DNA of 64,000 bases from Arenicellales bacterium (GTDB lineage: Bacteria > Pseudomonadota > Gammaproteobacteria > BMS3Bbin11): contig JARFQE010000110.1 in NCBI GenBank assembly GCA_029287915.1, positions 1-64,000 on the forward strand, given 5' to 3'. The translations under genes and the position numbers were made by a program. The notes under the pieces were generated by a model. That model ran no database searches. It was not told the DNA's origin and worked only from the letters and a program-made list of their open reading frames with translations. Positions 1 to 64,000 of this stretch are shown here, one piece after another; position 1 is the stretch's first letter; the number at the start of each line of letters is the position of its first letter.

Positions 1-1
1 T

Positions 2-79
2 AGCCAGCATAAAAGTGCCTCTGCCATTGAAGTAAATAGCGTTATCACCTGGTCAGGGAAAGCAGAGTTAAGCGAATAA
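2..79 (+). CDS. Possible 3' end of an upstream gene (partial)
   Basis: From the window edge a frame stays open for 25 codons and ends in TAA at 77-79. It could be the C-terminus of a gene lying upstream. The piece is short and polar, with no motif I recognise, so an open frame by chance is equally possible. The 81 bases after it, up to the oxidoreductase gene, show nothing definite. Confidence 0.25.
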   Translation, partial: SQHKSASAIEVNSVITWSGKAELSE

Positions 80-160
80 ATTATCAATGCAGGGAACCTA
101 TTGATCATGAAGTGTTCTCAAAGCGTATAGACTTATATTAACCAGAAGCAGAATGGCTAA

Positions 161-1585
161 ATGGATAAACGTGACCTGGTAGTAATCGGTGGTGGAACAG
201 GGGGACTAATTGTTACCAGTGTTGCTGCACAGCTTGGTTTGAAAGTGACACTGATCGAACGACGTGACAAGCTTGGTGGTGACTGTTTACACACCGGTTG
301 CGTTCCAAGTAAAACCCTGATTCATGCTGCGAAGGTCGCCTCCCTGATACGTAGAGCAAGTGAATTTGGCCTTAAAGCAGTTGAAGCAGAGATTGATCTT
401 GCTCGAGTCAGTGATCATGTGCAGTCAGTCATTAACCAGATCCAGCCGCACGACGATCCAGAGCGTTTTGAAAGTTATGGGGCAGAAGTCCTGTTTGGTC
501 ACGCAAGCTTCACTGACACACATACTATTGAAGTCAATGGACAAGCCATTCAAGGCCGTCGATTTGTTATTGCCAGCGGTTCCAGTCCCTTCATTCCGCC
601 GATACCAGGACTCGATGAAGTGCCATATCTTAGCAATGAAAATGTCTTTTCGCTGCGCAAGCTTCCCCCACGGCTAGCGGTGCTCGGAGGAGGTGCAATT
701 GGGGTTGAAATGGCACAGGCTTTTGCGCGACTTGGCAGCAGGGTGACTATCATCGAACGTTTGCCACATCTGTTGCACAGGGAGGATGAAGACATCATCG
801 ATGTGCTTGTTGTTGAATTGAAAAGGCAAGGCATAGAGGTCCTGACTTCGGTATCGGCCGAGCATGTCAGTAAATCAGACGATGAATACCTTATTCAATG
901 TGACTGTGATAATGACAGGAATATCAACGTTGCAGCTGATGCATTACTGGTTGCCGTCGGTAGACAACCGAATGTAGATGGCATGGGACTGGATACGGCA
1001 GGTGTTGAATATAGCAACACAGGTATCGAGGTAGACCGTCGTCTGCGCACTTCAGCAAAGCATATCTTTGCCTGTGGTGATGTGACAGGTCATTACCAGT
1101 TTACCCACATGGCAGAATACCAGGCAGGTATAGTCATCAGTAATGCTATATTCCGTTATCCGAAGAAAACCAACTATCGTGTTGTCCCGTGGGTAATCTA
1201 TAGTGACCCGGAACTGGCTCGGGTAGGGATCACCGAACAACAGGCAAAAGAGCGGGGCATAGCTGTTGATGTGCTGCGCTTTCCGTTTCGGGATATAGAT
1301 CGCGCCCTGACTGAGGTAGAGACAACTGGTGAAATGAAGTTGATCTCACGCAGAGGAAAAATTCTTGGTGCGACAATACTAGGACCGCATGCAGGTGAGC
1401 TGATTCATGAAATTGTGTTGGCCATGCAGACTGGACTGAAAATCGCTGATATTTCAGCCACCATCCATGCCTATCCTACATTGGCCCAGATTAGTCGAAG
1501 AACTGTTAACAGGTATTATGGTGAGAAGCTGTTTAGCGGCCGTACCCGAAAACTGGTACGCTGGATAAACAAACTATTACCTTGA
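161..1585 (+). CDS. Pyridine nucleotide-disulfide oxidoreductase (MerA/LpdA-like), arsenosugar operon
   Basis: FAD- and NAD(P)H-dependent class I disulfide oxidoreductase of 474 residues. An N-terminal FAD Rossmann motif GGGTGG lies near residues 10-15, the redox-active pair is C42-x4-C47 (GGDCLHTGCVPSK), a second dinucleotide motif GGGAIGVEMA sits mid-protein, and the FAD motif ACGDV follows. The C-terminal active-site stretch reads HAYPTLAQ (H436), with Gln where glutathione reductase and lipoamide dehydrogenase have the catalytic Glu. The N-terminal HMA domain and C-terminal Cys pair of true mercuric reductase are absent, so Hg(II) reduction is not supported. It begins the operon 22 bp before arsS. 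Such enzymes often accompany arsenosugar genes; the substrate is unknown, and a role in reducing an arsenical or a thiol is my inference. Confidence 0.85.
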   Translation: MDKRDLVVIGGGTGGLIVTSVAAQLGLKVTLIERRDKLGGDCLHTGCVPSKTLIHAAKVASLIRRASEFGLKAVEAEIDLARVSDHVQSVINQIQPHDDPERFESYGAEVLFGHASFTDTHTIEVNGQAIQGRRFVIASGSSPFIPPIPGLDEVPYLSNENVFSLRKLPPRLAVLGGGAIGVEMAQAFARLGSRVTIIERLPHLLHREDEDIIDVLVVELKRQGIEVLTSVSAEHVSKSDDEYLIQCDCDNDRNINVAADALLVAVGRQPNVDGMGLDTAGVEYSNTGIEVDRRLRTSAKHIFACGDVTGHYQFTHMAEYQAGIVISNAIFRYPKKTNYRVVPWVIYSDPELARVGITEQQAKERGIAVDVLRFPFRDIDRALTEVETTGEMKLISRRGKILGATILGPHAGELIHEIVLAMQTGLKIADISATIHAYPTLAQISRRTVNRYYGEKLFSGRTRKLVRWINKLLP

Positions 1586-1607
1586 ATAAATTTCTATAAG
1601 TGAAAAA

Positions 1608-2567
1608 ATGTTAGCAACCTTACCATTACTGGAACAAACTGATTTCCCTGCAATCTATCGTGCAAAACTTGAGACCTTGCAGGTAAACCTCGGCTATCTC
1701 TGTAACCAGAGCTGCCAGCATTGCCATGTTGATGCCGGTCCTAATCGCAAGGAGCAAATGCAGCGTAAAACAGTGGACGATCTGATCGTTTTTCTACAGA
1801 AGTCAAATATCAAAACTCTCGATCTGACTGGCGGTGCACCGGAAATGAATGAGAATTTCCGCTATCTGGTGAGCGCCGCCAGAAAGCAGGGCGTGCATGT
1901 AATTGATCGCTGTAATCTGACAATATTGAATGAGCCAGGCCAGGAAGATCTCGCTGATTTTCTCGCTTTGAATAGTGTCGAAATTGTCGCTTCTTTACCC
2001 TGTTATCTGAAAGACAATGTCGAGGCTCAGCGTGGAAAGGGTGTTTATAAATCAAGTATAAGCGCACTGCGTAAACTTAATGCACTCGGTTATGGAAAAC
2101 ATGACACCGCGCTGACACTAAACCTGATGTACAACCCGCAGGGCCCGTCTCTGCCCCCCGCACAGTTGTCACTGGAAGCAGATTACAAACGGGAATTGCA
2201 GCAACGCGAAGGTGTACAATTCAACAGGCTTTTTGTACTCGTCAACATGCCAATTATGCGCTTTGGTAGTATGCTGATATCAAAGGGTCAGTTCGATGAC
2301 TATATGCAGCTGCTTAAGGACTCATACCAGCCATCGAATCTTCAGGACGTGATGTGCCGCTCTCTGATCAGTGTCGACTGGCAGGGGTTTGTCTACGATT
2401 GTGATTTCAATCAGATGCTGGGATTACCCATTCGCATAGCAGGTCGAAAAAAGTCACACATTAGCGAGATTGACATCGAAACACTAAGTGGAAACCCTAT
2501 CGTGACTGCACAGCACTGTTATGGCTGCACAGCAGGCCAGGGATGCAGTTGCAGCGGAGCTCTGTAG
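1608..2567 (+). CDS. arsS: Arsenosugar biosynthesis radical SAM protein ArsS
   Basis: Radical SAM enzyme of 319 residues. The [4Fe-4S]/SAM motif is C32-x3-C36-x2-C39 in LCNQSCQHCHVDAGP, followed by a glycine-rich SAM contact DLTGGAPE. The C-terminus carries the family's Cys-rich tail (HCYGCTAGQGCSC), which in some relatives contains selenocysteine; here every position is an ordinary TGC/TGT Cys codon. ArsS is known to form the carbon-arsenic bond between a deoxyadenosyl group and a methylated arsenical, giving the precursor of oxo-arsenosugars. It lies 12 bp before the first glycosyltransferase and is surely cotranscribed with it. Confidence 0.9.
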   Translation: MLATLPLLEQTDFPAIYRAKLETLQVNLGYLCNQSCQHCHVDAGPNRKEQMQRKTVDDLIVFLQKSNIKTLDLTGGAPEMNENFRYLVSAARKQGVHVIDRCNLTILNEPGQEDLADFLALNSVEIVASLPCYLKDNVEAQRGKGVYKSSISALRKLNALGYGKHDTALTLNLMYNPQGPSLPPAQLSLEADYKRELQQREGVQFNRLFVLVNMPIMRFGSMLISKGQFDDYMQLLKDSYQPSNLQDVMCRSLISVDWQGFVYDCDFNQMLGLPIRIAGRKKSHISEIDIETLSGNPIVTAQHCYGCTAGQGCSCSGAL

Positions 2568-2579
2568 GTGCGATAAAAG

Positions 2580-3275
2580 ATGAAGGTTGCAACACCGAAG
2601 ACAAAAATATCGATCATCATACCTGCACTCAATGAAGTTGAGAATATAAGTGGACTTTTGCACTCATTACAGAACTACCGTGAAAAAGGGCATGAACTTA
2701 TTGTGGTTGATGGTGGAAGTGAAGATGAAACGGTAGCGATTGCCAGCCCTCTAGCAGACAAAACTATTCAGACTGTAGCAGGGCGATCGTGCCAAATGAA
2801 CGCCGGTGCTTATGCAGCAAGTGGAGACATACTGTGGTTTGTCCATGCAGATTGCCGTGTGCCAGAAAACTCAGATGCATTGATTATAAATGCGCTTACA
2901 AAAGGGGTATCTTCCTGGGGCCGATTTGATGTTCGATTAAGTGGTAATAGATTGTCATTGAGGATGGTAGAAAAAATGATGAATCTGCGCTCAAGGCTTA
3001 CAGGTATTGCCACCGGTGACCAGGCGATTTTTATCAACAGGCCACTATTTGAGAAAGTCGGCGGCTTTCCTGATCAATTGTTAATGGAAGATATTGAGAT
3101 TTCAAAAAAACTGAAGGCATACCAGTCACCTGTCTCATTGCGCGACAAGCTAATGACATCGAGTAGACGATGGGAGCAAAATGGTATTGCCAAAACCATT
3201 TTTCTGATGTGGCTACTTCGTGCGGCTTACTTTTTTGGCGTTCCCGCAGACAAGCTTGCTTTGCACTATGGTTAA
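2580..3275 (+). CDS. Arsenosugar-associated glycosyltransferase, TIGR04283 type
   Basis: Family 2 glycosyltransferase of 231 residues. The GT-A fold begins at KISIIIPALNEVENI. The nucleotide-sugar residues are VVDGGSED and the DxD-like WFVHADCRVP, and the acceptor region reads GDQAIFINRPLFEKVGGF then LMEDIEIS (the ED motif). There is no clear signal peptide; a hydrophobic C-terminal segment (TIFLMWLLRAAYFFGV) could peripherally anchor it. Its position right after arsS, and its pairing with a second unrelated glycosyltransferase, match the TIGR04283/TIGR04282 pair of arsenosugar clusters. The sugar donor and acceptor cannot be read from the sequence. Its stop overlaps the next start by 8 bp, implying translational coupling. 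Confidence 0.85.
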   Translation: MKVATPKTKISIIIPALNEVENISGLLHSLQNYREKGHELIVVDGGSEDETVAIASPLADKTIQTVAGRSCQMNAGAYAASGDILWFVHADCRVPENSDALIINALTKGVSSWGRFDVRLSGNRLSLRMVEKMMNLRSRLTGIATGDQAIFINRPLFEKVGGFPDQLLMEDIEISKKLKAYQSPVSLRDKLMTSSRRWEQNGIAKTIFLMWLLRAAYFFGVPADKLALHYG

Positions 3276-3906
3276 GCCTAACTATCGGTACCCTGTCGGG
3301 AAGATTATTATTTTTGCCAGAGAACCTGTGGTGGGAAAAGTTAAAACCAGGCTCGCGAGCAGTATCGGTGATGATGAAGCAGTAAAAATTCACATTGATA
3401 TGTTGAAGAATACAGTGGAAATGGCTTGTGATAGTTATCTAGCAAAAGTAGAACTGCATGTATTGGGCAATAAAAATCACTCACTGTTTCAGGCACTGGT
3501 CAGGCAGTATGGAATCACTGTCCATTTACAGCGCGGCAAAGATCTCGGTGAAAGAATGTTTTATGCTTTACAGCACTCACTCGATAATGACGCTTACTGT
3601 TTGTTGATCGGCACTGATTGTCCAGTGATGACGACTGACTATCTCGCATCTGCTCTTGACATCCTTGAGCAAAGGCAGGATGTAGTGCTTGGGCCATCTG
3701 AGGATGGTGGCTACGTGCTGATCGGAGCAAGGCAGGTTCAAATAAGCTGGTTCAGCGGCATTTCCTGGGGTAGTCATCACGTTTTAGAGCTTAGCCGTCG
3801 GAAAATTATTGCCAGCGGCACGAGGTACAGGGAGTTACAGCCACTCTGGGATATAGATCGTATACAGGATTTACGGCGTTGGCGACTACAGAAAGGAACG
3901 GGGTAG
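3268..3906 (+). CDS. Arsenosugar-associated glycosyltransferase, TIGR04282 type
   Basis: A protein of 212 residues of the DUF2064/TIGR04282 nucleotidyl/glycosyltransferase-like family. It has the N-terminal IIIFAREPVVGKVKTRLA nucleotide-binding stretch, the central LLIGTDCPVMTTDYL metal site, and VLGPSEDGGYVLIGA followed by ISWGSHHV and WDIDRIQDL. I chose the ATG at 3268, inside the end of the previous gene, because the family begins just before the IIIFAREP strand; an upstream in-frame ATG at 3220 would add 16 unrelated residues. With its neighbour it probably attaches or modifies the ribose or aglycone of the arsenosugar; the exact reaction is unproven. Confidence 0.85.
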   Translation: MVKPNYRYPVGKIIIFAREPVVGKVKTRLASSIGDDEAVKIHIDMLKNTVEMACDSYLAKVELHVLGNKNHSLFQALVRQYGITVHLQRGKDLGERMFYALQHSLDNDAYCLLIGTDCPVMTTDYLASALDILEQRQDVVLGPSEDGGYVLIGARQVQISWFSGISWGSHHVLELSRRKIIASGTRYRELQPLWDIDRIQDLRRWRLQKGTG

Positions 3907-3953
3907 AGGTAGACTATTTTAGTTATAAATTAACATGAATAATCGGAGAAAAT

Positions 3954-4760
3954 ATGAGTCAGCAACGAGATGATGAGATTCGCCAGTCAGTTAGAAAAGC
4001 CTATGCTGAAGTTGCAGAGGCCAATACTGCTGGTGCTTGCTGTGGTGAAGCCAGTTCCTGTTGCGGAGTATCGGATGATGAAAAGATTAACACCATCATC
4101 TCATCCCGGCTGGGTTATTCAGAGGATGACAGGATTAATGTACCGGACGGGGCTGATATGGGACTGGGCTGTGGTAATCCTCGTGCGATTGCCAGCCTGA
4201 AGACTGGTGAGACCGTTCTTGATCTCGGTAGTGGAGGCGGTTTTGATGCCTTTCTTGCCGCCCAGGAAGTGGGCGAATCCGGTCATGTCATTGGTGTTGA
4301 TATGACGCCAACCATGTTAAGCAAAGCAAGAGCCAATGCAGAAAAGGGATTGTTTAAGCAGGTGGAGTTCCGTTTGGGTGAAATTGAGCATCTACCAGTC
4401 GCTGACAATAGTATTGATGTCATCATTTCCAATTGTGTAATCAATCTTTCTCCAGATAAGAATCAGGTGTTCAGGGAGATGCACCGTGTTCTGAAAAGCG
4501 GTGGCAGGCTGGCAATCTCTGACGTCGTAGCAACCATAGAATTACCAGAATCGATGCGTAATGACCAATACCTGCATTCTGCCTGTATCGGCGGTGCAGC
4601 AACGATCGACGTTCTGCAACAGATCCTACGGGACATCGGCTTCGCGAATATCAATATACAGCCATTGGAGCAATCGCGTGAGTTTATCCGGGACTGGGCG
4701 CCAGGTGTAAAAGTGGAAGACTATGTAATTTCAGCCACAATCGAAGCAATTAAAAAGTAA
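3954..4760 (+). CDS. arsM: Arsenite S-adenosylmethionine methyltransferase ArsM
   Basis: SAM-dependent As(III) methyltransferase of 268 residues. The Rossmann SAM motif is VLDLGSGGGFDAFLA (about residues 88-102). Three cysteines match the As(III)-binding set of characterised ArsM proteins: C73 (GLGCGNP), C161 (ISNCVINL) and C211 (HSACIGGA). An extra N-terminal CC...CC pair (C29, C30, C36, C37) is typical of bacterial ArsM. It converts arsenite to methylated arsenicals, the substrates ArsS needs. It lies 47 bp after the glycosyltransferase, with an SD-like CGGAG before the ATG, and closes the operon. I see no ArsR repressor or arsenite pump here, so regulation is not visible. Confidence 0.93.
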   Translation: MSQQRDDEIRQSVRKAYAEVAEANTAGACCGEASSCCGVSDDEKINTIISSRLGYSEDDRINVPDGADMGLGCGNPRAIASLKTGETVLDLGSGGGFDAFLAAQEVGESGHVIGVDMTPTMLSKARANAEKGLFKQVEFRLGEIEHLPVADNSIDVIISNCVINLSPDKNQVFREMHRVLKSGGRLAISDVVATIELPESMRNDQYLHSACIGGAATIDVLQQILRDIGFANINIQPLEQSREFIRDWAPGVKVEDYVISATIEAIKK

Positions 4761-4895
4761 TTATCAAGTTTTAATAAAATTTTACGGGTGGCCTTTGCAT
4801 TTGCCTTACTATTTCTATAAATTACCACATAAAAATTGCTGATAAATGCAGATAGGATATATCTGAAAGGTGTTTCCCTAAGGAGATAATTAAAA

Positions 4896-5489
4896 ATGTT
4901 ACAACACGTTATAGGGGTATTTACCCATCCAAAAAAAGAGTGGGAAGTTGTTCGGGATACTAAATGCAACTTGATCGAGTGTTATGTAAAGCATGTTTTG
5001 TTACTTGCTGCGATTCCTCCTATCTGTGCCTTTATTGGTGCTACCAAGGTGGGCTGGAGTATTGGAGATAAAACCTTCCGCCTTACAGAAGCAAGTACAA
5101 TACCAATGGCCATTGGCTTTTATCTGTTCTCCCTGCTGGCGATTTACATCATGGGCCGATCAATTCACTGGATGGCATCTACATTTGATGCTGAAGTTAG
5201 CATCGAGAAGGCGGTACTGGTCGCAACTCAAATCGTTACCCCACTGTTCCTGTCAGGATTTATTGCGCTGTTTCCAATCCCATGGCTAATTATGCTGGTG
5301 GGTATAGTTGCAATGGGCTATACCGTTTACCTGATGTACACCGGTATTCCCATCGTACTGAATATTGAGCCTGAGAAGGGTTTTATCCTGGCTAGTGGTG
5401 TATTGACCGTTGGCCTGGTTACTATGGTTGGTGTGATTGCTACGACAGTTATATTATGGGGCATGGGTCTAGGCCCAGAGTATGCCTGA
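4896..5489 (+). CDS. Yip1-family multi-pass membrane protein
   Basis: Integral membrane protein of 197 residues with about five hydrophobic segments and the opening MLQHVIGVFTHPKKEWEVV typical of bacterial YIP1/DUF1282 proteins. The family has no established biochemical role in bacteria. The gene has its own SD (AAGGAG, 4879-4884) and is preceded by a 135-bp AT-rich spacer, so it is probably transcribed separately from the arsenic operon. A long hairpin terminator follows. Confidence 0.75.
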   Translation: MLQHVIGVFTHPKKEWEVVRDTKCNLIECYVKHVLLLAAIPPICAFIGATKVGWSIGDKTFRLTEASTIPMAIGFYLFSLLAIYIMGRSIHWMASTFDAEVSIEKAVLVATQIVTPLFLSGFIALFPIPWLIMLVGIVAMGYTVYLMYTGIPIVLNIEPEKGFILASGVLTVGLVTMVGVIATTVILWGMGLGPEYA

Positions 5490-5535
5490 TTCCTGCGTTA
5501 GCACTTGAGGTCTGCCCGCTCAGCAGCTGATCATA

Positions 5536-5584
5536 TATAAAATAAAAAAGGTGGTTTGAGTCAATCTGCCTTTTTTATTTTATA
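5536..5584. terminator. Bidirectional intrinsic terminator
   Basis: A perfect 16-bp inverted repeat, TATAAAATAAAAAAGG (5536-5551) with its complement at 5569-5584, encloses a 17-nt loop. The A-run on one arm and T-run on the other make it terminator-like in both directions. It ends the Yip1-family gene. Confidence 0.75.
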
Positions 5585-5875
5585 GTCCCTGTAAACATCT
5601 AAAAACTATACACAAAGACGTTATTGCAGCGATCTGTAATCGCGCCAATCTGCTCTCCATTACCCAGACTGTTAATTAATGGCTGATATGCGCCATTCTG
5701 CAATATTTAATTAGTCTATTCTGTGCGTTTCATTCTCAGTATCTTATAGCCTGCAGCCTATCATCAGAAATATTCAGGGAACTAGCCAGGCCAGTTGATG
5801 GTCAACAATAGAAAGTGATCTAAATATAAAAATATTACATATTTCACATAAATTTTATTTAAGGTAAGCGAAAAC
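5585..5875. other. Intergenic spacer before the FMN glutamate-synthase-like gene
   Basis: About 290 bp with no credible reading frame. The last 60 bp are extremely AT-rich and end in an SD-like AAGG about 13 bp before the ATG, so the promoter of the next gene is probably here. I see no RNA gene or repeat. Confidence 0.4.
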
Positions 5876-7459
5876 ATGACAGTAAGAGAAGGTTTCGTCC
5901 TGATTTCTATTACTGTGACACTTTTAGTCTTCGCTGTTGCTCAATTCTGGCCGCCGCTGTACTGGCTTTTCGTTGTTGTTCTGCCGCTAATATTGCTTGG
6001 TATTTATGACATCATTCAGAAACACCACACAATACTCAGGATTTATCCTGTCATTGGCCATGGACGCTACCTGTTTGAATCCATACGATCAGAAATCCAG
6101 CAATATTTTGTCGAATCTGACATTAATGGAACCCCTATAAACAGAGAATTCAGGGCACTTGTCTATCAACGTGCCAAGGGGCATACAGATACCCGACCAT
6201 TCGGTACGCAATTTGACGTCTATCGCAACGGTTATGAATGGGTCAACCATTCACTTAATCCGAAACCGGTAACTGACAGAAATCCGCGAATTATTTTCGG
6301 CGGGCCGGATTGTAAGATGCCTTATGCATCATCGCCACTTAATATCTCCGCTATGAGTTATGGTGCATTGAGTAAAAATGCCATCAGCGCCCTCAATAAA
6401 GGAGCCAAAATTGGTGGTTTCTCCCACAATACCGGTGAAGGCGGAATAAGCCCTTATCATCTTGCAGGAGGTGCTGATCTTGTCTGGCAGATCGGTACTG
6501 GTTATTTTGGATGCAGGAATGAAAATGCTAATTTTGATGCCGCTTTATTTGCAGACAATGCTGCCCATGAAGCAGTGAAGATGATCGAAATCAAGCTTTC
6601 TCAGGGAGCGAAACCCGGTCATGGTGGGATACTGCCTGCAGCAAAACTGACACAGGAAATAGCTGATATCAGGCATGTGCCTATGGGATATGATGTTGTC
6701 TCACCTGCGGTGCATAGTGCCTTCGTAAATCCGACAGGTTTACTTGAGTTCGTAGCAAGTTTACGTGAACTGTCAGCGGCAAAGCCTGTCGGTTTCAAGC
6801 TGTGTATAGGCAACACAGTCGAGTTTCTGTCTATAGTGAAAGCTATGTTGGAGACGGGAATTCAACCTGACTTTATCACTATAGATGGTGGAGAGGGGGG
6901 AACCGGCGCTGCACCGATTGAGTTGACGAATTCTGTTGGTATGCCGCTGCGTGATGCACTTATCTTTGTTAATAATGCGCTAATTGGTGCGGGTTTGAGA
7001 GATCAGATAAGAATTATTGCTTCTGGCAAGATCATCTCTGCATTTCATATGTTACGGATGATGGCACTCGGTGCTGATACCATTAATTCTGCTCGTGCGA
7101 TGATGTTTGCACTGGGTTGTATCCAGTCGCGTAGATGCAACACCGATCACTGCCCAACAGGCATCGCGACGCAAAATCCTGTTCGTTTCAAGGCTCTGGA
7201 TGTCGAACACAAGTCAATACGTGTAGCAAAATACCATGCCTCGGTAATTAAGCATCTGGTTGAGCTTATCGCTGTGGCTGGACTAGAGCGACTTGATCAA
7301 CTTGAACCCAGACATATTAATCGTCGTGTCAATGGCACAACTGTCAAATCCTATAGTGAACTTTATCCGACAATATCTGCTAACTGTCTTTTAACAGAAT
7401 CCACAATTCCAGCATCATGGCAGGCGCGTTGGGAACAGGCAACCACAAGCTCGTGGTAG
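5876..7459 (+). CDS. FMN-binding glutamate synthase family protein (membrane-anchored)
   Basis: 527 residues. Two hydrophobic segments (about residues 8-45) anchor it. The rest is the TIM-barrel FMN domain of the glutamate synthase large subunit (GltS central domain): ISAMSYGALSKNAI, then TIDGGEGGTGAAP (FMN phosphate site) and GCIQSRRCNTDHCPTG, which preserves the three 3Fe-4S cysteines. The amidotransferase and GXGXG domains of GltB are missing, so it cannot make glutamate from glutamine on its own. These stand-alone proteins are common in proteobacteria; the reaction is unknown and an oxidoreductase role in the membrane is inferred. Its end overlaps the DUF3047 gene. Confidence 0.85.
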   Translation: MTVREGFVLISITVTLLVFAVAQFWPPLYWLFVVVLPLILLGIYDIIQKHHTILRIYPVIGHGRYLFESIRSEIQQYFVESDINGTPINREFRALVYQRAKGHTDTRPFGTQFDVYRNGYEWVNHSLNPKPVTDRNPRIIFGGPDCKMPYASSPLNISAMSYGALSKNAISALNKGAKIGGFSHNTGEGGISPYHLAGGADLVWQIGTGYFGCRNENANFDAALFADNAAHEAVKMIEIKLSQGAKPGHGGILPAAKLTQEIADIRHVPMGYDVVSPAVHSAFVNPTGLLEFVASLRELSAAKPVGFKLCIGNTVEFLSIVKAMLETGIQPDFITIDGGEGGTGAAPIELTNSVGMPLRDALIFVNNALIGAGLRDQIRIIASGKIISAFHMLRMMALGADTINSARAMMFALGCIQSRRCNTDHCPTGIATQNPVRFKALDVEHKSIRVAKYHASVIKHLVELIAVAGLERLDQLEPRHINRRVNGTTVKSYSELYPTISANCLLTESTIPASWQARWEQATTSSW

Positions 7460-8127
7460 TTCATTCTCGAAAATTTTTTCTAATATGTCTGATGTTTTTT
7501 ATATTAGCCTTGTGCTCCATTGAAGTGTTTTCTGACACACCTGGTCCGCAGCTGATCTCCAGATTCGGGGAAATGGGGCTAGCCGACTGGAAAGAAAAGA
7601 GTTTCAAAGGCAAAACATCATATAAAATTCTGGAGCTTGATGGAGAACAGGTTCTGCAAGCAGACAGCCAGCGCAGTGCTTCAGGCATATATAAAAATAT
7701 TAAAATCAAACTACAAGAATACCCCTACCTGAACTGGCGCTGGCGAATTGAAAACAAAATTGATAGCGGGGATGAAAGGAGTAAGGGGGGTGATGATTAT
7801 GCAGCTCGCATTTATGTGGTTATTGATGGCGGTTTATTGTTCTGGAAAAGTATGGCACTAAGTTATGTGTGGGCTAACCAAGCAGTAAAAGGTAGTGTCT
7901 GGAATAATGCCTATGCCGGAGATTCTGTAAAGATGTTAGCATTAAGATCTTCTGATGATGTCACTGGCACCTGGTACACAGAAAAGCGTAATGTCTATGA
8001 AGACCTGAAAAAGGTGTTTGGCAAAGAGATTTCCAGTATTGATTCCGTGGCGATAATGACCGACACCGATGACAGTCGGACCAGGACAAGGTCTTATTAT
8101 GCCGAGATCTTCTTTTCTGCGAATTGA
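7453..8127 (+). CDS. DUF3047 domain secreted protein
   Basis: About 224 residues. After an N-terminal hydrophobic signal segment (basic residues then LICLMFFILALCS) comes the DUF3047 body, with YPYLNWRWRIEN, DDYAARIYVV, SYVWAN and the closing IMTDTDDSRTRTRSYYAEIFF. It is predicted to be periplasmic; the family has no known function. I start it at the GTG at 7453, which overlaps the upstream stop and gives a normal signal peptide. An ATG at 7417 in the same frame would add 12 residues and cannot be excluded. Overlap with the FMN protein implies coupled expression and perhaps a joint role. Confidence 0.75.
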   Translation: MVVHSRKFFLICLMFFILALCSIEVFSDTPGPQLISRFGEMGLADWKEKSFKGKTSYKILELDGEQVLQADSQRSASGIYKNIKIKLQEYPYLNWRWRIENKIDSGDERSKGGDDYAARIYVVIDGGLLFWKSMALSYVWANQAVKGSVWNNAYAGDSVKMLALRSSDDVTGTWYTEKRNVYEDLKKVFGKEISSIDSVAIMTDTDDSRTRTRSYYAEIFFSAN

Positions 8128-8340
8128 AGAACTGGATGAATGAAGCATATCAATTAAGAATGTCATCGCAGCTGCTTCGCTTGAACCAGATACAAAAGGG
8201 ATCCTGACAAATGTCGTGTTATTAAGTAATAAGACAGAGCTAGTGGCCGTTATTACTGGACTACGTGCAAATGGTCTGTATTGCTCTATTTAGCTTTAAA
8301 AGCCGTATTTATCTTATTAAATTAAAAGGATAAAATTGAA

Positions 8341-8787
8341 ATGAAAATTTGGGTGGATGCAGATGCATGCCCTGTTGCAATCAAGGAAATTTTGTTTAGA
8401 GCGGCGCAGCGGATCGGTATTCAATTAACACTTGTCGCCAATCATACTTTGCAAATTCCGCAATTACAAAATATAAACTTTCTTCAGGTAACAACTGGAT
8501 TTGATGTTGCTGACAATGAGATCGTAAAAAGGCTTGAGGCTGGCGATCTCGTTATTACCAGCGACATACCGCTGGCAGCAGAAGTGATCGAGAAAGGAGC
8601 ACATGCTCTCAATCCACGCGGTGAGCTTTATACTGTCGAAAATATACGAAGCCGTCTGAACATGAGAGACTTCATGGATACATTACGAGCGAGTGGAGTC
8701 AATACAGGTGGTCCAGCAGCCTTAAGTAAAAGTGATCGGCAATCTTTTGCAAACCAGCTGGATAAACTATTAACCAGGCACGCGTGA
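8341..8787 (+). CDS. YaiI/YqxD family (DUF188) protein
   Basis: 148 residues matching the whole length of the YaiI/YqxD/DUF188 family: the start [18 protein letters not shown], the DVADNEIV and [14 protein letters not shown] motifs with conserved Asp residues, and the C-terminal [19 protein letters not shown]. The Asp pattern resembles PIN-like nucleases, but function is unproven. It lies alone after a 213-bp AT-rich spacer in which I see no other gene, and converges with the CysZ-like gene 5 bp away. Confidence 0.9.
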
Positions 8788-8792
8788 CACAT

Positions 8793-9536
8793 TCAGGTGT
8801 CCGTGTCCGTTTCCAGTTCCTGCACCCAATATAAGGTTGCTCCGGCCACAGCTGCCGGCATGACAAGCAGGTTAAGTAAAGGCACGAATGAGCAAAGTGT
8901 CGCCATACCCCCGAATCCCATACTGGTCAGTCGCCGCTGGCGTAATCTTGTGCGAACTTCCTTAAATCGCACTCCATGGTTGTCCATCGGGTAGTCAGCA
9001 TACTCCAGTGCCAGCATCCAGGTCATGAAAAATGCCCAGAGAAAAGGTGCGGACAGGTTTAACACTGGTATAACAAACAAAATCAACAATGGGATCGCCC
9101 AGAGTAGAAAATAGGTAATTTTTCCTAGCTCGTTTAACAATGACGGAACAATTTCCTTGATGAAACTGCTACTTTCAAAGGGTTGATAGGCATTGCCTTT
9201 AAGTTGAGCTTCAACTCTCTCGGCGAGAAAACCATTGAAGGGAGCACCAATGAGGTTAGCGATGATGGTGAAGGTGAAATACCAGATAAGAATGAAACTG
9301 ATTGCCAGTAGTGGCCAGATTATGTAACGAAGCCCGGTAGTCCACCAGTTGTTATCAGATGGCAGAAAACGTTCCATTATAAATTCAAAATAACTAACAC
9401 CTGCACTGGCCAGTACGATGAATACAACAAGAGTGATAAGTATTGGCCATAGCGTAAATGAGCGGATACCGGGTTTCCATATCAGTGACAGGCCTTTGGT
9501 GAAATAGCCTGCGCCAGTAAAGAGGTTGCCTTTCAT
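8793..9536 (-). CDS. cysZ: CysZ-like sulfate permease / EI24-family membrane protein
   Basis: Multi-pass inner-membrane protein of 247 residues. It starts at the family hallmark GAGYFTKGLSLIWKPGIRSF and has four to six hydrophobic segments, the NLIGAPFNGFLAERVE stretch, and MTWMLALEYADYPMDNHG near the C-terminus. E. coli CysZ admits sulfate for cysteine synthesis. No cys genes lie nearby, so the sulfate role comes only from the family. Confidence 0.85.
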   Translation of the reverse strand: MKGNLFTGAGYFTKGLSLIWKPGIRSFTLWPILITLVVFIVLASAGVSYFEFIMERFLPSDNNWWTTGLRYIIWPLLAISFILIWYFTFTIIANLIGAPFNGFLAERVEAQLKGNAYQPFESSSFIKEIVPSLLNELGKITYFLLWAIPLLILFVIPVLNLSAPFLWAFFMTWMLALEYADYPMDNHGVRFKEVRTRLRQRRLTSMGFGGMATLCSFVPLLNLLVMPAAVAGATLYWVQELETDTDT

Positions 9537-9572
9537 ATTTTAAACCGATTCATCTACCTGATAAGTGCGGGA

Positions 9573-10847
9573 TTATAACCTGCCAGCGGCAAGAAGTGCG
9601 CTGCCGTAGGCGGCTTCTGTATGATCTGCCTGCAGCAACGGACGTTTCACGATCCGCTTTCTGATGCTGGTCCAGGCCGCATTTACCGCACCACCGCCAG
9701 CAGTCCTAATTGATTGTACTGTTTCGGCTCCCAGTTCCTCGAGCAGATCATAACCGTGTTTTTCTATTCGTGCGATTCCTTCAAATATTGCCTGTAAATA
9801 TATTGCTCGATTCTCAGGCACTGGATACATCACGGGCTTTTTATCTGCATCAGGAATCGGAAATCGTTCACCCGTAGAGGGTAGTGGATAGTAATCAAAA
9901 CCGGTATCCTGCTCCGGCAGCATTTGTTCTGACAAAGTTACCAGTTCATTGTCTGAAAACAGATTTTTTAGTACCGAGCCGCCTGAATTCGATGCCCCAC
10001 CAGCCAGCCAGCGTTTTTCATCGAGGCGATGACTATATATCCCATGATTTTCTGACACGATAGGTATACGGGTGCAGAGCTTGAGTACCAGTGTAGAGCC
10101 CAGCGAGGTGACGGCATCACCAGGTTGGGATGCGCCGCTGGCAATGAAGGCAGCGATACTATCAGTTGTCCCTGCATGGAGTTGGGTAGTCTCTGGTAAT
10201 CCGGTTTGTTTGGCGATATCTGCCGATATTGTTGCCACTCGTTTGCCTGGAGGGTAGGCGTCTGGCAATCGTCCTTTACCGAGGTCTATCATTTTCAGCC
10301 ACTCCGGCCATGCCAGCTGCTCGACGTCAAAGCCCATTTTCAGTACATTATTCCAGTCGCTTATGCCGGGTTTACCACTGAACTGCGAGAGTATCCAGTC
10401 TGCCTGCTGCTGGATATGGAACTCTGTTGTAAATGACAAGCCCTGACACAGCCAGGCAGCCTTGGCCAGTCCGCCGCTACGACTGCAGGCAGGTACGGGT
10501 GGTGTCTGTTTGCACAATTGACTGACAAATTCGGCGGGACGAACATCGTTATACATCAGTGCCGGGCTGATTGGTGTATTGTGGCCATCGGTCAGCAGAG
10601 TCGTTCCTGAGGTGCCATCTATGGCTATTGCCTGCAGGCTCGATAGATCACATTTTGCACTGATGTGTTGCAGGCAAGTAAGCACCGCCTGCCACCAGTC
10701 CGCGGGTTGCTGGCATAGCATATTGTCTTTTTCGAAACTGGCAGCAAGGGGAGCCCTGGATGTTGACAGAATCTCACCGTAAGCATCAATCAGAATGGCC
10801 CTGACTCCGGATGTGCCGACATCGATGCCCAGGTAACTATCTGTCAC
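9573..10847 (-). CDS. FGGY-family carbohydrate kinase (D-ribulose/xylulose kinase-like)
   Basis: ATP-dependent sugar kinase of 424 residues with the two-domain FGGY/actin-like fold. Visible motifs are the N-terminal phosphate loop YLGIDVGTSGVRAILID, the substrate-side AIDGTSGTTLL, the second phosphate motif HAGTTDSIAAFIASG with SLGSTLVLK, and an adenosine-site TAGGGAVNAAW. At 424 residues it is shorter than E. coli xylulokinase (about 484). The DGTSGT segment reminds me of the cyanobacterial/plant D-ribulose kinase group, but the substrate cannot be fixed by eye. It sits 18 bp downstream of queF on the same strand, with no sugar transporter or isomerase beside it. Confidence 0.85.
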   Translation of the reverse strand: MTDSYLGIDVGTSGVRAILIDAYGEILSTSRAPLAASFEKDNMLCQQPADWWQAVLTCLQHISAKCDLSSLQAIAIDGTSGTTLLTDGHNTPISPALMYNDVRPAEFVSQLCKQTPPVPACSRSGGLAKAAWLCQGLSFTTEFHIQQQADWILSQFSGKPGISDWNNVLKMGFDVEQLAWPEWLKMIDLGKGRLPDAYPPGKRVATISADIAKQTGLPETTQLHAGTTDSIAAFIASGASQPGDAVTSLGSTLVLKLCTRIPIVSENHGIYSHRLDEKRWLAGGASNSGGSVLKNLFSDNELVTLSEQMLPEQDTGFDYYPLPSTGERFPIPDADKKPVMYPVPENRAIYLQAIFEGIARIEKHGYDLLEELGAETVQSIRTAGGGAVNAAWTSIRKRIVKRPLLQADHTEAAYGSALLAAGRL

Positions 10848-10865
10848 TCACAAAATACCCTAAAA

Positions 10866-11264
10866 TCAGTCGCTGAATTGTGGTTCAGAGGGTATGGTTC
10901 CTTGCCAGTCTGGTTTAGAATACTGTGCAGTGACGGTGGTGTAGATGCCACCTCGTACATAAAAGCGGGCGCACAGTCTCAGGTAACGAGGCGAGGTTGC
11001 CGCTACCAGGTCATCAAGGATGGCGTTAGTGACGGCTTCGTGAAAGGCACCTTCATTACGATAAGACCAGATATAAAGTTTTAATGATTTGAGTTCGACA
11101 CAGAGTCTGTCCGGTATGTAGTCCAGATATAGTGTGGCAAAATCTGGCTGACCGGTTTTCGGGCATAGACAGGTGAACTCAGGCATTCGTATGCTGATGT
11201 TATAATCACGGTCCGGATTGGGGTTATCAAAAATATCGAGTACTTTACTTGGTTCGGTTGACAT
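10866..11264 (-). CDS. queF: NADPH-dependent 7-cyano-7-deazaguanine reductase QueF
   Basis: Reduces preQ0 to preQ1 in queuosine tRNA modification. 132 residues, the size of short (YkvM-type) QueF. The catalytic Cys lies in [15 protein letters not shown], with the downstream Asp, and the QueF signature is [21 protein letters not shown] start at the ATG at 11264 (MSTEPSK), which fits family length; an in-frame ATG at 11297 adds 11 residues. It pairs functionally with queG at 44.8-45.9 kb, which catalyses the last step of the pathway. Confidence 0.92.
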
Positions 11265-11342
11265 GAACGGGTTTCCAATAAATATTAAATTATTCAATTC
11301 AGGCTGGAATTCTAGCCGATTTACAATGACACATGGAACGGA

Positions 11343-14300
11343 ATGCGTCTAAAGAAGATTAAACTCGCAGGCTTCAAGTCCTTCGTTGACCCAACATCTG
11401 TAGAATTCCCCCATCTCCTGACTGGCGTCGTTGGACCCAACGGCTGTGGTAAATCGAATATTATTGACGCGGTGCGCTGGGTAATGGGGGAATCGTCCGC
11501 CAAGCATCTTCGTGGCCAGAACATGGAGGACGTTATTTTCAGCGGTTCCCAGGCACGCAAACCGGTAGGCAAGGCATTTGTCGAACTGATTTTTGATAAT
11601 ACAGTCGGCAAGAAAGCACCGGGTGACTATGCAAGATACTCGGAAATTGCCATCCGCAGGGAACTCACACGCGACGGGCGGTCCGACTATTTTCTTAACC
11701 GTACCCGATGTCGTAAGAAGGATATTACCAGTATTTTTCTCGGGACTGGTCTCGGCCCACGGGCCTATTCGATCATCGAACAGGGGATGGTGACGCGCGT
11801 AATCGAATCCCGGCCCGAAGAACTGCGTGTTTTCGTAGAGGAAGCCGCCGGTATTTCTCGCTACAAGGAACGCCGGCGTGAAACCGAGAATCGTATACGC
11901 CATACTCGAGAAAATCTGTTACGTGTCGATGATATACGCTCGGAACTGGAAACCCAGCTGGCACGCCTGAAAAGACAGGCCAGTGCAGCACGGCGTTATA
12001 AGGAACACAAGCGGGATGAGCGCCAGCTGCAGGGTGAATTACTTACCCTGCGCTGGAAGAGTCTGAGCGAGCAGATAGAGCACGAGGAAGTCGAACTTGC
12101 TAAAAGGCAGACTGAGCTCGATGGCCAGTTGGCCAGGCAACGGCAAACAGAATCTGAAATAGAGAAGAAACGCCAGCAGTTGCATGATTTAAACGAATCA
12201 CTGAATCAGGCACAGGGTAATTTTTATCAAACAGGTGCTGAGGTGACCAGCCTGGAGCAAGCTATTCAGCATGCACGTGACAGTTACCAGGATAAACTTC
12301 GCGAGAAAAAACAATTAGCCAGCAGTATTGAAGAAGCGCAGAAAAACTTTGTCTCTGATAGCGATCAGGAGAAGGCGCTTAGAGAAAAACTAGTGCAGAC
12401 TGAAGCTACCCAAGCAGAGATACAGAAAAGGAGTGAACAGACAGCGGTTACTCTGGCTCAGGCGGAAACTGCAATGAGTGACTGGCAGCAACGCTGGGAT
12501 GCATTTTCAAGCCAGGCGGCACAACCCGTCCGTGAAAAAGAAGTGCAGAATGCCCGTATCAAGCAAATCAATGATCATCTGCAGCAATTACAACAGAGAA
12601 AAAAGCGTCTCGACGAAGAAAAGCAGCGACTGTCCGACAATATCGAACAGGACAGCACTGTCGATCTGCGTCTGCAGCTGGAAAAACGACTGGTTGTGTG
12701 CAGTGAACTGAGTGAGACCATTGACAGGCTGGATGCAGAAATCAGGGCCGGTCGTGAGCAAATCGAGCAGACTAGTAGATCCCTGAATGAAGCAAAGGTC
12801 GAACAACAGCATAGCACCTCTCGCCTGGAAACCCTGCGCGAGCTTCAGGATGCGGCGCTAGACAGGGATGATCAGACCTTGCCGCAATGGCTTATGCAGG
12901 TCGGCCTGGCAGAAACCCAGAGACTGGCGAATTCCATAAAGGTAGACGAGGGCTGGGAAATTGCCGTTGACCGGGTACTTGGCAGTGCCCTTAAAGCGGT
13001 CTGTCTGAATGGTCAAAGTTTGCCTGTCGATCAGCTTTCCAGTCTCGCAGGTAAAGGCGCTACATTTTTTGAACGAGCTGTTAGTGGTCATGCGCCGGCG
13101 CAGACACTTCTGGCCTCTCGCATAACTGCTAGTGGCGTAGATCTGAATGCACGTCTGGCGAATATTTACATCGCTGAAGATGTCGCAGAAGCTATTTCGA
13201 AGCGATCAAAGCTGACTACTGAGGCAGTGATCGTGACTCGCGATGGCACGCTGGTTGGACATGACTGGCTGTCACTGGCTGGCGGCCAGGATGACGAGGC
13301 TGGGGTGATGGCACGACAGGCCGAAATTAAAAAACTGACTGAGCAGAAAGAAATATCTAGAACACAGGTCGAAGAACTGGCCGCACGCTTCAATGTTCTT
13401 CAGAAACAGCTGTCGGAAAAAGACAATTTGCGTAGAGAAAAGCGCGCACAGTTAAACCGCGAAACGGCGAAGACCAATGAAGATAATGCACAGCTGCACC
13501 GGCTTGAGGCTCAGCTGGATCAGATTCGCACACGATTGACACAGGTAGAGAGTGAGCTAAAAGAGATTGATGAACAGGTACTTAGTGATCAGTCCGAGCT
13601 AACCTCATCAAACAGTTTATTGCGTGATGCAAGACGCAATGCGGATGAGATAGAGCTGCAGCGTGAAAAACTACTCTCCGCAAGGCAACAGTTGCAATCC
13701 ACTCTCGATAGGGAACGACAGGAAGCACGTAATGCAAATGAGGCATTGCACCACTTACAACTTGAACGACAGGAATGGGAAGTCAGTTGCCGATCCCTGC
13801 AGGAAAGCGTACGACGCAGTCAGCAGCAGATTGAACTGCTGAAGCAGCGTGAAAGTGATCTTGGCGAGGTGCTGGCTGACGGAGAAAAACCTGAGCTGGA
13901 AATGCAACAGGAACTGGCCGGCCTGCTGCAGAAAAAAGTAGAGGAAGAAACCGTCCTCAAGCAATTACGCGAGCAAACCAGTAGTATAGATCACAAAACT
14001 CGTGAACTCGAGATACAAAGGCATAACGAAGAACGAGCCTGTCAGTCATTGAGAGAATCCCTGGAGCAGGAAAAAATGAAGCGACAGGAGCAGTTTGTAC
14101 GCCGGCAGACGCTGGAGGAAAAACTCGATGAGCTGGAGCTTAGGGCGGAAATAATACTGTCTGATCTGCCGGATGATGCTGACTACGCTGTCTGGGAAGA
14201 AAAACTGGAAACGATTACCCGTAAAATTACCCGACTGGGTGCTGTCAATCTGATGGCGATAGAGGAATACGAAGAGCAATCCGAGCGCAAGGATTATCTT

Positions 14301-14849
14301 GATAAACAGCATTCAGATCTGTCAGAAGCACTGTCGACGCTGGAAGGGGTAATGGGCAAGATCGACCGCGAGACACGTACTCGTTTTAAGGAAACCTTTG
14401 ATCTTATCAATGACGGTTTCCAGCGTTTCTTCCCGAAACTGTTCGGTGGCGGTCATGCCTATCTGGAGCTTACCGGTGATGATCTACTCGATGCTGGTGT
14501 AACAGTTATGGCGCGTCCACCTGGTAAACGGAATAGTACTATTCATCTGTTATCCGGTGGCGAAAAAGCACTTACCGCTGTTGCTATGCTATTTGCTATA
14601 TTTGAACTCAACCCGGCGCCGTTCTGCTTACTAGATGAAGTGGATGCACCACTGGATGAGGCAAATGTTTCACGATACTGTGATACGCTAAAGTCTATGG
14701 CAGATCATACTCAGCTAATTTTTATTACTCATAATAAGGTTACAATGGAGTCAGCTGGAACCTTGCTTGGTATCACCATGGCTGAAGCCGGTGTATCCCG
14801 GGTTGTTAGTGTTAACCTCAACGATGCAGAGAAGTTGGTGGTTGGATAA
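11343..14849 (+). CDS. smc: Chromosome segregation protein SMC
   Basis: SMC ATPase of 1168 residues. The Walker A loop is [13 protein letters not shown] (about residues 31-43). A long coiled coil runs to about 510, a hinge domain occupies roughly 520-690, and a second coiled coil follows. The C-terminal head carries the ABC signature [14 protein letters not shown] (about 1068-1081) and Walker [15 protein letters not shown] (about 1094-1107). It organises and segregates chromosomes, normally with ScpA/ScpB, which are not in this window. Having SMC rather than MukB separates this organism from enterobacteria and vibrios. It is followed directly by zipA with a 1-base overlap. Confidence 0.97.
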
Positions 14850-16036
14850 TGGAATTACGCACAGCCTTGTTTATTATTGGGATGATAGTTATCGCTTTCA
14901 TCGCATTTATCTCATTTCACCGGTCACAGCAAAAACCCTATAAATTACCGAGGAATTTGCATCGATATGGTCGCAGTGACAATGATGAAGTGGATCCCCT
15001 GTTCGAACCAAGGAAGGGGCCACAAACACCACGTGCGACTGTTGCGAAGGAAGAAATTACTCCACAGGTGGAGGAGCCTGTTAAAGTTGATTATAGAAAA
15101 GATCCGGAAGTGTCACCGGCACCTTTAATCAGGGAAGAGGAACCGGATAATGCCTCAACACTGCAGCTTGATTTACAACCATCGGCTAAACAGGAAGATA
15201 AGGGGCCTCAAAAAGCGCTTGAATATGTTGCGCTGATTCGTGGTGCAGAAACAATTACAAGAGATCAGGCATTGGGTGTCTATCGCCAGCATGAATACAC
15301 GATGGAAAAACGAAATGGTATTTTTGGCTTCAATATCGCTAATGGTCTATGGTGTGACCTTGAAACTGAAGACATGAGTTCAGAATACAGAGATATTTGC
15401 CTGACCATACAACTGGCTGATGCAAACGGCCCGGTATCTGAATCTGAGCTTCATCGATTCTCACAGATGAGCCTTGAAGTGGCTGAAGAGCTAGATCGAC
15501 CAGTCGTATTTTCCATGGATTTCGATGAGGCACTGGCGACCGCGCAGGACCTGGACAGATTCAGGAAAGAACTGGATGTCATATTGGTCGTAAGTATTGT
15601 TGCGCGCAGTGAACGAGGTCTGACAATAACAGCCATACACCGTGAAGCAGAGAAACTCGGACTGGCCTATGGTAAGGACAATATTTACCACCGTATTCGC
15701 AAAACTGCTGAAAATCAGGCTGATGTCCTGTTCAGTATGGCAAATATGTTCAAGCCGGGTGAACTGCCAAAAGATGATAATACAATACATACCAGCGGAT
15801 TAACATTGTTTATGCGACTGACTGCAGTATCCAAACCTGTTGAGGTCTATACTGATATGGTCAAGACAGCCAAATCCCTTGCATCACGACTTAACGGTAT
15901 CCTCGTCGATCAGGAAAACCGCCCAATCAGCGAAACTATGATTATCAGCCAGACAAAGTCGGTTATGAAAATGGCAAGTCAAATGGATGCAAAGGAAATT
16001 CCAGCGGGAAGTGAGCTGGCACATCGTCTTTTCTGA
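14849..16036 (+). CDS. zipA: Cell division protein ZipA (with apparent duplicated C-terminal domain)
   Basis: 395 residues: an N-terminal membrane anchor (about 6-24), a charged and Pro-rich linker to about 120, then two related folded segments. The last, about 243-385, is a recognisable ZipA FtsZ-binding domain (NIYHR, VLFSMANMFKPGELP, TSGLTLFMRL, ILVDQENRP). The segment at about 125-240 shows the same order of elements (NGIFGFNIANGLW, YRDICLTIQLAD, then VAEELDRPV), so it looks like a degenerate tandem copy. ZipA tethers FtsZ to the membrane. The smc-zipA-ligA order is standard in gammaproteobacteria. Confidence 0.9.
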   Translation: MELRTALFIIGMIVIAFIAFISFHRSQQKPYKLPRNLHRYGRSDNDEVDPLFEPRKGPQTPRATVAKEEITPQVEEPVKVDYRKDPEVSPAPLIREEEPDNASTLQLDLQPSAKQEDKGPQKALEYVALIRGAETITRDQALGVYRQHEYTMEKRNGIFGFNIANGLWCDLETEDMSSEYRDICLTIQLADANGPVSESELHRFSQMSLEVAEELDRPVVFSMDFDEALATAQDLDRFRKELDVILVVSIVARSERGLTITAIHREAEKLGLAYGKDNIYHRIRKTAENQADVLFSMANMFKPGELPKDDNTIHTSGLTLFMRLTAVSKPVEVYTDMVKTAKSLASRLNGILVDQENRPISETMIISQTKSVMKMASQMDAKEIPAGSELAHRLF

Positions 16037-16149
16037 TCGATGGTGCATCTATCTGAAATGATGAATATTAATGCCAAATTCAAAACCTGTATATCTATGT
16101 TAATAATTTTTGCGAATGTTCAATTGCTGCCTTGATATGGAAATTTCTA

Positions 16150-18247
<2,098 letters not shown>

Positions 18248-18282
18248 TACGGCATATATTAATTCCACATGTGCTGTAACCA

Positions 18283-19035
18283 ATGACTGAAAAACCAGAT
18301 AAATCAATCCGCAAGGGCATCTATATTCTGCCCAATCTGCTGACTACAGGGGCGCTTTTTTCAGGCTTCTCTGCGATCGTGCAGGCAACCAAAGGAAATT
18401 TTGAGGTGGCGGCAATATTGATTTTCATTGCCATGGTCCTCGATGGACTGGACGGCCGAGTCGCTCGTATGACCAACACTACCAGCGAATTTGGCATCCA
18501 GTATGACAGCCTGTCAGATATGGTTTCATTCGGCCTGGCTCCTGCACTGGTAGTCTATGAATGGTCACTGTTCTCAATGGGAAAAATAGGCTGGCTGGCT
18601 GCTTTTATCTATGCAGCGGCTACTGCGCTCAGATTGGCACGTTTTAATACCCATGCAGCAGATGAAAAATCTTACTTCCAGGGGTTACCCAGCCCCTCTG
18701 CAGCAGGTATCCTTGCTGCATTTATCTGGGTGGTCAACGATTATGGCATGGCGGGTACTGATTTCAGCTTAGTTACGCTCTTTCTAACACTCACAGCCGG
18801 TATTTTAATGGTGAGCAATGTTCCATTCCGTAGTTTCAAAGATTTCGATCTTAAGAGCCATGTTCCCTTTGTCGTACTCCTTGGAATTGTCATCGCGCTG
18901 GTTGTAATTGTTTATGATCCACCCAGGGTATTATTTGCCGGTTTTACTATCTATCTTCTTTCGGGGCCGGTGTCGGCATTGATGCATAGAAAAAACAAAA
19001 TAGATGATCATCAACAGGAAACTGATGAAGAATAA
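18283..19035 (+). CDS. pssA: CDP-diacylglycerol-serine O-phosphatidyltransferase PssA
   Basis: Makes phosphatidylserine from CDP-diacylglycerol and serine, the first step to phosphatidylethanolamine. Integral membrane protein of 250 residues with the CDP-alcohol phosphotransferase signature DGLDGRVAR followed by G...DSLSD (about residues 51-76) and roughly eight hydrophobic segments. It is the membrane PssA type, not the phospholipase-D-like E. coli type. The order pssA then leuA is common in gammaproteobacteria; here a leader region separates them. Confidence 0.93.
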   Translation: MTEKPDKSIRKGIYILPNLLTTGALFSGFSAIVQATKGNFEVAAILIFIAMVLDGLDGRVARMTNTTSEFGIQYDSLSDMVSFGLAPALVVYEWSLFSMGKIGWLAAFIYAAATALRLARFNTHAADEKSYFQGLPSPSAAGILAAFIWVVNDYGMAGTDFSLVTLFLTLTAGILMVSNVPFRSFKDFDLKSHVPFVVLLGIVIALVVIVYDPPRVLFAGFTIYLLSGPVSALMHRKNKIDDHQQETDEE

Positions 19036-19197
19036 AAACCCAGATTCCAGCGCTAAATATCAGAGACGAAAGATCAATTTATTTTAAATCAGCTGTTGCA
19101 ATGTAATTATGGACTATGCCATAGTTAAATCATGTTACAGGTATACATAATTAAAGCCGCGCCATACAATTCAGCAACGCCCGTTGCCACGCAGTCT

Positions 19198-19242
19198 ATG
19201 CTTGCCTGTTTCGCTCTCCTCAGCACTCTGCTGCTGCGCTAG
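19198..19242 (+). CDS. Putative leucine leader peptide (leuL-like)
   Basis: ATG at 19198 opens a 14-codon frame ending at TAG 19240-19242. It encodes MLACFALLSTLLLR, with six Leu of 14 and a tandem CTG CTG CTG. It lies 121 bp before the leuA start, where leucine-biosynthesis operons often carry an attenuation leader. No strong SD is visible, so translation is unproven. Confidence 0.5.
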   Translation: MLACFALLSTLLLR

Positions 19243-19300
19243 TCCAGCGCATATACTCTACTCACATATTGATACTTTTTTTCTCCATTTTTACATGGAG
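19235..19300 (+). promoter_or_regulatory. Candidate attenuator region upstream of leuA
   Basis: A hairpin TGCGCT/AGCGCA (19235-19240 and 19246-19251, 5-nt loop) overlaps the last leader codons and its stop. A T7 run at 19276-19282 and a second hairpin CTCCAT/ATGGAG (19283-19288 and 19295-19300) follow. The parts resemble an attenuation region, but I cannot draw a textbook GC stem directly against the T-run. The rest of the 327-bp pssA-leuA spacer also holds a small hairpin GCAAC/GTTGC at 19174-19187. Confidence 0.4.
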
Positions 19301-19362
19301 TGCATGTTAATCTTGGCTCTGTAGATACTAAGCAGATGCCGCAAGCAATTCAGGATACAAAC

Positions 19363-20913
19363 ATGAGTGATTCCTTGATTATTTTTGATACAACCTTACG
19401 TGACGGTGAACAAAGCCCTGGCGCATCGATGACGCGTGATGAGAAAGTGCGCATTGCACGCAGCCTCGAGCGTATGAGGGTGGATGTTATTGAAGCGGGT
19501 TTTCCGGCAGCAAGCCGTGGTGATTTTGAAAGTGTTCATGCGGTAGCATCGGTGGTGAAAGAAAGCCGGGTGTGTGGTCTGGCCAGAGCAATTGAAAGTG
19601 ATATCCAGGCAACGGCTGATGCCATAAAACCTGCACAAATGAACCGTATCCATACGTTTATTGCCACTTCGCCGATACATATGCAGGAAAAATTACATAT
19701 GACGCCCGAGCAGGTGCTTGAACGCGCAGTCTGGGCAGTAAAGTATGCCCGTCAATTTACAGACGATGTTGAGTTTTCACCCGAAGATGCAGGGCGTTCA
19801 GATGAAGACTTTCTGTGCCAGGTGATCGAAGCGGTCATCGACGCCGGTGCCAGCACAATCAACATTCCGGACACCGTCGGATATAACTTGCCGGGACAGT
19901 TTGGCAAGCTCATTGCAAATTTACGCCAGCGTATTCCTAATTCTGATAAGGCCATTTTTTCTGTCCATTGCCACAACGATCTCGGTATGGCCGTAGCGAA
20001 TTCATTGAGTGCAGTGATTAATGGTGCTCGTCAGGTTGAATGTACAATAAATGGCCTTGGAGAGCGGGCAGGAAATGCAGCACTGGAAGAGGTCGTTATG
20101 GCAGTGAAAACGCGTCAGGATATTTTTGATTGTACAACGGCTATTGATACAACACAGATTGTGCCGACCAGTCGTCTGGTATCCAATATCACGGGCTTTG
20201 CCGTGCAGCCAAACAAGGCAATTGTTGGGGCCAATGCATTTGCTCACGAGTCTGGCATCCATCAGGATGGTGTCATCAAGAAACGTGAGACATACGAGAT
20301 CATGCGTGCTGAAGATGTTGGCTGGGCCCATAACCGTATGGTGCTGGGCAAGCACTCAGGCCGCAATGCCTTTCGCACTCGCTTAAAAGAACTTGGCATT
20401 GAGATTGAAACGGAGACGGCACTTAACTCTGCGTTCGCCCGATTCAAGGAACTCGCGGACAAGAAACACGAAATCTTTGATGAAGATCTGCAGGCATTGG
20501 TAACTGAAGAGGCGACGGAACAATATAACGAAACTGTCAAGCTGGTTACCCTGAAAGTCTGCTCAGAAACTGGCGAAACGCCTGTAGCTGACGTCACGCT
20601 GAATATAAACGGCAAGGACATGTCTGCTTCAATGCCGGGTGGCGGTCCTGTCGATGCTGCCTTCAAGGCCATTGAAGCCATTATTAACTGTGGCTGTAAA
20701 TTGTTGCTTTATTCAGTCAACAATATTACTACTGGCACTGATTCACAGGGGGAAGTCACCGTACGTATCGAGAAAGATACTCGCATCGTCAATGGCACAG
20801 GAGCCGATACCGATATCGTCATTGCTTCCGCCAAAGCCTATCTGAATGCCATGAACAAGATGGAGGTTGACCTGCAGCGTGCCCATCCACAATCCAGTCA
20901 GCCGCCAATCTGA
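19363..20913 (+). CDS. leuA: 2-isopropylmalate synthase LeuA
   Basis: Condenses acetyl-CoA with 2-oxoisovalerate, the committed step of leucine synthesis. 516 residues from the ATG at 19363, which has AGGA seven bases upstream and gives the family start [24 protein letters not shown] at 19300 would add 21 residues with no homology feel. The TIM-barrel catalytic domain (1-~290) has the divalent-metal HCHNDLG motif and GLGERAGNA, and HESGIHQDG follows. The C-terminal allosteric (leucine-feedback) domain lies at about 370-510. The upstream leader suggests attenuation control. Confidence 0.96.
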
Positions 20914-20924
20914 GCAATGATGTG

Positions 20925-21611
20925 ATGTCGACACAGACTGATCAGCAAAGACGTATCCTTGCCGATATGGGTATTGATGTCTGGCTACTCCGCGATAAAG
21001 CCGGAAAAACAGTCAATTTACCAGCAGTTGATCCTTCTAATGATGCTCTATCTGCATTAAGCAGTCTGCAGAATGAAGTACAGTCCTGTCAGCGCTGCGG
21101 CTTGTCTCAAAGCCGTACACAAACAGTATTTGGTTCAGGAAATGCCAATGCTGATCTGTTATTAATTGGTGAAGCACCGGGTGCTGAGGAAGACCGACAA
21201 GGATTACCGTTTGTTGGCAAGGCAGGAAAACTGCTGGATGCCATGTTATTTGCTATAGGTTTTACGCGTGAGCAGGTTTATATTTGTAACGTCCTCAAGT
21301 GTCGACCACCCAATAATCGCGATCCGCAGTCGAATGAAGTTGAGTCCTGTGCACCCTTTCTCAACGCGCAAATCGAGATTATAAATCCAAAAGTCATTCT
21401 CGCTCTCGGTCGTTTTGCTGCCCATCGTCTGCTGCTGACGGAGGCCCCGGTTTATAAAATGAGGGAAACTATAAATGTTCTACCCGCAACAGATATTCCG
21501 GTCGTTGTAACCTATCATCCAGCCAGTCTGTTACGAAACCCGATGCAGAAAGCACAGTGCTGGGATGATCTGTGCAAAGTCCACCAGTTGCTGGAGAAAG
21601 CAGACAGTTGA
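20925..21611 (+). CDS. Uracil-DNA glycosylase, family 4 (Fe-S)
   Basis: Removes uracil from DNA. 228 residues with the family-4 [4Fe-4S] cysteines: a CQRC pair near residue 55, then CNVLKCRPP and ESC further on. Motif A is [20 protein letters not shown] and motif B is YHPASLLRN. An N-terminal extension of about 50 residues is poorly conserved. An in-frame GTG lies one codon upstream of the chosen ATG. It is 11 bp from leuA and its end overlaps the possible rimI start region, so the three genes may be cotranscribed. Confidence 0.92.
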
Positions 21612-21634
21612 AGCAGGGAAATAATTCTTCGTGC

Positions 21635-22069
21635 ATGCGCCCAATGCAGCATATTGATCTGCCAGAAGTGATGGCTATAGAAAACCAGTCATATGAATTC
21701 CCCTGGACTGAAGGTATATTCGACGATTGTCTGAAAAACCAGTATCTATCCACGCTTTATATTAATAATAAACAAATACTGGCTTATACAGTTTCTCAGT
21801 TCGTTATTGATGAATGTCATTTACTGAACCTTTGTGTACGAAAGCAAGATAGAGGCCGTGGTGTGGGAAAAATGATGGTTCAGTATTTGATGAATCAGGC
21901 CAGGCAGAATGATATCGGATCTATTTTTCTTGAGGTGCGAATGTCAAATAAAGCGGCAATCCATTTATATGACAAACTTGGTTTTAATGAAATAGGAATA
22001 CGCAGAGATTATTATCCATCAAACAATGGCCGTGAAGATGCTCTGGTGCTTGCCTATGAAATTACCTGA
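21635..22069 (+). CDS. rimI: Ribosomal protein S18-alanine N-acetyltransferase RimI
   Basis: GNAT acetyltransferase of about 144 residues. The acetyl-CoA loop is RKQDRGRGVGKMM, then FLEVRMSNKAAIHLYDKLGF and the RimI-type ending RRDYYPSNNGREDALVLAYEI. ATG 21635 gives a start that aligns with E. coli RimI; TTG 21608 and ATG 21572 are in-frame alternatives that extend into the end of the glycosylase gene. It converges on the TRAP permease gene with one base between them. Confidence 0.9.
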   Translation: MRPMQHIDLPEVMAIENQSYEFPWTEGIFDDCLKNQYLSTLYINNKQILAYTVSQFVIDECHLLNLCVRKQDRGRGVGKMMVQYLMNQARQNDIGSIFLEVRMSNKAAIHLYDKLGFNEIGIRRDYYPSNNGREDALVLAYEIT

Positions 22070-22070
22070 A

Positions 22071-23345
22071 CTAAGGCGTCAGGAAGACCAGGCTTAACGA
22101 AGGCCAGTAGGTGATGAGCAGCACAGCGAACAGTAGAATGAAAAAGAACGGCAGTGTAGCGATGTATAGTTCCATTACAGGCTTGTTGAAACGAAAACTT
22201 GCAATGAATAAATTCATCCCTACTGGTGGTGTGAAATAACCAAGCTGCATGTTAGCAAGAAAAATAATACCGAGGTGAACAGGGTGAATGCCATAGCCTG
22301 CGGCAATTGGTAATATGATCGGAACGATAATGATCAGCGCAGAAAAAATATCCAGCATCATGCCCAGTCCCAGCAGGAACACATTAAGTGCAATCAAAAA
22401 AGTCCACTTGTTTTCGATGAATGAGCGTATACTTTCAAATATTTTTGTTGGAACTTCAGCATCCACCATATAGTTGGTAGATGCCAGTGAAACACCCAGT
22501 ATCAGGATGATAGCTCCCACCAGCACCATAGATTCACGAATAATCTCTGGTAATTCGCGAAATTTGACCTCACGTTTAATGAAAACTTCAACCACAAGAA
22601 CATAGACCGCAGTCACTGCAGCAGCTTCAGAAACGGCAAAATAGCCACCATAAATACCACCCAGAACGAGGAAAGGCAGGGGAATTTCCCAGATGGACTC
22701 CCGTATGGCAGACAGGATCTCCTTGCTATCGAAACTCGTTGTCAGCTGTCCTTTGGGCTGTTTCCACATACTCCAGGCTGCCAGCAATACCATCATCAAC
22801 AAACCCGGCAGGATACCTGCCAGAAACAGATCATCTATATTAACTGGTGTATGCAGGGAAGACTGCTGCGCTATTACACCATAAAGAATCAATGGTAGAG
22901 AGGGAGCAAACAGGAGGCCTAAACTTCCAGATGTGGTAATCAGGCCAAGATTGAATCGTTCTGGATATGCCGCCTGCTGCAATGCAGGGTAGAGTAGTGC
23001 TCCCAGGGCTACGATGGTAACTCCTGATGCGCCGGTAAAGGCAGTAAAAAATGCACAGGCTGTTAGGGCCACGATTGCCAGGCCGCCAGGCATCCAGCCA
23101 AGAAGGGCATGTGCCATGCGCACCATTCGGGCTGGTGCCTGGCTCTCACCAAGCACATAACCGGCAAAGGTGAATAACGGGATTGCCAGCAGTATCGGCA
23201 TCTCTGCCAGACGATATATTTCTATGGTTACTACCTGCAGGTCGATCCCTTCACTGTGAAAGCCCCACAGAGCGCCAGCACCGATGATGCTGAACAGCGG
23301 AGCACCCAGTAATGCTAGCAGAAGCAGTACTAAAGCGATTATCAC
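22071..23345 (-). CDS. dctM: TRAP transporter large permease (DctM)
   Basis: Membrane subunit of a Na+-coupled tripartite ATP-independent periplasmic transporter. 424 residues with about 12 hydrophobic segments and the DctM features PILLAIPLFTFAGYVLGES, GASGVTIVALGALLYPAL and the closing LANMQLGYFTPPVGMNLF. Its start overlaps the stop of dctQ by 4 bp (ATGA), so the two are translationally coupled. The substrate is not readable from this subunit. Confidence 0.93.
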   Translation of the reverse strand: MIIALVLLLLALLGAPLFSIIGAGALWGFHSEGIDLQVVTIEIYRLAEMPILLAIPLFTFAGYVLGESQAPARMVRMAHALLGWMPGGLAIVALTACAFFTAFTGASGVTIVALGALLYPALQQAAYPERFNLGLITTSGSLGLLFAPSLPLILYGVIAQQSSLHTPVNIDDLFLAGILPGLLMMVLLAAWSMWKQPKGQLTTSFDSKEILSAIRESIWEIPLPFLVLGGIYGGYFAVSEAAAVTAVYVLVVEVFIKREVKFRELPEIIRESMVLVGAIILILGVSLASTNYMVDAEVPTKIFESIRSFIENKWTFLIALNVFLLGLGMMLDIFSALIIIVPIILPIAAGYGIHPVHLGIIFLANMQLGYFTPPVGMNLFIASFRFNKPVMELYIATLPFFFILLFAVLLITYWPSLSLVFLTP

Positions 23346-23833
23346 TGTTTGTTAGCCCCTTTTAGTAAATCAATGACTGCTTCCATTACCTGCAAGGTAT
23401 AGCGCAGGGCAATGACGGTAAAACCAAAGGGTATTATTGATTCGGGTAGCCAGGCAGGGACTGCGGCAAATGCTTTTGTACCGATGTTCCATTCATCTAT
23501 CAGAAAGCGAATTGAATGCCAGGCAATTATTGCTGAAATAATCGCTGCAAATGAGCGCGTGATGATAGAGTTTATTGTCTTTAATCCGGCGGGTAAGATA
23601 CGAGACAGGACATCCACACGGATCTGTTTGTGCTGTCGTGTGGCCACAAGTGCACCTAACAGGCCGACCCACAGAACCAGCACACGCAGCAGTGGGTCCA
23701 GCCAGGTTGCCCCTGTGTCGAAGAAATTCCTCATCAATATCTGGCCGAAAGCCAGAATGATCATGCTCATTAGGATAAAGACGAGCAAGCCATCTTCGAT
23801 ATTATGCAGGTACCGAACAGCTCTCTGTAACAT
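23342..23833 (-). CDS. dctQ: TRAP transporter small permease (DctQ)
   Basis: 163 residues with four hydrophobic segments and the DctQ pattern LILMSMIILAFGQILMRNFF then WLDPLLRVLVLWVGLLGA and ATRQHKQIRVDVL. It works as a stable complex with DctM. It lies 20 bp after dctP on the same strand. Confidence 0.92.
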   Translation of the reverse strand: MLQRAVRYLHNIEDGLLVFILMSMIILAFGQILMRNFFDTGATWLDPLLRVLVLWVGLLGALVATRQHKQIRVDVLSRILPAGLKTINSIITRSFAAIISAIIAWHSIRFLIDEWNIGTKAFAAVPAWLPESIIPFGFTVIALRYTLQVMEAVIDLLKGANKQ

Positions 23834-23853
23834 GGATAGTTTTCCGGATACGT

Positions 23854-24885
23854 TCAGTTACTGGCAGAAGTAGCAGTTTTCGTACGGTAGCTGTCCAATA
23901 AACCGTTGAGCTTGCGATAAAGCTCAGGGGATGCGGCCTTACTTCCAGTCTCCTTGATAACCTCGTCGGCAAGGCTTTTCCAGTAGGCAATTTCCTCCTT
24001 TTCCGGGAGCACAAATTCTGTCCCCATTTTAATCAGTGCCTGTCGCGCATTTTCATTGTCCTTGCGATTGATTTTATCCATTGATGAGAAAGTCCGCGCT
24101 ACAATATCTTTTACAATTTTCTGATCAGCAGGTTCAATTTTGTTGAAGCGTTTATTGTCGATTATCAAAACGCCAACAAGATATAGCAGGGGGACATCAG
24201 TGATGCTGCGTATTCGAGTATGCCACTGAAATGCCAGCGCACCGGTAGTCGTAGCCCCAATGGTATCGATGAGGCCTGTCTGCAGACCTGTATAGACATC
24301 TGCTAAAGGAAGGGTGACTGGGGAAATTCCCATTTTACTGAACAGGGCCTCATTAAGAATATCATCTTCAGGTATCCATAGTTTATGCTTCTTCAGGTCC
24401 TCCACATTTTTGATAGTGCTGCTGGACATCAGATAGGCAAAGCCACCTTCAGAGATCCCAAGGATGGTAAATCCCTTCTTTTCCATTCCCTGTTTTAACA
24501 AGGGGTCGATTGTTGGACGGACGAAGTCAATTTCATCATAGTCTTTGAACACCATGGGGAGGCTGTAAATCTGCATGTCTGGATAGGTGTAAGCCAGACT
24601 GCCGCCAGTAAGCGCGCCGCCCTGCAACTGTCCGAGACGAATTTTTTTCATCACACTTTTGTCATTACCCATGACGCCGCCCGGGTAGAATTTAAGTTTC
24701 ACCCGGCCATTGGTTTTTTCAGTGATTTCCTTTGCAGCAGCACGCATTTGTGTCATCCACGTCGTGCCATCAGGAGCAAGTGTGGCAATTTTTAATGTTA
24801 TTGCAAAACTATTGTTAAATGAAGCGAGCAGGGAGATTGCGATGAAAAGTTTTATTAGTTGTTTTGAAGTATCAAAAAGAGACAT
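23854..24885 (-). CDS. dctP: TRAP transporter substrate-binding protein (DctP)
   Basis: Periplasmic solute receptor of 343 residues. A signal peptide (hydrophobic about 12-28, Ala cleavage region) precedes LKIATLAPDGTTWMTQMR. The DctP features continue through VKLKFYPGGVMGNDKSVMKKIRLGQ (quoted here only in part, about residues 60-85), LWIPEDD and LQTGLIDTIGATTTGAL, where the usual ligand-binding Arg would sit nearby. With a TatT gene next door it belongs to the TatT-associated TRAP group rather than classical C4-dicarboxylate systems; the ligand is unknown. Confidence 0.92.
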   Translation of the reverse strand: MSLFDTSKQLIKLFIAISLLASFNNSFAITLKIATLAPDGTTWMTQMRAAAKEITEKTNGRVKLKFYPGGVMGNDKSVMKKIRLGQLQGGALTGGSLAYTYPDMQIYSLPMVFKDYDEIDFVRPTIDPLLKQGMEKKGFTILGISEGGFAYLMSSSTIKNVEDLKKHKLWIPEDDILNEALFSKMGISPVTLPLADVYTGLQTGLIDTIGATTTGALAFQWHTRIRSITDVPLLYLVGVLIIDNKRFNKIEPADQKIVKDIVARTFSSMDKINRKDNENARQALIKMGTEFVLPEKEEIAYWKSLADEVIKETGSKAASPELYRKLNGLLDSYRTKTATSASN

Positions 24886-24951
24886 AACGTATCAATCCAT
24901 TATCAATAATTGTTACTGTAAATATCTGGAAGTATCAATTTTTCCTGATTC

Positions 24952-25800
24952 TCAGAAGAAATCACCGGATTCCATGAGTAACTGACGTGCCTGTTCCTGG
25001 GCCAGTGTGTTGATCAGCGTCATACCCGGCGAAGCAGCGGGAGAGGCCAGAACTTCATTGAGTAATTTATCGTGAAGTTGCCTGTCAAACACCATGCGCG
25101 CATAATAGCGTGCATATAGTGTCTTGACCATCAGGTTGTTACCGTCACTCAGCTTGATTGCCTGTTCAAAATACTTTTTTGCGAGATCCGGTTTTCCACC
25201 CATGGCTGCAGGAAGAAAGGAATTAAGGACAGCCAGGTAGAGTTGAGCGTTGCCATTATCCCAGGCAGGATCGAGTTCGACGACTCGAAGCATGATAGCT
25301 TTAATCTTTGGTATATCAGCGATGGCTGTCCAGTCATCTGTTCGACTTTGAATCCAGCCAGCCCAGGCAACACCCCAGCTATTGAGGACGCGCAGATCGT
25401 TTTTTTCTGCCTTTTGCAGAGCCTTTGTGAATTCAGGAAAGCGCTGTTCAGAAATTGTGCAAAGCTCTGGGACTTTTACACAGAATGCATGGTGAGCATA
25501 GTCAAGGGATTTTTCCGTTAAGCGCCTGGATCGATCCGGTTCTTCAGTGGCAAAAGCACCTGCATAGGAGCCATAAAGATTGCTACCCGCAAGCAGCAGG
25601 TCAATATCATCCGGTGCACCCTGGATAAAACTGTCAATCATTATCAGGTAGGCAGGGGCACCCTGACGAACAGTATCCAGATCATTCTGATTCATGATGG
25701 CCTGACTGAGATTGTCAGCCAGGTCTTTAGTCGCAGAACTGACAAATGTACTACATCCAGTTAGAGCCAGGATTGTAGATAAAAAGAGAACTAACCGCAT
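24952..25800 (-). CDS. TRAP transporter TatT-component lipoprotein
   Basis: 282 residues. The lipobox LALTGCS places the acylated Cys near residue 16. The rest is alpha-helical, TPR-like: VELDPAWDNGNAQLYLAVL, then KKYFEQAIKLSDGNNLMVKTL (about 19 and 20 residues). TatT (Treponema Tp0956-type) is a trimeric periplasmic TPR lipoprotein that binds the DctP partner, possibly handing hydrophobic ligands to it. It is the first gene of the four-gene TRAP operon, 66 bp before dctP. Confidence 0.88.
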   Translation of the reverse strand: MRLVLFLSTILALTGCSTFVSSATKDLADNLSQAIMNQNDLDTVRQGAPAYLIMIDSFIQGAPDDIDLLLAGSNLYGSYAGAFATEEPDRSRRLTEKSLDYAHHAFCVKVPELCTISEQRFPEFTKALQKAEKNDLRVLNSWGVAWAGWIQSRTDDWTAIADIPKIKAIMLRVVELDPAWDNGNAQLYLAVLNSFLPAAMGGKPDLAKKYFEQAIKLSDGNNLMVKTLYARYYARMVFDRQLHDKLLNEVLASPAASPGMTLINTLAQEQARQLLMESGDFF

Positions 25801-25921
25801 CGTCCGTGGAGCCTGTAATTCAGGAGCGATGATTATACGGGCTCTGTAACAGTGTCGCTAGATGCAGAAAGAAATTTATAATATCTACCGAGGTAGATAG
25901 CAATACGGATTGGAGAAAAAC

Positions 25922-27379
25922 TCAATAACGCCAGATCTTTAGTTTCTGGCCATGGAATAAAAGGTCATTGGTGCTAATTTTGTTCCATTTCAGCAGCTCA
26001 TTTAGCGTAACTTTATAGCGTCTCGACAATGACCAGAGAGTATCTCCCTTTCTCACTGATATTACCTTCGGTGATTGCTTAGATGAAGGACTGCTTACGT
26101 TTGTTCGCTTGTTTCTGGATGCTTTCGCACTTTTTATATCAGATTTTGTATTGCTATAACTTCTCGACAGGGGTATCAGGAGATCCTGATTTATGCTGAT
26201 TCTGCTGCTTTTAAGTTTGTTTGTTTTTTTCAGTGAAGCAATACTGATGCCATGACTAAGAGCAATGCCGCTTAGTGTGTCGCCTTTTCTGACTTTGTAA
26301 TGAGCCCACCGTACACGTTTGTGCTGGGGTATTCCGGCAATTGCGTCAGCAATCATTTCTGCAGTGGAAGCTGCAACAAGCAGACGGTGGGGGCCGGCAG
26401 GGTCGGTTGCCCAGCGTTTGAAGCCGGGGTTAAGCAGTTCAAGCTCTTTGATCGGGATGTTCGCTGCATCAGCAACTACCGCAAGTTCAATCTGGCTATT
26501 CAATCGAATAACGTCGAAATAGGGTTCATTGGGCACCCTGGCAATTTTTAGTCCATACTTTTCAGGATTCTTGATAATGTTACTGAAGGCGATGAGTTTA
26601 GGTACGTAACGAACTGTTTCTGAGCGAAGTTTCAGGTTTGTGTAATGGGTAGATTTACCCTTGCGCTTGTTGGCCAAAATAGCACGAGAGACAGTCCCTT
26701 CGCCTGCGTTGTAGCTGGCCAGTGCCAATAACCAGTCACCATTAAAATCCGCGCTTAACTTTTCCAGGTAATTTAGCGCTGCGTTGGTAGAGGAATAAAT
26801 ATCCTTGCGGCCATCGTACCACCAGTTCTGTTTCAATCCATAATGTCGACCTGTTGCAGGGATAAATTGCCACAGCCCTACGGCCTTTGCGCTGGACAGT
26901 GCATGCGGTTTAAAGGCACTCTCAATGGCTGGCAGTAGTGCTATCTCCATTGGCATGTTACGCTGTTCTACCTGTGAAGCGATGTGATAAAGATATGGGG
27001 TAGCCCGGTTTATCAGACGCTCTATGTATTGCGGTCGGGATGAATACCAGCGTTCGTATTCTGCAACATGCTTGCTGTTAAGCGCTGGCAAGTCATAACC
27101 TGCCCGTATTCGGTCCCACAGGTCGTGGTAGTCTTCGCTAGTATAAATGACGTTCTTCGGCTGATATTCTCGTGGTGCCGGGTTAGCAACAGATGATTGC
27201 TGTTTTTTAGAGGCAGATTCAGCAGGTATTTCTTCTCCATTATCAAAATAGGAAGACAGGGGTTTATTATCTGATCGGTTCTCTGCACTTATATCTTTCG
27301 TTGTCGCGCAGCCAGTGAGAAAATACAGCGCTGAAACAAGCAGGATGATGTGTATTTTGGTGGTCAGTGTTACTTTCAT
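25922..27379 (-). CDS. mltD: Membrane-bound lytic murein transglycosylase D (MltD-like, two LysM)
   Basis: Peptidoglycan-cleaving lytic transglycosylase anchored as a lipoprotein. The lipobox is LTGCA. The SLT catalytic domain has the Glu in LPAIESAFKPHALSSAKAVG, then GLWQFIPATGRHYGL and LALASYNAGEGTV. Two C-terminal LysM domains follow (VRKGDTLSGIA and VRKGDTLWSLS), separated by a Ser/Lys-rich linker. Start chosen at ATG 27379 so that the signal peptide begins properly; an ATG ten codons upstream exists. It lies beside methyltransferase-rnhA-dnaQ as in many gammaproteobacteria, but the gloB gene usually found between is missing. Confidence 0.93.
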   Translation of the reverse strand: MKVTLTTKIHIILLVSALYFLTGCATTKDISAENRSDNKPLSSYFDNGEEIPAESASKKQQSSVANPAPREYQPKNVIYTSEDYHDLWDRIRAGYDLPALNSKHVAEYERWYSSRPQYIERLINRATPYLYHIASQVEQRNMPMEIALLPAIESAFKPHALSSAKAVGLWQFIPATGRHYGLKQNWWYDGRKDIYSSTNAALNYLEKLSADFNGDWLLALASYNAGEGTVSRAILANKRKGKSTHYTNLKLRSETVRYVPKLIAFSNIIKNPEKYGLKIARVPNEPYFDVIRLNSQIELAVVADAANIPIKELELLNPGFKRWATDPAGPHRLLVAASTAEMIADAIAGIPQHKRVRWAHYKVRKGDTLSGIALSHGISIASLKKTNKLKSSRISINQDLLIPLSRSYSNTKSDIKSAKASRNKRTNVSSPSSKQSPKVISVRKGDTLWSLSRRYKVTLNELLKWNKISTNDLLFHGQKLKIWRY

Positions 27380-27681
27380 GTTCTTTTTATTGGATTCGAG
27401 TGTCAGCAATTTACATGGTCAAGTTTACGTCTGCTCAAGCCATATATACTTCCTTGTTTCAGTATTGGCTGCACTGGGTTTTTATTTTATATTGGGAAGT
27501 GTAGCTTATGATCCCAACATATTCTAGAAAATAATACAGGTATGATTTATAAAACATTGTTTATTCATAAGTAATTAATTTTATAATGTATAAATAATGC
27601 ATAAGCCTCAAGCCAGTCATACATGCTTTATGTTGTTCCGGTAATTGCCAGTGAATATTCTCATTAACATGAATAACCACC
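27380..27681. other. Divergent promoter region between mltD and the methyltransferase gene
   Basis: 302 bp of AT-rich sequence with no convincing gene. On the + strand TTGTTT (27557-27562) and a consensus TATAAT (27582-27587) are 19 bp apart, a plausible but stretched promoter for the methyltransferase operon about 95 bp downstream. Confidence 0.4.
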
Positions 27682-28434
27682 ATGAGTAGTTTTTCTCTAT
27701 GGAGCCAGACCAGCCTTGGGCAGTCCTTGTTTGTAGAAGAGAAGAAAGCCCTGAGTAATTTTTTACCTGCTTTGAAAGGTGATATAGCAGTCCAGTATGG
27801 ATATGCAGGCACATCATCTATGCTTGATATGAGTGATATTGAGCATAAAATATTTTTACAGGCCACGGAGCATCCTGATACCCAGTCTTTTTCACCTGGG
27901 CACTATGGCGACTTGCAGCCTCTCTATGTCGACAGCGGGGCTCTTCTTCCCTTCGCTTCATCATCCGTTGATCTATGTATATTGGCCCATATGCTAGATT
28001 TTGCAGATGATCCGCATCATTTATTACGTGAAAGCAGGGAAATACTTGTTAGCGGTGGTCACCTGATTATCCTCGGATTCAACCCATATAGTCTATGGGG
28101 GGGCAGGAAGCTATTTTCACGTAGGCAAACACCATGGAATAGCCATAGTTTTTCTGTCTACAAAGTCAGGGACTGGCTTAGTTTACTGGATTTCCAGGTT
28201 AGCAGCGGTATGATGCTGTATTATTCTCCACCGATACAGCGGCAGAGACTGCGTCAACGATTTTTATTCATGGAACATGCCGGTAGCCGCTGGTGGCCGA
28301 TGCTGGCGTCTGTTTATCTACTGATTGCACAGAAGAGGGATGAGGGCATGACTGTGATTGATTTCCGGGAAAACTTCAGAAAGAATTCTTTTCTGAATGT
28401 CGCTGAGCCTGTGGCGAAAAACTATTCTAAGTAG
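27682..28434 (+). CDS. Class I SAM-dependent methyltransferase
   Basis: 250 residues. A Methyltransf_11-like core is seen in LPFASSSVDLCILAHMLDFADDPHHLL (about residues 90-116, quoted in two parts in the family), ESREILVSGGHLIILGFNPYSLWG. The classic glycine-rich SAM loop is weak. This family is typically found beside rnhA and dnaQ and is annotated only as a methyltransferase domain protein; its substrate is unknown. Confidence 0.8.
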   Translation: MSSFSLWSQTSLGQSLFVEEKKALSNFLPALKGDIAVQYGYAGTSSMLDMSDIEHKIFLQATEHPDTQSFSPGHYGDLQPLYVDSGALLPFASSSVDLCILAHMLDFADDPHHLLRESREILVSGGHLIILGFNPYSLWGGRKLFSRRQTPWNSHSFSVYKVRDWLSLLDFQVSSGMMLYYSPPIQRQRLRQRFLFMEHAGSRWWPMLASVYLLIAQKRDEGMTVIDFRENFRKNSFLNVAEPVAKNYSK

Positions 28435-28471
28435 ATGAGTTAAGAGATCTTAGTAAACGTGAAGAATATGA

Positions 28472-28915
28472 ATGGCATCTGAGGTAATTATTTATACTGA
28501 TGGAGCGTGTCGTGGTAATCCAGGCCCTGGCGGCTGGGGTGCGGTGCTTGCCTACGGCACTAAAAAAAAGGAGCTGTCAGGCTCAGAAAGAGAGACGACC
28601 AACAATAGAATGGAACTTCTTGCCGCCATTCAGGCACTGGAAAGTCTGACAAGAGCCTGTAAAGTAAGTTTGTATACCGACTCGCAGTACCTTCGTAAGG
28701 GCATATTGGAGTGGATGGATAACTGGAAAAAAAGGGGTTGGAAAACAGCCGCCAGGAAGCCGGTAAAGAACCAGGATTTGTGGATTCGTCTGGACCGAGC
28801 AATCATGCATCATGATATAGACTGGCATTGGGTTAAAGGACATTCTGGTATTGCAGGCAATGAGCACGCGGATAATCTGGCCAATATGGCAATAGACCAG
28901 ATGCTTGCGCAATAG
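28472..28915 (+). CDS. rnhA: Ribonuclease HI
   Basis: Cleaves RNA in RNA-DNA hybrids. 147 residues with all four catalytic carboxylates: Asp in [20 protein letters not shown], Glu in NNRMELLAA, Asp in [12 protein letters not shown] and Asp in [12 protein letters not shown]. The basic handle [19 protein letters not shown] is present. It is 21 bp from dnaQ, the usual pairing. Confidence 0.97.
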
Positions 28916-28936
28916 ACACAATAAAGGGATTAAGCA

Positions 28937-29647
28937 ATGAGACAGGTGGTACTGGACACGGAAACAACTGGCTTAGATCCCCATCAGGGGCATCGTATTA
29001 TTGAAATTGGCTGCGTTGAACTGATTGATCGTAAAAGAACCGGTAATGAACTGCACCAGTATTTACAACCCGACCGAAAGATTGATGCTGGTGCGATCGA
29101 AGTGCATGGCATTACCAACGAGTTTCTACAGGACAAGCCAAGATTTGAAGATATCGTTGATGATTTTCTCGCTTATATCAAGGGCTCACAGCTGATCATC
29201 CACAATGCCCCGTTTGATGTGGGTTTTATTAATAATGAACTAACGCTCACTGGTCGCAATCTCGGTGATACAAATAATTATTGCGAAGTGATCGACAGCC
29301 TGGTAATGGCAAGGCGCATGCGTCCTGGGCAAAAGAACTCGCTCGATGCCCTGTGCAGGCATTTTAATATAGACAACTCTCAGCGCGAGCTTCACGGCGC
29401 TTTGCTGGATGCTGAATTACTGGCAGAAGTATACCTGGCACTAACTGGTGGGCAGTCAGCACTGTTTCAGGACAGTGATTCGGGGCGAAATGCACAGGCA
29501 GAAAAGATCATACGTCGATTCGATAGCAACCGAGCTAGCCTGCCAATTATCAATGCCAGTGCTGAAGAAAGGAAGCTGCATGAGGCCTGGCTGGATGAGC
29601 TGGATAGAAAAACGGATGGCAAATGTCTGTGGCGTTTAGATAGCTAA
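28937..29647 (+). CDS. dnaQ: DNA polymerase III epsilon subunit (3'-5' exonuclease)
   Basis: Proofreading exonuclease of 236 residues. DEDDh motifs are Exo I VLDTETTGLDP, Exo II HNAPFDVGFINNEL and Exo III HGALLDAELLAEVYLAL. The alpha-binding tail follows. It is the third gene of the methyltransferase-rnhA-dnaQ unit and converges on the TraB gene. Confidence 0.96.
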   Translation: MRQVVLDTETTGLDPHQGHRIIEIGCVELIDRKRTGNELHQYLQPDRKIDAGAIEVHGITNEFLQDKPRFEDIVDDFLAYIKGSQLIIHNAPFDVGFINNELTLTGRNLGDTNNYCEVIDSLVMARRMRPGQKNSLDALCRHFNIDNSQRELHGALLDAELLAEVYLALTGGQSALFQDSDSGRNAQAEKIIRRFDSNRASLPIINASAEERKLHEAWLDELDRKTDGKCLWRLDS

Positions 29648-29672
29648 TTTCTGCCAGCGCGATCGATGATGA

Positions 29673-30704
29673 TTATTCTCCATTTATAATTCGTGTCACT
29701 CTATAGCCCGCCATCCTCAGTTTGTTGAGTAAACCCTGATCACCGGGCAGGTGCAGGGCGCCTACCGCAACGAAAGTGTTTCCAGCCTGCAGTTGTTTCT
29801 GCATACGATTAAACATTCTCTGATTTCGCTCAAAAATTAGCCTGGTATTGATTAACTTTGCCAGTCGCCTGTCATTAGGTTGCTGGCTGTCTGCGATACT
29901 AACTAATTTTTCCAGGTCTCCATTTATATAGGCATTGAGCATCTGCTGATAAGCCAGGTCTTTCTCTGCCAATGAGTCTATAGTTGAATGCAATAGACCG
30001 ACCTGGTCATCTATTGCTATATCATCAAAAACGGAAAGCTGCTCATTAAAAGTTTCCAGGCCCTGTACCCTGATTCCCGCCTTTCTTGCCAGGTCAGCGA
30101 GTTTTTTATCAAGAAACGTCCCAGATTTGTTTTCCGGTCTGACCAGTAACAGCATGGCGGCCCACGGCTTGAGAACAGTCAGGACATCTCCGGGTAAGTG
30201 GTTGCCGGATTCGATGAGTGCATTTTTGACTTCATTGTAGGTTGTTTCACCAATTATCTGAGTAAGTTTTCTGCCATCGGTGAACAGCATCTTTCTCAGC
30301 ATATCGACAGAACCGTTAGCATTCAATTCAAGTTCCAGCATTAGTGTGTCAGCCACATTTAGCCGCTTGATAACACTGTCAGGAATGTCCATGATTCTTG
30401 CATCATCAAGATGGATAGTGCCAAAAATATAGCTACTCCTGATTCCATTGTAGATGTCGGGATGTTCAATGCGCCACAACAAAGTGCTGCCGGTTTGCTT
30501 ATCGGCAATTTTTCTACTATCTGTCGGGTAGACAGGAAACGCCTTATTCCGCTCCCCTTTGCTACGATCTATGTATCGAATTTCACTTTGTGTATTCTGG
30601 GCTGTTTGATAGGCAACTGCAGGGACTGTGCATGCGAGATTTGACGTGAGCATGCATAAAATTATTATTTTTGCCCGTTGAAGTAAAAAATCAGTAATTT
30701 TCAT
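29673..30704 (-). CDS. TraB/GumN family protein
   Basis: 343 residues with an N-terminal hydrophobic signal segment (about 12-31). The TraB/GumN fold has two GxxH motifs, SYIFGTIHLDD near residue 100 and VAVGALHLPGDQGLL near the C-terminus, and LMLELELNANG between. These His/Glu residues resemble the Tiki metalloprotease active site; in bacteria the activity is largely untested. It is predicted to be periplasmic or surface-exposed and is transcribed divergently from the glycosyltransferase gene. Confidence 0.85.
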   Translation of the reverse strand: MKITDFLLQRAKIIILCMLTSNLACTVPAVAYQTAQNTQSEIRYIDRSKGERNKAFPVYPTDSRKIADKQTGSTLLWRIEHPDIYNGIRSSYIFGTIHLDDARIMDIPDSVIKRLNVADTLMLELELNANGSVDMLRKMLFTDGRKLTQIIGETTYNEVKNALIESGNHLPGDVLTVLKPWAAMLLLVRPENKSGTFLDKKLADLARKAGIRVQGLETFNEQLSVFDDIAIDDQVGLLHSTIDSLAEKDLAYQQMLNAYINGDLEKLVSIADSQQPNDRRLAKLINTRLIFERNQRMFNRMQKQLQAGNTFVAVGALHLPGDQGLLNKLRMAGYRVTRIINGE

Positions 30705-30795
30705 TTGCTGAGAGGGATAAAACCCGAATGCTCCGGTGTATTGTTCTGTATAGCCTTATATAATAGCCTAATTGTAACCCAGGAGTACGCCGCAA

Positions 30796-31533
30796 ATGCC
30801 AGATCTGTCTGTAGTCATACCCGTTCATAACGAGGAGGACAACATTCGCTTGCTGATTGATGAAGTGAGGCAGTCGCTGGATAATGTGCTTGATTACGAA
30901 CTGATCTATGTCAACGACGGCAGTAGTGATTCAACACTGAATATTCTTCAGGAATACAGTGCTGGTTTTCCGCTATTGCATGTTATTAGTCATGAAACAG
31001 GCGTTGGACAAAGTACAGCGATACGAACAGGTATAAATCATGCGCGTTCGGCAGTTATTGCGACCCTGGACGGTGATGGGCAGAATGATCCGGCGGATAT
31101 ACCTGCGCTCTACCGGGCCCTGATTGAGCAGGCAGAATTCGGCGTGGTGCTGGTGAATGGTTATCGCAAGCAGCGCAAGGATACCTTTATCAAGCGCATT
31201 TCATCACGACTTGCTAATGGCATTCGTGGCTGGCTACTGGATGATAACACCCCTGATACTGGATGTGGTCTAAAGGTTTTCAAACGGGATGCCTATCTGG
31301 CAATTCCATTTTTTGATCATCTGCACCGTTTTTTGCCAGCTATGATGATAAATGGCGGAGGCAAGGTAATATCTGTCGAAGTGAATCATCGTGAGCGGCA
31401 TGGCGGCTCTTCCCATTATGGGTTTTTTGATCGACTGTGGATTGGGATTTTTGATCTGATGGGTGTCATCTGGCTTAAATCACGGACCACTCATCCTGTG
31501 GTTAGACAAGAAATCAAGCATGAAAGAGAGTGA
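30796..31533 (+). CDS. Family 2 glycosyltransferase (polyprenyl-phosphate sugar transferase-like)
   Basis: 245 residues with a DPM1/ArnC-like GT-A fold: LSVVIPVHNEEDNI, ELIYVNDGSSDSTL, the catalytic ATLDGDGQNDPADIP, and the acceptor region TPDTGCGLKVFKRDAYL, then HRFLPAMM and NHRERHGGSSHYG. There is no C-terminal transmembrane pair, so it is the soluble or peripheral type. It probably transfers a sugar to a lipid-phosphate carrier. The downstream LAB_N membrane protein is a common companion. A consensus -10 box TATAAT at 30759-30764 lies 31 bp upstream. Confidence 0.88.
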   Translation: MPDLSVVIPVHNEEDNIRLLIDEVRQSLDNVLDYELIYVNDGSSDSTLNILQEYSAGFPLLHVISHETGVGQSTAIRTGINHARSAVIATLDGDGQNDPADIPALYRALIEQAEFGVVLVNGYRKQRKDTFIKRISSRLANGIRGWLLDDNTPDTGCGLKVFKRDAYLAIPFFDHLHRFLPAMMINGGGKVISVEVNHRERHGGSSHYGFFDRLWIGIFDLMGVIWLKSRTTHPVVRQEIKHERE

Positions 31534-31566
31534 ACACCTGAAGTTAAAAAGTAATTGAGTATACCT

Positions 31567-31890
31567 ATGAATAGTACGATATCCGTTATTGAGATTTTAG
31601 GGATGACCCTGGTCATCACTCCATGGAAGATTATTGGTTATATTGGTGTGGTGTTATTTGCTGGTCGCTGGTTTGTGCAGTTATGGGCATCTCGGCGTTC
31701 ACGCCGGGTAGTTATGCCGCGCTTGTTCTGGTATATGAGTATTGCCGGAAGTTTAATGCTGCTCAGTTATTTCATTTTTGGAAAAAATGATTCGGTGGGG
31801 ATTCTCTCTAATGCTTTTCCGTTTTTGATTGCCAGTTACAATCTCTATTTAGATATCACACATAAAAACCGGCAAGTTGAGACCAGCTGA
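31567..31890 (+). CDS. Lipid A disaccharide synthase N-terminal-like (LAB_N) membrane protein
   Basis: About 107 residues with three hydrophobic helices. The LAB_N signature is WKIIGYIGVVLFAGRWFVQLW (about residues 16-36), then VMPRLFWYMSIAGSLMLLSYF and a closing YNLYLDITHK. It is a SWEET/PQ-loop-like three-helix protein, stand-alone rather than fused to LpxB. ATG 31567 is chosen; TTG 31555 is an in-frame alternative. Usually found with a GT2 enzyme, it may help lipid-linked sugar transfer or flipping; this is inference. Confidence 0.82.
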   Translation: MNSTISVIEILGMTLVITPWKIIGYIGVVLFAGRWFVQLWASRRSRRVVMPRLFWYMSIAGSLMLLSYFIFGKNDSVGILSNAFPFLIASYNLYLDITHKNRQVETS

Positions 31891-31914
31891 TCAAACATTA
31901 ACTGATATCCTTGA

Positions 31915-32682
31915 TCAGCTGGCAGCAATTCCGAGAATAATCCCTTTTTGCTTCAAGCCCTGCAAGATCTCCAGACCACCTGTTAATATCGCTTGCGTGT
32001 TTTCGTGACCCAGCTCCGCCGCAATTTCATTAAGTACATCGGCAGAACTTATATCTTTATTTAACTCCAGTTGCTGCAGTAGTTTAGCGGTGACCAGATT
32101 GATCTCTGTAAACTGAACTTCATCATCGGAATCGCGATAAACGATAATACAAACGGGCTGCTCAGCAGGGTGCTCAGGCTGAAATTCGGGTTTTATTTTA
32201 TGCACAGGCCAGGCGTAGGTTAACAGTAACGCCAGTGGTGACATGACCGGATGGCCATGCAGTAGCGATGACTCGATATCAACCTGTTGCAGATCGGGCT
32301 CTTCCTGCGAAATTGATAATGCCAGCTCAATCCATTCGTAGTGGGCCAGTTCAAACAGGAACGGAGGATCTATTTCCCGCATGCGGTGCTCGGACTGTAA
32401 ATAATCTAAAAACTCGCGTGATATTTCCAGAAAATATGGTGACTGGCAGCGATGCAGAGCATAGAAACTACGTACCAGTTCTAGCCACCGATCTTCATCG
32501 TAAAGGCTTTTCAGAACAGGAAATGTATTACCAAGAAAACCCTGGATGTTATTGAAGAAAAGGTCTCGGTAGATTCCCATTCTCCGGTTCTCGATCTCTG
32601 CGGGTGCCGCTATGTTTTCTGGATCCCTGATATGTGCGGCGAATTCGTATAGCTGCTTTTTCAATAGCTCAGGCTGTGACAT
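31915..32682 (-). CDS. hvfC: HvfC/DUF2063 RiPP maturation partner
   Basis: 255 residues. The N-terminal DUF2063 helical domain begins LLKKQLYEFAAHIRDP and includes YRDLFFNNIQGFLGNTFPVL, FYALHRCQSPYFLEISREFL and LFELAHYEWIELALS. A second domain follows from about residue 170. Proteins of this family partner DUF692 (MNIO) enzymes and bind the precursor peptide. Its start overlaps hvfB by 14 bp, so the pair is coupled. It is last in the operon hvfA-hvfX-hvfB-hvfC. Confidence 0.88.
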   Translation of the reverse strand: MSQPELLKKQLYEFAAHIRDPENIAAPAEIENRRMGIYRDLFFNNIQGFLGNTFPVLKSLYDEDRWLELVRSFYALHRCQSPYFLEISREFLDYLQSEHRMREIDPPFLFELAHYEWIELALSISQEEPDLQQVDIESSLLHGHPVMSPLALLLTYAWPVHKIKPEFQPEHPAEQPVCIIVYRDSDDEVQFTEINLVTAKLLQQLELNKDISSADVLNEIAAELGHENTQAILTGGLEILQGLKQKGIILGIAAS

Positions 32683-33538
32683 GATGAGCTCCGCTATGCT
32701 GCAGTTTTGCGTATTTTTGCTGGTATTCAGAGATTTGCCTGATTTCTGCCATCAGTTCATTATACGGAGGGATGTTGAAATCCCTTTCCAGCAGGGTGGG
32801 CAGTACACCAAATTCAGCATAGGCTTCTTGCAGTAAACCCCAGACTGGATCAATTACATCCGCTCCGTGGGTGTCGACAATCAGATCATCTGCCTCGTTA
32901 TAGTGTCCGGCAACATGGACATAAGAGATACGATCACCGGGAAGTGCACGCAGAAATTCAGAGGCATCATAGCGATGATTGACCGAATTGACATAGATAT
33001 TGTTAACGTCTAACAGCAATTTGCAGTCTGCCTCTTCAACAACCGCATTGATGAAGTCAATTTCATCCATCTCTTTTCCTGGTGCTGCATAGTAGGAAAC
33101 ATTTTCAATCACCAGTTGCTGTTCAATGATGTCCTGTACCTGTCGAATACGACCCGCCACATAGTGAACAGCTTCTTCAGTAAATGGAATTGGCATCAGG
33201 TCGTACAGATGCCCATCATCCGAGCAGTAACTAAGGTGTTCACTATAGCAGCGGATATTGTATTCCTGCATAAACTGCTTAACTTCCCTGACGAAAGCTA
33301 TGTCAAGTTTTTCCGGACCACCGATAGACAGGGAAAGGCCATGTAGAGTGAAAGGATAACGTTCTGTCAGGGCCCGAAACTGCTTGCCAAAACGACCACC
33401 CAGACCAATCCAGTTTTCGGGAGCAACCTCCATAAAACCGACCGGAATTTGGTCCTGAGCGAGAAATTCATCTAATAAACTGCGACGTAGCCCTATGCCT
33501 GCGCCCTGCACCGGAAACTGGGAAGATGAAATATTCAT
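32669..33538 (-). CDS. hvfB: HvfB-type MNIO (DUF692) RiPP peptide-modifying enzyme
   Basis: Multinuclear non-haem iron-dependent oxidase of 289 residues with a TIM-barrel fold. Conserved metal-ligand stretches are LHGLSLSIGG, YSEHLSYC, VIENVSYYA, LLLDVNNIYVNS, YVHVAGHY, DTHGADV and LLERDFNIP. Members of this family convert Cys residues of a precursor peptide into oxazolone/thioamide groups (HvfA of Haemophilus, bufferins). The precursor with four EGKCG units is encoded two genes upstream. It starts 2 bp after hvfX ends. Confidence 0.92.
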   Translation of the reverse strand: MNISSSQFPVQGAGIGLRRSLLDEFLAQDQIPVGFMEVAPENWIGLGGRFGKQFRALTERYPFTLHGLSLSIGGPEKLDIAFVREVKQFMQEYNIRCYSEHLSYCSDDGHLYDLMPIPFTEEAVHYVAGRIRQVQDIIEQQLVIENVSYYAAPGKEMDEIDFINAVVEEADCKLLLDVNNIYVNSVNHRYDASEFLRALPGDRISYVHVAGHYNEADDLIVDTHGADVIDPVWGLLQEAYAEFGVLPTLLERDFNIPPYNELMAEIRQISEYQQKYAKLQHSGAHHVTA

Positions 33539-33540
33539 TA

Positions 33541-34155
33541 TTAATTCTTGTCCTCTGTCATGAAGCGTTTTCTGATCCAGTAATCAACGCCAAAATACTT
33601 TCCGCTACCGATAAAGAAAAGCACCAGCAGCATCACAAAATAAGTCACAGCCCATTCTATACCGTTATTGGAAATGACAAAATTGCCACTACCAGTCAAC
33701 CAGTCATAATTGCCATGTTCCTGTAATAAAGATTTCGCTGCGGCCAAACGCTGTCCAGCCTCCTCGATACCAGCCGGTGGAAACGGGCTCATCGGATCTG
33801 CCACCGCTTGCCAGCCATTATCGATATGCACAGCAAAAATGGCGACCAGCATGGTGATCATCAATGGAATGGATATCCAGCGCACAGCAAAGCCAATGGC
33901 CAGAAGAATCGCACCAAGTACCTCAGATCCGGTGGCCAGCGCTGCCATTAACTCTGGCATTGGCATTCCCAGACCCCAGTCGGGATTGCCGAACCAGGCT
34001 GCCGTATCTTCAAAGCTACTGAGCTTGTTGATTCCGGCGACCCAAAAGACAGGTACCAGGTAAATGCGGAGTAATAATGGGCCGAGAAAATCAACTGCAC
34101 GGGTGCTGTCTAACAGGCGTTGCAGGGGCAGTATACTTTTAATAAGTAAATTCAT
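33541..34155 (-). CDS. hvfX: HvfX/DoxX-family membrane protein
   Basis: 204 residues of the DoxX family with about four membrane helices: LLLRIYLVPVFWVAGINKL, MAALATGSEVLGAILLAIGF, WISIPLMITMLVAIFAVHIDN and a C-terminal TYFVMLLVLFFIG. Some members in RiPP metallophore operons are annotated as Cu-binding maturation proteins. It is the second gene after the precursor, separated from it by a strong hairpin. It may export or protect the modified peptide or manage membrane redox; this is not shown. Confidence 0.85.
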   Translation of the reverse strand: MNLLIKSILPLQRLLDSTRAVDFLGPLLLRIYLVPVFWVAGINKLSSFEDTAAWFGNPDWGLGMPMPELMAALATGSEVLGAILLAIGFAVRWISIPLMITMLVAIFAVHIDNGWQAVADPMSPFPPAGIEEAGQRLAAAKSLLQEHGNYDWLTGSGNFVISNNGIEWAVTYFVMLLVLFFIGSGKYFGVDYWIRKRFMTEDKN

Positions 34156-34224
34156 TTAGTTATCTCCGGTTTATATTATCTGACCTGAGAGTAATTCAAT
34201 AACTCATTCATCGAGCTGAATAAA

Positions 34225-34252
34225 AAAGGGCAGACGATATCGTCTGCCCTTT
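34225..34252 (-). terminator. Perfect 28-nt palindrome between hvfA and hvfX
   Basis: AAAGGGCAGACGAT followed immediately by its exact complement. On the minus strand it is followed by TTTTTTATTC, so it reads as an intrinsic terminator for hvfA transcription. Because the maturation genes have the same orientation just downstream, it probably acts as a leaky attenuator that keeps precursor mRNA in excess. Confidence 0.85.
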
Positions 34253-34287
34253 GGATAAAGTTAAGTGCTTACAGGGTGGGCAGATGT

Positions 34288-34542
34288 TTACTTAGAACCA
34301 CCACACTTACCTTCGCCGCACTTGCCTTCCTTCTCGGCTTTTTCTTTTGCCATGCCTTCGCCGCATTTACCTTCGCCGCACTTGCCTTCACCCATTTTTT
34401 CACCGGAAACCATGTATCCACTTTCCATAGAAGTCATGGCAAAAGGACTGTCAGCAGAAGCAGAACTGATTCCGGCAACTGAACCGATCATTAATGAACC
34501 AACGGCTGCAGCAACGGTTTTTTGTTTAATGGTGTTATTCAT
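34288..34542 (-). CDS. hvfA: HvfA-type RiPP metallophore precursor peptide
   Basis: 84-residue precursor. An N-terminal signal peptide (hydrophobic VAAAVGSLMIGSVAGISSAS, cut near ASA-DS) is followed by a short spacer and a core with four EGKCG units: residues 52-61 and 72-81, Cys 55, 60, 75 and 80. Between the two pairs is a Lys/Glu linker (MAKEKAEK). EGKC cysteines are the sites that DUF692/DUF2063 enzymes turn into oxazolone/thioamide pairs, which bind copper in the Haemophilus and bufferin systems. An SD AGAGGAAG lies before the start. Periplasmic metal buffering is inferred from the family. Confidence 0.9.
   Translation of the reverse strand: MNNTIKQKTVAAAVGSLMIGSVAGISSASADSPFAMTSMESGYMVSGEKMGEGKCGEGKCGEGMAKEKAEKEGKCGEGKCGGSK
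34300..34389 (-). repeat. EGKCG-coding 15-bp repeats in the hvfA core
   Basis: Two tandem pairs of 15-bp units coding EGKCG lie at 34360-34389 and 34300-34329, with a 30-bp Lys/Glu-rich spacer. Third-base differences show the units have been retained at the protein level. Confidence 0.8.
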
Positions 34543-34573
34543 TGTTTCGTCTTCCTCTTTGTTTAGAAAATAA

Positions 34574-34612
34574 ATTTTATACTAATTTAAATCAGTCATC
34601 TTCTGCGATGAC
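34574..34612 (-). promoter_or_regulatory. Candidate hvfA promoter and operator dyad
   Basis: A perfect dyad GTCATC-N6-GATGAC spans 34595-34612. On the minus strand a TATAAAAT box follows, about 35 bp from the hvfA start (34542). The -35 position expected from that box falls inside the dyad and is non-consensus, as in activator-dependent or metal-regulated promoters. Purely sequence-based. Confidence 0.4.
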
Positions 34613-34924
34613 ATGTTAAAGGATGTTCTTTTCTGAATAGAAATAACAGATAGTAAAGAATCTCCTTGTTACGTTTGGAACACAGATGTTTTGAAAAGTT
34701 CCGTGATGCGAATAATTTTTATTAGTAATGCCTGATGGCCAGAAAGAATATCTCTATTCTATTCATGTCATATTCAGTTTCATGGTGTGGTGACAGTCGG
34801 GCTAAGTGCTATGCGTCGCTCTGTATCTGTCATGCGGGCATGTTAGACCAGTGTCAGTCTCGCTTATTTCGTCTAACAGCTAAGTAAATTGGCACCCTAA
34901 GCAAATGTAACCATATAGAGATAA
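34613..34924. other. Spacer between the Hvf operon promoter and mltF
   Basis: About 310 bp between two same-strand units with no convincing reading frame. I see no RNA gene, clear repeat or strong terminator for mltF. Confidence 0.4.
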
Positions 34925-36367
34925 TCATAATGCCGGTAAGTCTATTCCATCGAGAAGGATGACAGGCTTCTCACGTTGCCTGTCATACCAGCTAAGGATT
35001 GCATAATAGCCACGTATTCGATTGACATAAGCGACTGGTTCGTAGCCTCGTGCGTAGCCATGACGGGTCTTTTTGTGCCACTCCGGGCTGGCAAGTAAAG
35101 GCAGGTGTTTGCGTACATCGAGCCAGTTGTCTGGATCATCGCCAGCCTTCTGCGTAAGTATACGTGCATCCTCAAGGTGACCTGTTCCAACATTATAAGC
35201 AGCAAGGGCCAGCCATAATCTATCAGGTTGCTTGATACGTGCTGGAAGTTTATCCATGAGCATCTTCAGGTAGCGTGATCCTCCGTCAATGCTTTGCCAT
35301 GGATCCAGTCGATCTTCAATTTTTAGTCTTTTAGCGGTTGCATTGGTTAGCATCATAATTCCACGCACTCCGGTAGGTGAGACAGCATCCACATCCCAGT
35401 GTGACTCCTGATAACCTTGCGCTGCCAGTAGTCGCCAGTCTATGCCGGTATTTTTTCCTGCAAGACGGAACATGTCTTCATATGCAGGCAGCAGGTGGTC
35501 GATACTATGAAGAAATTTCTTGGTATTAACATAATTGAATTTTGAACTGGGTCCGTAGTAACGATCCAGCAATCTGTCCAGCTGGCCGCTGGCCTTCACT
35601 TCCAGCAGGAATTTATTTGCAGCTTCCAGCAGAGATTTATCGTTGCTAAGGGTAAACATCCAGGCAAGCTTGTCTTCCGGAGGAAGAGAAAAAGCTATTT
35701 GCAGGTCCGGGTAGAACTGACGAACAACAGAGACAATGTTTGAATCAGCTACTGTCATTTCAAGTTGCTTTTCCCAGACGCGTACAAGCAGATTCTCAGG
35801 GGTGTCAGTAGCTGTCTCCTGCCAGCTTATTTCTGGATAGGTTTCCTGTAAATTTTTCAGGCGTTCAGCATGACTGCTGCCAGCAGTGACCATGATATCC
35901 CATCCTGTAAGACTGGCTGGTTTACGAGGTCTTTTTTTACCGCCATTTCTGTACACAAACTGCTGTTTTATTGTTTGATAGGGAGTGCTGAATGAAAATT
36001 GTTTATTTCGCTCATCGGTGATTGTTAGACCAGCTGCGCCCATGTCTACACGAGCAGCCTTTATTTCTGACATAATATCTTCAAACTGGTCTGCGATCTT
36101 TATTTCAAGTTTGACACCCAGTCTATCAGCAAACTCACGAACCAGTTCATACTCAAATCCTCTTGGTCCCTGGTTCCCTTCGAAGTAGGTAGTTGGACCG
36201 TTGAAGGTGATGACCCTGAGCTTGCCAGCTGACTTGATACGCTCAAGATGGTTTTTATCCCAGCTAAATTCCAGGATAAGTACTGGAATTGATAGAAAGA
36301 TAGCAACTAGAATACCAATTAATCGAATGCGTCTTACACGTTTAGTTTGTTTACGGGTAGCGCTCAC
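34925..36367 (-). CDS. mltF: Membrane-bound lytic murein transglycosylase MltF
   Basis: 480 residues. An N-terminal membrane or signal segment (about 14-32) comes first. Then a solute-binding (SBP_bac_3) regulatory domain, GKLRVITFNGPTTYFEG through MFTLSNDKSLLEAANKFLL (about 45-270). Then an SLT domain with the catalytic Glu in AAQGYQESHWDVDAVSPTGV, followed by GIMMLTNATA and LALAAYNVGTGHLEDA. It cleaves peptidoglycan; the N-terminal module senses wall fragments in E. coli relatives. No adjacent partner gene is obvious. Confidence 0.93.
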   Translation of the reverse strand: MSATRKQTKRVRRIRLIGILVAIFLSIPVLILEFSWDKNHLERIKSAGKLRVITFNGPTTYFEGNQGPRGFEYELVREFADRLGVKLEIKIADQFEDIMSEIKAARVDMGAAGLTITDERNKQFSFSTPYQTIKQQFVYRNGGKKRPRKPASLTGWDIMVTAGSSHAERLKNLQETYPEISWQETATDTPENLLVRVWEKQLEMTVADSNIVSVVRQFYPDLQIAFSLPPEDKLAWMFTLSNDKSLLEAANKFLLEVKASGQLDRLLDRYYGPSSKFNYVNTKKFLHSIDHLLPAYEDMFRLAGKNTGIDWRLLAAQGYQESHWDVDAVSPTGVRGIMMLTNATAKRLKIEDRLDPWQSIDGGSRYLKMLMDKLPARIKQPDRLWLALAAYNVGTGHLEDARILTQKAGDDPDNWLDVRKHLPLLASPEWHKKTRHGYARGYEPVAYVNRIRGYYAILSWYDRQREKPVILLDGIDLPAL

Positions 36368-36466
36368 AGTGAGATTATTCGTCTTCGTAATTTGGTCTGA
36401 TCAGATTATTATTTATTCAATTTAGAACATAGCACAAGACATTCATGTCTGAGTGATTTTTCTTAT

Positions 36467-36498
36467 CCAAAAAACAAAGGCCATCAATTTTGATGGCC
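36467..36498 (-). terminator. Terminator of the DsrC/TusE-like gene
   Basis: A perfect 9-bp stem GGCCATCAA/TTGATGGCC (36479-36487 and 36490-36498, 2-nt formal loop) is followed on the minus strand by CCTTTGTTTTTT. It ends transcription about 38 bp after the gene stop. Confidence 0.75.
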
Positions 36499-36535
36499 CT
36501 GTAATGGGTTAAACTGCTTTTATTTTTTTAACTGT

Positions 36536-36871
36536 TTAACTGCAGCCCTTGGGTCTTGGTAGTCCTGCGATCTTGTTGGCGCATTTTATCAGGCCGGTAG
36601 GAAACAGAGAGTAGATATATTTCTGATCACTGCGGTCTTTGCCATATTTTTTCTTCATCATTTTTGAAAATGCGCGTGGTTCAGCCACTTTGCCATTTTC
36701 TGTAAAATATTCACGTGCTTCATTGATTATGTCCCAGTGTTCTTCTGTAAGTTCTGGAATGTTCTCATTTACAGCAATCTTTGCTGCCAGTTCTTCACTC
36801 CACTCATCAAGGTTAAGTAACCAGCCGGCTTCACTGAGTTCGATTGTTTGTCCATTGACTTCTGCTTGCAT
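36536..36871 (-). CDS. DsrC/TusE family sulfur-relay protein
   Basis: 111 residues over the full DsrC/TusE length: LDEWSEELAAKIA, ELTEEHWDIINEAREYF, YIYSLFPTG and the flexible arm IAGLPRPKGCS. The near-terminal C110 (CysA), which carries persulfide, is conserved. The second DsrC Cys, normally four residues before the IAGLP run (CRIAGLP/CKMAGLP), is replaced by Asn, but C97 lies two residues earlier (KCANKIAGLP). It is thus between TusE (one Cys) and true DsrC (two). No dsrAB or tus genes are in the window. Role: tRNA thiolation or sulfur-oxidation relay, undecided. It has its own terminator. Confidence 0.88.
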   Translation of the reverse strand: MQAEVNGQTIELSEAGWLLNLDEWSEELAAKIAVNENIPELTEEHWDIINEAREYFTENGKVAEPRAFSKMMKKKYGKDRSDQKYIYSLFPTGLIKCANKIAGLPRPKGCS

Positions 36872-36927
36872 TGAAAAATCCTCAAAATTTCTGAATATGT
36901 ATAATAGTTGACTAATTATATCAAGAA

Positions 36928-37857
36928 TTAATAGTTGTTGGTATGTTGAGTGCGGCTAATTCCAGAAAGTCCACTGTCAAGGGTGGGATATTTAAGGGTA
37001 ATGTGGAGATCCGTTAGCATTTTTTTATTGTCCATACGGCGTGATTCCCGTAAGTAAGACAGCATTCCTTTACTTAAAATTCTGTTTGCCACTTCCCAGC
37101 CCACGGTTGGCGGCCTGTCTAAACCCAGATGACTGGCGACCTGGAAAAAATATTCCGTCATATTGCTGTCGCAGCCATCGCTAACATTGTATATCTCTCC
37201 ATCACGGCCATATTTTCCCGCGGCGACACATATTCTCGCCAGGTCATCTGCATGTATTCGGTTTGTTTTTGGTGCTAACTCCTGATGAAGAACCGGGATA
37301 GCATTCCTGATCCGCTGCTCGGGCAGTCTGCCTGGACCATAAATGCCGCCAACGCGCAAAATGACTACCTGCACACGGAGTCGATTTCGAACCTCTCTCA
37401 GTTGATCTTCAGCATTTAATCTACGAAAAGCGCGGTCAGTTCCAGGATTGGGCGGTGTTTTTTCTGTTACCCGGCGTCCTGCCTGATCACCATACACTCC
37501 TGATGTGCTGATATATACAATCTTACGGGGAATATTATTGCTGTCCAGACTGGCCAGAAAGTTCGCCATGCGTGGATCAGTTACACCGGTAGGTGGTGGT
37601 GGTGCAAAATAAAACACCAGAGCACCGGCTAATGAAAGGCCTGATAAACTGTCCTTATTATCCAGATCTGCAGTGACAGGCTCTACATCATCGTCTTGCA
37701 TCATCTGACAAGACTCCGGTGAACGAGCTAGTCCTGCAACAATATAATTTTTTTCTTTGTATAGCCTGGCTACACGGCTGCCAATATCACCATATCCGAT
37801 GATGAAAATTCGATTCTGGCCAGAGTTTGAGGGAATTTCCATATTTGTTTCAGCCAC
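36928..37857 (-). CDS. SDR-family NAD(P)-dependent epimerase/oxidoreductase (YeeZ-like)
   Basis: 309 residues with an extended SDR fold. The nucleotide loop is IFIIGYGDIGSRVARLY (a GxGxxG-type variant), the catalytic region is VYISTSGVYGDQAGRRVTE with Ser and Tyr-containing SGVYGD, and VVILRVGGIYGPGR and RIHADDLARI follow. The substrate is unknown; such proteins are annotated YeeZ-like. An internal ATG five codons in (37842) is an alternative start. Confidence 0.82.
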   Translation of the reverse strand: MAETNMEIPSNSGQNRIFIIGYGDIGSRVARLYKEKNYIVAGLARSPESCQMMQDDDVEPVTADLDNKDSLSGLSLAGALVFYFAPPPPTGVTDPRMANFLASLDSNNIPRKIVYISTSGVYGDQAGRRVTEKTPPNPGTDRAFRRLNAEDQLREVRNRLRVQVVILRVGGIYGPGRLPEQRIRNAIPVLHQELAPKTNRIHADDLARICVAAGKYGRDGEIYNVSDGCDSNMTEYFFQVASHLGLDRPPTVGWEVANRILSKGMLSYLRESRRMDNKKMLTDLHITLKYPTLDSGLSGISRTQHTNNY

Positions 37858-37890
37858 CTTCTGGTGTATTGAACTTTTATATATTTTATC

Positions 37891-37918
37891 TTGAAACCTG
37901 AAACTTGAAACACAAAAC
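37891..37918. repeat. Four-copy heptamer repeat (TTGAAAC-like)
   Basis: Four consecutive 7-bp units TTGAAAC, CTGAAAC, TTGAAAC and ACAAAAC lie in the spacer between the SDR gene and the SRP RNA. Compare the 7-bp repeat before miaA. Confidence 0.6.
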
Positions 37919-38000
37919 TTTTTCTAATTAAACTGGTTTATATCAGAAACAATCGCTAAAATTCACTGTGCATTTTCATCTACACGGGAATGCATTCAAT

Positions 38001-38116
38001 GGCGGTGATGGTTGGTCCCCTTAATGACGATATGCTGTGAACCCGGTCAGGTCTGGAAGGAAGCAGCCGCAGCAGCAGATTCGGGTGTTAGGGCAAGGCT
38101 GTCCTGATCCGCCACC
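38001..38116 (+). ncRNA. ffs: Signal recognition particle RNA (4.5S, small bacterial type)
   Basis: The conserved apical hairpin core is unmistakable: GGTCAGGTCTGGAAGGAAGC then AGCC and GCAG. Terminal complementarity pairs TGGCGG (38000-38005) with CCGCCA (38109-38114), giving the long 4.5S rod. It works with Ffh in cotranslational targeting. Position just upstream of dnaX matches many gammaproteobacteria. Ends are approximate. Confidence 0.93.
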
Positions 38117-38378
38117 ATTTCAATGATAGCTGTGCACACGCAATACATAAACGAACTTCTGTTCTTTCCCGGTGAGAGAAAATTCATGGATCTTGCAGAG
38201 CCACAAAGAAGTAAAGAAAAAAATGCTAATTATTTTTCCGGCGAGCTGGCGGGAAGCACATTTCTTAGCTTAACCATGCAAAATTTAAGGCCTTTCACTT
38301 TTCGCAACTGGCTGTGCCTAAGTCGTTCAAAGCCCTATAATGGTTCTGTATCATTGAGTTTTGTTCCCGGATTACTCT

Positions 38379-40154
38379 ATGTCATATAAGGTTCTTGCAC
38401 GAAAATGGCGACCCGGCAATTTCAGCGAAGTTGTAGGTCAGCAACATATACTTCAGTCATTGTCACATGCTCTTGACAGTGATCGACTGCACCACGCCCT
38501 GTTATTTACTGGAACGCGCGGCGTAGGCAAGACTACTATTGCAAGGATCGTCGCCAAGGCACTGAATTGTGAGCAAGGGATAAGCTCAACTCCCTGTGGT
38601 CAATGCGAGAGTTGTGTGGCGATCGAGGAAGGTCGATATATAGATCTGATAGAGGTTGATGCAGCATCACGAACCAAGGTTGACGATACCCGCGAATTGC
38701 TGGATAACGTGCAGTATCTTCCTACCAGTGGTCGTTACAAGGTTTACCTGATCGATGAAGTTCATATGCTGTCTCGCAGCAGCTTCAATGCCCTGCTCAA
38801 AACCCTGGAAGAACCACCGGACCATGTCAAATTTCTGCTCGCCACTACGGATCCACAGAAACTGCCGGTGACAGTCCTGTCACGTTGCCTGCAATTTAAT
38901 TTGAAGCGACTTGATCCCAATCAGATTAAGACCCAGCTTGCTCATATACTCAAGTCGGAACATGTCGATAGTGATGATGAATCACTGGAACTGCTTGCCC
39001 GCAGCGCAGATGGCAGTATGCGTGATGGACTCAGTTTGCTAGATCAGGCAATTTCTTTTGGTGCCGGCAAGGTGATCAAAGAAGATGTCAGAAAAATGCT
39101 TGGCAGTATTGAGCAACAATATATACACGCCCTGATTGAGAGTCTGGCTAATGAGGATACCATTGCACTGTTTAAAGCCATTGATGATGCGGCTGATCGT
39201 AGTCCTGATTTCAATATGGTGCTGGATGAACTACTAGGTAGTTTCTATCAACTGTCACTGGTTCAGCGGGCACCAGAAATTATTGAACAACGAAGTCTCG
39301 ACAGGCGATGGCTAAAACAGACCAGTAAGGAATTCAGTGCCGAGCAGCTGCAGCTGTATTATCAGATATGTCTGACCGGAAAGAGGGATCTGCCACTGGC
39401 ACCCGATTCCAGAACAGGATTTGAAATGCTGATGTTGCGGATGCTGGCATTTCGACCTGATACGACAGCTCGGCAACACGAACTATCATCATCAAACAAT
39501 AGTAAAAAGCCTCCTGTACGGCAGCAGATAGGTCAAAAAGGTGCTAGCGACCAACAAGCAGTCCACAACAGTGCTGGCTACCAGGATAGTGACAGAAGTC
39601 ACTTTGACCAGAGCGTCGTTGACGAAGTAAGGCCTGCAGAATATCCAGTGACTGCAGACAGGGATGTATCGGCAAATTCTATTAATTCAGATTCTCCTGA
39701 TAACAGTGTGAAAATAAGTGAAACATCACCATTGACCGCTGATCAGGGAACAGCCATGGCAGCAGAATTAACTGCCGATAAGAGCTGGTCTGAACTGGTC
39801 GAGTCACTTCCGGTTAGCGGTCTGACCAGGCAATTGGTATTACACATGGCTCCGGCTGTCTGGAATGACACTGTACTTGAACTTGTTATTGATGTTGAGC
39901 AACAGACGATCTATTCAAAGGAACGGGAAAAAGAACTGTTAAAAGCACTAAAGAATTATCTCGGAGAAAATGTAACAGTAACAATCAGGATCGATAATCC
40001 GGTGGCAGAGACCCCGGCACAGCAAAAAAAACGCCAGGCGAGAGAGCAGCAGCAGGCCGCTGAGCAGTCCATCAGCTCAGACCCGGTAGTGAAGAAAATG
40101 ACTGAGGCCTTTGGCGCCAGCGTTGCACCGTCCTCTATAAGACCAGTTAATTAA
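38379..40154 (+). CDS. dnaX: DNA polymerase III tau/gamma subunit
   Basis: Clamp-loader subunit of 591 residues. The start is ATG 38379 (MSYKVLARKWRPGNF), matching the universal DnaX start. Walker A is TGTRGVGKTTIAR, the four zinc Cys lie in CEQGISSTPCGQCESC, the DEVH box is YLIDEVHMLS, and the sensor/SRC motif is VTVLSRCLQF. Domains I-III end near residue 370; a low-complexity Ser/Asp/Gln linker follows, then the C-terminal tau region (about 465-560) ending in a Gln/Ala-rich tail. A possible frameshift site at 39503-39509 is discussed in the findings. It heads a dnaX-ybaB-recR unit. Confidence 0.96.
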   Translation: MSYKVLARKWRPGNFSEVVGQQHILQSLSHALDSDRLHHALLFTGTRGVGKTTIARIVAKALNCEQGISSTPCGQCESCVAIEEGRYIDLIEVDAASRTKVDDTRELLDNVQYLPTSGRYKVYLIDEVHMLSRSSFNALLKTLEEPPDHVKFLLATTDPQKLPVTVLSRCLQFNLKRLDPNQIKTQLAHILKSEHVDSDDESLELLARSADGSMRDGLSLLDQAISFGAGKVIKEDVRKMLGSIEQQYIHALIESLANEDTIALFKAIDDAADRSPDFNMVLDELLGSFYQLSLVQRAPEIIEQRSLDRRWLKQTSKEFSAEQLQLYYQICLTGKRDLPLAPDSRTGFEMLMLRMLAFRPDTTARQHELSSSNNSKKPPVRQQIGQKGASDQQAVHNSAGYQDSDRSHFDQSVVDEVRPAEYPVTADRDVSANSINSDSPDNSVKISETSPLTADQGTAMAAELTADKSWSELVESLPVSGLTRQLVLHMAPAVWNDTVLELVIDVEQQTIYSKEREKELLKALKNYLGENVTVTIRIDNPVAETPAQQKKRQAREQQQAAEQSISSDPVVKKMTEAFGASVAPSSIRPVN

Positions 40155-40159
40155 TTATC

Positions 40160-40181
40160 AGGGCCGCGACGGCGGCCCTTT
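40160..40181 (+). terminator. Hairpin between dnaX and ybaB
   Basis: An 8-bp GC-rich stem AGGGCCGC/GCGGCCCT with GACG loop lies just after the dnaX stop. Only three T follow, so it is more likely a weak attenuator or mRNA-stability hairpin than a full terminator. Confidence 0.5.
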
Positions 40182-40209
40182 GTGAACTGAACAAAACAGG
40201 AGCATTAAT

Positions 40210-40533
40210 ATGAAAGGTGGAATAGGGAATATCATGAAACAGGCTCAGGCCATGCAGGAAAAAATGCAGCAGGCCCAGGAAGAGCTGGCACAAACAGAGG
40301 TTGAAGGAAGTTCAGGAGGAGGTCTGGTAACCGTCACCATGACCTGCCGTTATGATGTGCGCAAAGTGAACATTGACGATGACCTGTTGAGCGAGGAAAA
40401 GGCGGTGGTTGAAGATTTGCTTGCAGCTGCAGTGAATGATGCGGTACGCAAGGTTGAAGCAACTACACAGGAAAAGATGTCTGGTATGACGGCCGGAATG
40501 GGACTACCAGCGGGAATGAACCTGCCTTTCTGA
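40210..40533 (+). CDS. ybaB: YbaB/EbfC nucleoid-associated protein
   Basis: Small DNA-binding protein of 107 residues: an N-terminal helix [20 protein letters not shown] (20 residues), the [15 protein letters not shown] strand region and the [14 protein letters not shown] helix. It bridges or coats DNA in E. coli and Borrelia. It lies between dnaX and recR as usual, with SD AGGAG before the ATG. Confidence 0.95.
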
Positions 40534-40553
40534 CGATTTTCTATTATTGCCTG

Positions 40554-41165
40554 ATGTCAACCGCACACGCCATTGAAAACCTGAGAGCAGCACTTGCCTG
40601 TTTGCCCGGGGTAGGCCCAAAGTCTGCTCAGCGCATGGCATATTATCTTATTGAACGTAATCGTGAAGGCGCCAGGGCGATCGCCTCGGCATTAAATCAT
40701 GCCCTGGACTCAATTCAACATTGCCGCCGCTGCAACAACCTCAGCGAAAATGAGCTTTGTGCACTGTGTTCTTCAGCGTCGCGCAGGCATTCGCAATTGT
40801 GCATTGTTGAGACGCCTGCAGATCTCGAAGCGATTGAGCAGACGGGTAGTTACAAAGGTTGTTATTTTGTCCTGATGGGAACCATTTCACCACTGGATGG
40901 AATTGGTCCCGATAACCTTGGCATAGACCGCCTGCTGGAGGTGCTGGCTGAATATGAAATCGAAGAAATCATCCTGGCAACAAACCTCACAGCAGAAGGA
41001 GAGACCACGGCTGAATATCTTACAGATTTACTGTCGGGCAAGGAGATTGCGAAAGGAATAAACCTGACCCGTATTGCCCGTGGAGTTCCGGTAGGCGGAG
41101 AGCTGGAGTACATTGATCGCAATACGGTAGCACGTGCCATAGATGAGCGCCGTAAAGTAAGCTAG
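40554..41165 (+). CDS. recR: Recombination protein RecR
   Basis: Recombination mediator acting with RecF/RecO at gaps. 203 residues: helix-hairpin-helix LPGVGPKSAQRMA, a four-Cys zinc site CRRCNNLSENELCALC, a Toprim domain (LCIVETPADLEAIEQTGSY) and the C-terminal Walker-B-like region RIARGVPVGGELEYIDRNT. 20 bp after ybaB. Confidence 0.97.
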   Translation: MSTAHAIENLRAALACLPGVGPKSAQRMAYYLIERNREGARAIASALNHALDSIQHCRRCNNLSENELCALCSSASRRHSQLCIVETPADLEAIEQTGSYKGCYFVLMGTISPLDGIGPDNLGIDRLLEVLAEYEIEEIILATNLTAEGETTAEYLTDLLSGKEIAKGINLTRIARGVPVGGELEYIDRNTVARAIDERRKVS

Positions 41166-41198
41166 TGAGGTCAACAGCACACTGCTGAGGAGAGATTG

Positions 41199-41570
41199 AT
41201 GGCGCTTGATTACACTATCATGGCTGATGGTGAGCTACTCAAGGTCACCACCACAGGTTTCGATAGTAGTGTTGATGAAGCGGTGTCCTACGCCGAGTCT
41301 GTAATCAGTGCCTGTGTTGAGAACCAGTGCAGGAAAATACTTGTTGATGAGAGTGAGATGACAGGTGTGCTGGATAAAGTTAGCCAGTATGAAATGGTGC
41401 AGCGCCTGGTAACTCTGGTGCCCTATGATTTGGCTGTGGCTTTCGTTGTCAATCCGTCCAATTTTGAGGAGACTTCATTTGGTACCCTGGTAGCTGAAAA
41501 TCGGGGAATCAACGCCAGGGCCTTTGTAATTATGCAAGATGCCTGTGAGTGGTTGCAGCAACAACAGTGA
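41199..41570 (+). CDS. Small STAS-like (SpoIIAA-type) protein of unknown function
   Basis: 123 residues with alternating strand/helix pattern: DYTIMADGELLKVTTTG, a helix AVSYAESVISACVE, KILVDESEMTG, a helix, DLAVAFVVNP, then TLVAENRGINARAF and a closing DACEWLQ. The spacing resembles STAS/SpoIIAA-like proteins, which bind partners rather than catalyse. The SD GAGGAGAG lies just before ATG 41199. It may extend the recR transcript; function is not known. Confidence 0.65.
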   Translation: MALDYTIMADGELLKVTTTGFDSSVDEAVSYAESVISACVENQCRKILVDESEMTGVLDKVSQYEMVQRLVTLVPYDLAVAFVVNPSNFEETSFGTLVAENRGINARAFVIMQDACEWLQQQQ

Positions 41571-41587
41571 CAGCCGCTTCCGGCGAA

Positions 41588-41896
41588 TCAATCACTGAAT
41601 TTGTAGAAAGACTCGTTCAGGTACTTCACCACATCATTGACACCGTTTTCATCCAGTCCGACTTTTTGCATTTTGTTGCAACCACTAACCTGTCCCATAA
41701 GCTCCCCGAGGTTAGTCACCTTACGGTCAGCGCGCGTGTAAAGCATATCAGGCCTGCCACCGGTCATTTGTGCGTGGCAGCTCAAACAGCTATTGCTGTC
41801 ATGCAGTTTTTTTCCGTTTTCTACATCTCCAGGCAGCAGGGCGGCTGCCATTGCGTTAAGCGGTAGTACAAGTATCAGTGCTGATAATAGTCTCAT
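41588..41896 (-). CDS. Small mono-haem c-type cytochrome
   Basis: 102 residues. A signal peptide ends near AMA; the haem-binding motif is C37-L-S-C40-H41, and the likely Met axial ligand lies in NKMQKVG or LGELMG. A second Cys (VSGCNK) is not part of a haem motif. It is periplasmic and probably an electron carrier. Partners are unknown. It converges on the STAS-like gene. Confidence 0.8.
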   Translation of the reverse strand: MRLLSALILVLPLNAMAAALLPGDVENGKKLHDSNSCLSCHAQMTGGRPDMLYTRADRKVTNLGELMGQVSGCNKMQKVGLDENGVNDVVKYLNESFYKFSD

Positions 41897-41917
41897 ATTG
41901 ATTATTTCCTGTTATAT

Positions 41918-43159
41918 TCAGCCTGCTGACAACAAATGTTTAATTCGTATGGTAGCAGGCGGGTGAGAATCATAAAATGCCGAGTGGACGGGGTCCGGTG
42001 TCAGCGTATTGGCATTGTCCCGATATAATTTCAACAGAGCGGTGATCAGATCACTGGCACTGGCATTTTCTTTTGCATAATCATCGGCCTCGAATTCGTG
42101 TTTACGTGAGAACCATGAGCTGACCGGGTGGATGAAAAACATGAATACCGGTCCAACCATCATGAATAACATCAAGGCGGCATGATTAGACGGCGTCGTC
42201 ATACCCAGACCCTCATAGAACCACTGCTGTTGCATCAATTGTCCCAGTAAGGCCAGTGCAATCAGGCTGATCAGGAATAATACACTGATTCGCTTGATGA
42301 TATGGCGACGCTTGAAGTGGCCAAGTTCATGTGCGAGTACGGCTACAATTTCATCAGCACTGAGTGAATCCAGAAGAGTATCAAAGAATACTACGCGCTT
42401 GGACTTTCCCAACCCGGTAAAATAGGCATTACTGTGTGCAGAACGACGAGAGCCGTCAACAACAAACAATCCCTGGACTTTGAAACCGGTACGTTTCATC
42501 AGTTCTTTGACACTGCTGGAGACAGCCTCATCCTCCAGCGGCTTGAATTTATTAAACAATGGCGCTATCCAGACCGGATAGATAATCATTGCAAGCAGGT
42601 TGAAAGCCATCCACACCAGCCACAGATACAACCACCAGAGATTGCCGCTTGCCTGCATTAACCAGAGAGCTGTATAGAGTAGCGGTACGCCTATCAGCAG
42701 GAAAAGCAGGGTTTGTTTGATTAAATCGGTGACGAAAAGACCAGCAGTGGTTTTATTAAAGCCAAAGCGCGCTTCCAGACCGAAGGTTTTATAGAGTACG
42801 AACGGCATATCCAGTACCGCCCCGATGAAGATAGTCGCAATAATAAAAACCACGCCAGTGATTAGCGGATCCTGCAGCCACTGCCTGCTCAGATCATCAA
42901 TCAACTGCAGTCCGCCACCGAGGGTGAACAAGAGAAGAATCAGCGCGGCATAGAAACCTGAAACAAGGCCCAGACGTGTGCGTGCTATGGTGTAATCAGC
43001 AGCTTTTCTGTGGGTATCGAGATCAATCTGCTTGCTGAATGCATCTGGTACCGAATCGCGATGTTGTCGGACATTTTGTATCTGGCGCCTGGCGAGCCAG
43101 TATTCGGTAATCAGCATTGCTGAAAGTGCAAAAAGGAACAGGATCGTAAAGATATTCAT
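41918..43159 (-). CDS. STE24/CAAX-prenyl-protease-like M48 metallopeptidase
   Basis: 413 residues, the STE24 length. Multiple membrane helices surround the zinc motif VLAHELGHFKRRH (HExxH) with the third ligand Glu in SRKHEFEADDYAK. Start chosen at ATG 43159 (MNIFTILFLFAL), matching the family N-terminus; an ATG 39 codons upstream would add a non-homologous leader. Bacterial members are thought to act in membrane-protein quality control. It is the last gene of its strand, following the cytochrome on the same side by 21 bp in reverse order. Confidence 0.88.
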   Translation of the reverse strand: MNIFTILFLFALSAMLITEYWLARRQIQNVRQHRDSVPDAFSKQIDLDTHRKAADYTIARTRLGLVSGFYAALILLLFTLGGGLQLIDDLSRQWLQDPLITGVVFIIATIFIGAVLDMPFVLYKTFGLEARFGFNKTTAGLFVTDLIKQTLLFLLIGVPLLYTALWLMQASGNLWWLYLWLVWMAFNLLAMIIYPVWIAPLFNKFKPLEDEAVSSSVKELMKRTGFKVQGLFVVDGSRRSAHSNAYFTGLGKSKRVVFFDTLLDSLSADEIVAVLAHELGHFKRRHIIKRISVLFLISLIALALLGQLMQQQWFYEGLGMTTPSNHAALMLFMMVGPVFMFFIHPVSSWFSRKHEFEADDYAKENASASDLITALLKLYRDNANTLTPDPVHSAFYDSHPPATIRIKHLLSAG

Positions 43160-43329
43160 AGGTATATTTCTAATCAGGCAAACGGCATAACAGGTTTTAA
43201 AGTAATCATCCAGTGTGTCTTGAGACTTATAACTCTTTTTTGTTAAACAAGCATTCCAGTAGACCAGATAATACATTATCCTTCTACGTAGATTGACACT
43301 TTCCCCACAAAAAGCAGGATATTTATTTT

Positions 43330-43878
43330 ATGCCACAGGACCCCAATGCACTGGTCTGGATCGATCTGGAGATGACAGGACTGGACCCGGACACTGATAG
43401 AATTATTGAAATAGCTACAATAATCACAGATTCAGATCTGAATGTTCTCGCTGAGGGGCCAGTTCTGGCTATCCATCAGGCTGATGAATACCTTGACGGT
43501 ATGGATGAGTGGAATACTCGAACACATGGAAAAACTGGTCTTACCGAACGTGTCAGATCTTCAAAAATCTCGGAACTGCAGGCCGAGAATGAAACCCTGA
43601 AATTTATTCGCGAATTTTGTCCGCGCAATAAATCACCATTATGTGGCAATAGTATCTGCCAGGACCGCCGTTTTCTCTATCGCTACATGCCGCAACTGGA
43701 ATCCTGGCTGCACTACAGAAATCTTGACGTCAGTTCAATCAAGGAATTAGCAAAACGATGGTATCCAGAGGTTTATAATGGCTTTACCAAAAAAAATACC
43801 CACAAGGCACTGGATGATATTCGCGAGTCGATTGATGAGCTCAAATATTTCAGGCGCACTTTCCTAAAATTGAAGTAG
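43330..43878 (+). CDS. orn: Oligoribonuclease
   Basis: Degrades 2-5 nt RNA and pGpG, essential in many gammaproteobacteria. 182 residues with DEDDh motifs: [35 protein letters not shown] and [14 protein letters not shown]. The M48 protease gene is divergent upstream, as in many relatives. Confidence 0.97.
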
Positions 43879-43909
43879 CATTTTTCCAAAGTTCATTTGT
43901 CAAAAAGAG

Positions 43910-44662
43910 ATGAAATACTTTGCAATAGCGGTGTTGATGATTGTAGCTGGATGCAGCACACAGAAACCCCTACCGGCGTCCTGTTACCCTGTATCCATTG
44001 ATCATGATAGCGCCAGCAGGTTGAATGACATGTCCTGGTGGGCTTATCGTTTCAGAATTCCATGGCCAGAGAAGGATGACAAACCAGATTTTGCTGTTGA
44101 TCTGTTGTTGGCACATGCGATAGTCAGGCCGGTGTTGCAGAAAAATTCTGAAAAATTGTTAATGTGGCGCTTTCACCGCCGTGCTGCTCGTAAACCACCA
44201 GGCCATCAGTTCAGCTTTCTGTTCTATGCAGACAGGGATACAGCAATCGAAGTCATCAACAATCTGGACAATGATCCTTTACTTGCCAGTGCCAGGAACG
44301 CCGGGCTAATCAATAGTACGAGTTCCACAAAAACAGAAATAACAAAAAAATTGGCGGCTGAAGACTATAGTGATCCATCCTGGTCGCCACAAATCCAGAG
44401 AACCTGGCCATTCTATATTATGGGTGTCAGTGCATTCTGGCTGGCATTGATTGACGAAATAAAATCTGAACAAACATACACTAATACAAACAATGCAGAA
44501 CAGCATGTGGATGAGGTCAGGGATATGCTCGAGATATACCGTCAGGTCGACGAGAAAATTGCTGAAATCTGGAAGGATGAAGGTCAGCATGCACTGTTGC
44601 ATCATTTGAGTGCTGTTTTTGGTTACAAGCCGATGTGGCTAAAGAAAGAGGTGATTTACTGA
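43910..44662 (+). CDS. Uncharacterised lipoprotein
   Basis: 250 residues with a lipobox LMIVAGCS (Cys near 15), so an exported lipoprotein. I do not recognise the family. The body has WWAYRFRIPWPEKDD, a basic RFHRRAARKPPGHQFSFLFY, an aromatic segment RTWPFYIMGVSAFWLALIDE and a C-terminal amphipathic helix. It is 31 bp after orn. It could be an envelope accessory factor; no motif shows catalysis. Confidence 0.65.
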   Translation: MKYFAIAVLMIVAGCSTQKPLPASCYPVSIDHDSASRLNDMSWWAYRFRIPWPEKDDKPDFAVDLLLAHAIVRPVLQKNSEKLLMWRFHRRAARKPPGHQFSFLFYADRDTAIEVINNLDNDPLLASARNAGLINSTSSTKTEITKKLAAEDYSDPSWSPQIQRTWPFYIMGVSAFWLALIDEIKSEQTYTNTNNAEQHVDEVRDMLEIYRQVDEKIAEIWKDEGQHALLHHLSAVFGYKPMWLKKEVIY

Positions 44663-44773
44663 GATTGTCTTTAGCTGTCATTGTGATGAAAAGATATCTG
44701 GAAGTAATCAACAGCTACATTATCCGCGCTAAAGATATCACCGTCACTTCATTTTGTCAGTTGATAGACTGGA

Positions 44774-45877
44774 TTATTCAACAGTATTTTGTTTTTGTCT
44801 TTGTTGTTTGATAGCCCAGCCTATATGTTCAGCAACCAGCTCACATGCTGTTGCCAATCTGCTCTCCAGTGCAATCAAAATTTGTGGGTCAAACTCTGCA
44901 TTGCCCATAGCTATAGCCAGGTTCCGCTGCCAGCTCTGATAACCTATGCGGCGGATGGCTGAACCCTCCAGCTTTTTTAAAAATTCAGATTCGCTCCAGT
45001 TAAAAAGTGTTAGTAATTCCGCGTCATCGAGTCCGTGACGGGGCTGGAAGTCAGCCTCTTTTGATATCTTTCCGAAGCGGTTCCATGGACAGCAGAGCTG
45101 GCAGTCATCACAGCCATAGATACGGTTGCCCAGCAACGGGCGCAGCATTTCGTCGATGATGCCGCGGTACTCAATAGTAAGATAAGAAATACACAATCGT
45201 GCATCTAACTGAAACGGGGCAATGATGGCCTGTGTTGGACAGATATCGATACAGGCCTGACAGCTACCACAGTGTTGTTCAGCTGCATCATCAACAGGGA
45301 GTGGAATATCGGTATAGATCTCGCCTAGAAAAAACCATGAACCGGACTGACGGCTAATCAGGTTAGTATGTTTGCCTATCCAGCCAATGCCGGCTTTTTC
45401 TGCAAGCGCTTTTTCGAGTACAGGAGCAGAGTCGGTAAACACACGATAGTTGAAGTTTTCAACCCTGCTCTGGATATGTTGAACCAGTTTCTGCAGGCGT
45501 GAGCGCAACAGCTTATGATAGTCCCTTCCCAGCGCATAGCGTGATATATAGGCATGTCTATCTTCCTTAAGTAAATCAACCGCTCTGCGTGCTTGATGTG
45601 GCAGGTAATCCATTCGTACCGAAATAATGCGTATGGTACCGGGGACCAGCTCGGCTGGTCGACTGCGTTTTAGACCATGGCGTGCCATATAGGACATCTC
45701 ACCGTGATGATTCTTCGCCAACCAGCCCAGTAGATTATTCTCAGCTGACTGAAGCCTGGTATCAGTGATCCCCAGTTGCTGAAATCCCAGTTCCTTGCCC
45801 CAACGACGAATTTCCCCGGCCAGGTTGACAAGATCTGCTGCAGAAAGAGTAGATGACGGATGTGTCTCTTTGTTCAT
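44774..45877 (-). CDS. queG: Epoxyqueuosine reductase QueG
   Basis: Cobalamin- and Fe-S-dependent enzyme of 367 residues that reduces epoxyqueuosine to queuosine in tRNA. The catalytic region includes DSAPVLEKALAEKAGIGW (about 149-166) and GKHTNLI. Two [4Fe-4S] clusters are seen in CGSCQACIDICPTQ (about 203-216) and CDDCQLCCPWN (about 254-264). It faces nnrD with 8 bp between the start codons, so each promoter must lie in the other gene or be shared. Confidence 0.95.
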   Translation of the reverse strand: MNKETHPSSTLSAADLVNLAGEIRRWGKELGFQQLGITDTRLQSAENNLLGWLAKNHHGEMSYMARHGLKRSRPAELVPGTIRIISVRMDYLPHQARRAVDLLKEDRHAYISRYALGRDYHKLLRSRLQKLVQHIQSRVENFNYRVFTDSAPVLEKALAEKAGIGWIGKHTNLISRQSGSWFFLGEIYTDIPLPVDDAAEQHCGSCQACIDICPTQAIIAPFQLDARLCISYLTIEYRGIIDEMLRPLLGNRIYGCDDCQLCCPWNRFGKISKEADFQPRHGLDDAELLTLFNWSESEFLKKLEGSAIRRIGYQSWQRNLAIAMGNAEFDPQILIALESRLATACELVAEHIGWAIKQQRQKQNTVE

Positions 45878-45885
45878 AGTATCGT

Positions 45886-46764
45886 ATGATACCGGTCATG
45901 GACTCAGGGCAGCAAAAAACATCTTCAGATATACCTCGTCTAGCACAAGCTGATCTGGAACAGTGCCAGAACTGGTTACCGGTTCGTGACCAGGATTCTC
46001 ACAAAGGGAGTAATGGTCGTGTGCTGATTGAGGGTGGAGAGCAGTCAATGGCCGGTGCCGTCTGTCTGGCCGGCTGGTCAGCATATATAGCTGGTGCTGG
46101 TCTGGTTAGAGTGGCTACTACCCCTGGCAATGTCACAGCTATTACCAGTTGTCGACCTGAATTGCTGGTCAGTGGCATCAGCGTTGCTCACCAGTTAAAA
46201 CAATTGTTTCAGCAGGTAGATGTCATTGCACTGGGACCAGGCCTGGGCCAGACAAAATGGTCGAATCAGATATTTGAGTTTTGTCTTGAACATGGCGAAC
46301 CTGGCATTATCGATGCAGATGGACTGAATCTACTTGCGCAATCACCCGAAAAAAGACAGGACTGGATATTATCGCCACACCCTGGAGAGGCAGCAAGATT
46401 GCTTCATTGCGATGTTCACGACATTCAGGCAGACAGAATTGCTGCAGCTCGTGAAATCGTCAGCCTTTATGGTGGTTTATGTGTTCTGAAGGGCAGGGAA
46501 AGCCTGATTATCAGTGATGACGAATCATGGATATGTCCTTACGGTAATGCGGCACTTGCAGTGGCAGGTACCGGGGATGTCCTCACTGGACTCATGGCTG
46601 GCTTGTTAGCGCAAGGTATGAATAGGCACCAGGCTGCCGTTGCCTCCGTCGTGCTTCATGCAAAAGCAGCTGAATACTATACCGCTGATAACGGGGCTAT
46701 TGGTATGCTTGCGTCAGATCTCATGCTCCCCCTGCGGCAACTGCGTAATGGCTATAATCTGTAG
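45886..46764 (+). CDS. nnrD: ADP/ATP-dependent NAD(P)H-hydrate dehydratase (NnrD, stand-alone)
   Basis: Repairs hydrated NAD(P)H. 292 residues of the ribokinase-like NAXD/YjeF_C domain: SHKGSNGRVLIEGG, VIALGPGLGQTKWSN, GIIDADGLNLLAQ, WILSPHPGEAARLL, LKGRESLI and AVAGTGDVLTGLMAGLLAQG. The N-terminal epimerase domain (NnrE) fused in E. coli is absent. It precedes tsaE, as the fused gene does elsewhere. Confidence 0.93.
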   Translation: MIPVMDSGQQKTSSDIPRLAQADLEQCQNWLPVRDQDSHKGSNGRVLIEGGEQSMAGAVCLAGWSAYIAGAGLVRVATTPGNVTAITSCRPELLVSGISVAHQLKQLFQQVDVIALGPGLGQTKWSNQIFEFCLEHGEPGIIDADGLNLLAQSPEKRQDWILSPHPGEAARLLHCDVHDIQADRIAAAREIVSLYGGLCVLKGRESLIISDDESWICPYGNAALAVAGTGDVLTGLMAGLLAQGMNRHQAAVASVVLHAKAAEYYTADNGAIGMLASDLMLPLRQLRNGYNL

Positions 46765-46856
46765 GACAGTGAACGCTGTGATGATCAATTAATGGATCAG
46801 GCCGGCAGTCGCTGCTGCTGTGAGACTCTATGATGTGACACTGTGTGAAATAAGCA

Positions 46857-47348
46857 ATGAATAAAGATAACTCACAAGAGCTTACTATTACACTGAAAGA
46901 TGTTGCTGCCACAGAGCAGCTGGGAGCGCTAGTGGCCGGTGCATTGTCTGATGGAACCCTTGTTTTTCTTCAGGGTGATCTGGGTGCAGGAAAGACCACA
47001 CTGGTTCGTGGGCTGTTAAGGCGCCTGGGTTATCAGGGAGCGGTGAAAAGCCCCACCTATACCTTGCTTGAAGAATACTTGATAGACGGAAAGAAAATCA
47101 TTCATTTTGATCTCTATCGTCTTACAGACCCCGAAGAACTCGATTTAATAGGGATCAGGGACTATTTCGATGATAAGTCCAGCTGTTTTATTGAATGGCC
47201 GCAGCGTGGACTGGGACATCTGCCGCAGCAGGATCTTGAAATCCAGATCTCGCTTGACGGCAGTGGCAGGTCGGCCAGAATCCTGTCATTTAGTAACAGG
47301 GGCATCAAGGTATTGAAAGCAATTCAGGATAAATTCTATTCAGCCTGA
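46857..47348 (+). CDS. tsaE: tRNA t6A biosynthesis ATPase TsaE
   Basis: P-loop ATPase of 163 residues needed with TsaB/TsaD for t6A37 in tRNA. Walker A is FLQGDLGAGKTTLVRGLL; then VKSPTYTLLEEY, IIHFDLYRL and SCFIEWPQRG. Its last 13 bp overlap the convergent DUF302 gene. Confidence 0.95.
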   Translation: MNKDNSQELTITLKDVAATEQLGALVAGALSDGTLVFLQGDLGAGKTTLVRGLLRRLGYQGAVKSPTYTLLEEYLIDGKKIIHFDLYRLTDPEELDLIGIRDYFDDKSSCFIEWPQRGLGHLPQQDLEIQISLDGSGRSARILSFSNRGIKVLKAIQDKFYSA

Positions 47349-47794
47349 ACCCTATCAAAAATCCTGTTGATGTCATCACTCCACTGGGAGAATGTTTTAC
47401 CCATGTTTAAATTGGGGAAAAACACATCCAGTTTCGTTGGATTCAGGGTGACCAGAATAGTTTCATTGCCTTCTGCAAAGATGGTAATTTTCAATGGTAG
47501 AAAGGCGATTAGCTCGGGATACTTTTTGGCGATGTCATGTACAACATCCTCGCGCATAAAAAATACGATCCTGTATTCAGCCGTATTGTAACCTGATGAT
47601 GTTAGACCAATATCGACGCGCTGGACACGTGATACAGTATAACCTTGCTGTGCGATCGAGGTTTGCAGGGCGTTCATTGCCTCTGGAAACGTCATAGCGA
47701 TACGACGCATGATGAGATCGTCGGCAACAGCAGAAACAGGAAATATCAGACAGACAAACAATAATCTGACCAGCGTTGTGCGACTATTCCTCAT
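47336..47794 (-). CDS. DUF302 domain secreted protein
   Basis: 152 residues. A signal peptide (hydrophobic about 8-23) is followed by a single DUF302 domain: MTFPEAMNALQTSIAQQGYT, the VQRVDIGLTSSGY region, VFFMREDV, PLKITIFAEGNETILVTLNP. No catalytic residues are known for DUF302. Its ATG overlaps the stop of the cytochrome-DUF302 gene (ATGA), so the two are coupled and probably work together in the periplasm. Confidence 0.82.
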   Translation of the reverse strand: MRNSRTTLVRLLFVCLIFPVSAVADDLIMRRIAMTFPEAMNALQTSIAQQGYTVSRVQRVDIGLTSSGYNTAEYRIVFFMREDVVHDIAKKYPELIAFLPLKITIFAEGNETILVTLNPTKLDVFFPNLNMGKTFSQWSDDINRIFDRVQAE

Positions 47795-48837
47795 AGCAAG
47801 GCCTCATCAATCATATCCTCATATACCGTTTTCATATCGGTACACATGGAATCGAGCTCGCTATTATTGTAAATCTCATTCATCCGTTTGGGATTAGCAT
47901 ACATCACATGCACCTTACCCTCATGTTCTGATACGGTAACCCTGCAGGGCAGGAATAAACCTACTCGAGGATCAAGCTTCAGTGCCTGGTCAAGGATATT
48001 GAAATTGCAGGAATAGATGATGACCTGTTTCTTATCTTCCTTGCCTTCTTCGGTCAGGCCGGTATCCAGGTTCTGTACCCGAATCAAACGAAAATTCATG
48101 CTGGATACGGCGTTCTTCAGGTTGGCAACGGTTTCTTCAACACTGTAGGGCGATTCTTTTATGATGACAGCAGGTTCATCTTCTATACTACCCTCGTCAG
48201 CGACGGTCTGCGTTTCAAACGTACGCACATACGTCACAATATCGTCTACGTCCTGTTCACTAAGACCATTGTCCAGGAAAGAAACCATTGGTGTGCCTTT
48301 CCTGCCGTTAATCAGTGTCGCCTTGATCATTTCATCGGAAGCAGAAGCGAGGAAGCCTTTATTATTCAGTGCCGGTGCGAGAATAGGCAGGCTGCGTGGA
48401 CGTGACATGGTTACGCCAGTTCCCGGGCCACCTGTACCTGTGTCACCATGGCAACTGGCACAGTGCTGTAAAAATAATTGTTTGCCATGTGTCGCATCAC
48501 CGTTGATCGGTTTTTTTGAATACACAGGGGGGGGACTGTCAGACCAGCTTCGTATATAGCCGATAATAGATTCAATGTTATCATCGCTAAGTTGCTTGAA
48601 TGCTGGCATAACTCTGCCTGGTCGGCCATTTCTGATGGTTTTAAACATATATTCGTCAGATGCAGTAGCCAGAAAATCAGGCAACGAAAGGGGTACACCC
48701 ATACCACCATTGCCATTGTATCCATGACAGGCAACACAATTCTGAAGATACAAGTGCTCTCCATTATGTTTGGCATATGCCTGTAATGATAAAGCCAGCA
48801 AGAAAAATAGAATGGTTGAAATTGGTAATTTGAACAT
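47791..48837 (-). CDS. Di-haem c-type cytochrome fused to a DUF302 domain
   Basis: 348 residues. A signal peptide (1-22) precedes cytochrome c domain 1, with haem site C34-V-A-C37-H38 (LQNCVACHGY) and Met in RVMPAF. Domain 2 has C126-A-S-C129-H130 and Met in TPMVSFL. A C-terminal DUF302 domain (about 235-340) contains VSSMNFRLIRVQNLDTGL, YSCNFN and FLPCRVTV, with two extra Cys. It is exported and likely redox active; the fusion directly links DUF302 to electron transfer. It diverges from amiC across 189 bp of AT-rich spacer that probably holds both promoters. Confidence 0.85.
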   Translation of the reverse strand: MFKLPISTILFFLLALSLQAYAKHNGEHLYLQNCVACHGYNGNGGMGVPLSLPDFLATASDEYMFKTIRNGRPGRVMPAFKQLSDDNIESIIGYIRSWSDSPPPVYSKKPINGDATHGKQLFLQHCASCHGDTGTGGPGTGVTMSRPRSLPILAPALNNKGFLASASDEMIKATLINGRKGTPMVSFLDNGLSEQDVDDIVTYVRTFETQTVADEGSIEDEPAVIIKESPYSVEETVANLKNAVSSMNFRLIRVQNLDTGLTEEGKEDKKQVIIYSCNFNILDQALKLDPRVGLFLPCRVTVSEHEGKVHVMYANPKRMNEIYNNSELDSMCTDMKTVYEDMIDEALL

Positions 48838-49026
48838 TTACCTTACCCCGCAGATCAGACAAAAAGTATTATAATATGCATAAAACTAGCATACTTTGAT
48901 TATTGTCAATTACTCCATGTTATGAAAAATTAACGATGCAACGGGCTAATAACCTGCCACGGCAAGTGGATATTATAAACTTAAACCTGATCAATTGACC
49001 GGCAGGATTTTTACCAGATATTATTA

Positions 49027-50196
49027 ATGAAGCGGTATATTCTTTATTTTATTTTAGCAAGCCTTTTGCTACCCCATCTAGCTGCTTCATCCTCTAAAGT
49101 CAGTGTAAAAAATCTGCGTCTGTGGAATGCTCCTGATAATACCCGAGTGGTGCTGGATTTGAGCAGTGGCATTGATCACAGAATCTCGACTTTTTCCAAT
49201 CCTGACCGGATTGCGATTGATCTCAAGGACGCCAGGCTCAGCAGTGACATACCGCATGAGATCAAAGATAACCCTTTCATTAAGCGGTTCCGCTATGGAC
49301 AGTATTCAAAAAATATCACACGCATAGTGATTGATCTGAAAAAACCGGTACGTGTAAAGAGTTTTACCCTGAAGCCAAATAATGTTTATGGCCACCGACT
49401 TGTCGTCGACCTGTTTGATAAATACACTGCAACAGCACCAAAGGTTGCTCGTTCTGCCCCAAAACATACAGGAATAGTCACCGTGGCAATTGATGCGGGC
49501 CATGGTGGTGAAGATTTTGGCGCATCCGGCAAGAAAAAAACACGAGAGAAGAAGGTTGTCCTGTCTATTGCAAAGGAACTTAAGAAATTGATCGACAAGG
49601 ATCCGGCTTTACGTTCATATATGACCCGTAAGGGGGATTATTATGTGTCACTAAGAAATCGCACAATGCTGGCGAGAAAAGCAAATGCTGACCTGTTTGT
49701 ATCAATACATGCTGATGCCTTCCGCCGTTCCTCTGCACGTGGCGCATCGGTCTATGCGCTATCCAAACGTGGGGCAAGTAGTGAGACAGCACGCTGGTTG
49801 GCAAATAAGGAAAATGCAGCTGATCTTGTTGGTGGTGCTTCGATTAGCGATCGTGAGGACGCCGTTGCCGGTGTATTGCTGGATATGCAAATGGACAAGA
49901 CACTGGAATTCAGCATTAGTTTTGGTGCTGAGGTGTTGAAAGAAATGAAAAAAATAGCGAAATTGCATAGCAAGACTGTGCAGCAGGCAGGTTTTGTTGT
50001 GCTGAAATCACCTGATATCCCTTCTGTGCTGGTAGAAACGGGGTTTATATCCAATCCCTATGAAGAACGAAAACTGAAAAGCGGTAAATATCAGCGACAG
50101 GTAGCTAATGCTATATACAAAGGCATCAAGCGATTTATTAGCAATGAAAAAACAGCGTTTATGACTCCTCCTTCTTCCGGAAAAAGTAAAAACTAA
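49027..50196 (+). CDS. amiC: N-acetylmuramoyl-L-alanine amidase (AmiC type)
   Basis: Splits septal peptidoglycan during division. 389 residues: signal peptide, AMIN domain (about 25-125: VKNLRLWNAPDNTRVVLDLS and so on), linker, then Amidase_3 with zinc ligands in AIDAGHGGEDFGASG and SIHADAF and the catalytic Glu in VLVETGFISNPYEE. A LysM tail is absent. Its stop overlaps the mutL start by one base. Confidence 0.94.
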   Translation: MKRYILYFILASLLLPHLAASSSKVSVKNLRLWNAPDNTRVVLDLSSGIDHRISTFSNPDRIAIDLKDARLSSDIPHEIKDNPFIKRFRYGQYSKNITRIVIDLKKPVRVKSFTLKPNNVYGHRLVVDLFDKYTATAPKVARSAPKHTGIVTVAIDAGHGGEDFGASGKKKTREKKVVLSIAKELKKLIDKDPALRSYMTRKGDYYVSLRNRTMLARKANADLFVSIHADAFRRSSARGASVYALSKRGASSETARWLANKENAADLVGGASISDREDAVAGVLLDMQMDKTLEFSISFGAEVLKEMKKIAKLHSKTVQQAGFVVLKSPDIPSVLVETGFISNPYEERKLKSGKYQRQVANAIYKGIKRFISNEKTAFMTPPSSGKSKN

Positions 50197-52052
50197 TGAG
50201 GAATATGGGGTTTAGTGTGGAATCACCGGAAATTCGTCATTTATCAGCACAGCTGGTAAATCAGATAGCCGCCGGTGAAATTGTTGAAAGACCGGCATCT
50301 GTATTAAAAGAACTGCTCGAAAACAGCCTTGATGCCGGCGCCAGGCAAATTGTCGTAGAGCTTGAACATGGTGGCCTGCGACGTATCTCAGTCCGTGATG
50401 ACGGGCATGGAATCCGCCAGGATTGTCTGATACTGGCAATGGGCCGGCATGCGACGAGCAAAATCTATAGTCAGCAGGACCTGGTCAATGTTACAACCAT
50501 GGGTTTTCGTGGTGAGGCTTTACCGAGTATGGGGTCTGTCTCCAGAATGAGCATCACCAGTTGTGCCACTGGTGCGGAGCATGCATGGAAACTGATCTGT
50601 GAAGGCGATGGTAAGATTTCACAACCTGAACCCGCAGCCCATCCTCGAGGGACCAGTATCGAAATTTGTGATCTTTTTTTCAATACTCCGGCCCGTCGCA
50701 AGTTTCTACGCACTGAGAAAACAGAATACAAACACCTGGAACGTCGTTTTCTAGAGCAGGCTCTGGCGCGGCCAGATGTTGCTTTCCAGCTTTTCCATAA
50801 TGGACGCGCTGTGCATTCAATAGATGCCGTTGACGATGTAGCGGGCCGTAACAAGCGTGTCGCCAGTGTGCTAGGTAATGATTTTATCAAGAACTCTCTT
50901 TACATCGAGCAGCAGGCTGGTGATCTACGAATTCATGGCTGGTTCTCCCTGCCAACCTATTCAAGAAGCCAGCGAGACCAGCAGTTCTTTTATGTGAATC
51001 AGCGTTTCGTGCGAGATAAGCTGTTAATGCATGCGGTTAACCAGGCCTATCGTGATGTTTTACATCACCAGCGTCAGCCGGCATTTGTGCTGTTTCTGGC
51101 ATTGCCGTCGAACCAGGTCGACGTCAATGTACATCCCGGAAAACATGAGGTCAGGTTTCGTGAAGACAGACAAATCCACGGCTTTGTTTCCCATTCTCTG
51201 AAAAGGATGCTGACAAATACCACTCCGGGGCTAAAGCAGGATGATGATCTGGCCAGTAAATTCGCTGATATTGCTGATGTACCTGGTTTTGCGTCATCAG
51301 AAAATACTGGCACATTTCAATTTGTCCAACGCAGGTTCGATACCCCCCATAGGCCTGGTGCTGTCCATCAGCAACTGCCGGGACTGGATAAACTCTACTC
51401 TGCTACCGGCGCTGCTGATAGTGTCCAGAACTTTCATGGTAGTCATAAGGTAAACGAGTGCAGTGATGAGTTTCCACTGGGTTTTGCTATAGCACAGCTA
51501 CATGGAATATATGTTCTGGCAGAAAATGCACAGGGTCTGGTGATTGTTGATATGCATGCCGCACATGAGAGAATCGTTTATGAGAAACTAAAGTCTCAGC
51601 TAGACAAAGAGCAATTAGCAACACAGCCTTTACTGGTTCCTGTTCATCTGGCCTTGAGTCAGGAGGAAGTTTCTATGGCGGAATCAAATAACAATTATTT
51701 CAATAAGATAGGCTTTGAAGTTGAAGTAATAACTGAATCAAGTATCGTGATTCGCACAGTACCTGAGCTGCTTTCCAGGGCTGATATTCCGACCCTGTTT
51801 CGAGATATTCTTTCAGATCTTGCAGAGCATGGCCGTTCCAGCAGGATCGAAGACAACATTGATGGGATTCTTTCTACCATGGCATGCCACGGTTCGGTAA
51901 GGGCAAACCGTCAACTCAGCAGAGATGAAATGAATGCCCTGTTGCGGGAAATGGAACAGACTGAACGAAGTAATCAGTGTAATCATGGCCGTCCAACCTG
52001 GAAGCAGTTCAGTATTTCAGAGATCGATAAATGGTTCCTCCGTGGACAGTAA
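50196..52052 (+). CDS. mutL: DNA mismatch repair protein MutL (endonuclease type)
   Basis: 618 residues. The GHKL ATPase domain has ELLENSLDAGA, RDDGHGI and TTMGFRGEALPS. The C-terminal domain retains the metal-dependent nicking motif DMHAAHERIVYE (DxHAx2Ex4E, about 451-462) together with ACHGSVRAN (about 563) and CNHGRP (about 596). These mark a nicking MutL as in MutH-less bacteria, unlike E. coli. Second gene of the amiC-mutL-miaA-hfq-hflX run. Confidence 0.95.
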   Translation: MRNMGFSVESPEIRHLSAQLVNQIAAGEIVERPASVLKELLENSLDAGARQIVVELEHGGLRRISVRDDGHGIRQDCLILAMGRHATSKIYSQQDLVNVTTMGFRGEALPSMGSVSRMSITSCATGAEHAWKLICEGDGKISQPEPAAHPRGTSIEICDLFFNTPARRKFLRTEKTEYKHLERRFLEQALARPDVAFQLFHNGRAVHSIDAVDDVAGRNKRVASVLGNDFIKNSLYIEQQAGDLRIHGWFSLPTYSRSQRDQQFFYVNQRFVRDKLLMHAVNQAYRDVLHHQRQPAFVLFLALPSNQVDVNVHPGKHEVRFREDRQIHGFVSHSLKRMLTNTTPGLKQDDDLASKFADIADVPGFASSENTGTFQFVQRRFDTPHRPGAVHQQLPGLDKLYSATGAADSVQNFHGSHKVNECSDEFPLGFAIAQLHGIYVLAENAQGLVIVDMHAAHERIVYEKLKSQLDKEQLATQPLLVPVHLALSQEEVSMAESNNNYFNKIGFEVEVITESSIVIRTVPELLSRADIPTLFRDILSDLAEHGRSSRIEDNIDGILSTMACHGSVRANRQLSRDEMNALLREMEQTERSNQCNHGRPTWKQFSISEIDKWFLRGQ

Positions 52053-52083
52053 GAGAGTTTTGCGTATTAGGTTTTAGCTTTAA

Positions 52084-52111
52084 CGTAAATCGTAAAGCGT
52101 AAAACGTAAAA
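52084..52111. repeat. Four-copy heptamer repeat (CGTAAAN)
   Basis: Exact consecutive 7-bp units CGTAAAT, CGTAAAG, CGTAAAA and CGTAAAA fill the short mutL-miaA spacer. Period 7 is the same as the repeat at 37891-37918, but the unit sequence differs. Confidence 0.7.
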
Positions 52112-52137
52112 CAGATAAGCTCCCGACCAGACTCATC

Positions 52138-53094
52138 ATGAGCAATAAAGGCAATAAACCCGCTGCGATCTTTCTGATGGGACCGACAGCTGCCGGCAAA
52201 ACAGGACTGGCCATGTACCTTGCTGATCATATACCGGTGGGGTTGATTAGCGTTGACTCGGGCCAGGTTTATCGGGGGATGGATATTGGGACTGCCAAAC
52301 TTTCGTTTGAAGAAATGAAAGACTATCCACATGCACTGATTGATATCCGAGATGTCTCAGAGCCTTATTCAGCTGATGATTTTCGCTCTGATGCGTTGTC
52401 TATGATGGATAAATATCAAAATCAGGGGCGGATTCCATTGCTGGTAGGAGGGACGATGTTTTATTTCCGCACATTACAATATGGGTTACCTGATTTACCT
52501 TCAGCCAATGAAAAAGTGCGAGAAAAACTGCTCGCAGAGGCAGAAATAAATGGATGGCAGTCCTTGCATGACCGCCTTGCAAAAATTGATCCTGCTTCGG
52601 CAAAACGGATTAATCCCAATGACAAACAGCGCATACAGCGTGCACTGGAGATTTTTCAGCTCAGTGGAATCAACCCTACCAAACATGCACAGACTGCCCG
52701 GCGGGAAATACCATGGAATATTATTAAAATAGGCATCTGGCCATCTGATCGTCATGTGTTGCATAAACGCATTGAACAGAGGTTGGCTCTGATGTTCGAT
52801 CAGGGCTTCATCGATGAAGTTAAAAAGTTAAAGAACAGGGGGCTTGATGATAGCCTGCCTGCGATGCGTGCAGTCGGTTATCGCCAGGTACTTGAATATC
52901 TTGACGGCAAATGCAGCTATGATGAAATGCGCATGCGCTGTATTTACAGTACCCGGCAACTTGCAAAGCGTCAATTGACCTGGCTTAGAAATGATTCTCA
53001 GATAAAATGGTTCGACAGCATGAACGAAGATTTTCCTGAAAAGGTCTTGGAATTTGTCCAAAAAAAGACTAGTGTTCATGACTCTGCCTGTTGA
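52138..53094 (+). CDS. miaA: tRNA dimethylallyltransferase MiaA
   Basis: Adds isopentenyl to A37 of tRNAs reading UNN codons. 318 residues: P-loop FLMGPTAAGKTGLAMYLA, SVDSGQVYRGMDIGTAKLS, LLVGGTMFYFRTL, RIQRALEIF and AVGYRQVLEYLDG with the RQLAKRQLTWLR helix. Precedes hfq, the usual gammaproteobacterial order. Confidence 0.96.
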   Translation: MSNKGNKPAAIFLMGPTAAGKTGLAMYLADHIPVGLISVDSGQVYRGMDIGTAKLSFEEMKDYPHALIDIRDVSEPYSADDFRSDALSMMDKYQNQGRIPLLVGGTMFYFRTLQYGLPDLPSANEKVREKLLAEAEINGWQSLHDRLAKIDPASAKRINPNDKQRIQRALEIFQLSGINPTKHAQTARREIPWNIIKIGIWPSDRHVLHKRIEQRLALMFDQGFIDEVKKLKNRGLDDSLPAMRAVGYRQVLEYLDGKCSYDEMRMRCIYSTRQLAKRQLTWLRNDSQIKWFDSMNEDFPEKVLEFVQKKTSVHDSAC

Positions 53095-53269
53095 AAACAT
53101 GTGTGATTACGGCTGATGGAGGATTACCCTGTAAATGCATGCTGTGTGAGTGAGGTGAAACGGGGCATTGATTTACTGGAAATTAACCGGACATACATAA
53201 AAGCAACACAGAAATAACAGCGAAACAGACTGAGCTGAAAACAATAAATAATTATTAAGGAGTATTACA

Positions 53270-53521
53270 ATGTCAAATCCAAAAGGGCTAACACTACAAG
53301 ACCCATATCTAAATACGCTCCGTAAGGAAAGAATTCCTGTGTCCATTTTTCTGGTAAACGGAATCAAATTACAGGGACAAATAGAATCATTCGATCAGTT
53401 TGTAGTTCTGCTAAAAAATACCGTTAGTCAAATGATTTACAAACATGCAATTTCTACTGTTGTGCCTTCCCGTGCAGTAAAACTCCAGCTCGATGACGCG
53501 GACAGTGCCGGAAATCAGTGA
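53270..53521 (+). CDS. hfq: RNA chaperone Hfq
   Basis: Ring-forming sRNA/mRNA matchmaker of 83 residues. Sm1 is [20 protein letters not shown] with [18 protein letters not shown], and Sm2 is [11 protein letters not shown]. The C-terminal tail is short compared with E. coli (102 residues). A strong SD AAGGAG precedes the ATG. The hflX start lies within its last 29 bp. Confidence 0.97.
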
Positions 53522-54827
53522 TCTGACAGAAAATTCAAGCCAGCGATCTGTCGCTGATCTTTCGATTAAGGACGGTACCGAGCAGGCCGTTCTTGTTCAT
53601 ATACATTTCAACCGTCATCGGGATGAAGAATCCCTGGCTGAGCTGGATTTGCTTGCGCGCTCGGCCGGAGCACTGCCCGTAGCTAAAATTACCGGTAGTC
53701 GACGAAGTCCTGATCCTGCACTATTTGTAGGCAAGGGCAAGGCCGAGGAAATACGCCAGGCAGTACAGGATACTGGTGCCAGGCTGGTGCTGATAAACCA
53801 TACCATTACTCCGGTACAGGAAAGGAACCTTGAACGGGCCCTGCAGTGTCGTGTTATAGACCGAACCGGGCTAATACTGGATATCTTTGCCACACGGGCA
53901 AAAAGTCACGAGGGCAAATTGCAGGTGGAGCTTGCCCAGCTTCGACATTTATCAACTCGTTTAATCCGGGGCTGGACCCACCTTGAGCGTCAGAAGGGCG
54001 GTATAGGGCTTAGGGGCCCAGGTGAAACGCAGCTGGAAACGGATCGGCGATTGCTGGGACAACGAATAAAATCTTTACGGGCACGTCTGGAAAAGGTAAG
54101 AAAAAGACGCTCACAACGTCGCAAAGCAAGAAACAAGGTACCTGTATCGACAGTTTCACTCGTCGGTTATACCAATGCCGGCAAATCATCAATATTCAAT
54201 TACCTGACCGGGGCCGGTGTATTTCAGGCAGATCAGCTATTTGCTACCCTGGATCCGACAATGAGACGTCTTGATCTACCAAATGCCGGGCATATAATTC
54301 TGGCAGATACCGTTGGTTTCATCAGTCATCTACCCCATTCACTGGTTGAGGCCTTTCATTCTACGTTAGAAGAAGTCAGTGATGCTTCTCTACTGTTGCA
54401 CGTGGTTGATCACTCATCGGATCGACGCAGTGAAAATATTGAACAGGTAAATGAAGTTCTGAAAGAGATTAATGCCAACGACATTCCCGTCATCACGGTT
54501 TATAACAAGGTGGATCTGACGGACCGTGATGCCGGTCTGGAACGGAATAAAGAGGGGGTCATTTCAAAAGTCTGGGTATCAGCAAGTACCGGCGAAGGTA
54601 TGGAACTTCTGATGCGCGCGATAGATGAACATTTTAGCCGTTTTCGCTTTCGCCAAACCATAACCGTGCCCGTTGCAGAAGGTGCGCTGCGCGCAAAGAT
54701 ATTTCAGCGCTTCAGTGTCCTGCATCAGTCCATGCATGAAAATGGAGATTGGGAAATGGAAGTGGAGGGAAGCCAGGCTGACATGGCCTGGCTGCACAGG
54801 CAAACGGTTGATCATCAGGCGGCCTGA
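53493..54827 (+). CDS. hflX: Ribosome-associated GTPase HflX
   Basis: Ribosome-splitting GTPase of 444 residues. The N-terminal ND1 region has [14 protein letters not shown], the linker has [20 protein letters not shown] (20 residues), and the G domain has [23 protein letters not shown] and VYNKVD. About 23 residues at the N-terminus exceed E. coli HflX and come from the start inside hfq; a later start is possible. Confidence 0.94.
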
Positions 54828-55037
54828 TGAATCCAGGTCAATGATTAAAGATCGGCAATATTGTCGACACTGATTTTCTTTCATCTTGCTCTGATCCACC
54901 CAATTGTCTCTGGAATTCCCTATATAACCATCTGGATAAACGGGAAAATGTATATTTTTCACTGAATTCTATATGCCAGAACTGAAATTCAAGATAGAAT
55001 CTCACCTCTTTGAATAGTGATAGGAGTAAGTAAAGCC

Positions 55038-56246
55038 ATGCCATGGAATCAGCCTGGTGGCTCAGATGGAAAAGACCCCTGGGGAAACAAGAATAACCAG
55101 GAAGGTCCGCCAGATCTCGATGAGGTCGTTAGAAATCTACAGAAACGTTTTAGTCGTCTTTTTGGCGGTGGAAAAGGTGGTGATAGTAAAAAGCGAGGAA
55201 GCGGAGGCAGTCCGTTTGGCACCACTGGTGTGCTCGTGGTGCTGGTTTTACTTGTTGGTGTCTGGCTGGCTACCGGCTTTTATACAGTACAGCAAGGTGA
55301 AACCGCCGTCATCCTGCGCTTTGGTGAATACCAGAAATCAACCTCTGCAGGCTTGCATTGGCACATACCAGCACCTGTAGAGACTAAAATTATCGTCAAT
55401 ACCGAGAAGGTTTACACGGTTGAAGTCGGCTATCGTTCAACAATCAACAATGCCAGGCAAACCGTCCAGCGTGAGTCGCTGATGCTCACTGAGGATGAGA
55501 ACATCATCGATATTGCCTTTGCGGTGCAGTACCGGATAGCGAATGCCACTGACTTCCTGTTCAACGTCAGTGACAACAAGGATCTCGTTGTGCGTTCGTC
55601 AACAGAGGCTGCAGTCAGGGAAACGGTTGGCAAAACATCGATGGACGATGTCATCACCAGCGGTCGCTCGATTGTCGGCAGCAGTACCAGAGAGATCCTG
55701 CAGCGCATTCTTGATCGCTACAAAACAGGCATTGAAATTGTCACGGTCGACATGCAGCATGCTTTGCCGCCAGAGGAAGTCAAATCGGCATTCGATGATG
55801 CAGTAAAGGCGCGCGAGGACGAAGTCCGCTTTAAGAACGAGGCGGAAGCCTATGCCAATGACGTAATCCCACGGGCACGCGGCCGGGCAGCACGTATAAA
55901 CCAGGAGGCTGAGGCCTACAAGGCGACGGTGATTGCCAATGCTGAAGGCCAGGCGTCCCGCTTCAACAGTATCCTGAAGGAATTCAATGCGGCGCCTGAA
56001 GTGACCCGCGAGCGCATGTACATCGAGAGCATCGAGCAGGTGCTTAACGGCAGCAACCTGGTCATGATCGACCAGGAAAAAAGTAACAACATTATGTACC
56101 TGCCGTTGGACAAAATGCTGAACCGCATCGAGCCCCGGGAAGCCCTCAGCCCTGAAGCCACCAATATACCCAGTGATGCGCTGAATGAAGTCAGAAAGAA
56201 AATCAATGAATACCGCCAGCGCGATGGCCGGACGAGCAGGAGATAA
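55038..56246 (+). CDS. hflK: FtsH protease modulator HflK
   Basis: SPFH/prohibitin-family membrane protein of 402 residues, forming with HflC a cage around FtsH. A Gly/Asp-rich cytosolic head (MPWNQPGG to about 70), one membrane helix (about 73-91), then the SPFH domain (YTVQQGETAVILRFGEYQ) and a long helical arm. Start ATG 55038 has GGAG upstream; an ATG seven codons earlier is less likely. The 210-bp spacer after hflX suggests a separate promoter. Confidence 0.95.
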   Translation: MPWNQPGGSDGKDPWGNKNNQEGPPDLDEVVRNLQKRFSRLFGGGKGGDSKKRGSGGSPFGTTGVLVVLVLLVGVWLATGFYTVQQGETAVILRFGEYQKSTSAGLHWHIPAPVETKIIVNTEKVYTVEVGYRSTINNARQTVQRESLMLTEDENIIDIAFAVQYRIANATDFLFNVSDNKDLVVRSSTEAAVRETVGKTSMDDVITSGRSIVGSSTREILQRILDRYKTGIEIVTVDMQHALPPEEVKSAFDDAVKAREDEVRFKNEAEAYANDVIPRARGRAARINQEAEAYKATVIANAEGQASRFNSILKEFNAAPEVTRERMYIESIEQVLNGSNLVMIDQEKSNNIMYLPLDKMLNRIEPREALSPEATNIPSDALNEVRKKINEYRQRDGRTSRR

Positions 56247-56249
56247 GCC

Positions 56250-57122
56250 ATGCCATCAAAATTACCTGTAATCGCAATTGTATTATTTCTCGGAGCACTC
56301 ATTGCTTCTGGAGTTTTCTATACCGTTGATGAACGTGAAAAGGCCATCGTTTTCAAGTTCGGTGAAATCATCCGTGCTGATGACAAGCCAGGTCTGCATC
56401 TGAAGGTGCCGGTGATCAACCAGGTGCGCTATTTTGATGCGCGTGTCCAGACCATGGATTCCGAGGCGGAAACCTACCTGACAGTAGAAAAGAAGGGACT
56501 GGTAGTGGACTCATTCGTCAAGTGGCGGATCATTAATCCGACACAATACTTTGTTTCAGTGAGTGGACTGGCAACAAATGCCAGCCAGCGCCTGCGCCAG
56601 CTTGTCAATGATGGTCTGCGAACCGAGTTCGGTAAGCGAACCGTAACGGAAGTCATCTCCGGTGATCGTAGCCAGATCATGAAAATCGTTCAGGAAAAAA
56701 CAAACAAAGATGCTGAAAAATTCGGTATAGCGGTTATTGATGTCCGTCTGAAGCGTGTTGACCTGGTGCAGGAAATTTCCCAGTCGGTGTTCGATCGCAT
56801 GGAAGCTGAACGTGGAAGAGTGGCCAAAGACCTGCGAGCACGAGGTGCCGAGGCAGCAGAACGGTTGCGCGCGGATGCAGACCGCCAGTCGGCGGTCATC
56901 GTTGCCGAAGCCGAACGAGAATCTCAGATCATTCGTGGCCAGGGTGATGCCGAGGCAACACGAATTTACGCCGAGGCCTTTAGCCGGGATACCGAGTTCT
57001 TCTCCTTCTATCGCAGTCTTGCAGCCTATTCCAACACCTTCAGAGATAATGAAGCGATGATGGTTATCGAGCCTGACAGTGAGTTCTTCAGGTATCTGAA
57101 AGATCCGGCAGGAAAGCAGTAA
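56250..57122 (+). CDS. hflC: FtsH protease modulator HflC
   Basis: Partner of HflK. 290 residues: N-terminal membrane helix (about 5-22), SPFH domain (YTVDEREKAIVFKFGEI), coiled arm rich in Ala/Glu/Arg, and the tail FRDNEAMMVIEPDSEFFRYL. 3 bp after hflK. Confidence 0.96.
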   Translation: MPSKLPVIAIVLFLGALIASGVFYTVDEREKAIVFKFGEIIRADDKPGLHLKVPVINQVRYFDARVQTMDSEAETYLTVEKKGLVVDSFVKWRIINPTQYFVSVSGLATNASQRLRQLVNDGLRTEFGKRTVTEVISGDRSQIMKIVQEKTNKDAEKFGIAVIDVRLKRVDLVQEISQSVFDRMEAERGRVAKDLRARGAEAAERLRADADRQSAVIVAEAERESQIIRGQGDAEATRIYAEAFSRDTEFFSFYRSLAAYSNTFRDNEAMMVIEPDSEFFRYLKDPAGKQ

Positions 57123-57134
57123 GCACTAAAGACG

Positions 57135-57338
57135 ATGGACTGGAACGACCTGTTTGCGGCGATTGCCCTGATGCTGATCTTTGAAGGCATACTGCCTTTT
57201 CTCAATCCTGACCGCTACCGCAGGATGCTGGAGATGATGGAACAGATCAGCAACAGTCAGTTAAGGACAATGGGTTTGATCGTAATGACCATTGGAGCAG
57301 TATTGCTGACCTTCGTTCGCTCAGGTTCAACCACCTAG
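57135..57338 (+). CDS. DUF2065 small membrane protein
   Basis: 67 residues with two helices: LFAAIALMLIFEGILPFLNP and MGLIVMTIGAVLLTFV, the DUF2065 pattern, with RYRRMLEMM between. It always sits near hflC in gammaproteobacteria and may belong to the HflKC complex; function is not established. Confidence 0.9.
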   Translation: MDWNDLFAAIALMLIFEGILPFLNPDRYRRMLEMMEQISNSQLRTMGLIVMTIGAVLLTFVRSGSTT

Positions 57339-57349
57339 GTTTTCTTATA

Positions 57350-58537
57350 ATGAGTCAATCCCTGAACAGCGGAGATCACTGGCTGCTGCCCGTAGGGGTA
57401 GAAGAAACATTACCGACAGAGGCTGCCCGGATAGAAACACTACGCCGAAAGGTACTCGATCTACTCAATTCATGGGGCTATGAGCTGGTTATGCCACCGT
57501 TAATGGAGTTTCTCGATTCACTGCTGACCGGTGTAGGGCATGGCCTTGAAATAGAAACGTTTAAACTGACTGACCAGATTAGTGGCAGGATGATGGGAGT
57601 GAGGGCTGATATGACGCCGCAGGTAGCTCGCATCGATGCCCATTATTTACGTAGTAACGCCCCGCGTCGTCTTTGCTATTTTGGCCCAGTCCTGCGCACT
57701 CGACCTGATTGCCTGGGTTGTTCACGCGTTCCTCTGCAGCTGGGCGCTGAACTGTTTGGGGTGAAAAGTAGCCAGGCAGATATCGAGATCGTTGAATTAC
57801 TGGTGGAAACACTGTCTAGTATTGGGCTCGAAAATCTACACGTCGATCTTGGCCACATGGGGATATTCCAGGGGCTGAGCAGTTCTGAAAATCTTGATGC
57901 TCAGGCACAGGAAAAACTATCTACAGCGATTGGATCCCGTTCCAGGGATGATGTAGCGCATGTATGCGAATCACTGGAACTGTCGCAACGGGCAACGGAG
58001 TTGTTCGTATTATTGACGGCTTCCAGCGGCGAAGTTGATACACTGTCTTTGGTGTCTGAACAGTTTTTAGACGCGTCCGAGGATGTCAGGCAATCGTTTG
58101 AAAATCTGTCGCAGATATCTGCCAGTCTGAAGAAAAGACTTCCTGCTACACGTCTTTATTATGATCTGGCTGCTCTGAAGGGGCAAAGTTATCATAATGG
58201 ACTGGTATTTTCGGTTTATATGCCGGGATCTGGCAGAGCAATCGCCAGTGGCGGGCGATACGATGATATTGGTAAGGCGTTCGGCAGGGCCCGCGCGGCA
58301 ACGGGCTTTAGCCTGGACCTGCGTGCAATCTCCACTTATGTCAAACAATCCGATACAGATACCGAGAAGTCTATTTATGCCAACTTCAAAGATGATCCCG
58401 CACTATTCGATGCCGTCAGGCAATTACGCCTGCAAGGCCAGCGCGTGATTTACCGTTACGACAACGAACAATCAGACAATAATAGCGAAAACAGAACTCA
58501 GCTGGTTTTTAAAGACGGCAAGTGGATCGTCGAATAA
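57350..58537 (+). CDS. hisZ: ATP phosphoribosyltransferase regulatory subunit HisZ
   Basis: HisS-like protein of 395 residues that lacks tRNA-synthetase activity and activates short-form HisG in histidine synthesis. Visible are WLLPVGVEETLPTEAARIE, GYELVMPPLMEFLDSLL, FKLTDQISGRMMGVRADMT and the class-II-like ASGGRYDDIGKAFGRARAAT. Its presence predicts a short HisG elsewhere in the genome. Confidence 0.95.
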   Translation: MSQSLNSGDHWLLPVGVEETLPTEAARIETLRRKVLDLLNSWGYELVMPPLMEFLDSLLTGVGHGLEIETFKLTDQISGRMMGVRADMTPQVARIDAHYLRSNAPRRLCYFGPVLRTRPDCLGCSRVPLQLGAELFGVKSSQADIEIVELLVETLSSIGLENLHVDLGHMGIFQGLSSSENLDAQAQEKLSTAIGSRSRDDVAHVCESLELSQRATELFVLLTASSGEVDTLSLVSEQFLDASEDVRQSFENLSQISASLKKRLPATRLYYDLAALKGQSYHNGLVFSVYMPGSGRAIASGGRYDDIGKAFGRARAATGFSLDLRAISTYVKQSDTDTEKSIYANFKDDPALFDAVRQLRLQGQRVIYRYDNEQSDNNSENRTQLVFKDGKWIVE

Positions 58538-58565
58538 TCTTCAAATAATGCTTCTAACAAGTTAA

Positions 58566-59888
<1,323 letters not shown>

Positions 59889-59945
59889 TTGATAGATAAA
59901 AAATCACCGATCTATTATTAAATTCCTGATGGTATTCGCCACCTG

Positions 59946-61169
59946 TCATGCCGCGGCGAATTCGATTACTTCATTCAGGACAAATGCAGAACTGATCAGA
60001 AAACCGATGACAGGGATCCATGCTGGATAGACCCTCACGCCATGCGGATGCGGGTCCTGTCGTTTAATTCGCCATAAAGCAAGATTTACCATTGAAAAAA
60101 TCGTCAGCATTATTACTGAGGTCGCTTCGGCAAGCGAAGCAAGACGGCCGATTAGTGCCAGTATAAGGATCATAATAGTCACGACGACCGTCGCAATGAG
60201 AGGTGTACGTGTGCGGTGATATACCTGAGCAAAAAATCCAGGTAGCTGCCCGCGTGAACCCATGCCATAGATCACCCTGGAGGCCATTATCATTTGAATC
60301 ATGGCTCCGTTGATAATAGCAAACATCCCTATGATGTTGATAACGATGGCTTTTCCTCCCGTATGGTGCTCATAGAGGTGTGCCAGCGGGACCCCACTGG
60401 AGGCGAGTTCCGCAGGTGTCAGCGACAATACAGCTGTAACCATTAGCAGCGTATATATCACGGTGGTGATACCCAGTGTAAGTAGAATTGCCACGGGAAG
60501 ATTGCGTCTAACATCTTTAACTTCTTCAGCCACATCAACCATATCCTCAAAACCGATAAAAGCATAGAAAGAAAGAATTGCACCGAGATAGATACCTTTC
60601 CAGCTGTCAATATCAGTTGCCGGGATCAGTTCACTCCAACGACTCGAGAAATCAGCCAGTCCGCCCTTGCTAACAGCGATCACCAGCAGTAAACCGCCAA
60701 TTTCTACGATGGTGATCAGGCTGGCAATCGTGACTGATTCTGCAATACCCCAGGCAGCAATAGCGCCTAACAGCAATGCCAGCAGCAAGATAGATGTGTG
60801 ACGTTCCATGATAATGAACTGGTTAAAATAACTAACAAAGCCATTCAGCAATGCGGCGGAAGATACAACAGCGGCGGCAATGACAAGCAGGCCAACGATG
60901 GTAGATAGACCTTTGGAAGCGAAACCTTGCTTCACATACAAGGCTGCTCCAGCAGCGTAGGGGAAACGTCCGCACAACTCGGCAAATGATATCGCGGTAA
61001 AGCCCGCCATCAGGGACGCGATAAGAAAAGAAACAGGTGCAAAATAACCGGCCACACTGGCAATTTCACCAACCAGAGCATAGATGCCCGCGCCGATGGT
61101 TGTACCCAGTCCATAAAGCACCATCATGGGGAGAGACAGAGAACGCTTAAGGGTGACTTTTCCGTTCAT
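59946..61169 (-). CDS. APC-superfamily amino acid permease
   Basis: 407 residues with about 12 helices. TM1 has the APC signature MVLYGLGTTIGAGIYALVGE, then ISFAELCGRFPYAAGAALY and, in TM6, ILSFYAFIGFEDMVDVAEEV. The substrate is probably an amino acid or amine; it cannot be named. It converges with purA and diverges from the SYLF gene. Confidence 0.88.
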   Translation of the reverse strand: MNGKVTLKRSLSLPMMVLYGLGTTIGAGIYALVGEIASVAGYFAPVSFLIASLMAGFTAISFAELCGRFPYAAGAALYVKQGFASKGLSTIVGLLVIAAAVVSSAALLNGFVSYFNQFIIMERHTSILLLALLLGAIAAWGIAESVTIASLITIVEIGGLLLVIAVSKGGLADFSSRWSELIPATDIDSWKGIYLGAILSFYAFIGFEDMVDVAEEVKDVRRNLPVAILLTLGITTVIYTLLMVTAVLSLTPAELASSGVPLAHLYEHHTGGKAIVINIIGMFAIINGAMIQMIMASRVIYGMGSRGQLPGFFAQVYHRTRTPLIATVVVTIMILILALIGRLASLAEATSVIMLTIFSMVNLALWRIKRQDPHPHGVRVYPAWIPVIGFLISSAFVLNEVIEFAAA

Positions 61170-61420
61170 AGGCTGAGGATTCTACAACTATAACCAGATC
61201 AGATCACACCTGCTCCGATACCGTTATTATCTACCTGAGCAGCACTAATGTTGTATGGTTCGGAAACTCCCGAATTTAGTCACAATCAATCGTTAAGTTT
61301 GATTAAGGATTTCGAATGAAATATATTTCGCGACGAACTAAGCGAAACTGCTCCATTCATTTTTGAGATAGCTTCAAATCACATGGACTTTGACTAACAA
61401 CAACAATTGGAGAAATAACT

Positions 61421-61999
61421 ATGCACACACGGCAAAATCTAATACTGGTATTCCTGCTACTTCTTTCAATGTTTTCAAGCGCCTGGGCGGCTGATGATGC
61501 TAAATACGAGGAAGCCAGGGGCATATTCCAGCAAGCAGGTGAGAGTGGTAGTTTTTTCAACAATAGCTATGGCTATGCCTTATTTCCCACAATTGGCAAA
61601 GGTGGAATTGGCATTGGTGGTGCGCATGGCAAAGGTCGAGTCTATGTAAATGGTAAGCATGTTGGTGATACATCGATGACCCAGCTGACCATTGGATTAC
61701 AGCTTGGAGGCCAGGCCTATAGTCAGATTATCTTCTTCCAGGACAAACGAGCATTCGACGAGTTCAGCAGTGGTAATTTCGAATTTGGTGCACAGGCGAC
61801 AGCCGTTGCCATTACCGCAGGCGCATCAGCATCAGCATCTACAGCAGGCGGCGGTTCTGCCGGTGCCAGTGGTGGTAAACACGATGCCACGACAGCTGGT
61901 GGTTACAGCAAAGGGATGGCGGTATTCACGGTCGCCAAAGGTGGCCTGATGTATGAGGCCTCCATCGGTGGTCAGAAATTCAGTTATAAATCGAAGTAG
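61421..61999 (+). CDS. SYLF/YSC84-domain lipid-binding secreted protein
   Basis: 192 residues. Signal peptide ends near AWA. A SYLF/Ysc84 domain follows: GYALFPTIGKGGIGIGGAHG, KGRVYVNGKHVGDTSMTQLT, GLQLGGQAYSQIIFFQD. A low-complexity Ala/Ser/Gly segment (ASASASTAGGGSAGASGG, about 141-158) interrupts the C-terminal part before MAVFTVAKGGLMYEASIGGQ. In eukaryotes SYLF binds phosphoinositides; the bacterial role is unknown. SD GGAG lies upstream. Confidence 0.83.
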   Translation: MHTRQNLILVFLLLLSMFSSAWAADDAKYEEARGIFQQAGESGSFFNNSYGYALFPTIGKGGIGIGGAHGKGRVYVNGKHVGDTSMTQLTIGLQLGGQAYSQIIFFQDKRAFDEFSSGNFEFGAQATAVAITAGASASASTAGGGSAGASGGKHDATTAGGYSKGMAVFTVAKGGLMYEASIGGQKFSYKSK

Positions 62000-62009
62000 T
62001 TGCTAATTG

Positions 62010-62049
62010 CTTCCCGCTGATATAGCAGTAATCAAACATCAGCGGGAAG
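62010..62049. terminator. Hairpin after the SYLF gene
   Basis: A perfect 12-bp stem CTTCCCGCTGAT/ATCAGCGGGAAG with a 16-nt loop lies 10 bp past the stop. Few T residues follow, so it may be a Rho-independent terminator without a good U-tract, or an mRNA 3'-end protector. Confidence 0.55.
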
Positions 62050-62246
62050 TTCAACTGTTACCCCAAAATCTAATACGGTACCGAAATAGATAGCACGTGT
62101 GTGAGAATTCGTGTATAGTTATTAATTAAAATGCGATTTTCGCACAGTGCCCCACATGTAGTTCTGTCTCCGCTTTACCTCCTGTTACGCCCTGTCTGAC
62201 TATCATTTTTTATTTTTACTGATTCACTCATACAGAGGTATTTATT
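62050..62246 (+). other. Leader-like spacer upstream of the cold-shock relic
   Basis: About 200 bp with no gene, carrying pyrimidine-rich and T-rich stretches and an SD GAGGT just before the relic's ATG. It resembles the long 5' untranslated leader of cold-shock genes. Confidence 0.35.
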
Positions 62247-62297
62247 ATGACGACAGGTACTGTCAAAAGGTTTAACCAGTCCAAAAGCTCAGGTTAG
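62247..62297 (+). pseudogene. Truncated cold-shock protein (Csp) gene relic
   Basis: ATG 62247 with SD AGAGGT reads MTTGTVKRFNQSKSSG then TAG. This is the CspA-family start (MTTGTVKWFNxSKGFGF) with Trp changed to Arg, the FGF core lost and an in-frame stop after 16 codons. The following sequence has no recognisable RNP2/remaining OB fold. It is therefore a broken copy, or less likely a tiny peptide gene. Confidence 0.7.
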
Positions 62298-62665
62298 AGA
62301 TACTCGTCCGTGTTACGTGGTACCAGCTGTCTCAGCGCAATCATCTGCGCAGGTAATTACCTTGAAAAATTATTATCGGTTGATCAGTGTATCTATTACT
62401 GAACTATTATCGAAATACGGCAAAGTCCATTAGATAAAATTACTAACCGACGTGTTTCTCGACTGCTGTCGTGGGAAAGCACACGGACCTCACTGCTAAG
62501 ATATACATATTTCACACTTAACTAACAAACAATAAGCGCTTTACCTCTGTAGCAGATACACAGATGTGTGTCGACCTTAGCTGGTAATGCCGCCAACAAA
62601 TTCTCGGTTTCTAACTGTTGATGAAAAAAGCAGCAGCTAGAACTATTTATGGAGTACTCAAATAA
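62298..62665 (+). other. Long non-coding stretch before the DEAD-box gene
   Basis: 368 bp without a credible gene; an imperfect hairpin (62449-62483, arms near CGTGTTTCTCGAC and GTCGTGGGAAAGCACACG) is visible. It may be the 5' leader of the helicase mRNA, as DEAD-box genes induced by cold often have one. Confidence 0.35.
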
Positions 62666-64000
62666 ATGAATTTTGATTCACTTGGTTTAACCGCTGCGCT
62701 GTTGCGTGCGGTCAACGATCAGGGTTATACAGAACCCACCCCAATTCAACAGCAGGCGATTCCGGCTATCCTCGATGGTCGTGACATACTTGCCGGTGCA
62801 CAGACTGGAACCGGAAAAACAGCGGGTTTCACATTGCCCTTATTACAACGGCTTAGCAAACAGCCACATGATACACAGCGTAAACACGTGCGGGCACTGA
62901 TTATTACCCCGACACGTGAATTAGCGGCCCAGGTCGGTGACAGTGTGACAACCTATGGCAGGCATTTACCGCTACACAGCACGGTAGTTTTTGGTGGTGT
63001 CAAGATCGGTCCACAGACGGCACGACTGCACAAGGGTGTTGATATTATCGTGGCAACACCCGGGCGCCTGCTTGATCATGTCGCACAGGGTAATATCGAT
63101 CTTTCCAGGCTCGAAATCCTGGTGCTTGATGAGGCCGATCGCATGCTCGACATGGGCTTTATCCATGATATTCGACGTATCATAAAACTGCTACCGAAGA
63201 AGCGGCAGACGTTATTATTTTCGGCAACCTTTTCGAACGAGATTCGAAAGCTTTCACAGGGCCTGCTGCATGCACCAGCGCATATCGATGTCGCACCACG
63301 TAATACCACAGCAGAAAGAATCAGCCAGCTTGTTCATCCGGTAGAAAAGGGCAACAAACGCGCTCTACTGTCCTGGCTGATCGGGTCAAATAACTGGCAA
63401 CAGGTGCTGGTCTTTACACGCACCAAGCATGGTGCCAATCGCCTGGCCCAGCAGTTACAACGTGACGGCCTGACCAGCGCTGCAATCCATGGCAACAAGA
63501 GCCAGGGTGCACGGACCCGTGCACTGGCCGAGTTCAAATCCGGTAAAGTCAGGGTCCTGGTCGCAACAGATATCGCGGCACGCGGACTGGATATTGAACA
63601 GTTGCCACATGTCGTCAACTACGAGTTGCCAAATGTCGCTGAGGATTATGTTCACCGCATCGGCCGCACCGGTCGAGCAGGCATGGAAGGTGAAGCACTT
63701 TCGCTGGTATCTGCGGACGAGAATAGTTTGTTACGGGGTATAGAACGGCTGCTTGGCAAAAGCATACCCCGTCAGGTCATCGAAGGTTTCGATCAGCCTG
63801 TGGCTAAAGATGGCGCGCTTTATCAGCAAGGCCAGCACGGCAAGCCTGCAGGACAGGCTCGTCAACAACGAAATACCCACAACAGGTCGAAAAATACCAG
63901 CAATGGACAGCATCATAGTGACGGCAACAGTCACTCAAAAAGTAAAAATCATCGCTCAGGGAATGAGCAAAATGCAAAACCACGTCATGATAAATATCAA
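62666..64000 (+). CDS. rhlE: DEAD-box ATP-dependent RNA helicase (RhlE type), truncated by window end
   Basis: Open from ATG 62666 (SD GGAG) for 445 codons to the window edge. Q motif and start [16 protein letters not shown] with [12 protein letters not shown]; motif [11 protein letters not shown]; Ia [60 protein letters not shown]. After about residue 370 comes a basic Gln/Asn/Ser/Lys-rich tail typical of RhlE. It unwinds RNA in ribosome assembly or decay. The stop lies outside. Confidence 0.93.

Follow-up and report, generated by a model that had tools for sequence, protein, structure and literature searches.

The window, that is, the whole stretch of 64,000 nucleotides analysed here, encodes a conserved pair of secreted DUF302 proteins, one of which is fused to two class I c-type cytochrome domains and is followed without a gap by the gene of the other, its companion. 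In our judgement the chances are about even that fusion and companion constitute one periplasmic redox module, made up of a dithiol and two haems, that handles sulfur species, with the companion acting as structural partner. The pair is found mostly in sulfur-oxidising bacteria, and the cysteines of the DUF302 domain have been lost in a genus that lacks soxB. It is not a local oddity of the window.

Architecture of the fusion protein

The fusion gene (47791..48837, minus strand, as are all features given below for the pair) encodes a protein of 348 amino acids in which a signal peptide is followed by two class I c-type cytochrome domains and, at the C-terminus, by DUF302, according to the open reading frame, Pfam and an AlphaFold2 model (pLDDT 89.5, from a 66-row alignment). 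The N-terminus is a hydrophobic leader that lies ahead of both CxxCH motifs. Pfam matched the protein to Cytochrome_CBB3 (2.3e-27), Cytochrom_C (2.3e-22) and DUF302 (2.4e-12, residues 260-316), the last with 47 bits, which passes the 23-bit Pfam gathering cut-off; a flavin domain was not among the Pfam matches of the fusion. Based on Pfam and structure comparison, the DUF302 domain spans residues 221-348 (47794..48177), and this half matched the solved structure 1q9u with a Z of 18.3. The open reading frame and Pfam confirmed in this way the preliminary description of the locus, in which two c-type haem domains fused to DUF302 had been recognized.

The motif of haem 1, CVACH (residues 34-38; 48724..48738), shows both cysteines in 65 of the 66 rows, the remaining row being truncated there, and that of haem 2, CASCH (residues 126-130; 48448..48462), shows its cysteines in 65/66 and its histidine in 66/66 rows. 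Met77 (48607..48609) and Met184 (48286..48288), the probable axial ligands of haem 1 and haem 2, respectively, are present in all 66 rows, suggesting that both haems are probably His/Met ligated. The protein thus carries what characterizes class I c-type cytochromes, two CxxCH motifs with a distal Met, the ligation being deduced from conservation. By their look both are probably haems of the His/Met electron-transfer type, and the invariant Met77 and Met184 lend weight to the role in electron transfer that had initially been suggested. In the fusion of genome G067 (L108:7001-8020) the CxxC that would bind haem 2 is gone, and the corresponding His and Met are retained.

The DUF302 domain contains a pair of cysteines, Cys277 (48007..48009), present in 64/66 rows and replaced by Gly in L116 and L117, and Cys298 (47944..47946), present in 63/66 rows and replaced by Asn in L116 and L117 and by Phe in L112; both are retained in 63/66 fusions. 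A third residue, Cys332 (47842..47844), occurs in 57/66 rows and is missing from one deep branch of seven rows as well as from L116 and L117; in a 72-row tree, all rows lacking it, except for the g188 clade described below, formed that single deep branch of seven. Cys277 and Cys298 align with cysteines of the solved DUF302 proteins 1j3m and 1q9u, and the spacing C-x(20)-C was observed in all 12 free DUF302 proteins picked by the domain model from 18 loci; an own-genome DUF302 paralogue (L002/L128) that the domain model missed is devoid of the Cys pair. The match with canonical and free DUF302 proteins indicates that the pair is ancestral, was kept by the fusion and was lost by the companion. 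The cysteines in question (those of YSCNFN and FLPCRV) had been reported as absent from the companion, which is correct, and as additional, which is not: they are the canonical DUF302 cysteines, and it is Cys332 that is specific to most fusions.

Free DUF302 proteins were also observed at other places. L128 (6842-7291) encodes a secreted, companion-like DUF302 protein lacking the Cys pair, and no cytochrome gene was seen beside it. L129 (2109-7297) contains a free canonical DUF302 of 131 amino acids with the Cys pair and no obvious signal peptide, located about 600 bases after genes which we take to be ccmF, ccmG, ccmH and ccmI. At L130 (6881-7468) a DUF302 protein that has the Cys pair and a hydrophobic segment at its N-terminus is encoded among genes for what are presumably ParA-like and GTPase-like proteins.

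Companion protein and gene coupling

The companion gene (47336..47794) encodes 152 amino acids with a signal peptide and a DUF302 domain without the Cys pair (open reading frame, Pfam, AlphaFold2). The domain scored 22.4 bits on the protein, against the Pfam cut-off of 23 bits, and 23.7 bits in a six-frame search; the AlphaFold2 model (pLDDT 92.5, 66-row alignment) superposed on the solved DUF302 1q9u with a Z of 18.2 and an rmsd of 2.1 over 127 aligned residues, which assigns the companion to the DUF302 fold. It has no conserved cysteine, no Cys column exceeding 7/66 rows, and the characteristic DUF302 Cys pair is therefore absent.

The stop codon of the fusion overlaps the start codon of the companion in an ATGA (47791..47794), so that the earlier report of a second secreted DUF302 protein coupled in this manner (47336-47794) proved right. 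The arrangement was compared in 67 loci, most of them together with flanks of up to 7 kb; two of these represent one contig fetched twice (L036 is the contig of L064), and L036 was excluded from the 66-row alignments. The companion directly follows the fusion in 67/67 loci, with a junction of -4 in 59, -1 in six and -7 in one, while the remaining locus shows a gap of 19 bases that depends on the script's choice of start. No cluster of neighbours beyond the pair appeared in more than 19 of the 67 loci. The constant presence of the companion and the lack of any other widely common neighbour indicate that the pair is the unit, encountered complete at different genomic places. From the coupling of their genes it can be proposed that fusion and companion physically interact.

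Two accounts of the locus were rejected. The pair is not part of a fixed operon with its neighbours in the window, as the flanking genes, which we take to be tsaE and amiC, accompany it only in the window's own family; nor is it an artefact or a pseudogene, being intact and conserved across 66 distinct loci. Elsewhere, the window contains an open reading frame that presumably encodes an arsenite methyltransferase (3954-4760) and, at 31915-34573, genes which we assume to form a DUF2063/DUF692/DoxX cluster, beside which lies a low-complexity open reading frame with PHLPS repeats (34265-34573).

Distribution and association with sulfur oxidation genes

The fusion was detected in 7/8 genomes of the order to which the window belongs and in 9/12 genomes (one of them partial) of the order of G217. 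It was found in 61/369 sampled genomes of the class and in 2/398 genomes of the phylum sample, the window's own included; as the two draws were weighted differently, 61/369 is not to be taken as a share of species. The search for further cytochrome-DUF302 fusions that had been proposed thus revealed a conserved association in tens of lineages. In a tblastn search of plasmids, no record reached 80% coverage of the fusion. DUF302 itself is widespread, occurring in 227 of the 369 sampled class genomes and also in control genomes of Thermus, Haloferax and Methanosarcina, which are not known here as sulfur oxidisers.

The occurrence of marker genes was examined in 80 genomes, comprising 33 that bear the fusion (one per family), 12 fusion-free sisters and 35 other DUF302 controls (49 random draws less 14). 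The control pool was assembled by hand from DUF302-bearing, fusion-free genomes, mostly one per family, with at least 90% completeness; another 60 genomes without DUF302 were hand-picked as absent from the DUF302 match list. The soxB gene was present in 30/33 fusion-bearing families, 11/12 fusion-free sisters and 16/35 DUF302 controls, and exceeded the cut-off in 5/60 genomes without DUF302. The difference was significant by Fisher's test against the DUF302 controls (p = 7e-5) and against the genomes lacking DUF302 (p = 6e-16), the families not being fully independent. A similar pattern was observed for dsrA (27/33, 11/12 and 15/35, respectively). Of 33 further fusion-bearing genomes, 31 had a soxB and 24 a dsrA that passed the respective cut-off, and the window's own genome carries both genes.

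Since the fusion-free sisters score equally high, the fusion marks sulfur-oxidising lineages, yet sulfur oxidation does not depend on it, and the association between the two is in part a lineage effect. Two genomes keep an intact Cys pair with soxB not over the cut-off: G062, in which dsrA is present, and G341, which has neither dsrA nor soxB over the cut-offs, is a 75% complete assembly and has a congener (G133) that carries soxB.

Fusions lacking the cysteine pair

The Cys pair is broken in 3/66 fusions, L116 (G217) and L117 (G317), which have lost both residues, and L112 (G321), in which Cys298 is replaced by Phe. Of the 33 representatives, only G217 and G321 are devoid of both dsrA and soxB, and G317 also lacked both genes, as expected. 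In the genus g188, which belongs to the order of G217, both cysteines were lost in 7/7 readable fusions; in this count L139 and L141 repeat L116 and L117, and L147 (G760) was dropped for having no full fusion. The single readable fusion of the sister genus g467 (G759) retains all three cysteines. The soxB gene was found in 0/8 genomes of g188 and in 3/3 of g467.

The Cys-less genes of g188 have kept the haem motifs, the Met residues and the overlap with the companion, and their dN/dS of about 0.09-0.19 denotes purifying selection. These values indicate that the loss of the cysteines is not decay, and the persistence of the pair in g188 suggests that the module can still be of use when they are gone.

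Genomic context and proposed function

Based on these observations a mechanism can be outlined. Translational coupling would allow fusion and companion to be made in step, and the DUF302 domain of the fusion and the Cys-free DUF302 of the companion may then assemble into a periplasmic heterodimer. Cys277 and Cys298 would bind or turn over reduced-sulfur species or protein-bound sulfane, for instance on SoxYZ or on a thiol, and the two His/Met haems would pass the electrons on singly, either to a soluble cytochrome or to the terminal oxidase. The companion, having lost the active Cys pair, would serve as the structural or docking half of the module.

A tentative alternative, which overlaps with this explanation and differs from it in the substrate, is that the pair is an accessory of the Sox carrier that acts on SoxYZ (or on a thioredoxin-like partner) by reactivating, oxidising or unloading it, and not on a free sulfur compound, the haems draining the electrons. 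In two families sox genes lie just upstream of the pair. In f44 (L081, L084 and L088) the order is soxY-soxZ-carboxylesterase-fusion-companion; soxX, soxY and soxZ of L081 are all over the curated cut-offs, and the soxY and soxZ genes of L084 and L088 were assigned by clustering with those of L081. In f98 (L112) the order is soxY-soxZ-cyaY-fusion-companion. Such a role would also agree with the presence of soxB in nearly all fusion-bearing families and with the AhpC/TSA (thioredoxin-like) proteins encoded near six loci of four families according to clustering, two of these loci being confirmed by Pfam; a further protein of this type was detected by Pfam at L127. However, considering the 67 loci, the pair lies outside the sox cluster in most lineages, and G062 maintains it without soxB.

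It is doubtful, though conceivable, that the pair is a general periplasmic electron hub in which the haems link quinol or respiratory modules with several oxidoreductases, DUF302 only docks partners, and the sulfur link is a background of the lineages concerned. In f2 (L104:2634-12277 and L107:1-9243) the pair is located inside an operon for a molybdoenzyme resembling NapA and formate dehydrogenases, downstream of the molybdoenzyme gene and between the genes for NapG-like and NapH-like ferredoxins, which would suit a hub. The molybdoenzyme scored far under the NapA cut-off, and the operon is possibly an undescribed respiratory system. It also encodes a polyferredoxin-like protein, with a second dihaem cytochrome in L104, and is followed downstream by what is presumably a hemN-like gene. 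The retention under purifying selection of haems and coupling in g188 after the loss of the cysteines, and the occurrence of dsrA and soxB in fusion-free sisters as well, point in the same direction. Nevertheless, a hub does not account for the retention of the Cys pair in 63/66 fusions and its loss in a soxB-less genus, nor for the soxXYZ and soxYZ neighbours.

It is unlikely that the Cys loss of g188 is a coincidence of descent, reflecting drift or a new use within a single clade and having nothing to do with sulfur. The losses number only two independent events (g188 and G321), and the lineage-level p of 0.005 derives from a test devised once the first two cases were known; the g188 clade sits on a long stem (1.18) of the gene tree and does not group with the fusion of g467, and in G321 Cys298 is broken though soxYZ adjoins the fusion. 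Against coincidence, the absence of soxB in g188 and its presence in g467 had been predicted from the state of the cysteines before soxB was searched for, and the Cys-less genes are under purifying selection. The handling of metals or metalloids, with a Cys pair that binds copper, zinc or arsenic, as such a pair is able to do with metals, and haems that shift the redox state of the bound element, is very improbable, given that the scanned part of the neighbours included no metal-resistance gene and that the Cys pair follows soxB.

Returning to the sulfur redox module, a more specific and rather improbable version can be envisaged, in which the pair would be a periplasmic sulfur oxidoreductase of a new kind: a flavin-free and metal-free dithiol on a DUF302 heterodimer that, in bacteria possessing Sox, receives sulfur in sulfane or thiol form from a carrier and passes the electrons straight to two covalent haems, the Cys-less forms of g188 being natural knock-outs reused for other electron transfer.

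The preliminary interpretation of the locus is therefore partly supported overall: the association with cytochromes stands, and so does the guess that sulfur is involved, which is backed by gene content, by the soxXYZ/soxYZ neighbours and by the disappearance of the Cys pair along with soxB, whereas the notion of additional cysteines does not. A DUF302 domain that is fused to haems, strictly coupled to a partner and tracks sulfur-oxidation genes, and of which natural Cys-less variants exist, makes the function of DUF302 directly testable, and the module hints at a step of electron transfer that has been missing from the picture of periplasmic sulfur oxidation.

Comparison with known systems

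The DUF302 domain of the fusion and the companion share the fold of the solved members of the family PF03625 (1q9u, 1j3m and 7tj1; Z 14.8-18.3), and the canonical Cys pair of the solved members is matched by the fused copy. The solved proteins are short and free, whereas in the present pair one DUF302 is attached to two haem domains and the other is without the two cysteines. The title of 7tj1 refers to a fluoride transporter, apparently a mislabel.

In the portions available of the articles concerned, DUF302 genes are reported in sox clusters, with speculation on trithionate (PMC5037610, PMC5248467), specifically on its periplasmic oxidation (PMC5037610), and DUF302 is placed between soxF and soxH or soxG (PMC11034169). 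According to further excerpts, DUF302 is related to an sqr operon and a potential arsenic oxidase (PMC5061849), a DUF302 protein appears next to ccoG in a table of low-oxygen data (PMC6515984), and the domain is mentioned in passing (PMC10512742, PMC7760498). The sox-cluster DUF302 genes are linked to sox as well, but they are free genes, and the available sections of PMC5037610 and PMC11034169 mention neither a cytochrome fusion nor a coupled pair. The accessible parts of the literature searched, mostly papers outside subscription, do not describe any fusion of a cytochrome with DUF302, nor paired DUF302 proteins.

Regarding the haem domains, the fusion shares its tandem CxxCH domains with CcoP and further dihaem class I cytochromes (cbb3 subunit III, the bcc cytochrome cc), and the best solved sequence match of its cytochrome part is CcoP (3mk7, 2e-15). 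Unlike CcoP, it bears a C-terminal DUF302. Membership in the CcoP family was rejected, as the fusion scored 71.5 bits against the cut-off of 179.95 bits of NCBIfam TIGR00782.

In flavocytochrome c sulfide dehydrogenase and in the thiosulfate dehydrogenase TsdA a sulfur-active site is wired to two c haems, and the fusion would work in a similar manner. It differs from flavocytochrome c sulfide dehydrogenase in that no flavin domain was found in it. The active haem of TsdA is His/Cys-ligated, whereas both haem domains of the fusion possess a Met (Met77 and Met184, each in 66/66 rows) as the predicted ligand.
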